Part shown: positions 1 through 41,091 of the stretch, in pieces
Position numbering within the stretch: position 1 is the first letter of the stretch
Layout: every line of letters begins with the position of its first letter
Source of the DNA: Bacteroidota bacterium
GTDB taxonomy: Bacteria > Bacteroidota > Ignavibacteria > Kapaibacteriales > UBA2268
Reading direction: 5' to 3'
NCBI GenBank assembly: GCA_024278075.1
Contig: JAJRTW010000270.1
Coordinates: 1-41,091, forward strand
DNA length: 41,091 nucleotides
Notes under the pieces: model-generated
Database searches by the model: none
Seen by the model: the letters and a program-made list of their open reading frames with translations, nothing else
Told to the model about the DNA's origin: nothing
Translations under genes and position numbers: made by a program

Positions 1-136
1 GATTTCATCAAGATGAGGATTTCATCAAGATGAGGATTTCATCAAGATGAGGATTTCATCAAGATGAGGATTTCATCAAGATGAGGATTTCATCAAGATG
101 AGGATTTCATCAAGATGAGGATTTCATCAAGATGAT
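1..136. repeat. 17-bp tandem repeat array (8 copies, cut by window edge)
   Basis: The unit GATTTCATCAAGATGAG is repeated eight times head to tail. Seven copies are identical and the eighth (120-136) differs only in its last base. The array starts at base 1, so it probably extends upstream of the window. The unit holds a short inverted repeat TCATC-AA-GATGA. Seventeen is not a multiple of three, so the array is unlikely to be coding. There are no spacers, so it is not a CRISPR. Confidence 0.95.
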
Positions 137-185
137 ATTCTCACTAAAATGATAATCATACCTGCGAATTTGTGATAAGGCTACA

Positions 186-276
186 GTAGCTATTTATCAA
201 TAGGCTTGCTATATATCACTCATTCCCAAATTCCGATTTGGGAATGCAATTTTCCAGCAAATTTCCGTTTTGCAAA
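186..276 (-). repeat. Palindromic dispersed repeat (CATTCCCAAAT family), reverse copy
   Basis: The core is the inverted repeat CATTCCCAAAT-TCCG-ATTTGGGAATG at 221-246. The flanks (a GTAGCTATT side and a CAATTTTCC...GCAAATTTCC side) match, in reverse complement, the copies at 12476-12720 and 31059-31170. It is therefore a dispersed element of about 90-110 bp rather than a simple terminator. No coding potential is seen. Confidence 0.75.
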
Positions 277-301
277 CGACTCGGCGATATAAATATGTTA
301 A

Positions 302-571
302 ACTCAAAAAGTATCAACTAATCATAATTAAGGTAGTTATAAAAAATATTCAACAACAAAGTGCAAGGAATATAATTTATTATGCTCGAAAACCTTGCAG
401 AAAGTATGACAACCCCCTGCTCGCCTGGCTCACTTCCCCCTTAATAAAGGGGGAAGCTAAGTTATTGTAATTTCAACTATTTCCCCCTTAATAAAGGGGG
501 ATTTAGGGGGTTGTTTTTTTCCTTATTATTGCAAATGTACTCATAATTTTATCTTAGTCGACTTTTTGAGT
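302..571. mobile_element. MITE-like element, CTCAAAAAGT family, copy 1
   Basis: Perfect 11-bp terminal inverted repeats ACTCAAAAAGT lie at 302-312 and, inverted, at 561-571. The interior holds nested C-rich/G-rich palindromes (CCCCCTTAATAAAGGGGG twice, and ACAACCCCC...GGGGGTTGT). The same structure recurs at 2028-2278 in inverted orientation and at 16704-16958. There is no transposase frame. The 66-aa frame at 270-470 falls mostly in this element and is not credible as a gene. The element is non-autonomous by inference. Confidence 0.8.
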
Positions 572-658
572 GAACCCTAAATAGCGTAATGGAATCTCAC
601 AATAAGTTCATTCACATAACCTGCTTTTTTAGAGAACAGCTGCATTTCTAATTACTCC

Positions 659-690
659 TTTGTTTAATTCTTACATATTTAATAGCTTTG
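659..690 (+). promoter_or_regulatory. Bacteroidota-type promoter of sucC
   Basis: TTTG at 659-662 is followed after 20 nt by TAGCTTTG at 683-690. This matches the TTTG-N19/21-TAnnTTTG consensus known for the Bacteroidota primary sigma factor. The predicted start, near 697, leaves a leader of about 65 nt before the sucC ATG at 762. Confidence 0.65.
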
Positions 691-761
691 TATTCTGAAA
701 TTATTGCTAAAACCAGAAATTGAAATTGTTGTTAATTTATAACTTTTAATAGAGAACATAA

Positions 762-2000
762 ATGAAAATTCATGAACATCAAGCCAAGGAACTGCTTAGA
801 AGATTCGACGTTCCCGTGTTATTTAGCAAAGTAGTATTTAATTCGGCCGATGCCGGCAAAATCGCTTATGACGAATTCGTCCGAAAAGGCATAAGCACAG
901 TTGTGGTCAAAGCTCAGGTACACGCCGGCGGTCGCGGCAAAGGCACGCTCCACGATATTGACACCGGCACGAAAATGCAGGTAAACGGCAAGGACGTAAA
1001 AGGAGTAAATGTTCTGAGCGGCGATGGCCTGGCCGATAAGGTGTTTAAATACGCCGACGCAATGCTGGGCAATAAGCTGGTGACAATCCAGACCGGCGAG
1101 GCCGGAGCGGTTGTCCACCGCATGCTGATTGAGGAAGGGTGTGCTATCGCAAAAGAATTTTATGCCGGTATTGTTCTTGACCGCGGAAGCTCGCGCAACG
1201 TCATCATGGCTTCGACCGAAGGCGGAGTGGAAATCGAGAAAGTAGCCGAAGAAACGCCTGAAAAAATATTAAAGGAATTTATCGACCCGAATATTGGCTT
1301 CCAGGCATTTCAGGCAAGAAGCCTTGCCTTTGGCCTTGGCCTCGAAGGCGGAGCAGTCAGGAGTTTCATCAAGTTTATTACCAATCTTGTTAGGGCCTAT
1401 GACGAGCTGGATTGCAATATGCTCGAGATAAATCCGCTGGTATTAACAAAAGACGGACAGATGATTGCATTGGATGCGAAGATGGCCTTCGACGACAATG
1501 CTGATTTCCGCCACGCCGAATATGCCGAATTGCGCGATATTACCGAAGAAGACCCGCTCGAAGTGGAAGCATCAAATTACGACCTTAACTACATCAAACT
1601 TGACGGCAATGTGGGGTGCATGGTCAACGGTGCCGGCCTTGCAATGGCAACTATGGACATGATACAGCTATCCGGCGGCAGCCCGGCGAATTTCCTGGAT
1701 GTTGGCGGCGGAGCAAACGTCGAGCGGATTTCGAATGCCTTCCGAATTATGATGAGCGATTCGAAAGTCGAGGCGGTGCTAATCAACATATTCGGCGGTA
1801 TAGTACGTTGCGATAAAGTTGCCGATGGAATCGTTGAGGCATTAAAAACCGTTAAAGTGGATATTCCCGTAATCATCCGGCTGGACGGCACTAATGCTAA
1901 AGAAGGGGCAGAATCACTCAAAAAATCAGGCATGAAATTTAATATTGCCATCAACTTCGAGGATGCTGCCAAAAGCGTTGCGAATATTGTAGCAAATTAG
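762..2000 (+). CDS. sucC: Succinyl-CoA synthetase (ADP-forming) beta subunit
   Basis: This is the beta subunit of the TCA-cycle enzyme that interconverts succinyl-CoA and succinate with formation of ATP or GTP. At 412 aa it is slightly longer than the usual 386-400. The N-terminus MKIHEHQAKELL and the early KAQVHAGGRGK segment are typical of the ATP-grasp domain (about residues 1-240). The C-terminal ligase domain carries FLDVGGGAN and INIFGGIVRCDKVADGIV. It starts at an ATG with only an A-rich upstream region and a good promoter at 659-690. It ends in TAG. The alpha subunit gene sucD is not next to it: a MITE and then rbfA follow, so the two subunits must be encoded apart or sucD must lie outside the window. 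Confidence 0.96.
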   Translation: MKIHEHQAKELLRRFDVPVLFSKVVFNSADAGKIAYDEFVRKGISTVVVKAQVHAGGRGKGTLHDIDTGTKMQVNGKDVKGVNVLSGDGLADKVFKYADAMLGNKLVTIQTGEAGAVVHRMLIEEGCAIAKEFYAGIVLDRGSSRNVIMASTEGGVEIEKVAEETPEKILKEFIDPNIGFQAFQARSLAFGLGLEGGAVRSFIKFITNLVRAYDELDCNMLEINPLVLTKDGQMIALDAKMAFDDNADFRHAEYAELRDITEEDPLEVEASNYDLNYIKLDGNVGCMVNGAGLAMATMDMIQLSGGSPANFLDVGGGANVERISNAFRIMMSDSKVEAVLINIFGGIVRCDKVADGIVEALKTVKVDIPVIIRLDGTNAKEGAESLKKSGMKFNIAINFEDAAKSVANIVAN

Positions 2001-2027
2001 TTAGAATAAAATATTATTTAAGGTTTC

Positions 2028-2278
2028 CTCAATAAGTAGTTGGAGAAAAAGATATTAGTACTTATGCTTTAAGGAGAAAAACAACCCCCTAAATCCCCCT
2101 TTTTTAAGGGGGAATTTGATCAACTATTCCCCCTTAAGAAAGGGGGAAGTGAGCGAAGCGAGCAGGGGGTTGTCCTACAATCTGCAAGGCATAAGAGTAT
2201 AATAAATCCATTTCTTTGCACTTTCTAATTGAGTATCTTTTGTAACTACTATATCAATAAACGTTAGTACTTTTTGAG
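2028..2278. mobile_element. MITE-like element, CTCAAAAAGT family, copy 2 (inverted)
   Basis: This is a reverse-orientation copy of the element at 302-571, ending in ACTTTTTGAG at 2269-2278. The left end CCTCAATAAGTAG is less well conserved. It contains the same nested palindromes (ACAACCCCCT near 2082 pairing with AGGGGGTTGT near 2164-2173). It fills nearly all of the sucC-rbfA gap and could act as a bidirectional transcription barrier, which is an inference from the GC-rich hairpins. Confidence 0.8.
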
Positions 2279-2348
2279 GGCAATCTATTTAAGTGGTTAC
2301 GATTCATAATTTCGCAGCCACTTTTTTTATCATTTACATCTAAAAGAT

Positions 2349-2741
2349 ATGTCACAAAGAACAGACAGGGTAGCAAGCGTTATCAAGCGGGCACTTGCCG
2401 GGCCGATCGGCGATATTGCCCGCGAATTCACCAAAGGGCTTGTAACGGTTACTTCAGTTAGAATGTCGCCGGATTTGCAGGTGGCTAAAGTTTATTTAAG
2501 CGTTTATGGCGGGAGTGTCCCTCCGGCAACAGTTGTCGGCAGTATCGAGAAGAAGGCCGGCGGGCTGAAGTCAGTAATCAGCCGTGAAGTAAGGATTAAA
2601 TTTATGCCCGAACTTCGGATTTACCTGGATGACACGCTCGACCAGATAGACCATATTCAGAGCCTGCTTGATTCGGTGCCGCCATCTCAGGAATCCGGCG
2701 CCAGTGATGATGAAGAGGATGTAGACAGTTCAGGAACATAG
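2349..2741 (+). CDS. rbfA: 30S ribosome-binding factor A
   Basis: RbfA binds the small ribosomal subunit near helix 1 of 16S rRNA and helps late 30S maturation and cold adaptation. The 130-aa product has the family layout: a basic N-terminal helix (RTDRVASVIKRAL), the strand VTVTSVRMSPDLQVAKVYLSV, and the closing segment MPELRIYLDDTLDQIDHIQ. The last 18 residues (from about 112) form an acidic Ser/Asp/Glu-rich tail that is probably disordered. truB follows after 16 nt, so the two are very likely co-transcribed, as in many bacteria. Confidence 0.93.
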   Translation: MSQRTDRVASVIKRALAGPIGDIAREFTKGLVTVTSVRMSPDLQVAKVYLSVYGGSVPPATVVGSIEKKAGGLKSVISREVRIKFMPELRIYLDDTLDQIDHIQSLLDSVPPSQESGASDDEEDVDSSGT

Positions 2742-2757
2742 ATGGTGAATATTGTAC

Positions 2758-3480
2758 ATGCTAATATTAGACAAAACAAATATTGATGACTATCGGCATT
2801 GGCACTCGAAAGCTCATACGGAAGGGGCGATTGCACTGATCGACAAGGAAAAGGACTGGACTTCATTTGATGTGGTTGCGAAGTTGCGGGGATTAACAAA
2901 AATCAAGAAGGTAGGCCACGCCGGCACGCTCGACCCTTTGGCCACCGGCCTGCTGATCCTTGCTTTCGGCAGGGCAACCAAGACATTGAGCAGCTACCAG
3001 GGCATGGAGAAAGAGTACGAGGGCGTTATCCGGCTTGGGGCAACCTCAAAAACCGATGACAGCGAGGCCGATGAGGAAAACATTGTTGACGTTAGCAATC
3101 TTGATGACAAGCAAATCGAAATTGCATGCCTGTCTTTTGTGGGCAGAATTAATCAGAAGGCTCCTCTATATTCGGCCAAGAAGGTCGGGGGAAAGAAATT
3201 ATATGCCCTGGCAAGGAAAAATATTGAAATCGAGCCGCCGTCATCCGAAGTGGAGATATATCAGTTCGATTTAATTGGTATTGACCTGCCGCTGGTGAGC
3301 TTCAGCGTAAGGTGTTCAAAGGGAACATATATCCGCTCGCTTGCCCGTGATATTGGCGAAACACTTGGCGTGGGGGGCTATTTGGCAAATCTGAGACGCT
3401 CGGCAATTGGGGATTATAAGGTGCAAAACGCCCTGAAAATAGATGAAATAGTCGCAGAGAATGACAATAAAGAAAGATAA
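2758..3480 (+). CDS. truB: tRNA pseudouridine(55) synthase
   Basis: TruB converts U55 in the T-loop of tRNAs to pseudouridine. The catalytic aspartate lies in GHAGTLDPLATGLL (D59 counted from the ATG at 2758), and the KD-WTSFDVV motif precedes it. I prefer the ATG at 2758 to the TTG two codons upstream. The N-terminus is about 20-25 residues longer than in most homologues (an LDKTNIDDYRHWHSKAHTEGAIALI stretch before the usual start), so either a lineage-specific extension is present or translation starts further in. The C-terminal region ending LGVGGYLANLRRSAIGDY is typical. It sits between rbfA and ribF. Confidence 0.93.
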   Translation: MLILDKTNIDDYRHWHSKAHTEGAIALIDKEKDWTSFDVVAKLRGLTKIKKVGHAGTLDPLATGLLILAFGRATKTLSSYQGMEKEYEGVIRLGATSKTDDSEADEENIVDVSNLDDKQIEIACLSFVGRINQKAPLYSAKKVGGKKLYALARKNIEIEPPSSEVEIYQFDLIGIDLPLVSFSVRCSKGTYIRSLARDIGETLGVGGYLANLRRSAIGDYKVQNALKIDEIVAENDNKER

Positions 3481-3495
3481 TATATATTTGACAAC

Positions 3496-4440
3496 ATGAA
3501 CATTTATAGATCATTTGAACAAATACCAAGGGATGACAACACGGTTCTGACTGTTGGCACATTCGACGGTGTCCACAGCGGCCATCGCGTTATTATCCGG
3601 CGGCTTATCGAAATATCAAAAACCGAAAGCCTTAGGCCGGTATTGATTACAATCGACCCGCACCCTAAGATTGTTTTGAAATCCCCGGGAAGCCCGCCAT
3701 TCTCTATATTGACAGATATTGATGAGCGGCTACGACTATTCGATGATATGGGTTTGGAAAATGTATTGATAATTCCTTTTTCTTATGAATTTTCCCGAAC
3801 CAAGCCCGAACATTTTATAAGCAATTATCTCTTTGGCAAAGTCGGAATGAGTAAAATATTAATTGGATATGACCACTTGTTCGGGAAAAACCGGGAGGGC
3901 AGCATCGAGTTGCTGCAACGATTAACAAATGAGCTTGGCTTCGAAATTGAGAAGGTCAATCCATTTAGCAGCGGCGACAGGATTGTATCGAGCACGGCGA
4001 TAAGAAATTCAGTGAAGAGTGGCAATATGACTATAGCTGCCGATATGCTAAGTTATGACTATATTGTGTCGGGAGAGGTGATTTATGGCGACCGCCGGGG
4101 CCGCGATCTCGGATTCCCAACGGCAAATATCCGGCCGGCCAACAGGAATAAACTACTGCCGGGCAACGGTGTTTATTTTATTTCCTCGATAATCGATGGC
4201 AAGAAATATTTCGGCATGGCTAATATTGGCTTTAGGCCTACGTTTAAGCTACAGGCCGCACCCATGCTCGAAGCCCACTTTTTCGATTTCGATTCCGATA
4301 TTTATGGACGAAAAATAGCAATATCTTTTATAAGTTTTATCAGAAATGAAAAGAAATTCGACAGCGTTGTGGAATTGCAGGGGCAGCTTCGCAGGGATAA
4401 GCTAAAATACAGTAAGCTAATTCTCGAATATAAAACGTAG
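3496..4440 (+). CDS. ribF: Bifunctional riboflavin kinase / FAD synthetase
   Basis: The enzyme makes FMN from riboflavin and then FAD from FMN and ATP. The N-terminal nucleotidyltransferase domain has the GTFDGVHSGH motif (about residues 22-31) and GYDHLFGKNREG. The C-terminal flavokinase domain has RRGRDLGFPTANI and GVYFISSIIDGKKYFGMANIGFRPTF. At 314 aa it has the usual length. It begins 15 nt after truB and ends in TAG at 4438-4440. The same frame continues open into rpsO, so this TAG must act as a true stop. Confidence 0.95.
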   Translation: MNIYRSFEQIPRDDNTVLTVGTFDGVHSGHRVIIRRLIEISKTESLRPVLITIDPHPKIVLKSPGSPPFSILTDIDERLRLFDDMGLENVLIIPFSYEFSRTKPEHFISNYLFGKVGMSKILIGYDHLFGKNREGSIELLQRLTNELGFEIEKVNPFSSGDRIVSSTAIRNSVKSGNMTIAADMLSYDYIVSGEVIYGDRRGRDLGFPTANIRPANRNKLLPGNGVYFISSIIDGKKYFGMANIGFRPTFKLQAAPMLEAHFFDFDSDIYGRKIAISFISFIRNEKKFDSVVELQGQLRRDKLKYSKLILEYKT

Positions 4441-4449
4441 TTAGTTTTG

Positions 4450-4480
4450 TTGTTTAGTAATTCAAAAAGTCTTATATTTG
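4450..4480 (+). promoter_or_regulatory. Bacteroidota-type promoter of rpsO
   Basis: TTG at 4450-4452 is followed after 20 nt by TATATTTG at 4473-4480, a perfect TAnnTTTG element. It lies just after the ribF stop and about 48 nt before the rpsO start, so rpsO has its own promoter in addition to any readthrough from ribF. Confidence 0.7.
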
Positions 4481-4527
4481 TTGTTCTTATATTTATTCAA
4501 TTAAGTAAAAAGCATTCGGAGAAATTG

Positions 4528-4794
4528 ATGATTCCTAATGAGCAAAAAGCGGAAATTGTGCAAAGATTTGGTTCAACACCAAAGGATTCGGGAAGAGCCG
4601 AAACACAGATTGCAATTATGACGGCACGTATTAATGATCTGACCGGCCATCTTGAGAATTTTAAGAAAGATAACAGCAGCCGCAGAGGCCTTATCAAATT
4701 AGTATCCAAGCGCAGGAAATTATTAAATTATCTTGCCAAAAATGATATTACCCGGTACCGGACAATCCTTTCGGATCTTTCTTTACGTAAATAA
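4528..4794 (+). CDS. rpsO: 30S ribosomal protein S15
   Basis: S15 binds 16S rRNA at the h20-h22 junction early in 30S assembly. The ATG at 4528 gives the standard 88-aa protein beginning MIPNEQKAEIVQRFG, with a GGAGA Shine-Dalgarno about 8 nt upstream. A longer in-frame reading back to 4447 overlaps the promoter and is not needed. The motifs FGSTPKDSGRAETQIA and RRGLIKLVSKRRKLLNYL are diagnostic. It ends in TAA just before an intrinsic terminator, and pnp follows, the classical rpsO-pnp order. Confidence 0.96.
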   Translation: MIPNEQKAEIVQRFGSTPKDSGRAETQIAIMTARINDLTGHLENFKKDNSSRRGLIKLVSKRRKLLNYLAKNDITRYRTILSDLSLRK

Positions 4795-4801
4795 ATTTAT
4801 C

Positions 4802-4829
4802 AACGGCGTGAACAGACGCCGTTTTTTTT
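4802..4829 (+). terminator. Intrinsic terminator after rpsO
   Basis: The stem AACGGCGT / ACGCCGTT has 8 bp and a 6-nt loop (GAACAG), and runs directly into eight T residues. It sits 7 nt after the rpsO stop and separates it from pnp. Confidence 0.9.
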
Positions 4830-4905
4830 GTCTTTTATTGCTCGCCGGCCTATGTGGCCCAAGGGCAAGTTTAATTGTTTTGTTTAAATTGAAATTGGGA
4901 ATTAT

Positions 4906-7158
4906 ATGTCCTTACAAAAAGTATCTATTGATTTCGACGGAAAAGAGTATTCAATAGAAACCGGCCGCTTTGCCAAGCAAGCTAACGGTTCGGTGATGGT
5001 TCGCTGCGGCGACACAATGGTTTTGGTCACGGCTGTGGCCTCTGATAATGAACGCCCCGAGATAGACTTCCTGCCCTTATCGGTGGAATATAGAGAGAAA
5101 TCGGCCGCTGCCGGCAAAATCCCCGGCGGGTTCTTAAAAAGGGAAGGCCGCCCATCGGATCATGAAGTATTGTGCTCGAGGCTAATCGACAGGCCGACAA
5201 GGCCGCTATTGCCGAAAACCTGGCGATTTGAAACGCAGATTATCGCAACGGTATTTTCTTCGGACCAGGAGAATGACCCCGATACGATTGCAGCAGTCGG
5301 AACCTCAGCTGCGTTGTTGATCTCGGACATCCCGTTCAAAGGCCCGTTCTCCGAAGTAAGAGTCGGCAGAATTGACGGCGAGTTTGTGATTAACCCCGCT
5401 ACGGAATCGCTTGTGGATTCGGACTTAGACCTTACTATCTCCGGCACCAATGAAGCTATAACGATGGTCGAGGGGGAATGCAAAGAAATTTCCGAAGAAG
5501 ATTTTATAGCCGCACTGGAATTCGGCTACGAGAAAATCAAAGAATTAAACGGCCTTCAATTACAGCTCTTAGAGCTTGTCAGCACCGAGAAACGTGAGTT
5601 TGTCGTCACTGAGATACCAGATGAGTTCCGCCAGTTGATTGTTGACTTAATCGGAACTGACCTGCATGACAATGTTTATTCCGCCACAAGCAAGCATGAA
5701 AGGCGTGAGAAAAGGGCCGAGCTTTTCGATAAAGCCCTTGCCGAAGCCGAAGCAAAGTTTGGCGAAAATGAAGAGTATGAAGGTTTAATCGAAAAATATA
5801 CGAAAGATATCGTCTCGAAATTAGAAAAAGCAGAAATGCGTACGATGATTTTGGAGGAAAAGAAAAGACTTGACGGCCGGGCATTGGATGAAATCAGGCC
5901 GATTACGTGTGATGTTGGGTTGTTGCCCCGCAATCACGGTTCGGCATTATTCACACGCGGTGAAACGCAAAGCCTTACATCCCTTACACTTGGAACAAAA
6001 CGCGATGAGCAGATGGTTGACGGCTTGCTGCCCAAGTTTACTAATAATTTCTTTCTCCATTATAATTTCCCGCCATATAGCACGGGCGAAGTCAAAAGGC
6101 TGTGGGTTTCGCGCAGGGAAGTCGGGCATGGAAATTTGGCCGAACGCGCTTTGAAAATATTATTACCCGATCAGGAAGAATTCCCTTACGTAATGAGAAT
6201 CGTATCTGATACACTCGAGTCCAACGGCTCGTCGTCGATGGCGACGGTGTGTTCCGGAAGCCTGGCATTATTCGATGCCGGAGTGCCGATGAAAAAGCCG
6301 GTGGCAGGAATTGCAATGGGATTAATTTCCGAGGATGATAAAGTTGCTATCCTAAGCGATATTTTGGGCGATGAGGACTTCCTGGGAGATATGGACTTCA
6401 AAGTAACGGGAACCGCCGATGGAATAACCGCTTGCCAGATGGATATTAAGATTGAAGGCCTGTCGGTCGAAATTATGAAAGATGCACTGGAGCAGGCGCG
6501 GGCTGGAAGGCTGCATATATTGGATATTATGAACCAGGCTTTGGATGCTCCGCGGGAGGAACTATCGCCGTATGCACCTCGATTCTCTACGATAAAGATT
6601 CCGCAGGAAGCAATCGGTGCGGTGATTGGGTCGGGCGGCGAGACGATTCGGGGTATCGTTGCCGAATCCGGAGCTGAAATTAATATCGATGACGACGGCA
6701 CGGTGACCATAGCCGCCGTTACTCAAGAGGCCAGCGATATGGCCAAGGAGATGATCGAAGCCCTAACAGAGGCGCCCGAGGAAGGCAAGATATACACCGG
6801 CAAGGTGAAGGAAATTCGCGAAGGCCTGGGTGCATTTATCGAGTTTTTGCCTAAGAAGCAAGGTTTGCTTCACATATCGCAGGTGGCATGGGAGAGAACC
6901 GAGAACGTTAGCGATGTGCTGACAGTTGGCGAAGAGATTGAGATTAAATTACTGGAATGCACCAGAGACGGAAAATTCCGCCTAAGCAGAAAAGTTCTGA
7001 TGGAGAAACCCGAAGGATATGTAGCACCTCCGCCTAGAGAAAGGGATGACAGGCGAGATGGCGGCGACCGCAGGGGCGGCGGGTACAATCGCGACCGGCG
7101 AGGAGGCGGTGACCGTGACCGCGACCGCAGGGGTGGCGGAGAACGAAGAAGATATTGA
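4906..7158 (+). CDS. pnp: Polyribonucleotide nucleotidyltransferase (PNPase)
   Basis: PNPase is the phosphorolytic 3'-5' exoribonuclease of the RNA degradosome. The 750-aa protein has two RNase PH cores (about residues 12-140 and 320-455; the second includes RDEQMVDGLLPKF and LYNFPP-type motifs), a KH domain with the GSGG loop (IGAVIGSGGETIRGI, about 556-610) and an S1 domain (about 623-695, YTGKVKEIREGLGAFIEFL). After S1 comes an unusual tail of about 40 residues (711-750) made of Arg, Gly and Asp in RRGGG/DRDRD repeats. RG-rich tails of this kind often bind RNA, which is inference here. The gene starts at an ATG after an A/T-rich leader and ends in TGA before a strong terminator. Confidence 0.96.
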   Translation: MSLQKVSIDFDGKEYSIETGRFAKQANGSVMVRCGDTMVLVTAVASDNERPEIDFLPLSVEYREKSAAAGKIPGGFLKREGRPSDHEVLCSRLIDRPTRPLLPKTWRFETQIIATVFSSDQENDPDTIAAVGTSAALLISDIPFKGPFSEVRVGRIDGEFVINPATESLVDSDLDLTISGTNEAITMVEGECKEISEEDFIAALEFGYEKIKELNGLQLQLLELVSTEKREFVVTEIPDEFRQLIVDLIGTDLHDNVYSATSKHERREKRAELFDKALAEAEAKFGENEEYEGLIEKYTKDIVSKLEKAEMRTMILEEKKRLDGRALDEIRPITCDVGLLPRNHGSALFTRGETQSLTSLTLGTKRDEQMVDGLLPKFTNNFFLHYNFPPYSTGEVKRLWVSRREVGHGNLAERALKILLPDQEEFPYVMRIVSDTLESNGSSSMATVCSGSLALFDAGVPMKKPVAGIAMGLISEDDKVAILSDILGDEDFLGDMDFKVTGTADGITACQMDIKIEGLSVEIMKDALEQARAGRLHILDIMNQALDAPREELSPYAPRFSTIKIPQEAIGAVIGSGGETIRGIVAESGAEINIDDDGTVTIAAVTQEASDMAKEMIEALTEAPEEGKIYTGKVKEIREGLGAFIEFLPKKQGLLHISQVAWERTENVSDVLTVGEEIEIKLLECTRDGKFRLSRKVLMEKPEGYVAPPPRERDDRRDGGDRRGGGYNRDRRGGGDRDRDRRGGGERRRY

Positions 7159-7210
7159 TTCGGCTTCTCTTATTAGTACATAAATATTAGTACATGAATA
7201 TCGATATTAT

Positions 7211-7239
7211 AGGCCGGTTTTTTTCCGGCCTTTTTTTTT
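7211..7239 (+). terminator. Intrinsic terminator after pnp
   Basis: The stem AGGCCGG / CCGGCCT encloses a loop of seven T and is followed by a run of nine T. It closes the pnp transcript. Confidence 0.92.
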
Positions 7240-7507
7240 ATTATATATACTGTAACTTCTGAAAAATTAAAAACATAAGCAATGTTTTGAATGGTTTGAG
7301 AGAGTGGGAAAGGGCATTTGTAAGCTATTGAATATATTATAATTTATGAAGCAAGACGGGAGGTTATCCACAAAATATGAGTTTTCAACAAAAAGAAAAA
7401 AAGTAGCAAAAAAAGAAAAAGCTATTATTATTATTGAATTTTTTATAGTTTAAATCATCAGAGTTCAAAACATAAGTTCCACCTTAAAATACGCTGTTTT
7501 CTGTTCA

Positions 7508-7800
7508 AACAATGGGGAGGCCCTCAGGGTACGGCACGCCGTGCCTCTGCCAAACTCAACTTCATCGAATTGCCGGTTGTAACAACCGTCAGAACTATGA
7601 ACTGTCATTCAGAGCCTAGCCATCTATGGCAAGCCATCTATGGCAAGCCACTTGTGGCGTAGCGAAGAATCCATATTAATACTGGCAAAAACCCTATAAA
7701 CACTGGATCCTTCGACATAGTTTATCCTGAGTCCTTCGACATGGTTTATCCTGAGCGAAGCCGAAGGGCTCAGGATAAACTGCCGAAGGGCTCAGGCTGA
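7508..7800. repeat. Intergenic repeat cluster between pnp and the DUF389 gene
   Basis: This gene-free stretch is a patchwork of repeats. It has a 13-bp palindrome GGCACGCCGTGCC near 7532-7544, a doubled AGCCATCTATGGCA segment near 7617-7645, and two head-to-tail copies of a CCTTCGACATRGTTTATCCTGAG unit near 7711-7755. These are followed by two inverted copies of GCCGAAGGGCTCAGG (about 7760-7798). The last set can form a long hairpin. I see no gene between 7240 and 7857. Confidence 0.65.
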
Positions 7801-7857
7801 CAGTACATTGAATATCGGCAAGGATTTGGAACGATTCATATTATTAACCGGACACTA
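7801..7857. mobile_element. Right end of a TGTCCGGTTAAA-family MITE
   Basis: The end TTAACCGGACACTA at 7844-7857 and the preceding GGATTTGGAA...GATTCATAT match the right end of the full element at 28921-29184. No matching left end is seen in this gap, so this is a truncated or rearranged copy. It touches the ATG of the next gene directly. Confidence 0.6.
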
Positions 7858-9243
7858 ATGATGCTGGAATATATACTTAATCTTAGAACAAGAATCTGGG
7901 AAGTGCTTTCGCTCACCGAAGGCACCGATGTAAATAAAACCATAAAAACCATCTCGTCCGGGGTATCGATACGCGGGGCCAATATATGGATTCTGCTTTG
8001 CGGTGCTATTCTGGCCTCAATCGGCCTGGATATAAATTCAAGCGCAATAATAATCGGCGCTATGTTAATTTCGCCACTAATGCAGCCCATTCTTGGCATA
8101 GGCCTCGGCATCGGCATATCCGACCGCGAATTGCTAATCAAGGCTATTAAGAATTTTAGCCTTGCCGTCGGTATCAGCCTTTTGACTTCCACCGTCTACT
8201 TCACGCTGTCGCCTCTAAGCCAGGAAACAACCGAAATGGTTGCCAGAATTAAGCCTACGCTTTTGGACGTGGGGGTAGCTATCTTCGGCGGCATGGCCGG
8301 TATCATTGCCAATTCACGCCGGAAGGAAACCAATGCTCTGCCGGGTGTGGCAATTGCCACAGCACTTATGCCCCCGCTATGTACGGCCGGATATGGCATT
8401 GCCACCGGCTCCACGGTGTTCTTCTTCGGTGCATTCTATTTATTCTTTATCAATACCGTATTTATCAGCCTTTCCACTTACGCCATGGTCAGATTGCTTA
8501 AGTTCCCGATAAAGGAATTCGTTGATCAAAGAACCAAAAAAAGGATTCAAACCGGAATTGCAACCTTTGCCTTTGTCGTCATGGTTCCCAGCATGTATAT
8601 CTTTTATAATGTAATCATCGAGGCACAGCTTAGCCGGAGTGTGAATAATTTCCTGAGCGAGCAAATTAAAAGCGAACTAACCGAGGAAGTAGGCTGGGAA
8701 CTGATGGAAAATGATTCCTCTACCATACTGAAAGTATATGTAATTGGCGAGTTTATTAACAAGGACAAGGCAAGAAAAATTGAAAAGAAGATGAAGAATT
8801 ACGACATGGGCGGAATGAAATTGAAGCTGGTGCAAATGAATGTACCCAAAGAGGAAAGGGATAGGATCAAGACCGAGGTGGCCGGCGAAGTGGCCAGAAG
8901 CGTTATGCAGAAAATCGAGCTTACCCGTGAAGTACAAAGCAAAAAGGACAGACACATCGACAGCCTGATCACTGTTATCGAAACCCTGAAATTCAACAAT
9001 CCGTTCGTGCGGAAAATTCAGCGGGAGATTACGGTGCTGTTCCCCGAGATAGAAAGCACTTCATTCGGCCTGATGAACGACCAAACCACCGACAGCTTGT
9101 TCAAATTATGTCCGATAATTGTCTATAGTGTTGGAAAAAAGCTAAGGAGCAAAGAAAGGCAATTGCTCGAAGCAAAGTTTACGAATTATCTGAAGCTCCG
9201 GCTCAACCGTGATTCGGTTATAACCCTGATGAATTATAGGTGA
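7858..9243 (+). CDS. DUF389 family integral membrane protein
   Basis: The function is unknown for the family. The 461-aa protein has an N-terminal membrane half with about seven predicted segments (roughly residues 40-58, 61-86, 92-118, 136-153, 163-184, 185-214 and 230-253). It carries the DUF389 hallmarks GANIWILLCGAILASIGLDINSSA, IIIGAMLISPLMQPILG and GVAIATALMPPL (each quoted in part). The C-terminal ~200 residues are soluble and charged, with a Lys/Glu-rich stretch. The ATG at 7858 abuts a MITE end and has no Shine-Dalgarno. A second ATG is the next codon. It stands alone between the pnp terminator and the convergent toxin-antitoxin-like pair. Confidence 0.85.
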   Translation: MMLEYILNLRTRIWEVLSLTEGTDVNKTIKTISSGVSIRGANIWILLCGAILASIGLDINSSAIIIGAMLISPLMQPILGIGLGIGISDRELLIKAIKNFSLAVGISLLTSTVYFTLSPLSQETTEMVARIKPTLLDVGVAIFGGMAGIIANSRRKETNALPGVAIATALMPPLCTAGYGIATGSTVFFFGAFYLFFINTVFISLSTYAMVRLLKFPIKEFVDQRTKKRIQTGIATFAFVVMVPSMYIFYNVIIEAQLSRSVNNFLSEQIKSELTEEVGWELMENDSSTILKVYVIGEFINKDKARKIEKKMKNYDMGGMKLKLVQMNVPKEERDRIKTEVAGEVARSVMQKIELTREVQSKKDRHIDSLITVIETLKFNNPFVRKIQREITVLFPEIESTSFGLMNDQTTDSLFKLCPIIVYSVGKKLRSKERQLLEAKFTNYLKLRLNRDSVITLMNYR

Positions 9244-9334
9244 TAATGGGTGAATCTAAAACGTTGAACCTTGAATGAGAAGTGATAGACAAGGGAGCTA
9301 ATCAAGCAACTTTTCAATCTTTCGGGAAGTGCAT

Positions 9335-9703
9335 TTAAAGGCACAAGGTTCCGTGTATTTTTTTGAAAGTTCCTTTACTTCTTTCCACCTTTTTATCGTG
9401 AATTCTACCATCTCCCAGTACGTAAATCCGGTTTTTTTTTGATGGGGGTTTAAAAAAGAAGATTCTACAGCCATTCTCTTTCAATAATTGATATAGATGT
9501 TGTGTTCTGTGGATATTATAATCTTGTGTAATTACGATTCCACAGTTTCGTCCAACTTTGGGTATCCAATCCTCATCTTTTGCTCCTTTCCCAAATTCTT
9601 CTCTTATTGAGATGACCTCTACATTTTCATTATTCGGCTTCTCCAATATATGAAGACCATTTGCTAACTGAATTGGAAAATTTTCATCAATATAGATTTT
9701 CAT
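9335..9703 (-). CDS. DUF5615 PIN-like toxin-type protein, C-terminus frameshifted
   Basis: The N-terminus MKIYIDENFPIQLANGL and the later VITQDYNIHR segment match DUF5615 PIN-like (Mut7-C-type) proteins, inferred to be nucleases paired with DUF433 antitoxins. As read, the 122-aa frame ends at 9335, but residues after PPSKK do not look like the family. Removing one A from the A9 run (T9 on the plus strand at 9432-9440) restores the frame KKTGFTYWEMVEF... and extends the gene to a TAG at 9298-9300, about 134 aa, with the expected KRWKEVKELSKKYTEP-type ending. The start overlaps the DUF433 stop by one base (TAATG), so the two are translationally coupled. The shift may be real, phase-variable or a consensus error. 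Confidence 0.75.
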   Translation of the reverse strand: MKIYIDENFPIQLANGLHILEKPNNENVEVISIREEFGKGAKDEDWIPKVGRNCGIVITQDYNIHRTQHLYQLLKENGCRIFFFKPPSKKNRIYVLGDGRIHDKKVERSKGTFKKIHGTLCL

Positions 9704-10359
9704 TAAGCTACTCTCTTACTAAAAGCAATAGCATCTCTAACATCTTTTTTTGTTATTTCAAATAACGATGCAATAAAATCTATAGTTTCACCACCCTTCA
9801 AGTAATTATAAAGTGTTTCAACTAATATATTTGTACCTTTTATTATTGGCCGGCCAAATTGATGCTGCGGGTCAACAACAATACTGTGCTTTTTACCAAG
9901 TGGCCAGTATCGCTCAGCCAAATTGTTAGAATCAAATTCAATCTTTTTGCAATAATCTTCAATCATTTTCTTAATGCCGATTTGAGCTATTTCGTCCGCT
10001 TTCACAATAGTATCTTTATCATAGTAGTAGAATATATCCTTCTCACCAGCAAGTAATGAAGTTGATGCGAATGGATAATTCGTTTTTAAATCTTTTGCAA
10101 TAATTTGATGAGCTTTTATTATTTTCCGGCAACTTAAGCCACAATTTCTTAATTGATAAAAAATAAAGAATTCAATCAAAGTATAAAAGTTGACTGCTTT
10201 ATATCTTCCAGAACCCCACGAATAGTGAGTAGAATTGAAAGATGAAAATTGAGTATCCCAATATTCTTTTATCCATCTCCTCACTTTTGGAGAAGGCAGC
10301 TGTAGTATTTTTGAGACGTCAGGTATTGTATAAATTCCGCTATTTAATTCAGCTTCCAT
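9703..10359 (-). CDS. DUF433 domain antitoxin with N-terminal MerR-like HTH
   Basis: The 218-aa protein begins with a MerR-like helix-turn-helix (YTIPDVSKILQLPSPKVRRW, about residues 10-30). The C-terminal ~60 residues are a DUF433 domain (IVVDPQHQFGRPIIKGTNI ... TIDFIASLFEITKKDVRDAIAF). DUF433 proteins usually sit directly upstream of DUF5615 PIN-like genes and are proposed as antitoxins and autoregulators. Here the stop TAA overlaps the ATG of the downstream DUF5615 gene. The middle (about 60-155) is Lys/Tyr-rich and not recognised. The region around the pair is more AT-rich than the housekeeping genes, consistent with horizontal acquisition. Confidence 0.82.
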   Translation of the reverse strand: MEAELNSGIYTIPDVSKILQLPSPKVRRWIKEYWDTQFSSFNSTHYSWGSGRYKAVNFYTLIEFFIFYQLRNCGLSCRKIIKAHQIIAKDLKTNYPFASTSLLAGEKDIFYYYDKDTIVKADEIAQIGIKKMIEDYCKKIEFDSNNLAERYWPLGKKHSIVVDPQHQFGRPIIKGTNILVETLYNYLKGGETIDFIASLFEITKKDVRDAIAFSKRVA

Positions 10360-10463
10360 TATGATTTCATCAAAATACTATTAATATAACACATATTTAA
10401 CAATTATCGTACCACACAATTAATAATAAACGTAAATATTCTACAATAACAACGTTGACTGGT

Positions 10464-10496
10464 ACTCATCCGTTGACTTAAAGTCATCGGATGAGT
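10464..10496. terminator. Nested inverted repeat between C69 gene and DUF433 gene
   Basis: ACTCATCCG at 10464-10472 pairs with CGGATGAGT at 10488-10496, and the interior TGACT-TTA-AGTCA pairs as well, giving an almost continuous 14-bp stem with one mismatch. It lies about 18 bp past the stop of the C69 peptidase gene on the minus strand. There is no T-run, so it may be a rho-assisted end or a REP-type hairpin. Confidence 0.5.
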
Positions 10497-10514
10497 TGAA
10501 TGAACACCAGACAC

Positions 10515-12155
10515 CTAATTCACCTTCTTTTGCGGTTTCCGCCATTTCACGTCGTAATAACCGGGGCGCTGCTTGATTAGCTCTTTCAGGAATTCATTGT
10601 CATAGCCCACGCCTTTCGGTTTCAGCCCGCCAGCAACAGTTGCGTCATTCACATAGCCGTCATTATATTTGACCACAAGATATTTCCACAATTCCCGCCA
10701 TCTTTCAACAACCTTCTCGGACTGGCTGACGGAATAATCCGACAAAAACCCAATGGCAAGCTCCGGATCCTGCTTATATAGTTCCAGAGCAGCCTTTTCC
10801 AATGCAGGCTGATAGACTTCGAACTTATCCTCGAATCCGGATTGTACTTTTTGAATATCTTTAATAATATAAGAATATTTCGTATAGGCCAGATTGGCTA
10901 CAAGGTTGAACACCCAGAACGCCTTGTCGAAATCGAATTCGGCAATCGACCCGCCAATAAACGGCTTCGGCACTTCCTGCATAGAGCTGTAGAGCGGGAT
11001 ATAGCAAGATGAATACGCATCATCGACGCCATACCAGAAAACACCGCCAATCTCATTTGGCAAAAACGACCGCATCTGCGATACGAAAGTAAAAGCCGAT
11101 TGCTGGGTTGAGATAGAACGCTCCCAGCCGTATTTATTGACGGTATCACCCTCGATTTGCCAGCTAAGGTTCTTCCACCTGATTGGACATCCGAACGGCC
11201 CGGCTGCAAGGCCCTTGGTCATGTCGTATTCCGTGCCTTCGTAGTGGTCACGCATCAGGGATTGGATATCCCTTACCGATAATTTCCTGTCGGGCTTAAT
11301 ATAAAGCGGGTAAGGTTCGGCACCCTCAACGGCACGGAAATAGTCTTCGTTAAACTCCTGCGATGGTGCCACTTTAGTAAAGAATCGCCATACACGGCTT
11401 TCGCAGTACAAAGCGCTGCCCGGGTCGAGCGGATTGTAAGCATCGGCAAAGCTGAATTCACCTTTCCCGTCCCAATAGCCCTTCTCCTTGGCCAGCGTCA
11501 TAACATCGGGCGAATAAAGGCAATTGTCCGGGTCGTTCGGGAAAATTTTGTGAATGCGAGCCTGATTGGCATGAACCGCCACATAGCCGTCCGGTATCTT
11601 TCGGGCAGCCCACACGGCCCCGGTATTTCCCGGCCCCTTGCCGATAATCTCAAATATCCATACCTCGTTCGGGTCGGCAATGGAGAATGACTCGCCGGTG
11701 CTGTAATAGCCATAGGCCTGAACAAGGTTATCGATAACCTCAATTGCCTCGCGGGCAGTTTTAGCTCTCTGCAATGCAAGGAACATAAGGCTGCCGTAGT
11801 CGATCAGCCCGGTCGAATCTTTAAGCTCTTTGTGGCCGGTGAAAGTAGTTTCGCCAATGGAAACCTGGTGCTGGTTCATATTGCCAACAACGCGGTAGGT
11901 ATGGGCAATTTGTGGGATTTCGCCAAGGAATTTGCCGGAATCCCATTCATATATTTTTACCACTTCGCCCGAATCATGGTCCATTGCCGGCAGGTAGTAC
12001 AGCGGTTCCATAAAACCGCCGGCATCGGCAGCGTAGGTAATCATGGTCGAACCGTCAGCCGATGCGCCTTTGGTTATCAGAAAATTCGTGCAGCCGCGGG
12101 AGGAGTTGATGTCAATGAGAATTAAAAAAATCAGTAAGTAAAAAAATCTATTCAT
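10515..12155 (-). CDS. Secreted dipeptidase, peptidase family C69 (PepD-like)
   Basis: Family C69 enzymes are Ntn-hydrolases that cleave dipeptides. An N-terminal hydrophobic signal sequence (residues 1-19) is followed by SRGCTNFLITKGASADGS. Cys22 is the expected N-terminal nucleophile exposed by processing, and the ASADGSTM segment is the family hallmark. Other conserved pieces are YRVVGNMNQHQVSIGETTF, GESFSIADPNEVWIFEI and YVAVHANQARI. At 546 aa it matches the longer, secreted members. It is monocistronic and convergent with the DUF433 pair's upstream side. Export to the periplasm or outer surface is inferred from the signal peptide. Confidence 0.9.
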   Translation of the reverse strand: MNRFFYLLIFLILIDINSSRGCTNFLITKGASADGSTMITYAADAGGFMEPLYYLPAMDHDSGEVVKIYEWDSGKFLGEIPQIAHTYRVVGNMNQHQVSIGETTFTGHKELKDSTGLIDYGSLMFLALQRAKTAREAIEVIDNLVQAYGYYSTGESFSIADPNEVWIFEIIGKGPGNTGAVWAARKIPDGYVAVHANQARIHKIFPNDPDNCLYSPDVMTLAKEKGYWDGKGEFSFADAYNPLDPGSALYCESRVWRFFTKVAPSQEFNEDYFRAVEGAEPYPLYIKPDRKLSVRDIQSLMRDHYEGTEYDMTKGLAAGPFGCPIRWKNLSWQIEGDTVNKYGWERSISTQQSAFTFVSQMRSFLPNEIGGVFWYGVDDAYSSCYIPLYSSMQEVPKPFIGGSIAEFDFDKAFWVFNLVANLAYTKYSYIIKDIQKVQSGFEDKFEVYQPALEKAALELYKQDPELAIGFLSDYSVSQSEKVVERWRELWKYLVVKYNDGYVNDATVAGGLKPKGVGYDNEFLKELIKQRPGYYDVKWRKPQKKVN

Positions 12156-12475
12156 ATCGATTCCCGTGTAAGTTTATGAAATATATTACTTTATTTGTCA
12201 TTGCTTTCGAAAAGTGAATAAAAACCATCGAACCCTCTTCTACGAACCGAAGCATGCGGCTGTTTATCCTAAATATTCATCACCTGACAATATGCCCAAA
12301 AAAACAGACGACGCTTTAAGCAATCACATATTTAGTAAATATATTTATACATATCTTTTTCTTATCCTGCCAAATGCTTATTTTTGTAGATACTCCGCAA
12401 TGTGGTTTATTCACTAATGTAACGATACACATAAAAGCATGTAATATTTGTGAAATTATAGTTAAAATAACATTC

Positions 12476-12720
12476 GTTAATTATTTTGACTAATCCATTG
12501 CAAAACAGAGATTTGCGGGAAAATTGCATTCCCAAATCGGAGAGACTGTGTGAAAAGGCTCAGAGAGTGTCATTCTGAACTTGTTTCAGAATCTATAAGC
12601 CAGTATTCATGCGATATTTGGATCCTGAAATAAATTCAGGATGACATATTTTGATGTTTTCACACGCCCTCGGAATTTGGGAATGAGTTGAATATACTAA
12701 GCCTTTTTATGAATAGCTTC
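12476..12720 (+). repeat. Palindromic dispersed repeat split by a nested insertion
   Basis: The left half (12476-12540, ending TTCCCAAATCGG) and right half (12671-12720, beginning CGGAATTTGGGAATGAG) match the uninterrupted copy at 31059-31170 almost base for base. The centre is separated by 130 bp of foreign repeat. The rest of the 12156-12752 gap holds no credible gene; a 67-aa frame at 12214-12417 has no family features. Confidence 0.8.
12541..12670. mobile_element. Nested 130-bp MITE-like insertion with CGG duplication
   Basis: The left end AGAGACTGTGTGAAAA and the right end TTTTCACACGCCCT are imperfect inverted repeats. CGG occurs on both sides (12538-12540 and 12671-12673), consistent with a 3-bp target duplication. 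Inside, GTCATTCTGAACTTGTTTCAGA faces TCCTGAAATAAATTCAGGATGACA as a second inverted pair (quoted in part). A related end, in reverse orientation, abuts the same half-palindrome at about 33763-33780. Confidence 0.7.
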
Positions 12721-12752
12721 ACTATCAACAATTATCATATTAAAGGAATATT

Positions 12753-13298
12753 ATGAAAACCGTTTTAGTTATTTTGATTGGATTCGTTTTTTTTCTTTCA
12801 GGATGTGGCGTTAACGAGCCGGATTCAGCGGCCGGCCTCGATATGAAGCCGTTTGACTCCAAAACTATTAAGGAAGCTGTGGCCGATGCTAACAAATGGC
12901 GAAAATCCAACCCGAAAGTCACCAGCTTTATTAACCAGCGGGAATTGGTTATTACCCTGTCGGACAATACGGAATACAGAAAAAAATTAGATGACGATGA
13001 AACTTTTGCTGCCATCGCCCCTTATATTAACAGTACCCACGATTGTGCAACCCATTATTTCTCTTCTTGCGATGCCGAATTGAAAGAGGAAACCTTCTAT
13101 TTGAAAGCAACCGATGAGGAGAATATTATTCTTTACGATGGCAATATTACTTCTCTGAACAATGGTTTTTTTGAATTGTGGCTGCCGAGGAACAGAACTA
13201 TTACCCTTCATATTGAGTACGAAGGCCGCAAGGTAGATGAAATGATTACTACATTCTCGGAAAGCAATACCTGCATCACTACGGCAAAGCTTGAATAG
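12753..13298 (+). CDS. CueP-like copper-binding lipoprotein
   Basis: CueP is a periplasmic copper-binding protein linked to copper resistance in Salmonella. This 181-aa product has a lipoprotein signal with lipobox FLSGC (Cys18), so it should be membrane-anchored. The motif THDCATHYFSSCDAEL places Cys98, His101 and Cys106 as in CueP, and a third cysteine, Cys174 (NTCITT), lies near the C-terminus at the expected position. The segment DGNITSLNNGFFELWLPRN also fits the family. No copper regulator or P-type ATPase is adjacent, so a copper role rests on the protein alone. It has a GGAATATT upstream region and its own transcription unit. Confidence 0.8.
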   Translation: MKTVLVILIGFVFFLSGCGVNEPDSAAGLDMKPFDSKTIKEAVADANKWRKSNPKVTSFINQRELVITLSDNTEYRKKLDDDETFAAIAPYINSTHDCATHYFSSCDAELKEETFYLKATDEENIILYDGNITSLNNGFFELWLPRNRTITLHIEYEGRKVDEMITTFSESNTCITTAKLE

Positions 13299-13353
13299 CT
13301 AAAGTCCGCCCGGATAATAAGCAGATTCAGGTTTGGCGTTGAACCTGCTTTGC

Positions 13354-13400
13354 CGGAATAATTCGGAATAATTCGGAATAATTCGGAATAGTTTGGAATT
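13354..13400. repeat. Short 10-bp tandem repeat (GGAATAATTC)
   Basis: Three and a half copies of the near-palindromic unit GGAATAATTC lie in the gap between the convergent CueP-like and rsmE genes, ending in the variant GGAATAGTTTGGAATTATT. It is too short and repetitive to be coding. Confidence 0.85.
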
Positions 13401-13470
13401 ATTATTATTACTGCCTGCAAGACGAATTCAGCGCAATCCGACGAAGAGGCATTCGGGAAAGGATGGCCAA

Positions 13471-14163
13471 TTAAGCAAAATTAGATACGAATCCTATCGC
13501 AACGATTGCAGCGGTTTCCGCTCTTAGCCTTGTGCCGCCCAAACGCCATTTCATTAGATTACTTGTGCTGTTAATCTGCATTAGCTCCTCGTTGGAGAAT
13601 CCGCCTTCCGGCCCGGTTAGGATTAAGTACTTGCCATTATGGCCTGTTTTGCAAGGTGTTTCGCCCTCCGGATCGGCAAGGATAATGCGGCCAAAATCCG
13701 ATGATTGCGACAGGAGGCTTTCAAGGTTCAGCGGCGAATTAATCACCGGCAGGCGCGACCGCTTGGATTGAATCATTGCGGCAATCGCCTTGGCAAGCAA
13801 TCTGCTGTGGTTTGTCGTATTCCTCTCGGTATGGGCTGTTATGAGCGGGAAGAATTCATTCACCCCCAGCTCCACGGCTTTCTCCAGGGCGAATTCAAAC
13901 CTGTCGCGGCTGCCCAGGATGCCAAGGGCCAGCGCTATGTAAGGTTTCTCCTCTCCGTAATCCGATAAATATTCGGTAATATGCAGTGTGAATTCGTTTT
14001 TGCCGGTTCTTTCGGCCAATGCTACGGCAGACAGCCCGCTACCGTTGGTAAGCATCACATTTTCTTTGTCGATATGATTGGCTTTCAGGTGCTTGGTATC
14101 GTCGCCGGAGATTGTTAACATTGCAGATTGGCGGTTAATGTCCGGGAAATAGAAACATTCCAT
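13471..14163 (-). CDS. rsmE: 16S rRNA (uracil-1498-N3)-methyltransferase
   Basis: RsmE is a SPOUT-class enzyme that methylates N3 of U1498 in 16S rRNA using SAM. The 230-aa product has the N-terminal PUA-like part (DDTKHLKANH...) and the C-terminal knot motifs ILTGPEGGFSNEEL and WRLGGTRLRAETAAIVAI. The segment ALGILGSRDRFEFALEKAVELGV and MIQSKRSRLP are also typical. It is convergent with the CueP-like gene and divergent from the HD-domain gene. Confidence 0.94.
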   Translation of the reverse strand: MECFYFPDINRQSAMLTISGDDTKHLKANHIDKENVMLTNGSGLSAVALAERTGKNEFTLHITEYLSDYGEEKPYIALALGILGSRDRFEFALEKAVELGVNEFFPLITAHTERNTTNHSRLLAKAIAAMIQSKRSRLPVINSPLNLESLLSQSSDFGRIILADPEGETPCKTGHNGKYLILTGPEGGFSNEELMQINSTSNLMKWRLGGTRLRAETAAIVAIGFVSNFA

Positions 14164-14242
14164 AGCAATAGATTGATTAATTTATTAATTTATTAAAACA
14201 TTTGAAAAATAGAAATATTCTCATTTTCGCGAAAAAGACTAA

Positions 14243-14333
14243 AATGTCATCCTGAACTTGTTTCAGGATCCAAATGCTTTATTCATACCGACTTATGGAT
14301 TCTGAAATAAATTCAGAATGACAAAAATGTCCA
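14243..14333. repeat. Inverted-repeat element (GTCATCCTGAAC / TTCAGAATGAC)
   Basis: GTCATCCTGAACTTGTTTCAGGAT at the left (quoted in part) faces ATTCTGAAATAAATTCAGAATGAC at the right, each arm being itself a small palindrome. The same TGTCATTC...GAATGACA arms occur at 12570-12645 and 31232-31272. It lies in the rsmE/HD-gene divergent spacer. Confidence 0.65.
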
Positions 14334-14460
14334 AAGTATTGTTATTATTAATTGAATATTTATTAAGAAACCCATTAATTCTGCTTTTTATTAAGAAAAT
14401 CGTACTATTATTTTATAATTATTGTTAATTTGAAATTAATGCTTTTTCACCATAATTTCA

Positions 14461-16686
14461 ATGTTTAATTCTGAAATGTCAAAAAACAAGAAAAGCCTGG
14501 CAAGCCAATTGCAAAACCTAAAGAAATTCGGTGTGGTTCGGTACAGTTCATTGAGGTTTTCGAATAAATTCAAGATATTAATATTTATCGTCACCGTCTT
14601 GCTGACTTCACTTTTCTTTTCTCTCCATCTGGCCGACCAGGCAAACGAGAATCCGGATTTTTCAATAGCGCCCGGATCGAATTGGCCCAATCCTACCCTT
14701 CAGGCTGAATATTCTTTCCCTATTTACAAATCCGCCCTTGAGCTGAAGAATGATATTGACAAAGCCCGGTCCGAATCGCTGCCAGTCTTTATTTATGATA
14801 GTGATGCATCGGACAAAGCTCTTAATAAATTGGATGATATTATAAAGAAATTGTCTGATATGGAAGACATCTCTGATGAAGAACTCGTGGACATTTTCTC
14901 AGAAAACGCTTTGCTCTCTTTTGCCGAGCTAACGCCCGAGCAGAAACATGATAACCTGAAAGCCATCAGGAGGGTTATTAAGTCCTTATTGACTAAAGCA
15001 TACAAAAACGGTGCGGCCGATATAGCAGTAGCCGAAATCCCCACAACCGAAGTACGAGTTTAGCTGCTGCCGAAATCCGAGAAAATAATCAAAAAGGAAA
15101 CCCTGCTTGACCCGGGCAGGTTTGCAGCCGAAGCCAAAAGCCTCATCCCTCGCAAGATTCCGGCAAGCACAAACATTCTGGCAAATGAGATTGCCGGAAA
15201 GTTATACGTGCCAAACATCATTTTCTCATCTGAATTGACATCGAAGGCAAGGGACATTGCGGAGAAAGCTGTCCCGAAAACGCTCGGCATTGTTCGAAAG
15301 GGTGAGATAATAATTGCGAAAGGCGAGAGGATTGATGATAATAATTATTTGAAGATACAGTCGTATAAAAACACCAGTTTTAAAAAGAAAGATGCTGTTT
15401 ATACGGCCTGGATTTATGTGGGCAACATTGGCCATTCCCTCTTGATATTGTCAATCCTTTTTATTTATCTCTATAAAATACGGAAGCGGATTTATTCTGA
15501 TAATGTGCAGGTGATGATATTGTGCGGAATTCTCGTATTTACTGCATCGCTATCCTGGCTGTCAATCGAAATCCCGAGCAAGTTTCCCATTGAATACCTA
15601 GTTATTATTCCCGCATTTTCGATGCTTTCGGCCATCGTGTTTGATTCCCGGACAGCATTTTATGTTACGGTGACAATGTCATTAATGCTGGCCGGAATTC
15701 GGGGGAATGATTACACCACCGGTGTAGTAATGATACTGACCGGGACTTTGGCGGCTTATACGGTTAAGGATATTCAGAACCGGACTCAGATGTTTCGGTC
15801 TATATTTTATATATTCTTGGGCTTTTTCGTCTCTATAATTTCCTTCGGCCTGGAAAGAAGCACGGAATTTACCATAACCCTGAACAAACTGCTTTTGGCT
15901 TTGATTAATGCTACAACCGCCCCTTTGATTACCTTCGGCTTGCTTTTCGTACTGGAGCGAATATCCAATATTGCTACGGACCTTAGGTTGCAGGAATATA
16001 ATAATCTGAACCATCCGCTGCTGATTAAATTAAGCGAAAAGGCACCCGGCACCTATCAGCATACCCTTGCTGTGGCTATGCTGGCCGAACGCTCTGCCAG
16101 CGCCATCAACGCCAATCAACTGCTGGCAAAAGTCGGTGCATATTTCCATGATGTCGGCAAGCTGAGCAAACCGGCTTTCTTCGCCGAGAATGAAAGCGAT
16201 GAATCCGGCAGCGAGCATGACAACTTATCGCCGCGTGAAAGTGCCATAGCTATTAAAGACCATATTAATGCCGGCATTGAACTTGCCATTAAAAACAAAC
16301 TACCGCTTAAGATCGTTGACTTTATCCCCATGCACCATGGGACTACTCTAATCAGGCATTTCTATGCAAAAGCCCTTGAGAATAAGGATGCCGAAAGCGT
16401 GGATGTAAATGATTTCAGATACCCCGGGCCGCGGCCAAACACTAAGGAGGCCGCCATTGTGATGATTTGCGATTCGGCCGAAGCTATTTCGAGGATTAAT
16501 AAAAGAACCTCTGCGGAATTAGACCAGATTATTAAGGAAAATATTCGTGAAAAATTGCTCGACGGGCAGTTTGACAAGTGCAATATCAACTTGCATGAAT
16601 TGGATAAGATTCGGGAAACTCTGGTTACAAACCTTGCTGGCGTTTCTCATAAGAGAGTGGAATATAAGAAAATTCCCGAGGGATGA
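14461..16686 (+). pseudogene. 7TM-HD phosphohydrolase (PgpH/YqfF-type) interrupted by an in-frame TAG
   Basis: The frame from 14461 to the TGA at 16684-16686 is open for 741 codons except for one TAG at 15061-15063 (codon 201). The part before it has an N-terminal TM segment (about 37-58) and an extracellular region. The part after resumes at once with LLPKSEKII and contains the rest of the extracellular domain, about seven TM segments and a C-terminal HD domain (HTLAVAMLAERSA ... GAYFHDVGKLSKP with H563-D564, and PMHHGT). PgpH-type proteins hydrolyse cyclic di-AMP in Firmicutes; the substrate here is unproven. Translation could restart downstream (for example the ATG-less region near 15208), giving a product that lacks the first TM. 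TAG ends many neighbouring genes, so this is a nonsense mutation or a consensus error. Confidence 0.85.
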
Positions 16687-16703
16687 CAAGTAATTAGATT
16701 GCC

Positions 16704-16958
16704 CTCAAAAAGTACTAACTGTTTATTGTTATAGTAATTACGAAAACTATTCAATTAGAAAGTGCAAGGAAATGGATTTATTATGCCTTTATGCCTTGCA
16801 GATTGTAGGACAACCCCCTGCTCGCTTTGCTCACTTCCCCCTTTTTTAAGGGGGAATAGCCAATTAAATTCCCCCTTAAAAAAGGGGGATTTAGGGGGTT
16901 GTTTTTTCCTTAAAATTGCAAACGTACTAATAATTATATCTCAGTCAACTTTTTTAAG
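16704..16958. mobile_element. MITE-like element, CTCAAAAAGT family, copy 3
   Basis: The left end CTCAAAAAGTACTAACT (16704) and right end ACTTTTTTAAG (16948-16958) form imperfect terminal inverted repeats. The interior matches copy 1, including GCAAGGAAATGGATTTATTATGC, the ACAACCCCC...GGGGGTTGT palindrome and nested CCCCCTTTTTTAAGGGGG hairpins (quoted in part). It fills the gap between the HD-domain gene and xerD. Confidence 0.8.
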
Positions 16959-16980
16959 GAAACCCTAATTAATTTGGACA

Positions 16981-17904
16981 ATGAAGATAACAATCCAAAA
17001 TATTTCGAAGCCGGATATGAGAAATATTCACAGCTATCTGCATTTCATAACATTAGAAAAAGGCTTGTCCGACAATACGAAGCAATCTTACTTCCACGAC
17101 CTTAAGAGCTATGCCGAATTCCTGAATGAAAGCGGCCTTGCCTCGTTCGACAAAGCAAAGCATGATGATATTTCCAGATTCCTCTCCTTATTAAATGATA
17201 TGGGCATCGCTCCGTCGAGCAGGGCTCGCTACCTGTCGTCAATAAAAGGTTTCTATAAGTACCTTTTCTCGTTGGGCAGGATAGAGTGTGATATATCCGA
17301 AAATATCGACCTGCCCAAGGCGCGAAGGACTTTGCCTGAAACTTTGAGCATCGCCGAAGTAACAAGCATTATTTCGCAACCGAACACCGGCAAACCGGCC
17401 GGCATCCGCGACAGGGCAATACTCGAAACGCTCTATGCCTGCGGATTGCGCGTCTCGGAGCTAATTAATCTGAAGCAAAGGGATATATTAATTGATGCCG
17501 AAATAATAAGAGTATTCGGAAAAGGGGCCAAAGAAAGGTTTGTCCCAATCGGGAAGTCTGCTATTGAATGGATTGCCGAATATAGAAACAGGGCAAGAAC
17601 AATATTTGTGAAAAGCCACACGGAAGGCGATATTCTGTTCCTGAATCAGCGAGGCAAAGGCCTGTCGAGAATGTTTATTTGGAAATTGGTGGATAAATCG
17701 GCTAAAAGTGCCGGATTGGACAAGCATGCACACCCGCACATGCTTAGGCATTCTTTTGCCACACACCTGCTGGAGGGCGGGGCGGATTTGAGGGCTGTGC
17801 AGGAAATGCTCGGGCATTCGGACATTGCAACCACTCAAATCTATACTCATATCGACAAGGAATATATCAAAGAAGTTCACAAAACCTTCCATCCACGCGC
17901 TTGA
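16981..17904 (+). CDS. xerD: Site-specific tyrosine recombinase XerC/XerD family
   Basis: Xer recombinases resolve chromosome dimers at dif. The 307-aa protein has an N-terminal SAM-like core-binding domain (about residues 15-100, SYLHFITLEKGLSDNTKQSY) and a C-terminal catalytic domain. The full catalytic set is present: R157 (ACGLRVSEL), K184 (GKGAKER), H253 and R256 (HMLRHSFATHLL), H279 (LGHSDIATT) and Y288 (TQIYTHI). Length and motifs fit XerD better than phage integrases. It is preceded by a MITE and is not next to a tRNA or phage genes, so I read it as the housekeeping enzyme. XerC versus XerD assignment is uncertain. Confidence 0.88.
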   Translation: MKITIQNISKPDMRNIHSYLHFITLEKGLSDNTKQSYFHDLKSYAEFLNESGLASFDKAKHDDISRFLSLLNDMGIAPSSRARYLSSIKGFYKYLFSLGRIECDISENIDLPKARRTLPETLSIAEVTSIISQPNTGKPAGIRDRAILETLYACGLRVSELINLKQRDILIDAEIIRVFGKGAKERFVPIGKSAIEWIAEYRNRARTIFVKSHTEGDILFLNQRGKGLSRMFIWKLVDKSAKSAGLDKHAHPHMLRHSFATHLLEGGADLRAVQEMLGHSDIATTQIYTHIDKEYIKEVHKTFHPRA

Positions 17905-18010
17905 CTATTATTCACGGAAAAGAAACATTCCTCTCCAATGCCCGTAATATTATAAAGACAAATAAAGACAAATAATTGGAAATATCTAAAGAAAAAAACG
18001 CCATTGGCTT

Positions 18011-18766
18011 ATGCTCAGAACATTCATCATATCAGCCATATTTATATTTATATTTCTATCACTTAGCACAGCCAGGCCGCAATGCACCGGCCTTGCTACG
18101 GCAAGTGAAGAGGGCATCAATCCAGATTTCAGCCGCCTGTCCTTATCGCTGAACTTTACGAACATGGCCCCAATAGGATCGTTCAAAAACCGATTGAACG
18201 GCTCGGGCAACGGTTTTGCCTTTAAAATGGGTTATAACCTGAGGAATCTGCCATTGACATTCGGGATGGAATATAATTTCATCTTTTATGACTACCAAAA
18301 CATAGGAGATTATTATTATAGCAGTAATTCGGACAATTATTCGGACGAGGATATTTTCTTCTATAGCGGATTTGACATGATGTTGATTAATTTAAAGCTG
18401 CAACCCACCGAGGCATTTTTCCGTCCTTATATTGAAGCAGTAGCCGGGGCATCATGGTACTACACCTCCTCGGTTTCACATTTTGGCTCTATATTCAGTG
18501 AATACGGCGAAGGTGAATTCTATGGCTCGCTAAATAATGACTTCGGATTGAATGCCGGATTCGGAGCGGGGCTGTCGGTATTGAGCAACAAGGGTAAATC
18601 CCCCGAAGTATTGATTGATGCCGGTTTCAGGTTCTTATTCGGCAGCCAGGCATCGGTGGTCAAGAAAGGAACGATAGATAAGGTAGACGGATATGTGGAA
18701 TACGAAAGCGTGAGGACGCCAACAAACCAAATTCACTTTCTATTGGGGGTTACGGTTAAATTTTAA
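18011..18766 (+). CDS. Outer-membrane beta-barrel protein
   Basis: The 251-aa product has a signal peptide (MLRTFIISAIFIFIFLSLSTA, residues 1-21). It then alternates amphipathic strands separated by turns rich in Gly, Ser, Asn and Tyr, and ends in an aromatic C-terminus (HFLLGVTVKF) typical of barrels that use the Bam machinery. It resembles porin-like OMP_b-brl proteins and has no recognised specific role. Its TAA stop is only 6 bp from the stop of the convergent Wzz-like gene. A short region GDYYYSSNSDNYSDEDIFFY is Tyr/Ser/Asp-rich, likely a surface loop. Confidence 0.75.
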   Translation: MLRTFIISAIFIFIFLSLSTARPQCTGLATASEEGINPDFSRLSLSLNFTNMAPIGSFKNRLNGSGNGFAFKMGYNLRNLPLTFGMEYNFIFYDYQNIGDYYYSSNSDNYSDEDIFFYSGFDMMLINLKLQPTEAFFRPYIEAVAGASWYYTSSVSHFGSIFSEYGEGEFYGSLNNDFGLNAGFGAGLSVLSNKGKSPEVLIDAGFRFLFGSQASVVKKGTIDKVDGYVEYESVRTPTNQIHFLLGVTVKF

Positions 18767-18772
18767 CCGACT

Positions 18773-19963
18773 CTACTTCGATTTCCCTGTTTCGAACAGC
18801 TCACCTTTCAGATAAGCCCGAAAGCTCACATACAGCATTGCAACAGATGAAGACAAAATCAGCGTCAGAAGCAGCATTAATTTCCTGTTGGGAGAAGACC
18901 GGTATATCGGCGGCACAGCCGGGTCAAGAATTTCGATAACCGGCAGGTCCCGTTCCTCCTGAATCGCTTCCTGGTGCCTTTGGGTTTCGAGATATAGAAT
19001 AACCTGCACCAGCACCTGTTGCTCGCGGTATAAGTCGGCATATAACCGCCCGAGCCTCGGGAGCTTGTCCAAAGCAATTGCATAGGCATCCGAACTCAGG
19101 CCGCCGCTCTGTACTTTTATGGATTGTTTCCGCAGAAATTCAACTTGCTTTGTCAATGTTCTGACCTTTTGCGAGGTAGGGCTCCATTCGATTAGTGCCA
19201 AATTTAAGTCACTCTCGGCTTTGGCCAGTTCGGCTCCGGCCTGGATTGCCTGATTGACAATAGCCGTGAACTGCTCCTCCAGCGACAGGACATTATTTTC
19301 GGACTGAAATTTTTCTAACTCGCGCTGCACCGAATCGAGACTTACTTTATAATCTGACAGTTCCCTTTCGATATATTCCCTGGTTTTCTTTGCCGTCGAT
19401 ACATTTTTATTCATTACGATTTGATTCAGCCCGTCGACGGCTGCATTTGATATAGACGAAGCCAGCACAGCCGCAGAATCCTTATCGGCCGAACTTGCGA
19501 AATAGGGAGTGTAAGCGGCAGTGGTAACAACGATTAGTCCGCTTCTTTCCACTTCAACTTCGATAATCGACCTTATCATTTCATATCTTAGATCGTCAGC
19601 GGGAAATTCAAATTCCGGCCTTTCGGATAGTTCCAGCTTCTCATCAACAAACATGGCAACCGAACGGCTTCGGAGTATCTCGGAGAAAACCTGGGATTGG
19701 TTGGACTTGCCCAAACCGCCCAGGACAAGCCCGCCGCCGCCCGATACGCTTTGCAGGAAGTTCGACAATCCGCCGCCGGATGAATTCTTTTCCGGTGGAA
19801 GCAATGTGGCACTCGACTGATATTCCTGGGGCATGATGTAGGAATATATCGTTACAATTGCTAACGCCGAAATAATAAAAGTCAGGATGAATTTCCTGCG
19901 AAACCTAAATAAAGAAAATAACAATTCCAGTGTTAATTCCTGTGGTTTTTCTGTTGCTGGCAT
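18773..19963 (-). CDS. Polysaccharide chain-length determinant (Wzz/GumC-like)
   Basis: Proteins of this type span the inner membrane and set polymer length or couple polymerisation to export. The 396-aa product has an N-terminal TM helix (about 27-44) followed by a Wzz-type periplasmic start (MPQEYQSSATLLPPEKNSSG). A long coiled-coil region follows (about 190-300), then the conserved Pro-rich segment ILDPAVPPIYRSSPNRK that precedes the second TM helix (about 358-378). No cytoplasmic tyrosine-kinase domain is present. It lies downstream of the SLBB export gene on the same strand, with a MITE in the 290-bp spacer. The two probably act together in capsule or exopolysaccharide export. Confidence 0.87.
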   Translation of the reverse strand: MPATEKPQELTLELLFSLFRFRRKFILTFIISALAIVTIYSYIMPQEYQSSATLLPPEKNSSGGGLSNFLQSVSGGGGLVLGGLGKSNQSQVFSEILRSRSVAMFVDEKLELSERPEFEFPADDLRYEMIRSIIEVEVERSGLIVVTTAAYTPYFASSADKDSAAVLASSISNAAVDGLNQIVMNKNVSTAKKTREYIERELSDYKVSLDSVQRELEKFQSENNVLSLEEQFTAIVNQAIQAGAELAKAESDLNLALIEWSPTSQKVRTLTKQVEFLRKQSIKVQSGGLSSDAYAIALDKLPRLGRLYADLYREQQVLVQVILYLETQRHQEAIQEERDLPVIEILDPAVPPIYRSSPNRKLMLLLTLILSSSVAMLYVSFRAYLKGELFETGKSK

Positions 19964-20000
19964 AATTAATTATTAAGTTAATATTTATTATATTCTGAAT

Positions 20001-20246
20001 CAATAGTGTCCGGTAAAAAATATGAGAGTCTTGCTGAATATACCCTGATAAACTCCAGCGGGAATCCAGTATTTTTAGGCTATTTGCTATATTTAAGATG
20101 GATACCGGATCAAGTCCGGTATGACATGATTTAATATTATATTTCACTAATTCAAAAATTACATCCATAATGGCACAATATAGGCCAAAACGGAGTTTAA
20201 TGCTGCCAATATCACAAATTGACTGCTTTTTAACCGGACACTTGTG
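20001..20246. mobile_element. MITE, TGTCCGGTTAAA family, with 9-bp target duplication
   Basis: The ends CAATAGTGTCCGGTAAAAA (20001) and the reverse of CACAAGTGTCCGGTTAAAAAG (ending 20246) are inverted repeats. ATTCTGAAT (19992-20000) and ATTCCGAAT (20247-20255) flank it as a 9-bp target duplication with one mismatch. The interior matches the element at 28921-29184 in opposite orientation. It contains no transposase; an 87-aa frame across it on the minus strand is not a gene. The right-hand duplication overlaps the first base of the SLBB gene's stop codon. Confidence 0.85.
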
Positions 20247-20254
20247 ATTCCGAA

Positions 20255-21898
20255 TTATCTGGAAAGCGTAATCGCCAAAGCCGCAACTGTCATCATCTGG
20301 ATTGTAAATGCCAATCCCTCGGTTAGGGCTTCTATGAAAGAACTTTCCTTTTCAGGTGGAACGAGTATGACATCGCCCGGCTCAAGAACATAATTCTTGT
20401 CCTCGGCCAGGAAAAGTTCCCCTTTCGATTTAGCAATCTGCGTTTCGTCGGGATCAGAGCGATAGCCATAGCCTCCGGCCAAAGCGATATAGTCCTCATA
20501 TTCATATCCGGGAATAAAGTTGACCAAACCAGGTTTGTTGACCCTGCCCTGAATATTAATAAAAGTTTTCTTCCGCAGAACTACGATAGAATCCTTATTC
20601 CGTAATATTATATTATCTTCGGAACTATAATCAGTCAAAGCTTTCTGAAAATCAATGGCCATCACACCTTTTTTCTCTCTCTTTTTCGATTGGAAATATC
20701 TGTTTTCCTCATCAGACATCTCGGAACGAGGGATTTGGTAGAGTCGCTCAAGCTCAATGTCGCGTTCTTCCAATTCTTCTTGCCGAAGTATATAGGAAGA
20801 CTCGAATGATGCATCCTCAAAAAGGCCGCCGGCCCTTACGATAAGGTCGCTTAAGTGATCTGAATTTTCATCAATCGGATAATATCCGGGGTACAGGACT
20901 TCGCCTGTGATTACTACATAATCCGCTTCGAACCAATTTGGTTTCTTCCTCACGAACACCCTGTCGCCGGGTTTTATCGGGAAATCCCCGGGCAGGGCGG
21001 CTTTCGAATATAGTTTATCCCGCCATGAATTAATATCAACAAACTTTCTGGTTAATCTTCCGGCCTGGTCATATCCCGCCACTTCAACCGAGTCGAGAAA
21101 AGAAGACCCAAGGAATCCCTGCCCGAGTTTAATCAATGTGGACAGCGAATCGCCATTGGCATACTCAAATACATTCGGAGCCGGCACTTCGCCCGAAATC
21201 TCGACTGCAAAGCTTTCGCTGCTTGGCGGCACAAGGATATGGTCGCCGCCGAGGACAGTTGGGTTGGCATTCTTATCGCCCAGCAGATAATACCTGAGAA
21301 GGTCTACCGGAATCTGAGTTCGGCCTTCATTCCTTAGAAGAACAATTTTCCTCATCGAAGCTTTGTAATCAAGCCCGCCCGCTTTTTCAATTATCTCCGA
21401 TACGCGGTCGACGGCATAGGCCGAAACTATCGATGGCCGAAGAACCGAGCCACCAACGGTTACCTTGAATTTACGAATATCCTTCATCAGGATATAAACT
21501 TCATCGGTTTTCAGCACTTTATTTATTCGATGTTTGATAATGCCATGTGCCTCGGCAAGAGTTTTCCCTTTAAGGCCAACAATCCCAACACCCGGGATCA
21601 GAAGTTTGCCTTCGGGCGATATAATTGCTTCGAATTCCTTCGGCTTGGCGGTTATTATTGAAATCGTCAGGATGTCATTAGGCCCGAGTACATATTTGTC
21701 CGGGTCAATCTCTTTTTCCAGCAAGCCTTCGGTTTCTTTAACAATTCTGCCGGCCCGCTCGAATCCAAGAGTATCAATCTTCCCCTTTGTGGAGCCGGTC
21801 AGTATCTGATTGTCAACTTGAGAATGTAGTTCTTCGGTTGAAATAATCAGAAGTGCGGCGAATAAATACCAAAAGGCTTGTGATTTAGTTCTAAGCAT
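20255..21898 (-). CDS. Polysaccharide export protein with SLBB repeats (Wza-like)
   Basis: Such proteins form the periplasmic and outer-membrane part of a capsule or exopolysaccharide exporter. The 547-aa product has a signal sequence (about 1-26) and then a poly-export domain (DKYVLGPNDILTISIITAKP, about 67-130). Several SLBB-type units follow (KFKVTVGGSVLRPSIVSAY about 145; FAVEISGEVPAPNVFEY about 230; YVVITGEVLYPGYYPI about 330; FINIQGRVNKPGLVNF about 450), each with its downstream GDxxxVP-like strand. The C-terminus has a hydrophobic helix (FTIQMMTVAALAITLS). It is longer than E. coli Wza because of extra SLBB units. The downstream chain-length gene completes a small export module; no glycosyltransferases are in the window. 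Confidence 0.9.
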   Translation of the reverse strand: MLRTKSQAFWYLFAALLIISTEELHSQVDNQILTGSTKGKIDTLGFERAGRIVKETEGLLEKEIDPDKYVLGPNDILTISIITAKPKEFEAIISPEGKLLIPGVGIVGLKGKTLAEAHGIIKHRINKVLKTDEVYILMKDIRKFKVTVGGSVLRPSIVSAYAVDRVSEIIEKAGGLDYKASMRKIVLLRNEGRTQIPVDLLRYYLLGDKNANPTVLGGDHILVPPSSESFAVEISGEVPAPNVFEYANGDSLSTLIKLGQGFLGSSFLDSVEVAGYDQAGRLTRKFVDINSWRDKLYSKAALPGDFPIKPGDRVFVRKKPNWFEADYVVITGEVLYPGYYPIDENSDHLSDLIVRAGGLFEDASFESSYILRQEELEERDIELERLYQIPRSEMSDEENRYFQSKKREKKGVMAIDFQKALTDYSSEDNIILRNKDSIVVLRKKTFINIQGRVNKPGLVNFIPGYEYEDYIALAGGYGYRSDPDETQIAKSKGELFLAEDKNYVLEPGDVILVPPEKESSFIEALTEGLAFTIQMMTVAALAITLSR

Positions 21899-22032
21899 TT
21901 ATGGCCTGAAAGAAATGATAAATAAGATTTATATGCAAAAATATGAAATTTTTCATTTTTGGAAGTATATTATTATCATTTGTTATTCGTTTACTAAATC
22001 TGCGAGTCCGTATTAATAGCTAATCCGACAAT

Positions 22033-22830
22033 ATGATCGATCAAATAACAAAAATTGCAGTCGAATCTGCATTGAAAGCTGGAAAAGTCCTGAAAGAAGG
22101 ATTTGGCACTGCTTTTGAAATTTAGAATAAGGAAGGGAAGAATAACCTCGTAACGGAATATGACCTCTTGTCTGAAAAAATCATTATCGATAATATCAGA
22201 AGTACATTTCCGGAGCATAACTTCCTGGCCGAAGAAAGCGGATATACCGAATCCGGCTTGCAGGGCAGTATCAGATGGATAATCGACCCGCTGGACGGCA
22301 CGGTAAATTTTGCCCACGGCTTGCCGATTTTCAGCATTAGCATTGCCGCCGAACAAGCCGGCGAAGTAATTTGCGGAGTGGTCTACCACCCTATGTTAGA
22401 CGAACTGTTTGTGGCGGCTAAGGGCCAGGGGGCTACGCTTAATGGCAGCCCTGTTTCCGTCTCCGGCACTGCCGGCCTTGATTCATCATTCCTTATTACC
22501 GGCTTCCCGTACAACGTTGGCGACAACCCGTGCCACTGCATAGATTTATTCGTCGATATAATAAAACGCGGCATACCGGTACGAAGGCTTGGTTCGGCTG
22601 CTTTGGACCTTGCCTACATTGCTGCCGGAAGGTTCGACGGCTTCTGGGAAATCGGCCTGAATCCGTGGGATGTTGCGGCCGGCATTTTGCTAATCCGTGA
22701 AGCCGGCGGGACAGTTACCCAATTCAACGGGCAGCAGCATGAACTGGTATCGGAAACAATGCTGGCAACTAATGGCAAAATCCACCATGAGCTAATATCA
22801 ATATTAACCAAATGCAGGCATTATTTATAG
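22033..22830 (+). pseudogene. Inositol monophosphatase-family gene interrupted by an in-frame TAG
   Basis: The ATG at 22033 opens MIDQITKIAVESALKAGKVLKEGFG, the normal start of an inositol-1-monophosphatase/SuhB-like enzyme. A TAG occurs at 22123-22125 (codon 31), and the same frame then continues NKEGKNNLVTEYDLLSEK to a TAG at 22828-22830, for 265 codons in all. Downstream motifs are intact: EEDSG-type metal site (LAEESGY), DPLDGTVNFAHGLP and PWDVAAGILLIREAGG. The family removes phosphate from inositol monophosphate or related sugars. A restart at the internal ATG-less position near 22168 would lack the first helices and one acidic region. It is either a nonsense mutant or a consensus error. 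Confidence 0.85.
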
Positions 22831-22861
22831 TAGCAATCTTTTAATATGGCAATCTTATAAT

Positions 22862-23764
22862 ATGGCAATCAAAGTAACATACATGTCGGGAGCGGGCAAT
22901 ATTTTTGCTGTGATCGATGGCAGGGATTATGATTTCACCGAACGGCAATATTCGATACTGTCTCCGGCGATTTGCAACAGCTTCGAGAAGGACAGTTCTG
23001 CCGAGGGCCTGCTGGTAGTTATATGTGATGACAATTATGATTTCCTGGTGCTTTTTTTTAATCCCGACGGCTCATCGGGTATGATGTGCGGCAATGGCGG
23101 CAGGTGTGCCGTGCGGTTTGCCCTGGAAACAGGTTTCATATCCAACAAAAAGGACATTCGTTTCTTTATGTCGGGCGATTCGTATTTGAGCAATATCAAC
23201 GAAGGCAGGATAAGCCTTGAAATGCCGCCGCCCAGGGAGTTCGTCGAGAACTTTGACATTAATCTGAATAATTCGGCCATTTCAGGTTCGTATGTTAATG
23301 TTGGGTCGGATCATTTTGTAATTAATGTTAATGACCTGGATATGGGGAGCGTTCAGGATATAAAAATTGATGAGCTTTCCCCTCCTGTCCGGCATCATAA
23401 AACTTTCGCCCCCCGCGGTGTAAATGTTAATTATTACGATATAATCGAAGCGGATAAATTGATTTTGCGGACTTTCGAAAGGGGTGTCGAGGCTGAAACC
23501 GGTGCGTGCGGAACGGGCGCAATTGCCACAGCCCTAACGGCTTATATTAAAGATTATATATTATTGCCGATAACCATTGTGCCGACAAGCGGGATACCGT
23601 TGGAGGTGGATATAGTTGGTAGTTTTATTAATAATCCCAATGATAATTCCAATAGTAACACCAATGATAATCCGACTAATAATATTGAAAAATTTATTCT
23701 TACGGGCAGTGCCGATATATTATTCCACAAAGAACTGTTCGATAAAGAATTATTCGATAATTAA
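22862..23764 (+). CDS. dapF: Diaminopimelate epimerase
   Basis: DapF converts LL- to meso-diaminopimelate for lysine and peptidoglycan synthesis. The two catalytic cysteines are in GMMCGNGGRC (C76) and ETGACGTGAIA (C216). FNPDGSSG and KTFAPRGVNVNYY are also typical. At 300 aa it is a little long because the C-terminal strand region holds an Asn-rich insert (about residues 257-275, NNPNDNSNSNTNDNPTNN) and a doubled tail (KELFDKELFDN). The ATG at 22862 is preceded by a duplicated copy of its own start region that encodes only MAIL followed by a stop. It lies 31 bp after the phosphatase gene and before an M20 amidohydrolase. Confidence 0.92.
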   Translation: MAIKVTYMSGAGNIFAVIDGRDYDFTERQYSILSPAICNSFEKDSSAEGLLVVICDDNYDFLVLFFNPDGSSGMMCGNGGRCAVRFALETGFISNKKDIRFFMSGDSYLSNINEGRISLEMPPPREFVENFDINLNNSAISGSYVNVGSDHFVINVNDLDMGSVQDIKIDELSPPVRHHKTFAPRGVNVNYYDIIEADKLILRTFERGVEAETGACGTGAIATALTAYIKDYILLPITIVPTSGIPLEVDIVGSFINNPNDNSNSNTNDNPTNNIEKFILTGSADILFHKELFDKELFDN

Positions 23765-23835
23765 TTTGCAGTGTCGGATAATCTACTCGAATAATCCAGC
23801 TTGATTCGAGTGATCTATGATATTTTGAGGAATCC

Positions 23836-25053
23836 ATGAAAATAAATTACGAGAAAATAAAAAGCAAGGCCCTGGATATATTTCCGGAAATCTGCAGGTA
23901 CAGAAGGGCGATACATCGAAATCCGGAACTTTCTTTCGCCGAGCATAAAACCTCTGCTTTCATTAAGGACAGGCTTAATGAACTGAATATACCATATAAA
24001 GTATATGCGGAAACTGGTGTGGCCGGAACAATCGGTTCGGGCGGCGTGTGCGTTGCGCTGCGTGCCGATATTGACGCATTGCCTGTAGCCGAGGAAACGG
24101 CCCTGGAATTCGCATCTGAAAACGAGGGTGTAATGCACGCTTGCGGCCATGATATGCACACGGCGATGCTGCTAGGTGCGGCTGAGATTCTCAAGGAATA
24201 TGAAGGCGAATTGAACGGCTGTGTGAAATTAATTTTCCAGCCCGGCGAGGAGAAACTGCCGGGCGGGGCCGGATTGATGATAAAGCAGGGCGTGCTGAAA
24301 AATCCTGCGCCCGATGTTATATTCGGGCAGCACGTGAACCCGGGGGAGGAAGCCGGAAAGATTGGCCTTGCCACCGGCCCGGTGATGGCTTCGGCCGACG
24401 AGTTATATATTACGCTTGCCGGCAAAGGCAGCCATGCAGCCCAGCCCCATCAAGGCAACGACCCTGTAATGGCTGCAGCGCATTTGATAAATCATTACCA
24501 AACTCTGCTCACTAAATTCCGCAATCCCTTGCATCCTGGCGTATTGACCATAACGTCGGTGCATGGCGGCAATGCTCCGAATATCATCCCCGATGAAGTG
24601 AAGATGATGGGCACAATGCGTTCATACAACCAGGAATGGCGGCAGGAAATGTACGGGCTGATAGAAGAGAATTCTAAGCGGATATGCGATAATTTCGGTG
24701 TGGATTGCAAAATCGATATAGTGAAAGGATACCCTGCCCTTTTCAATGATAAACCGGCGACGGAATTTGTGAAGAATATAGCAACGGATCTGCTGGGCAA
24801 AGATAATGTCTCAGAATTCGAACCGAAGATGTGGGCAGAGGATTTCGCTTATTTTGCGCGCGAGATTCCCGCTGTGTTTTGGTTCTTGGGCGTCCGGCCT
24901 GAAGGTATTGATGAAATGTCATCGCTGCATAACTCTGCATTCGCACCGGACGAAACAGCAATGATAAACGGTATGGCCCTGTTGGCCGGAGCCGCAATTG
25001 CGTATCTGAACCCCGATAACGGATTTTATTCCCAAGCGCCAGCATCAGATTAA
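23836..25053 (+). CDS. M20D family amidohydrolase (possible N-acyl-amino acid / N-acetyl-DAP deacetylase)
   Basis: M20D enzymes are metal-dependent amidases that cleave N-acyl amino acids. The 405-aa product contains YRRAIHRNPELSF at the start, LRADIDALPV (metal Asp), ACGHDMHTAMLLGAAE (metal Cys/His), FQPGEEKLPGGAGLMI (Glu pair) and GQHVNP. The dimerisation domain includes GKGSHAAQPHQGNDPV. Adjacency to dapF suggests, by inference only, a role as an N-acetyl-diaminopimelate deacetylase; hippurate or indole-acetyl amino-acid hydrolase activity is equally compatible with sequence. It starts at ATG after a GAGGAATCC-type site. Confidence 0.9.
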   Translation: MKINYEKIKSKALDIFPEICRYRRAIHRNPELSFAEHKTSAFIKDRLNELNIPYKVYAETGVAGTIGSGGVCVALRADIDALPVAEETALEFASENEGVMHACGHDMHTAMLLGAAEILKEYEGELNGCVKLIFQPGEEKLPGGAGLMIKQGVLKNPAPDVIFGQHVNPGEEAGKIGLATGPVMASADELYITLAGKGSHAAQPHQGNDPVMAAAHLINHYQTLLTKFRNPLHPGVLTITSVHGGNAPNIIPDEVKMMGTMRSYNQEWRQEMYGLIEENSKRICDNFGVDCKIDIVKGYPALFNDKPATEFVKNIATDLLGKDNVSEFEPKMWAEDFAYFAREIPAVFWFLGVRPEGIDEMSSLHNSAFAPDETAMINGMALLAGAAIAYLNPDNGFYSQAPASD

Positions 25054-25093
25054 AAATAGTTTATTCGATACATACTCTGCTGTTTGCCGCCGG

Positions 25094-25203
25094 GTTGTTG
25101 AATGAAATACCCCGCCGCAAGCAGAGGGGTATCGATTTGGATTATCGTTATTAAAAAGCGTGGCAAGCCACGGGGAATTAAACCCACGAGTGGGATTAAA
25201 TAA
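25094..25203. repeat. REP-like twin hairpins, left of the dehydrogenase gene
   Basis: Successive small hairpins occur: ATACCCCGCCG...AGAGGGGTAT, then GTGGCAAGCCAC, then CCCACGAGTGGG, joined by GGGGAATTAAA. The segment 25171-25201 recurs inverted at 26420-26450 and, diverged, at about 34767-34797. Confidence 0.7.
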
Positions 25204-25217
25204 TAATTTTCAATTAA

Positions 25218-26381
25218 TTACTTAAAAGCCTGAATCCCGGTAATATCATTGCCCAGAATTAGAGTATGAATATCGTGGGTTCCTTCATAAGTTTTAACCG
25301 ATTCCAGATTAGCCGAATGCCTCATAATCGGGTATTCACTAATAATTCCGTTGGCGCCGTGAATCTCACGGGCATATCGCGAAGCCTCGAGAGCGATAGA
25401 CACGTTATTGCGCTTGGCAAGCGAGACCTGCTGTGGCGTTGCCTTGCCTTCATCCATCAGGCGTCCCAGGCGGTATGCGATTAATTGGGCCTTGGTTATT
25501 TCATTCAGCATCCACACAAGCTTCTCCTGGACCAACTGGAATGAAGCTATTGGCTTTCCGAATTGAATTCTCGATTTGGAATACTCCAAAGCGGAATCAT
25601 AAACCGCCATAGCGGCACCGATGGCACCCCAGGCTATACCGTAGCGGGCTTTGGTCAGGCAGCTTAATGGGCCTTTTAATCCGGCAATGCTTAGAATATT
25701 TTCTTCCGGTACTTCTACGTCATTCAATATTAATTCGGAAGTAACAGAAGCCCTCAGCGAATACTTGCCTCGCATCTCGGGTGCGGAAAATCCCTTTGTC
25801 CCCTTTTCTACCAAAAAGCCATGAACCGTGCCATCGAGCTTTGCCCATACCACAGAAACATCAGCGACAGACCCGTTGGTTATCCACATTTTGGCACCGT
25901 TCAGCAGGTATCCGCCGCCAATTTTCCTTGCATTCGTAATCATTCCCCCGGGATCGGAGCCATAGTCCGGTTCGGTAAGGCCAAAGCAGCCAATAGCTTC
26001 GCCAGTTGCGAGTTTTGGCAGCCATTTTCTTTTCGATTGTTCGTTGCCATAGGCCTCGATTGGGTACATAACCAGCGAATTCTGAACCGAGGCGAAAGAA
26101 CGGACGCCGGAATCGCCCCGCTCAAGCTCGAGCATGGCCAATCCGTATACAGTATGGTTGGCACCCACCCCGCCATAGTCGGGTGATGTTGTAATTCCGT
26201 ATAGTCCCTGTTCGCCCATTTTACGATTCAAGCCTTCCGGGAAAGTGCCGTCGCGAAAGTGCTTTTCGATAACCGGCAATACTTCATTCTCGACGAAATC
26301 GCGGACTGATCTTCTCACTATTAATTCATCTTCCGAAAAAAGGTCATCTATATTATAGTAGTCAACTCCGTTAAAAGACAT
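25218..26381 (-). CDS. gcdH: Acyl-CoA dehydrogenase, glutaryl-CoA dehydrogenase type
   Basis: Glutaryl-CoA dehydrogenase oxidises and decarboxylates glutaryl-CoA to crotonyl-CoA in lysine and tryptophan breakdown, passing electrons to ETF. The 387-aa sequence follows mitochondrial/bacterial GCDH closely: VQNSLVMYPIEAYG, CFGLTEPDYGSDPGGM, WITNGSVADVSVVWAK, SAPEMRGKYSLRAS, KARYGIAWGAIGA and KTYEGTHDIHTLILG. E366 in YEGTHD is the expected catalytic base. Non-decarboxylating relatives exist, so the exact reaction is inferred. The etfA and etfB genes lie upstream on the same strand, giving it a dedicated electron acceptor. The gene is bracketed by inverted REP-like copies. Confidence 0.9.
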   Translation of the reverse strand: MSFNGVDYYNIDDLFSEDELIVRRSVRDFVENEVLPVIEKHFRDGTFPEGLNRKMGEQGLYGITTSPDYGGVGANHTVYGLAMLELERGDSGVRSFASVQNSLVMYPIEAYGNEQSKRKWLPKLATGEAIGCFGLTEPDYGSDPGGMITNARKIGGGYLLNGAKMWITNGSVADVSVVWAKLDGTVHGFLVEKGTKGFSAPEMRGKYSLRASVTSELILNDVEVPEENILSIAGLKGPLSCLTKARYGIAWGAIGAAMAVYDSALEYSKSRIQFGKPIASFQLVQEKLVWMLNEITKAQLIAYRLGRLMDEGKATPQQVSLAKRNNVSIALEASRYAREIHGANGIISEYPIMRHSANLESVKTYEGTHDIHTLILGNDITGIQAFK

Positions 26382-26419
26382 TATTTATCTCCTGTTTCAA
26401 ATATTTGTTAATCCGAAGA

Positions 26420-26475
26420 TTTAATCCCGCATTGTGGGTTTAATTCCCCGCTGCTTATGGCGGGGTAGTTCATTA
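26420..26475. repeat. REP-like repeat, right of the dehydrogenase gene
   Basis: GTGGGTTTAATTCCCCG at 26434-26450 is the exact reverse complement of 25171-25187, and similarity extends to about 31 bp with three mismatches. CCGCTGCTTATGGCGGGG to the right can form a further hairpin. Confidence 0.7.
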
Positions 26476-26580
26476 TTGAGAACCCATTCTTTAATACTGA
26501 GAACCCATTCTGTGATATAGCAAATCAAATAATAATATACGTATCAGGCTTGATAAAAATTTAACCTAATAAAAATATCG

Positions 26581-27546
26581 TCACTTTACCTCTCTGATTC
26601 TATCTGTTAATTTTGGCAGTACCTCGAACAAATCGCCAACGATTCCGTAATCCGCAACTTTAAAAATCGGAGCGTCCTTGTCTTTATTTATTGCAACAAT
26701 AACCTTAGAGGTGGACATACCGGCCATGTGCTGAATTGCGCCGGAAATGCCACAAGCCACATAAAGGGTCGGGGAAACAGTTTTGCCCGTCTGGCCCACC
26801 TGCTCCGAATGCGGCCTCCAGCCTGCATCAACAACTGCCCTGGATGCTCCGACGGCTCCGCCAAGAACTTCTGCGAGGCTTTCGATCAGATTAAAATTCT
26901 CCGCAGATTTCACTCCACGCCCGCCGGAAACGACCATATCGGCCTCGAGAACGTCCAATGTGCCTTCGTTTTTGTCTACTGATGTAACAACAACCGATAC
27001 GTCATTATCGGTTAATTCGGGAACCATTTCAGTGAAATTGGTTGACACCGGCGAGTCTGCTTTGGTGGCTGTGAATACATTCGGCCGAAGCGAAAATACG
27101 CACTTATCAGTCTCAACTTTGGTCTTCACCTGAGCCTTGCCGGCATAGACAGGCTTTGTAGCAATAATGCCGTCATCCGCAGACAGGCCTGTGCAATCGG
27201 CAACATATCCGGCCGATAATTTAACGGCCAGCCTGGGCTCCAGTTCCAACCCCGCTGCATTGGCCGGGAACAGCAGGCAATCCGCACCGACAGATTCCGC
27301 TGCCTGAAAAATAGTGGCAGCCACGGCTGTAGAGGAATATCTTTCGAGCAGGATATGGTTTGCCACTATCACGTCTGTTAGCCCGTACTCGCCAACGTTC
27401 TCTGCCTGGCCGGAATTGCCGGCAACAAGCACACCATAGATTCTCGCCGAATCGCCGGCTATACTTCTTGCAGCACTGATGACCTCGTAGGAAATTCTTT
27501 TTAGGCCATCGCCCTGTGCTTCCAAATAAACTAATATATTCTTCAT
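26581..27546 (-). CDS. etfA: Electron transfer flavoprotein, alpha subunit
   Basis: ETF carries electrons from acyl-CoA dehydrogenases to the quinone pool. The 321-aa alpha subunit has an N-terminal domain (KNILVYLEAQGDGLKRISYE) and the C-terminal FAD-binding domain with VVSGGRGVKSAENF, ASRAVVDAGWRPHSEQVGQTG (quoted in part), YVACGISGAIQHMAGM and VAINKDKDAPIFKVADYGIVGD. It follows etfB by about 86 bp. That spacer contains a small AAATC microsatellite (27574-27605). Confidence 0.95.
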   Translation of the reverse strand: MKNILVYLEAQGDGLKRISYEVISAARSIAGDSARIYGVLVAGNSGQAENVGEYGLTDVIVANHILLERYSSTAVAATIFQAAESVGADCLLFPANAAGLELEPRLAVKLSAGYVADCTGLSADDGIIATKPVYAGKAQVKTKVETDKCVFSLRPNVFTATKADSPVSTNFTEMVPELTDNDVSVVVTSVDKNEGTLDVLEADMVVSGGRGVKSAENFNLIESLAEVLGGAVGASRAVVDAGWRPHSEQVGQTGKTVSPTLYVACGISGAIQHMAGMSTSKVIVAINKDKDAPIFKVADYGIVGDLFEVLPKLTDRIREVK

Positions 27547-27632
27547 TTTCTCTCCAAATTTTAGATATCAAATTATAAATAAATAAATCAAATCAAATCA
27601 AATCATAAATAAATTAGTGAAATTAACCCGAA

Positions 27633-28379
27633 TCAGATTACCTTAGCATCTTCATGCAGCATCCTGACCAGTTCGTTAATATCATCGTCGGAATCAGTCA
27701 ATATTTTCCCGGCCCGCTGCTTAAGGGGGATTTCCATGCCGATGATGCTGGTTCTACTTGCAGCGGCGGCGGCATCTCTTTGATCGATTGGCTTCGACCG
27801 CGATTTCATAATATCCGGTAGTTTAGGGTATCTCGGTTCGTTCAAGCCTTTTTGGGCGCTGATTATGCACGGCAGCGAAGCTTCGACGATTTCGCATCCG
27901 CCTTCAATATCTCTTTCCGCAGTTACCTTTCCATCTTCGATTGTCAGTTTGGACACAACCGAGATGGACGGCATTCCAAGAATTTCGCCCAAAGCCGAAG
28001 GAATCTGAAGGGAATCAAAATCCACACTTTGCCTGCCAAGCAGAATTAAGTCGGGGTTTTCATCTTTGGCTACTGCCGCAAGATTCTCCGCTACGTAGAA
28101 AGAATCCGGGTTCTCCTCGCCTTTCACCAATATCACCTTATCCACTCCCATGGCAAGGGCGGTTCTAAGCACATCAGTCGATTTGTCGGTGCCAATAGTC
28201 ACGGCCGTTACAACGCCGCCATTCTTCTCCCGAAGCCTTAGGCCTTCTTCGATGGCGAGTTCGTCATAAGGATTCACGATAAATTTAACGCCCTGGCTAT
28301 CGATGGAATTTCCGTCACTGCCAATCACAACTTTAGTTGCAGTGTCGGGGACTCTTGAAATGCAAACAAGAATATTCAT
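27633..28379 (-). CDS. etfB: Electron transfer flavoprotein, beta subunit
   Basis: This is the partner of EtfA. I place the start at the ATG at 28379 (MNILVCISRVPDTATKV), which has a GGAGA Shine-Dalgarno 5-6 nt upstream. The longer frame to 28424 begins with a hydrophobic stretch not found in ETF beta. The protein is 248 aa, with the family motifs VNPYDELAIEEGLRL, GREDVDFDS-type segment LLGRQSVDFDSLQIPSALGE and ISAQKGLNEPRYPKLPDIMKS (quoted in part). It stands upstream of etfA and gcdH on the same strand. Confidence 0.94.
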   Translation of the reverse strand: MNILVCISRVPDTATKVVIGSDGNSIDSQGVKFIVNPYDELAIEEGLRLREKNGGVVTAVTIGTDKSTDVLRTALAMGVDKVILVKGEENPDSFYVAENLAAVAKDENPDLILLGRQSVDFDSLQIPSALGEILGMPSISVVSKLTIEDGKVTAERDIEGGCEIVEASLPCIISAQKGLNEPRYPKLPDIMKSRSKPIDQRDAAAAASRTSIIGMEIPLKQRAGKILTDSDDDINELVRMLHEDAKVI

Positions 28380-28455
28380 TATTTCTCCAATAAAAATCAA
28401 TAATTCAAAAAATGAAAAAAACAAATATATAGAAATTATTAAAAATAATAACCAA

Positions 28456-28887
28456 CTAATTAGGCAGTGAATTTGTTACGACAATGGTAACGAAGCCGCT
28501 AATTTCCTGTGCCTTTTTGATTGCGCAGGGCGGCACGTTGTCAACTTCCAGCGCAATTGGCCGGTTCGTTTTCAGAACTCGTCCGTTTTGCAGGAATTCT
28601 ATTTCCAGTTTCCCTTTGGAAATCACCGGATTCCTTGAGCAGCAAAGTATCTTCCATGCTAATTTATGGTTATGCAATTTGCGTGTATCAATTAGAATTC
28701 TCTTGATTTTCCTGGATTCTTCGTCGATTACCATTTTCCAGTTTCCAATCGGTTCGGTTGAATCGGGCGGGAAAATTCTGAAATCCCCGCCGGCAGATAA
28801 ATTCGGGTCGGATTTCACTTTTAAAATAATGTCGCCATTGGCTACTTCTGCGAAACAGTAATAAGACGATGCGGATTTCACAATCAC
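28456..28887 (-). CDS. Hypothetical protein upstream of etfB
   Basis: I do not recognise this 143-aa protein. It has no signal peptide or TM segment. It is rich in beta-prone alternation (DIILKVKSDPNLSAGGDFRIF; GNWKMVIDEESRKIKRILID; GKLEIEFLQNGRVL) and carries a CC pair (ILCCSRNP). It starts at GTG (28885-28887), with an AGAGG site very close; a second GTG two codons later is an alternative. The end is 76 bp before the etfB start on the same strand, so it could be the first gene of the etfB-etfA-gcdH transcript, although a functional link is not shown. Confidence 0.55.
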   Translation of the reverse strand: MIVKSASSYYCFAEVANGDIILKVKSDPNLSAGGDFRIFPPDSTEPIGNWKMVIDEESRKIKRILIDTRKLHNHKLAWKILCCSRNPVISKGKLEIEFLQNGRVLKTNRPIALEVDNVPPCAIKKAQEISGFVTIVVTNSLPN

Positions 28888-28920
28888 CTCTGCATTTAGA
28901 ATAATTTATATAAGCCAGGA

Positions 28921-29184
28921 CACAAATGTCCGGTTAAAAAGCATCCAAATCGCGATACTCATATTAATAAGCACCTTTTGGCCCATATTGTTCTATTATG
29001 GATGCAATTATTGATTTAGTAAGATTTAATATTAAAGCGTGTCATTCCGGGCTCGATCCGGAATCCATTTTAATACTGTCATATAGCCTATGAATACTGG
29101 ATTCTGAAACAAGTTCCGCAATGACATATCATAGTTATTTGGAATTCTTTTAAAATGATTCACATATTTAACCGGACACTACTG
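28921..29184. mobile_element. MITE, TGTCCGGTTAAA family, with perfect 9-bp target duplication
   Basis: The ends CACAAATGTCCGGTTAAAAA and the reverse of CAGTAGTGTCCGGTTAAATA form 20-bp imperfect inverted repeats. AAGCCAGGA occurs on both sides (28912-28920 and 29185-29193). The interior matches the 20001-20246 copy in opposite orientation, including ATTATGGATGCAATTATTGA and TGTCATTCCGGGCTCGATCC. No frame of note is inside. Confidence 0.88.
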
Positions 29185-29522
29185 AAGCCAGGATTAATAA
29201 TATAAGCAAATTAATAAAAAGAACTCAATTGTGTGTAATGCAAAATAGTCATTTCCCCTAATTCTATTCCATATTTGTTACCCTTAATTTGGATTAAATG
29301 ATATAATGCTTTATTATTGTTTATATTAGTACTGTCCGGGAAAAAAAAGAGCCTTGTTCTTAACCTATATTTGGTTATCATCATCCCTCTTAATCTCCCT
29401 TCTAAGGGAGAATTTATATTGTCATTATGATTATCACTTATTGGCTGCCTTTATTACCGGACGATTATGTGACTACAATTTTAAATTCAAAAATAATATT
29501 CCTGCAATAATCCTTAAATCCT

Positions 29523-30827
29523 TTGCATCGAAACAAAAAAGAACGGCTCGGCTGGTACTTCTACGATTGGGCAATATCGGCATTTTCGGCTACTGTAGTC
29601 ACGGTATTCATCGGCCCCTACCTGACCACTATATGCGGAAATGCGGCTGCAAATGACCCGGGCGAGTTCGTCTATTTATTGGGCATTCCAATTTATTACG
29701 GCTCTTACTTCGCCTATATCGTTTCATTTTCAGTATTGCTCCAAGTCTTTATATTACCGATAATTGGCAGCCTTGCGGATGCTTTTGGCCAGAAAAAGCC
29801 GATTCTTATTACCTCGGCCTACATAGGCGCCGCAGCCACAATTTCGATGTATTTTCTCGAAGGCAGCAATTTTATTCTCGGCGGGATTTTATTTGTAGTT
29901 GCCAATGTATCCTTCGGCGCATCGATGGTAGTTTACAATGCGTATTTGAATGATATAGCCAATGATGACGAGAAGGATTCGGTCTCGTCGATTGGCTGGG
30001 CTTTTGGCTATCTTGGCGGCGGGATACTGCTGGCGATGAACCTTGCATTGTTCTCCCAGGCAGAATCCCTTGGCATTTCCACCGGCCATGCGGTTAGGAT
30101 ATGCCTTGCTTCCGCCGGCGTATGGTGGGGGATTTTCACTGTATTTCCCATAATATGGCTAAGAGTACATAAAAACGTATCAAAGCATTCCACGGAAATT
30201 AAATTATCAAAAAGCTTTCGGCAACTGTTCATTTCGCTTAAAAGCCTCAGGAAATATCCCCAGGCATTTTATTTTCTGATTGCATATCTGCTGTATAATG
30301 ACGGCGTGCAGGCGGTTATTGCGCTGTCGGCTCAGTTCGGCCAGGAAGAGCTTGGCCTTGAGATGGAGGTGCTTACCCAGGTGATATTAATAGTGCAGTT
30401 TGTGGCATTCGGCGGCGCTTTGATGTTCAATTACCTGGCAAAGGCTATGGGGGCCAAGAAGGCCTTATTGTGGTCATTAGTATTATGGACGGGGACATTA
30501 TATTACGCCTTCGGTTTTCTGGAGACAGCCGCAGGATTCTATATCTTGGGGGCTGTAATCGGCCTGATAATGGGCGGGACGCAGGCCTTGTCGAGGTCGT
30601 TATTCTCGAAATTGATACCCAAAGGCAGCGAGGCGGAATATTTTAGCCTCTACGAAGTAAGCGAGCGCGGCACCAGCTGGACAGGCCCTTTGGTGTTCGG
30701 TTTGTCGCTCCAGTTCACCGGTTCCTACAGGATTGCAATTCTATCGCTGATTATCTTCTTCATAGCTGGATTTGTTTTGCTGCTTAAGGTGAAAATAAAG
30801 GAAGGTATCGAGCAAGCGGCAAGCTGA
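29523..30827 (+). CDS. MFS transporter, UMF1 family
   Basis: UMF1/Atg22-like permeases are 12-TM major facilitator proteins of mostly unknown substrate. The 434-aa product opens LHRNKKERLGWYFYDWAISAFSATVVTVF, the family hallmark (quoted in part), and shows about 12 hydrophobic segments with the loops GSLADAFGQKKP and AKAMGAKKALL. The frame has no ATG between its upstream stop (29508) and the conserved start, so the TTG at 29523 is used. The leader from 29194 holds only a degenerate TGTCCGG end near 29335 and no clear gene. The last 36 bp, including the stop, are duplicated downstream at 30920-30955. Confidence 0.87.
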   Translation: MHRNKKERLGWYFYDWAISAFSATVVTVFIGPYLTTICGNAAANDPGEFVYLLGIPIYYGSYFAYIVSFSVLLQVFILPIIGSLADAFGQKKPILITSAYIGAAATISMYFLEGSNFILGGILFVVANVSFGASMVVYNAYLNDIANDDEKDSVSSIGWAFGYLGGGILLAMNLALFSQAESLGISTGHAVRICLASAGVWWGIFTVFPIIWLRVHKNVSKHSTEIKLSKSFRQLFISLKSLRKYPQAFYFLIAYLLYNDGVQAVIALSAQFGQEELGLEMEVLTQVILIVQFVAFGGALMFNYLAKAMGAKKALLWSLVLWTGTLYYAFGFLETAAGFYILGAVIGLIMGGTQALSRSLFSKLIPKGSEAEYFSLYEVSERGTSWTGPLVFGLSLQFTGSYRIAILSLIIFFIAGFVLLLKVKIKEGIEQAAS

Positions 30828-30955
30828 ATTAATTGGTTATTATGTTCCGTGAGTTGTTTCAACTGACGATAGACAATAGACAATAGCTCCTGAAAGTCAG
30901 GTGTTACACCTGACTTAACAAAATAAAGGAAGGTATCGAGCAAGCGGCAAGCTGA
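30792..30955. repeat. 36-bp direct duplication of the transporter's 3' end with a palindrome between
   Basis: Bases 30792-30827 (the last 12 codons and stop of the MFS gene) recur exactly at 30920-30955. Between them lie 92 bp with an AGACAAT doublet and a 23-bp palindrome (arms AAGTCAGGTGT and ACACCTGACTT, 30894-30916). The palindrome could serve as a hairpin terminator, though no T-run follows. Confidence 0.9.
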
Positions 30956-31058
30956 TGGCTTTTTATGATAATGGGAATACTTTAGATATTTCTTTTCTAT
31001 CGTATCAAATCACAAAAATAATATTGTAATTAGCAAAACTTAATGTAAATTTACTCTT

Positions 31059-31170
31059 GTTAATTATTTTGGCTACTCCATTGCAGAACAGAGATTTGCG
31101 GGAAAATTGTATTCCCAAATCGGAATTTGGGAATGAGATGAATATACTAAGTCTTTTTACGAATAGCTAC
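31059..31170 (+). repeat. Palindromic dispersed repeat (CATTCCCAAAT family), intact copy
   Basis: The palindrome ATTCCCAAATCGGAATTTGGGAAT sits centrally (31111-31134; quoted in part), flanked by TCCATTGCAGAACAGAGATT on the left and ATGAATATACTAAGTCTTTT on the right. It is the uninterrupted reference for the split copy at 12476-12720. Confidence 0.8.
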
Positions 31171-31187
31171 AATATATACCAACACTT

Positions 31188-31283
31188 CGGACATTTTTTA
31201 TAATGACTTGAAAAATAAAGCACTTACGAAATGTCATTCTGAGCCCTTCGACCCGGCTCCATTCAGAATGACAAAAATGTCCG
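31188..31283. repeat. 96-bp inverted-repeat element (CGGACATTTTT ends)
   Basis: CGGACATTTTTTATAATGAC at the left faces GAATGACAAAAATGTCCG at the right. An inner GTCATTCTGAG...TTCAGAATGAC pair is nested inside. Similar arms occur at 14243-14333. There is no gene in 30828-31358. Confidence 0.65.
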
Positions 31284-31358
31284 ATCTGTTGATATACAAT
31301 AGCCCACATTATTCAAAGAAAATGCTAAATGGGAAAAATCGCACCGTAATATTCGTTA

Positions 31359-33485
31359 TTAATCCTCTTCCTGGCTTTTCTTATACGCATCAATCAATTC
31401 CTGCTTGATATTGGCCGGAACGGTTTGGTATTCGGCATATTCGGAATTGAAAGTAGCCCGCGCCTGGGTCATCGACCGTAAAGCAGTAGCATATTTATCC
31501 ATCTCGGCAAGAGGCATTCTGGCGTTGACAACCTGGTAGCGGCCATCGGTGTCAATACCAAGAATAACAGCCCGCCGCGAAGGCAAATCGCTCATCACAT
31601 CACCAACGAATTCCTCTGGCACTCTGATTTTAATATTATATATCGGCTCTAATAATTTCGGGCTTGCGTGATGAAAATTATCCTGGAATACTTTTGCTCC
31701 GGCGGTTTTAAAAGCAGCTTCGTTCGAATCCACCGGGTGCATCTTGCCGTCATAAATCACTACTCTGATGTCTCTTACGTAAGAGCCTGTCAACGGCCCC
31801 ATCTGCATTTTCTCCATCACACCTTTGAGGATGGCTGGCATAAATCTGTCGTCAATTGTGCCGCCGACAATACATTTGATAAATTCTAATTTCCCGCCCC
31901 AATCCAGGTCATACAGGTCTTTTTTCCGCACCGACATGCCAGCTGGATTAGGTATATTTTCATGCCAGGAGTCAATCATCATGTGAACCTCGGCGAACTG
32001 CCCGGCGCCTCCTGATTGCTTCTTATGCCTGTAGCTGCCTTTAACCTGCTTCTGGATTGTCTCGCGGTATGGCACTCGCGGTTCCACGAACTCGGCTTCC
32101 ACCTTATATCGCTTTTCAAGCCGCCATTTAGCCGCACTCAGGTGCTGCTCGCCCTGTGAATAAAGGATCATTTGGCGAAGCTCCTGGGAATGCTCAATAA
32201 TCAGCGACGGGTCTTCAAGAGTTAAGTTGTGCAATGACAATCCCACCTTTTCTTCCTCGCCCTTTGTTTTCGGCACTACCGCCACGCGAACCTTGGAATT
32301 CGGATAATCTATCTTGTTGAATTGAACATCGAACCCCTTTTCGTGCAGCGTATCACTTATATGTGTATTTTTCAATTTTACAGCCGCACCGATATCACCT
32401 GCGTTCATCTCCGAGATTTCAACCCTGCTTTTGCCATTCATGGCGAACATTTGGCCAAATCGCTCCGACGAAGAACGGGTTACGTTAATCATATCCTTGC
32501 CGCTTGTCATTTTCCCCGAATATAGCCTGAAATAAGTTATATCGCCAAGCCTGGGGTCGGAATGGAATTTATAAACTAATAATGAAGCCGGCAGTGAAGA
32601 ATCACATTTCACTTCCTTGCCATTTACATCAACTGCCACTGGCATATCAACTGGCGACGGAAGAACGTCGCGAAAGAACTGGAGCAAGGCCGTTGTCCCG
32701 ACATTGCCCCTGCCCGAAGCACAGAAAAGAGGAAAAATCAAGCGATTAACGATTGCATTTTTGAGCCCGTATTTAATGTCGTCATAAGTCAGGTCGCCTT
32801 CGTCGAAATATTTATTCATCAGGCCTTCGTCGCTTTCGGCAATAGATTCAACCATCTCATTTCTTAGGCTTTCCGCTTTTTCCTTCTCGGAATCCGGAAT
32901 ATCAGATTCCACGTATTTGCCGTCATCGGTGAACTTCAATGATTTCATCAGCAGCAGATCGATTACTTCATTGAACCCAGGCCCCTGCTTAACCGGGAAC
33001 TGAAATACGGTTACACCGCTTCCGAATTGCGTCTTCAAATCATCAAGTGTTTTATCAAAATCAGATTGTTCCAAGTCCAGTTTATTGACTAAGAACATCA
33101 ACGGCACGCTAAATTTCTCGGAATACTGCCAGGCCAGTTCCGTTCCGACTTCAATGCCATTTTGGGCGTTAACTACAATCAGCCCCGTATCGCAAACCCT
33201 GATGGCTGCGGCGGTATTGCCAAAATAATCATCATAGCCCGGAGTATCTATTATATTGAATTTACACCCGTCGAATTCTACAAATGTCGGAGTGGAATAT
33301 ATTGAATTGCCGCGCTCGTGTTCAATTTCCGTATTATCCGAGACAGTGTTGCGATCCTCAACTGACCCTCGCCTGTTAATAGTTCCGGTTGTAAATAAAA
33401 GTGATTCGGTTAATGTCGTTTTGCCCGAGCCTGCATGGCCAAGAATGGATAGATTCCTTATTTGTTGTGCCTCGTAAGCTTTCAT
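31359..33485 (-). CDS. Elongation factor G-like translational GTPase (EF-G paralogue, FusA2 type)
   Basis: This 708-aa protein has the complete EF-G layout: G domain with P-loop GHAGSGKT (residues 16-23) and NKLD, domain II, domain III-V with EPRVPYRETI, KKQSGGAGQFAEV and LPSRRAVILGIDTDG. The G3 motif reads DTPGYDDY (D80-Y87), with Tyr84 in place of the catalytic His of canonical EF-G. The G2 region reads ERGNSIYST instead of RGIT. Such changes are known in the FusA2/EF-G-like subfamily, so I call it a paralogue rather than the main fusA. It is not in an rpsL-rpsG-tuf operon, which agrees. Role possibilities include ribosome recycling or stress translation. It is monocistronic. Confidence 0.88.
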   Translation of the reverse strand: MKAYEAQQIRNLSILGHAGSGKTTLTESLLFTTGTINRRGSVEDRNTVSDNTEIEHERGNSIYSTPTFVEFDGCKFNIIDTPGYDDYFGNTAAAIRVCDTGLIVVNAQNGIEVGTELAWQYSEKFSVPLMFLVNKLDLEQSDFDKTLDDLKTQFGSGVTVFQFPVKQGPGFNEVIDLLLMKSLKFTDDGKYVESDIPDSEKEKAESLRNEMVESIAESDEGLMNKYFDEGDLTYDDIKYGLKNAIVNRLIFPLFCASGRGNVGTTALLQFFRDVLPSPVDMPVAVDVNGKEVKCDSSLPASLLVYKFHSDPRLGDITYFRLYSGKMTSGKDMINVTRSSSERFGQMFAMNGKSRVEISEMNAGDIGAAVKLKNTHISDTLHEKGFDVQFNKIDYPNSKVRVAVVPKTKGEEEKVGLSLHNLTLEDPSLIIEHSQELRQMILYSQGEQHLSAAKWRLEKRYKVEAEFVEPRVPYRETIQKQVKGSYRHKKQSGGAGQFAEVHMMIDSWHENIPNPAGMSVRKKDLYDLDWGGKLEFIKCIVGGTIDDRFMPAILKGVMEKMQMGPLTGSYVRDIRVVIYDGKMHPVDSNEAAFKTAGAKVFQDNFHHASPKLLEPIYNIKIRVPEEFVGDVMSDLPSRRAVILGIDTDGRYQVVNARMPLAEMDKYATALRSMTQARATFNSEYAEYQTVPANIKQELIDAYKKSQEED

Positions 33486-33672
33486 AAAAGATGCTCCGTT
33501 TTATTATATCTGAGAATTTAACATGTAACCCACTGTGTAGCTTACTAAATTATTCAATAAAAGTGAGAAACAAAAGAAATTTTATTTTGTTGATATGATA
33601 TGGCCTATCATTTTCAATTTGTTTATGGTAAAAAATATCATTTATGGCGGTTGAGGTGTTTAAATGCGAAGG

Positions 33673-33830
33673 GGCTGTATCAAAAGCAAGAGAATTCATG
33701 CGGCTTCTGGATTCTTCGCTTCACTCCCCGATGAATCGGGACAGGCAGAATGACAATTCCTAAGCCTTTCTCACACAGTCTCGGAATTTGGGAATGAGGG
33801 AAAGAATATATAATTCTATGTCTTTTTTTT
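33673..33830. repeat. Composite repeat: nested-element end plus half of the CATTCCCAAAT palindrome
   Basis: CCTTTCTCACACAGTCT (33764-33780) is the reverse complement of the left end of the nested element at 12541. It is followed at once by CGGAATTTGGGAATGAG, the right half of the palindromic repeat. On the left, GGGGCTGTATCAAAAG resembles the other end of the nested element. The left half-palindrome is missing. The remaining 33486-33918 gap shows no gene. Confidence 0.6.
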
Positions 33831-33918
33831 CCCACGATCTGAAGCACGTGGCTATTTATTCAATTGCACGCCCCCTGACGCTATAACAAATTACGAATTG
33901 GAAATTGATTGCGAATTG

Positions 33919-34587
33919 TTAGAAGAAAACCATAAGGCCGAAGGTAACATAAGATTTCGTCTCTTCATCTTCCACCTGGCCGATTAAATTAGCGTTATTA
34001 TACTTCGCTTCAATGTTAACAAGCAGCAATTCGAAATTAATATCGAATCCAACGCCTGCGCCAAAGCCGATTCTGCTGTCGCTCTCCAGTGTTTCAATCG
34101 GATAACTGTATAGTTCGTCCGGATAGTCGATAGAGGAGAAGATATAGCTGTATGCAAGCTCGCCGATGCCATAAATACCAATTACATCATTGATTATATA
34201 ATAATTTAATCCGGCGGAAATAGGCACGATATTGCTGACCACAGCCAATGAAAAAAACGTAGTGTCGGCAATCGGGTCATCCACCTTGATTTCGTACTGC
34301 GGGAACCTGTTATATCCTATACCGCCAACGAATGTGACGTTATCGTTCAGGGGTGATCTCACTTTCATCCCGAAATGATAGCCTGTGGCAACGCCTTCTG
34401 TGAACATTTGATTCGCCTCTACAAGGCCGGGGAATCGCGATGAATTATATACATCACTAAGCTTATCATTTGGTGTGGACAGCCCTAAGCCGAAACCGAC
34501 ATTAATGATTTTTTGGGCGGATAACTGTGAATCCGTAACAATGCCTATAAGCAGTATAAATCCAATAGTATAGATAATTTTTTTCAT
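33919..34587 (-). CDS. Outer-membrane beta-barrel protein
   Basis: The 222-aa product has a signal peptide (MKKIIYTIGFILLIGIVTDSQLSAQ, quoted in part; cleavage likely near 25). It then shows barrel-type strands (IINVGFGLGLSTP, NVTFVGGIGYNRFPQY, ISAGLNYYIINDVIGIYGIGELAYSY) and ends VTFGLMVFF, a terminal aromatic typical of Bam substrates. It resembles small porin-like OMP_b-brl proteins. The specific role is unknown. It is divergent from the OmpA-family gene. Confidence 0.75.
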   Translation of the reverse strand: MKKIIYTIGFILLIGIVTDSQLSAQKIINVGFGLGLSTPNDKLSDVYNSSRFPGLVEANQMFTEGVATGYHFGMKVRSPLNDNVTFVGGIGYNRFPQYEIKVDDPIADTTFFSLAVVSNIVPISAGLNYYIINDVIGIYGIGELAYSYIFSSIDYPDELYSYPIETLESDSRIGFGAGVGFDINFELLLVNIEAKYNNANLIGQVEDEETKSYVTFGLMVFF

Positions 34588-34754
34588 TATTTTTCTGTAT
34601 TATATCTTGAACTTGTCTGTTTTAGTTTTGTAATTTAAAAAAATAAATTAATAACTTAATTGAATTAAATAAAATAATATTGATTAATTCAAATCCTAAG
34701 ACCCGACTTAGCCACAAGCTGCATGGTAATAAAATAGTAAAGTATCTTAGAATC

Positions 34755-34797
34755 GCAGCAAGCCGCTGGGAATTAAACCCCACAATGTGGGAGTAGA
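34755..34797. repeat. REP-like repeat, third copy
   Basis: GCAGCAAGCCGC, GGGAATTAAACCCCAC and CCCACAATGTGGG correspond to the twin-hairpin elements at 25140-25201 and 26420-26475. It lies in the spacer between two divergent outer-membrane protein genes. Confidence 0.6.
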
Positions 34798-34873
34798 TTG
34801 TTTTATATGCTATCTTATTCAAAATTAATGGTAATTTATTCGTCTATGATAACTGAATATCAAATAAAATAAT

Positions 34874-34881
34874 TATTTTTG
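34874..34881 (+). promoter_or_regulatory. Possible -7 element of the OmpA-family gene
   Basis: TATTTTTG fits TAnnTTTG and lies about 38 nt before the ATG at 34920. No convincing TTG is found 19-21 nt upstream, so this is weaker than the other promoters in the window. Confidence 0.35.
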
Positions 34882-34919
34882 TAATACAGCATATACATAT
34901 TAAATAATCAAAGCAAATT

Positions 34920-36896
34920 ATGAAAAATACCAAATGCCTCTTAGCCCTATTGACACTGTTCGCCCTTAATTCGTTTATTGCTACTATGGCATCAGCAAAA
35001 GAAAGTTCTGAATTTCCTATGAACTTTGGTTTATATGGCGGACTGAACATGAACCTCCATACTCCCGGCTTCCTGCTTGGCAACCCTGCAGAGAATATTC
35101 TTAAAGTACCATTTGATGAAAACTCTGCAAGTTTCGGTATGAACTTCGGAATAATTGGCAACTTCCCGCTCTCCGATATTATTACGTTATCCGGGCGAAT
35201 TGGTTTCAATGCGATGGGAGCTAACCTTGAAAAGCAAGCCCCAACATTCCTTTCAATACCCCCATCTAATTCTGATAACACTTTGGATGCCTCGCTGAAT
35301 TATCTTGAAATATCACCATTGTTCCAATTCCATAATATCATTCCGTTGGACGATGTATACCTTCTTGGCGGCCTGGAATTCGGCTTTCCAATCGCAAGCA
35401 CATACACTCATTCGGCAAAGGCAATTTCTCCGGCTACATTCACAAACGGGGAACAAGAAATCACTATTACCGATAACGCAGACATTCCCGATGCGGGTAT
35501 GCGATTTGCCATTGCAATTGGAGCGGGATATATATGTGAAATATCCGATGGCCTATACCTATCGCCCGAATTATCATTACGCTTCCCCGTCACTGATGTT
35601 TCGAGCAATGTTAATTTCGACTCATGGAACGTCCCGCAGCTACGATTCGGAGTATCGCTAACCTTCGGCGCCGGCGGCGACAAGGAGCCTGAATTTGCAT
35701 CAAGCATTGATGTAGGATTCGAATCGGTGAGGCATTATGATAAGAACAACAATCCCCGGGAGGTGGACAAATTAACGGTCGAGGAAGTTCAATATACCGA
35801 ATTGTATCCATTGATTCCCTATGTATTTTGCGACCCAGACAGCGAATTCCCAAGCAATTCCGGCCAGGAACTTTCCGCCGAAAAGGAATATGGTGAATTT
35901 ACAATGAAGCAGCTCGAATCCGATGCCCTGGAAATCAATAAGAAAACCTTCGATATTATCGGCATTAGAATGCAGAAAAACAAGAACTACCGGATTAAGA
36001 TAACCGGAACAAATGATAATGACTCCGAGCAGGACAATCTGGAATTATCAAGAAAAAGGGCTGAATTTGCAAAGAATTACCTCGTTATCAATTACGGAAT
36101 AAATCCGAATAGAATTGAAACTGAGGCAAGAAATCTGCCGGAGAAGGCATCGGCAGTGTCCGACCCGGACGGACTGGCCGAGAACAGGCGTATCGAATTT
36201 TCCGCTAACAATCAATATCTGTTCGAGCCAATATTGATTAAAAAGGACAAGCAGACAGCTACCGAACCAAATTTGATTGAATTTGTACCATACATTAAAT
36301 CCACCGATTCGGTTACAAGCTGGTCGATGGAAATATCGCAGGCCGATAAGATGATTAGACGATTTAACGGCGATAGCACCCCCGAGCCTTTGAAATGGGT
36401 GATTCTGCCAAATGATTTGGTTGCCAGTGAGATTCCCGTGGACTATCATTTCTCGGCCGAAAACAGCAAAGGCCTGACTGATTCGAAATCAGGCACCTTA
36501 CCGGTGGAATTCTACTCTTATGTCAGGAAGAAACAAGAAGACAGGCCGGACAAAAGCATATCGAAATTCAGCCTAATTGTTTTCGATTTCAACAGCCCGG
36601 AAATTTCGGAGACTGACAAGGATTTATTGCAAAAGCAAATAGTGCCGGCAATAAAATATAATTCAACCGTGCAGATTTACGGTTATACCGACAGAATCGG
36701 GGACGAGGATTATAATAAAAAACTCGCATTGCAGAGGGCAAACAATGTTAAGGAGTATTTGGAATCGAAAGCGAGAAGTGCGAAATACGAAGTATTCGGC
36801 ATTGGTGAGAATATTATTCTTTTCGACAATAACTTGCCCACCGGCAGGCAATTGTCCAGAACCGTGCAGGTTTACGTTATTACGCCCAAGGAGTAA
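34920..36896 (+). CDS. OmpA-family protein: beta-barrel plus two OmpA-like domains
   Basis: The 658-aa product has a signal peptide (about 1-26) and a barrel-like N-terminal half (about 30-255, NFGLYGGLNMNLHTPGF ... QLRFGVSLTFGAGG). A first OmpA-like region (about 330-435) contains YRIKITGTNDN ... LSRKRAEFAKNYLVINYGINPNRIETEARN ... ENRRIEFS. A linker follows, then a second OmpA-like domain (about 550-658) with IVFDFNSPEISETDKDLL, VQIYGYTDRIGDEDYNKKLALQRANNVKEYL and LSRTVQVYV. OmpA domains bind peptidoglycan, so it should tie the outer membrane to the wall. Two such domains in one chain, the first lacking a clear FD-type start, is unusual. It is preceded by a possible TAnnTTTG promoter element. 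Confidence 0.85.
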   Translation: MKNTKCLLALLTLFALNSFIATMASAKESSEFPMNFGLYGGLNMNLHTPGFLLGNPAENILKVPFDENSASFGMNFGIIGNFPLSDIITLSGRIGFNAMGANLEKQAPTFLSIPPSNSDNTLDASLNYLEISPLFQFHNIIPLDDVYLLGGLEFGFPIASTYTHSAKAISPATFTNGEQEITITDNADIPDAGMRFAIAIGAGYICEISDGLYLSPELSLRFPVTDVSSNVNFDSWNVPQLRFGVSLTFGAGGDKEPEFASSIDVGFESVRHYDKNNNPREVDKLTVEEVQYTELYPLIPYVFCDPDSEFPSNSGQELSAEKEYGEFTMKQLESDALEINKKTFDIIGIRMQKNKNYRIKITGTNDNDSEQDNLELSRKRAEFAKNYLVINYGINPNRIETEARNLPEKASAVSDPDGLAENRRIEFSANNQYLFEPILIKKDKQTATEPNLIEFVPYIKSTDSVTSWSMEISQADKMIRRFNGDSTPEPLKWVILPNDLVASEIPVDYHFSAENSKGLTDSKSGTLPVEFYSYVRKKQEDRPDKSISKFSLIVFDFNSPEISETDKDLLQKQIVPAIKYNSTVQIYGYTDRIGDEDYNKKLALQRANNVKEYLESKARSAKYEVFGIGENIILFDNNLPTGRQLSRTVQVYVITPKE

Positions 36897-36945
36897 TCCG
36901 CTCATAAACCATTAAATAACTTTTTTAGCATTATACTAAAACAAA

Positions 36946-38895
36946 GTGGCCAACGAAAAATATACATATAAATATTTGAATGACTTAGATTCGCCAAAGG
37001 ATCTGAGGAATCTACCGGAAACAGCCCTTCAACAGGTGGTGGACGAAGTTCGCGAGTTTATGATCGATACTATAACCAAATCCGGCGGCCATTTCGGTGC
37101 CGGGCTTGGAATAGTTGAGCTATCGGTGGCGCTGCATTATGTATACAACACCCCGATTGACAAGATAATATTCGATGTGGGCCACCAGGCCTATCCACAT
37201 AAAATCCTGACCGGCCGGCGCGACAAATTGCATACTATCCGCCAACTGGGCGGGCTGTCAGGTTTTTTGAAGAGGTCTGAATCGGCGTATGACGTGTTCG
37301 AGGCTGGCCATGCAAGCACAAGCATCTCGGCAGGGCTCGGGATTGCCACCAGCCGAGATTTTCAGAACAAGGATTTCAAGGTAATATCAGTTATTGGCGA
37401 TGGTGCCATGACCGGCGGACTGGCCTACGAGGCTATGAATAATTGCGGATTTCAGCAGCGCGATATTACGGTAGTGCTTAACGATAATAATAAATCAATC
37501 GCATCCAATGTGTCAGGTTTTTCAAGCTATTTCAATGAAGTATTTGCCTCCAGCCCTTTTCGAAAGCTAAGGGGGAATATCTGGGAATTAACCGGCAAGA
37601 TGGATCAGATTGGCGACCGCCTGAGGAAAATGGCATCGAAGCTCGAAACCGGAGTCAAAGCTATTATCACGCCCGGAGTTCTTTTCGAAGCCCTGGGTTT
37701 CCATTATATAGGGCCAATTAATGGAAATAATGTTCATAAACTGGTTCGTATGTTGAGATCGATAAAGGATATGACCGGCCCGATTTTCCTGCATATAATG
37801 ACTCAAAAAGGCTATGGCTATGGCCCGGCCGAGAAGGATTCGCAAAATCTTCATGCAATCGGGCAGATTGACAAAACCACCGGAAAATCACTGAGAATAC
37901 AAACTTCAACTGAAAAGCAGGTGCTTGACTATCAGGATGAATTCGGGTATGCAATGGTTGAATTATGCAGCATGGACCCGAAGGTTGTGGCAATAACGGC
38001 AGCAATGTTAGACGGTACGGGATTGAATATTCTCCAGAAGAAATATCCCGACCGCACGATAGACGTTGGCATCGCCGAGGGCCATGCAGTAACCTTCTCG
38101 GCGGGATTGGCCAGCGAAGGTATGATACCGGTTGTAGCGATTTATTCAACATTTCTTCAAAGGGCATTCGACCACGTGGCACATGATTGTGCCTTGCAAA
38201 AGCTGCACGTAGTATTCGCCCTTGATCGTGCTGGTATAGTGGGGTCGGACGGTTCTACGCACCATGGTGTACTCGATTTTGCTTATTTAAGGCCAATCCA
38301 GAATATAATATTAATGGCTCCGAAAGACGAGCAGGAATTGCGGGACATGCTTTATTCCGCCGTATTTAAATACACCGGCGGCCCGGTTGCTATTCGATAT
38401 CCGCGGGGAAAAACGCTGGGAGTGCCGAAAAGGCCTATGAATGAAATTCCGCTGGGCAAGGGTGAAGTTTTGCGGGATGGCTCGGACATTGCTATACTTG
38501 CCATCGGTAAGATGGTGAAAGAATCTTGTGATGCTGCTGAGCTATTGCTGAAGAGAGGGATTTCGGCTTGTGTGGTTAACGCACGGTTTGTCAAGCCAAT
38601 TGATGGCGAACTAATCTCTGATTTATGCCGGCGTTTCAGCAAGATAATCACCGTTGAGGACCATCAGCGCCAGGGCGGATTTGGTTCTGCAGTACTCGAA
38701 TTCATGTCCGACAATAGTATTAGCAATATTGATGTTCTTGTTCACGGCATCCCTGATCGCATTATTGACCACGGCACTCAGGAGGAATTATTACATATAT
38801 TGGAGCTGGATGCGGCAGGAATAGCAAAGACGGCAGAGGATTTTCTGGGAGTGAAGGCTCAAGCCGAGCATAGAATAATTTCAGAAAGCCAATAA
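36946..38895 (+). CDS. dxs: 1-deoxy-D-xylulose-5-phosphate synthase
   Basis: DXS condenses pyruvate and glyceraldehyde-3-phosphate, the first step of the MEP isoprenoid pathway and a source of thiamine and pyridoxal precursors. The 649-aa protein starts at GTG (36946). It has GGHFGAGLGIVELSVALHYV, the TPP-binding GDGAMTGGLAYEAMNN (from residue 152), DVGIAEGHAVTFSAGLA with the catalytic Glu, DRAGIVGSDGSTHHGVLDFAYLR and the C-terminal transketolase domain, RYPRGKTLG (longer motifs quoted in part). Order and length are standard. It starts 49 bp after the OmpA gene stop. Confidence 0.96.
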   Translation: MANEKYTYKYLNDLDSPKDLRNLPETALQQVVDEVREFMIDTITKSGGHFGAGLGIVELSVALHYVYNTPIDKIIFDVGHQAYPHKILTGRRDKLHTIRQLGGLSGFLKRSESAYDVFEAGHASTSISAGLGIATSRDFQNKDFKVISVIGDGAMTGGLAYEAMNNCGFQQRDITVVLNDNNKSIASNVSGFSSYFNEVFASSPFRKLRGNIWELTGKMDQIGDRLRKMASKLETGVKAIITPGVLFEALGFHYIGPINGNNVHKLVRMLRSIKDMTGPIFLHIMTQKGYGYGPAEKDSQNLHAIGQIDKTTGKSLRIQTSTEKQVLDYQDEFGYAMVELCSMDPKVVAITAAMLDGTGLNILQKKYPDRTIDVGIAEGHAVTFSAGLASEGMIPVVAIYSTFLQRAFDHVAHDCALQKLHVVFALDRAGIVGSDGSTHHGVLDFAYLRPIQNIILMAPKDEQELRDMLYSAVFKYTGGPVAIRYPRGKTLGVPKRPMNEIPLGKGEVLRDGSDIAILAIGKMVKESCDAAELLLKRGISACVVNARFVKPIDGELISDLCRRFSKIITVEDHQRQGGFGSAVLEFMSDNSISNIDVLVHGIPDRIIDHGTQEELLHILELDAAGIAKTAEDFLGVKAQAEHRIISESQ

Positions 38896-38902
38896 CATTT
38901 TC

Positions 38903-38933
38903 TTGTTTGTTTTTCAAAATCCCTTTATATTTG
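38903..38933 (+). promoter_or_regulatory. Bacteroidota-type promoter of tRNA-Lys
   Basis: TTG at 38903-38905, then 20 nt, then TATATTTG at 38926-38933. Transcription would begin about 30 nt before the tRNA. Confidence 0.7.
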
Positions 38934-38974
38934 TAATCTTATTTTTGTGATTGTTTTTACGATAATATTAAACT

Positions 38975-39047
38975 GACTCGTTAGCTCAGTTGGTAGAGCA
39001 TTTGACTTTTAATCAAAGGGCCACAGGTTCAAATCCTGTACGAGTCA
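38975..39047 (+). tRNA. tRNA-Lys (anticodon UUU)
   Basis: The acceptor stem GACTCGT pairs with ACGAGTC. The D-arm contains TTAGCTCAGTTGGTAGAGCA. The anticodon stem TTTGA/TCAAA encloses the loop CTTTTAA with anticodon TTT at 39008-39010. The T-arm is CACAGGTTCAAATCCTGT. The discriminator base is A, and CCA is not encoded (CAG follows). It is 73 nt long. Confidence 0.98.
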
Positions 39048-39058
39048 CAGCTATAAAT

Positions 39059-39089
39059 CAAGGACTTAGGTGTTTTACTTAAGTCCTTG
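39059..39089 (+). terminator. Hairpin downstream of tRNA-Lys
   Basis: CAAGGACTTA and TAAGTCCTTG form a perfect 10-bp stem with an 11-nt loop, 12 nt after the tRNA. The tail TTGTGTTT is only moderately T-rich, so it is a probable but weak terminator. Confidence 0.7.
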
Positions 39090-39202
39090 TTGTGTTTCCG
39101 GGGACATCCTAAGAACAGAAATTATGATAGAGGCTGTAAGTGAAGTTCAATTTTGGACTACTGGGGAGGATAGCATGGATTGGATGATTATCGAAGAGGT
39201 TG

Positions 39203-39233
39203 TTTGATATGTACAGAGGATTTGATATATTTG
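39203..39233 (+). promoter_or_regulatory. Bacteroidota-type promoter of the structured leader / methyltransferase
   Basis: TTTG at 39203-39206, then 19 nt, then TATATTTG at 39226-39233, a strong match to TTTG-N19/21-TAnnTTTG. The predicted start near 39240 gives a leader of about 270 nt before the ATG at 39510. Confidence 0.72.
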
Positions 39234-39301
39234 CTTAATATAAAAGAATCAGAACCTATAATCAAAAAAAATAACTCAAAGGATTTACTAAAACAATGAC
39301 A

Positions 39302-39493
39302 CAGGCCAAAGCCTGAACTAAAATATATATAAGCGTTTGCTTATTTGAGTTCTTGATTGAAAACCGACAATTTTTTAATGAGTAAAGAACAAAATAAGTG
39401 ATCGCCCGTAATCCGGGCGGTTTACTTATGTCTTTTACTCAGGGTGCTTGTCGGTACCTCAATCAAGGGCATTTGTTAAATCGCCCTTTTTTT
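39302..39493 (+). ncRNA. Candidate structured leader RNA (attenuator/riboswitch-like or independent small RNA)
   Basis: Five paired elements follow one another. P1 is CAGGC-CAAA-GCCTG (39302-39315). P2 is TAAGC-GTTT-GCTTA (39330-39343). A long rod starts with CTTGATTGA (39352-39360) pairing with TCAATCAAG (39459-39467), then ACCGACAA (39363) with TTGTCGGT (39448), TGAGTAAAGA (39379) with TCTTTTACTCA (39431), ATAAGT (39394) with ACTTAT (39424), and an apical CGCCCG-TAATC-CGGGCG (39403-39419). The rod is followed by a terminator whose 5' arm shares AAG 39465-39467 with the rod. I do not recognise any known riboswitch class. The arrangement suggests conditional termination, but an independent RNA ending at the terminator is equally possible. 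Confidence 0.65.
39465..39493 (+). terminator. Intrinsic terminator inside the methyltransferase leader
   Basis: AAGGGC-ATTT pairs with AAAT-(C)-GCCCTT around a GTT loop, a 10-bp stem with one bulge, and runs into seven T (39487-39493). A GAGGAG Shine-Dalgarno (39499-39504) and the ATG (39510) follow only 6 and 17 nt later, so full-length mRNA requires readthrough. Confidence 0.85.
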
Positions 39494-39509
39494 ATGTTGA
39501 GGAGATATT

Positions 39510-40391
39510 ATGATTGATTCTTATGTTGATTCCATCAAAAGATTCGTTGCCCAAGGCGGCCCGAATGAAGATGAATGGGATTCGTTAACACAATTGTTTG
39601 ATAACATTATGGATGATTACAAAGCCGGAGCGCTGAGCGATGAAGATTTGGACATTATGCGAAAAAGTTTTGGAGATGCATTCTCTTTGGAGACCATGCA
39701 GGGGTATTCTTACCTCCGGCCGAATGGTTATAGCGGCGATTATATTATCATTGACAACATTTATACTAATCATAAGACAAAGAACGAAAAACTTATTGAA
39801 TGGGACAATTATTGTCAGAACACAAAAGCCACAATGGCGGTAAGAAATAGAAAGGATTACTTCATAAATTTACTAAATGAATGCGATAACAACATAAATA
39901 CGGATGTTTTGAACATTGCATCCGGCCCTTGCCGCGATCTTTATGAGTTTTACCAAAAAAAACCTGACAACCGAATTTCTTTTAAATGTATTGAATCTGA
40001 TAAAAAGGCAATTGAATATGCATCCGATTTGCTCAATGGAATCAGTAACAACATTTCCTTTGTCAACAGGAATGCTATCAGGTTTCATAATAAAAAGAAG
40101 TATGATTTAATTTGGTCGGGCGGTCTGTTTGACTATTTTGACGATAAATTATTCATTCATCTAATAAAAAGATTCTATGGTTATCTAAAAGAAAACGGCA
40201 AACTTATAATTGGTAATTTCAGTCCGGCGAATCCAACGAAGAATTATATGGAATTTTTGAAATGGGATTTGAATTACAGGGACGAGGAGCATCTAAAATA
40301 TTTAGCAAAACAATGCGGATTCGAAGAAAATCAGTATTATATTGAATCGGAACCATTAGGCATAAATCTTTTTCTGCATATTCATAAATAA
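39510..40391 (+). CDS. Class I SAM-dependent methyltransferase, PhcB-like (3-hydroxy fatty acid methyl ester type)
   Basis: The 293-aa protein has an N-terminal helical region with YSYLRPNGYSGDYIIIDNIY (about 67-86) and then a Rossmann domain. This has motif I as NIASGPCRD (residues 135-143), an acidic motif II in CIESDKKAIEYA, and the diagnostic IWSGGLFDYFDDKLFIHLIKR and LIIGNFSPANPTKNYMEFL segments (longer ones quoted in part). These match the group annotated as 3-hydroxypalmitate methyl ester (extracellular factor) biosynthesis proteins, whose model is Ralstonia PhcB. Most members are uncharacterised, so the substrate is inferred only at family level. There is a strong Shine-Dalgarno. The gene is AT-richer than its upstream neighbours and lies between a structured leader and a repeat array. 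Confidence 0.8.
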   Translation: MIDSYVDSIKRFVAQGGPNEDEWDSLTQLFDNIMDDYKAGALSDEDLDIMRKSFGDAFSLETMQGYSYLRPNGYSGDYIIIDNIYTNHKTKNEKLIEWDNYCQNTKATMAVRNRKDYFINLLNECDNNINTDVLNIASGPCRDLYEFYQKKPDNRISFKCIESDKKAIEYASDLLNGISNNISFVNRNAIRFHNKKKYDLIWSGGLFDYFDDKLFIHLIKRFYGYLKENGKLIIGNFSPANPTKNYMEFLKWDLNYRDEEHLKYLAKQCGFEENQYYIESEPLGINLFLHIHK

Positions 40392-40429
40392 ATCTATAAT
40401 TCAATCACAACATCTCTCTATCAAAGGAC

Positions 40430-40990
40430 TTTGATGATGATTTGTGTCCTTTGGATGGTGATTTGTGTCCTTTGGATGATGATATGTGTCCTTTGGATGA
40501 TGATTTGTGTCCTTTTGATGGTGATATGTGTCCTTTGGATGATGATATGTGTCCTTTGGATGGTGATTTGTGTCCTTTGGATGATGATATTCCTGTCTTT
40601 GATGGTAATATTCCTGTCTTTGATGATGATATTCCTGTCTTTGATGGTTATATTCCTGTCTTTGATGGTAATATTCCTGTCTTTGATTGTTATATATCAA
40701 GCATTTATGGTGATTTTCTGGCTATGGATGAAGATTCTGTGGCTATGAATGGTGATTTTCCGGCTATTGATTGTTATATATTAAGCATTTATGGTGATTT
40801 TCCGGCTTTTGATGAAGATTCTGTGGCTATGAATGGTGATTATGTGGCAATGAATGGTGATTATCCGGCAATGAATGGTGATTATGTGGCAATGAATGGT
40901 GATTATGTGGCTATGGATTAAGAATTAATGGCAATGAATGATGATACTGTGGCTTTGAAAGATGATTCTACGGTCTTTGAAAGATTGTTT
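40430..40990. repeat. 21-bp-period repeat array, translatable as 26 heptads
   Basis: On the plus strand the frame through 40442 reads as heptads of the form [GD]-D-phi-x-x-phi-D: seven of the CPLD type, five of the IPVFD type, then mixed FLAMD / SVAMN / YVAMN types. Two 28-residue blocks beginning CYISSIY and CYILSIY form a higher-order repeat. The frame has no ATG (first possible start TTG 40442), reaches TAA at 40919-40921, and the heptads continue in the same frame beyond that stop to TGA at about 41000. The minus strand is also open (QRQEYHH and PKDTNHH heptads). Coding status is therefore undecided. It starts about 40 bp after the methyltransferase stop. Confidence 0.85.
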
Positions 40991-41086
40991 CTTCCAATTT
41001 GATATGAGATTTGGGTGCACCCCATATTCGGCAGATATTTCGCTGATCGTTTTAAGCTCCTTGATTGATTCCAGAGCAATTTGTTT
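40981..41086 (-). pseudogene. Broken IS3-family transposase OrfA fragment (HTH region)
   Basis: Read on the minus strand from 41086, the sequence encodes KQIALESIKELKTISEISAE followed by YGVHPNLISNWKKQ, the helix-turn-helix of IS3-family OrfA. An in-frame TAA stands immediately upstream (41087-41089), where one extra A in the A5 run would restore an FKKQIALE start. Downstream the frame runs into the 21-bp array and stops. It is a remnant, at least within this window. Confidence 0.75.
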
Positions 41087-41091
41087 TTAAA

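Follow-up and report, generated by a model that had tools for sequence, protein, structure and literature searches.

Our analysis revealed evidence for a structured leader RNA of a family outside Rfam which, judging from sequence, quite likely acts in cis and controls transcription of the next gene by strand exchange. The best reading is probably that of a new class of transcription-attenuating leader RNA, that is, a riboswitch-like orphan. In the window, by which we mean the whole analysed stretch of 41,091 nucleotides, the family element including its terminator occupies positions 39327 to 39493 of the plus strand (167 positions) according to two covariance models, R1 and R2, built from alignments of 17 and 99 sequences, respectively. 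The window copy scored 160 bits with R1, a value that is not independent since this copy is among the sequences from which R1 was built. The original prediction for this region had described an unrecognised structured leader, laid out like a riboswitch or attenuator, in front of a PhcB-like methyltransferase gene. Both the structure and its novelty were supported, as the folds of 39236-39500 (z = -7.3) and 39340-39500 (z = -7.0) were matched in stability by none of 200 shuffles and the family has no Rfam match. The layout held as well, with an own promoter, a competing terminator and a gene on the same strand. What the prediction had missed are the five copies in the genome, the phylum-wide family and two pairings, described below as X:X' and D':T3', that would make the RNA a strand-exchange switch.

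The leader is preceded on the plus strand by a perfect match to what we take to be the consensus of the Bacteroidota-type promoter (39203-39233; TTTG at 39203-39206, a 19-nt spacer and TATATTTG at 39226-39233), and a transcript start is expected near 39240, 3' of this promoter. It is also kept in the copy on contig C21 of the same genome (85% identity), and a TTTG-N17-23-TANNTTTG motif was found within 160 nt upstream of 49 of 144 copies, compared with 6.0 +/- 2.6 in shuffled sequences and 4 of 138 control stretches. The near-consensus promoter proposed originally therefore stands in place, being of the Bacteroidota type and enriched in the family, but not in kind, since the count of the sigma-70-like match (TTGATA-16-TATATT) was not above chance (14 found, 10.7 +/- 3.4 expected). 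The leader ends in an intrinsic terminator (39467-39493, plus strand) that consists of the 5' arm T5' (GGGC, 39467-39470), the 3' arm T3' (within 39475-39486, ending in GCCC at 39483-39486) and a run of seven T (39487-39493), with a hairpin of -7.2 kcal/mol in the fold. This terminator was preserved in all three full-length copies compared. A simple terminator scan with a loop limit of 8 nt gave no terminator at 39467-39493, probably because the loop is longer than this limit. As foreseen, a Shine-Dalgarno sequence and a start codon follow: AGGAG (39500-39504) starts 6 nt 3' of the T-run, and an ATG at 39510 opens the presumed regulated gene, a plus-strand ORF (39510-40391) for a class I SAM-dependent methyltransferase of 293 aa (PF13649, E = 6e-6). 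The sole candidate for a leader peptide (ATG ACA CAG GCC AAA GCC TGA, 39296-39316) was not kept in the copy on contig C111, and a leader-peptide attenuator was rejected because no short reading frame carrying regulatory codons is conserved in the leader. A lone tRNA of the window (38975-39089), lysine-like by its anticodon loop CTTTTAA, closely precedes the leader and has a terminator hairpin of its own (CAAGGACTTA..TAAGTCCTTG, 39059-39089). Directly 3' of the methyltransferase gene lies a tandem low-complexity array (40431-40990) of units of about 20 nt (GATGATGATTTGTGTCCTTTG and variants), with open reading in both strands.

Compensatory change between members shows a predicted rod of three helices, A:A', B:B' and C:C', capped by a tip X':D'. 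In the window, strands A (39353-39360), B (39363-39370) and C (39379-39387) are assigned to A' (39459-39466), B' (39448-39455) and C' (39433-39441), respectively, all on the plus strand and by both pair counts and a duplex test, so that the 3' strands together cover 39433-39466. The rod spans 39349-39470, its base being extended by GUUC (39349-39352) pairing with GGGC (39467-39470). The whole GC part of the terminator 5' arm is thereby taken by the rod base, and rod and terminator would be mutually exclusive. The competition is thus larger than first proposed, when only the bases AAG were thought to be shared. Among 99 sequences, in an alignment that was fitted to a rod model and so favours the rod, 94.9% of cells were standard pairs (98.5% in B:B' and 97.1% in C:C') as against 68.1% after shuffling and 40-47% with the structure slid. 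The compensatory changes looked for in homologues were present, with double changes in 28 of the 32 rod pairs. The covariation score was 0.764, compared with 0.237 in shuffled controls, which leave shared ancestry in, so that relatedness of the sequences inflates the significance, and at most 0.125 in slid ones. The GUUC:GGGC pairs also vary compensatorily (alignment columns 35-40 with 224-228). An alignment-light test, which compares how well each member's 5' strand binds its own 3' strand and those of other members and needs no base-level alignment, found the cognate duplex to be better in 93.5% (A:A'), 97.1% (B:B') and 95.6% (C:C') of comparisons between 106 sequences. At the variable rod pairs G-U wobbles outnumbered A-C mismatches by 106 to 12, which indicates that the plus-strand RNA is the molecule that folds. 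Mean pairwise identity between members is only 57%. Strand B is flanked by the conserved internal-loop sequences AAA and AAUUUU and strand B' by GGUG and UACC, and the nearly invariant AAA, GGU and UACC around B/B' are the obvious candidate contact site for a trigger. By eye, the GGUG and UACC around B' covary in order-level members of alignment A3 (GGCG..UGCC, AGCG..CGCT), which would fit a short hairpin forming around B' when the rod is absent.

Several strands of the rod have a second potential partner. Strand X (39333-39353; GCG..TTGCTTATTT..GTTCT), assigned by duplex test and window fold, includes part of a small 5' hairpin P1 (ATAAGC/GCTTAT, 39329-39344) that was seen in the fold and, by inspection, in most members. 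Strand X' (39386-39408; AGAAC AAAATAAGTGA TCGCCCG) can pair either with X, in the window as 39333-39353 with 39386-39405, or through its 3' half with D' (39414-39428; CGGGCGGTTTACTTA) in the rod-tip hairpin. D' in turn can pair with X' or with T3' (-14.8 kcal/mol in the window), and the GUUC toggle with GAAC (39387-39390) of X' in the X:X' state or with T5' in the rod state; all these strands are on the plus strand. In the alignment-light test with 106 sequences the cognate pairing was better for X:X' in 83.8% (mean -16.5 kcal/mol), for D':T3' in 80.6% (mean -14.5 kcal/mol) and for X':D' in 79.9% of comparisons, while the local terminator T5':T3' was weakly above background (61.0%) and control strand combinations mostly gave 43-60%, the highest being 70% in one X':C' subgroup. 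The 41 independent phylum-level members gave 92.8% for X:X', 91.6% for X':D', 75.6% for D':T3' and 73.5% for T5':T3', with controls at 49-65%. By inspection, the GUUC:GAAC partner switch covaries in loci L116, L113, L100 and L078, becoming GGUG:CACC in L116 and GUUU:AAAC in L100, and D':T3' becomes GUAUUC:GAAUAU in L091, L097, L103 and L108. Also by inspection, L145, L146, L148 and L158 seem to have lost the local terminator hairpin, and their D':T3' is long and near perfect; a T-run stands at the 3' end of the model in most of the alignment. A further pairing, X:T3', proposed by RNAalifold in the first consensus, was rejected and removed from R2, as the cognate was no better than non-cognate combinations (50.6%). 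Coevolution thus shows that the predicted pairings X:X' and D':T3' are kept; they share strands with the rod tip and would exclude the whole rod. By a geometric argument, as opposed to a computed one, X:X' and the full rod could not coexist because the paired ends of X and X' are attached, through hardly any linker, to the two opposite rod ends.

These choices of partner would allow the following switch. In the emerging RNA, X would pair with X' first. Should X:X' persist, D' and T5' would be free, T3' would pair with them beside the U-run and transcription would stop (OFF). Should the rod form, X' would hold D' and GUUC would hold T5', T3' would be left without a strong partner and read-through would follow (ON). 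The state would presumably be decided by a small molecule, a protein or another trans-acting factor via the conserved B/B' internal loops (AAA / GGUG..UACC). When transcripts of the window, L058 and L145 were folded at increasing lengths, the minimum-energy structure contained X:X' at about 80-100 nt and the rod in longer transcripts. For the window transcript, GUUC:T5' was present at 148 nt, and T3' was still unpaired at full length. The ON/OFF polarity, which we infer from thermodynamics only, is the weakest step because full-length minimum-energy folds of other members are mixed, with X:T3' in 44, the local terminator in 43, T3' unpaired in 41 and D':T3' in 11 of the 139 folds classed. D':T3' might conceivably have the opposite role, that of an antiterminator.

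A blastn search of the window's genome returned two further full copies, one on contig C21 that includes the promoter (85% identity) and one on C111 (80%), as well as fragments on C39 and C121. On these last two contigs the covariance model detected full copies too, which brings the number of full copies to five. Two truncated copies (C39:270-315 of genome G000, L004, and C121:3672-3719, L005) are reduced to the 5' part, with the promoter-proximal AT tract, strand X and little more, and one of them lies directly after a ParE/RelE-like toxin gene. Contigs C121 and C39 overlap by 120 bases, which places two full and two partial copies within a few kilobases. Based on E-values from a shortened calibration, R1 detected the element in 17 of the 54 genomes from the family, the highest number in a single genome being 15, and in 33 of the 123 from the order, and R2 in 57 of 294 genomes sampled from the class and 44 of 396 sampled from the phylum, the last two samples overlapping. 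Carriers include the metagenome-assembled genomes Ignavibacteria bacterium RIFOXYC2_FULL_35_21 and Bacteroidetes/Chlorobi group bacterium ChocPot_Mid as well as plasmids of Chryseobacterium shandongense and Rhizosphaericola mali, the copy of the former lying near position 60653 of NZ_CP033916. Conserved B/B' strings of the RNA are present in six viral contigs; a search of phage records with one far member gave no match.

When genes of 80 aa or more are considered, 130 of 137 copies share their strand with the gene that follows (58/61 in the family, 34/35 in the order, 14/15 in the class and 24/26 in the phylum), and the copies on C21 and C111 directly precede same-strand ORFs. In the window's family the distance to the next gene is within 100 nt for 45 of 61 copies, and a Shine-Dalgarno-like sequence is usually present, gene starts having been chosen mechanically. 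In several far members the next gene begins 200-580 nt away, and the RNA ending at the terminator may there be a separate transcript. The downstream genes are of many kinds. Of ten targets examined closely, six are secreted proteins that carry PF18962, the T9SS sorting domain, among them beta-propellers and a metalloprotease of reprolysin type; others are TonB-dependent receptors, LytTR and LuxR-type response regulators, a sigma factor, a Crp-type regulator, and GmrSD and type III restriction-modification genes. Targets in the window's family include methyltransferases (4), thioester-reductase-like enzymes (PF07993, 4) and an enzyme-like family without assignment (6). At six loci (L059, L070, L071, L085, L094, L107) an AAR-like family of 370-395 aa with the motifs LLAASTKRLFGKE, QDGGNAYIENGLEF and YGCFAET lies directly 3' of the RNA; the member tested had no Pfam match and a profile search with the group had no PDB match. 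An identity of the LLAASTKRLFGKE group with long-chain acyl-ACP reductases, whose layout seemed similar, is not claimed since the PDB profile search was empty.

The original link to a PhcB-like methyltransferase did not survive this comparison. The RNA precedes dozens of unrelated genes, methyltransferase relatives in other phyla are without the leader, and among 28 relatives found with query A7 only two, at the known loci L062 and L068, have it, so that a specific link was rejected and the association is incidental. The enzyme itself matches only generic class I SAM-dependent methyltransferase models and structures, in libraries that hold no PhcB model. Turning to the other neighbours, toxin-antitoxin-like small genes recur upstream on the same strand in the window's family (L009, L057, L060, L062, L063, L071, L074, L075, L077, L085, L105) and were named by eye, not by model, as PIN-like, ParE/RelE-like, DUF4258-like and BrnT-like. 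The same small helix-turn-helix genes lie beside phylum-level copies (L210, L212, L214 and L224, upstream on the minus strand; L204, L206 and L219), and these copies precede SusC-like receptors or RteC-like genes, which would fit a place in conjugative elements. A retron-type reverse-transcriptase-like gene was found about 450 nt downstream of the copy at L201.

Taken together, a same-strand gene, an own promoter, an intrinsic terminator and the coevolved exclusive pairings X:X', X':D', D':T3' and GUUC:T5' are the features of an attenuator. Such a leader might respond to a protein or a global factor, such as an antiterminator protein, a NusG-like factor or translation/ribosome status, and not be a metabolite riboswitch at all. 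We consider this a real possibility, if not the one we would favour. Its very diverse targets are united by no single pathway, and its helices vary strongly while few of its loop bases are invariant, as in protein- or kinetics-sensing leaders; however, AAA, GGU and UACC are nearly invariant, as in small-molecule aptamers, no partner gene consistently adjoins the RNA among the neighbour genes inspected, and no conserved reading frame is held by the leader (the 39296 ORF being absent in C111). The conserved internal loops may at most hint at small-molecule binding of the kind that would define a riboswitch. A 6S-like or other independent small RNA, ending at the terminator and acting in trans with the downstream gene merely adjacent, was the alternative named originally and now appears unlikely. 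It would fit the own promoter and terminator and the distant next gene (200-580 nt) of far members, and dispersed multi-copy small RNAs exist and provide a precedent. Against it are the high copy number per genome, the fact that 130 of 137 copies are followed by a gene on their own strand, which in the window's family mostly begins less than 100 nt away, the widely differing downstream genes expected of a recruited leader, and the covariation of GUUC:GGGC and D':T3', neither of which a pure terminator would need.

It is very improbable that the element is a mobile DNA repeat or a single-strand DNA recombination site (attC-like, REP-like) that folds by chance. Multiple scattered copies, some on plasmids and viral contigs, the toxin-antitoxin genes often found upstream in the window's family and the two truncated copies in one genome would be in keeping with such a repeat, but the wobble asymmetry of 106:12 points to RNA on one strand, and this together with the orientation (same-strand next gene in 95%) led us to reject an attC/REP-type site. 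Moreover, a promoter is kept in front and a T-run at the end, inspection found no integron attC core sites (GTTRRRY/RYYYAAC) at the alignment ends, and a mean identity of 57% is unlike that of recently transposed repeats. We also think it improbable that this is a known family missed by Rfam tools or one already present in a non-Rfam catalogue. Large candidate lists are not all in Rfam, and thousands of candidate structured RNAs have been reported from human microbiomes (PMC8040213). Yet neither the window nor 20 far loci reached the gathering threshold of any Rfam 15 family, and eight diverse members gave no match with E up to 0.5, in agreement with the original failure to match the leader to SAM, SAH, preQ1, c-di-GMP or other classes by their core motifs; the best permissive hit in the window, U12 snRNA, was spurious (23.7 bits, gathering score 53). 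A text search of indexed literature for the conserved strings found no match either. The family is thus new relative to Rfam 15, the search beyond Rfam having been one by text strings.

If the leader reading is true, it would add a leader RNA class that extends over much of Bacteroidota, with up to 15 copies per genome, and that controls surface, secretion, signalling and defence genes of mostly uncultured bacteria. It would also be an example of rare clarity, in that the two folds of the switch, and not only the sensing domain, are conserved enough for covariation tests. For four copies in the window's genome the following gene is readable; two of these genes, on C241 and C111, encode methyltransferases related to each other, one on C39 is thioester-reductase-like and one on C21 encodes an oxidoreductase-like protein with a Rossmann fold. 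These four genes, few as they are, give a hint of a signal-making circuit. It is a long shot that the sensed compound is a diffusible signal, probably derived from an acyl group, or a new second messenger, and that several target genes of the RNA help to produce it; if so, the RNA might represent a phylum-wide, RNA-based switch of community or surface lifestyle. The plasmid copies of Chryseobacterium and Rhizosphaericola provide named carriers in which the trigger can be sought by ordinary genetics.

Compared with known RNAs, the family shares a long irregular rod with 6S RNA, whose Rfam model had no match in the window, but differs in its up to 15 copies per genome, where one or two would be expected of 6S RNA, its position before genes and its competing strands. 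Flavo-1 RNA of the Flavobacteriaceae is likewise a multi-copy structured element of Bacteroidota and is represented in Rfam; it is reported to show no consistent orientation to transcripts (PMC9723704), while the RNA described here is strongly oriented and has no Rfam match to Flavo-1. The class of c-di-GMP riboswitches, before its ligand was known, presented a similar picture of many copies before unrelated genes for surface proteins, receptors and regulators. The present RNA has a different fold without the two-helix GEMM core and also precedes restriction-modification genes and possible signal-making enzymes. With terminator-type riboswitches such as those for fluoride and ZMP it has in common the leader position, an own promoter, a folded domain and exclusive pairings that would decide on the terminator. 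It differs from them in being without a known aptamer sequence, Rfam match or known ligand and in having targets outside any one pathway, and its alternative strands X, X', D' and T3' are themselves conserved throughout the family.
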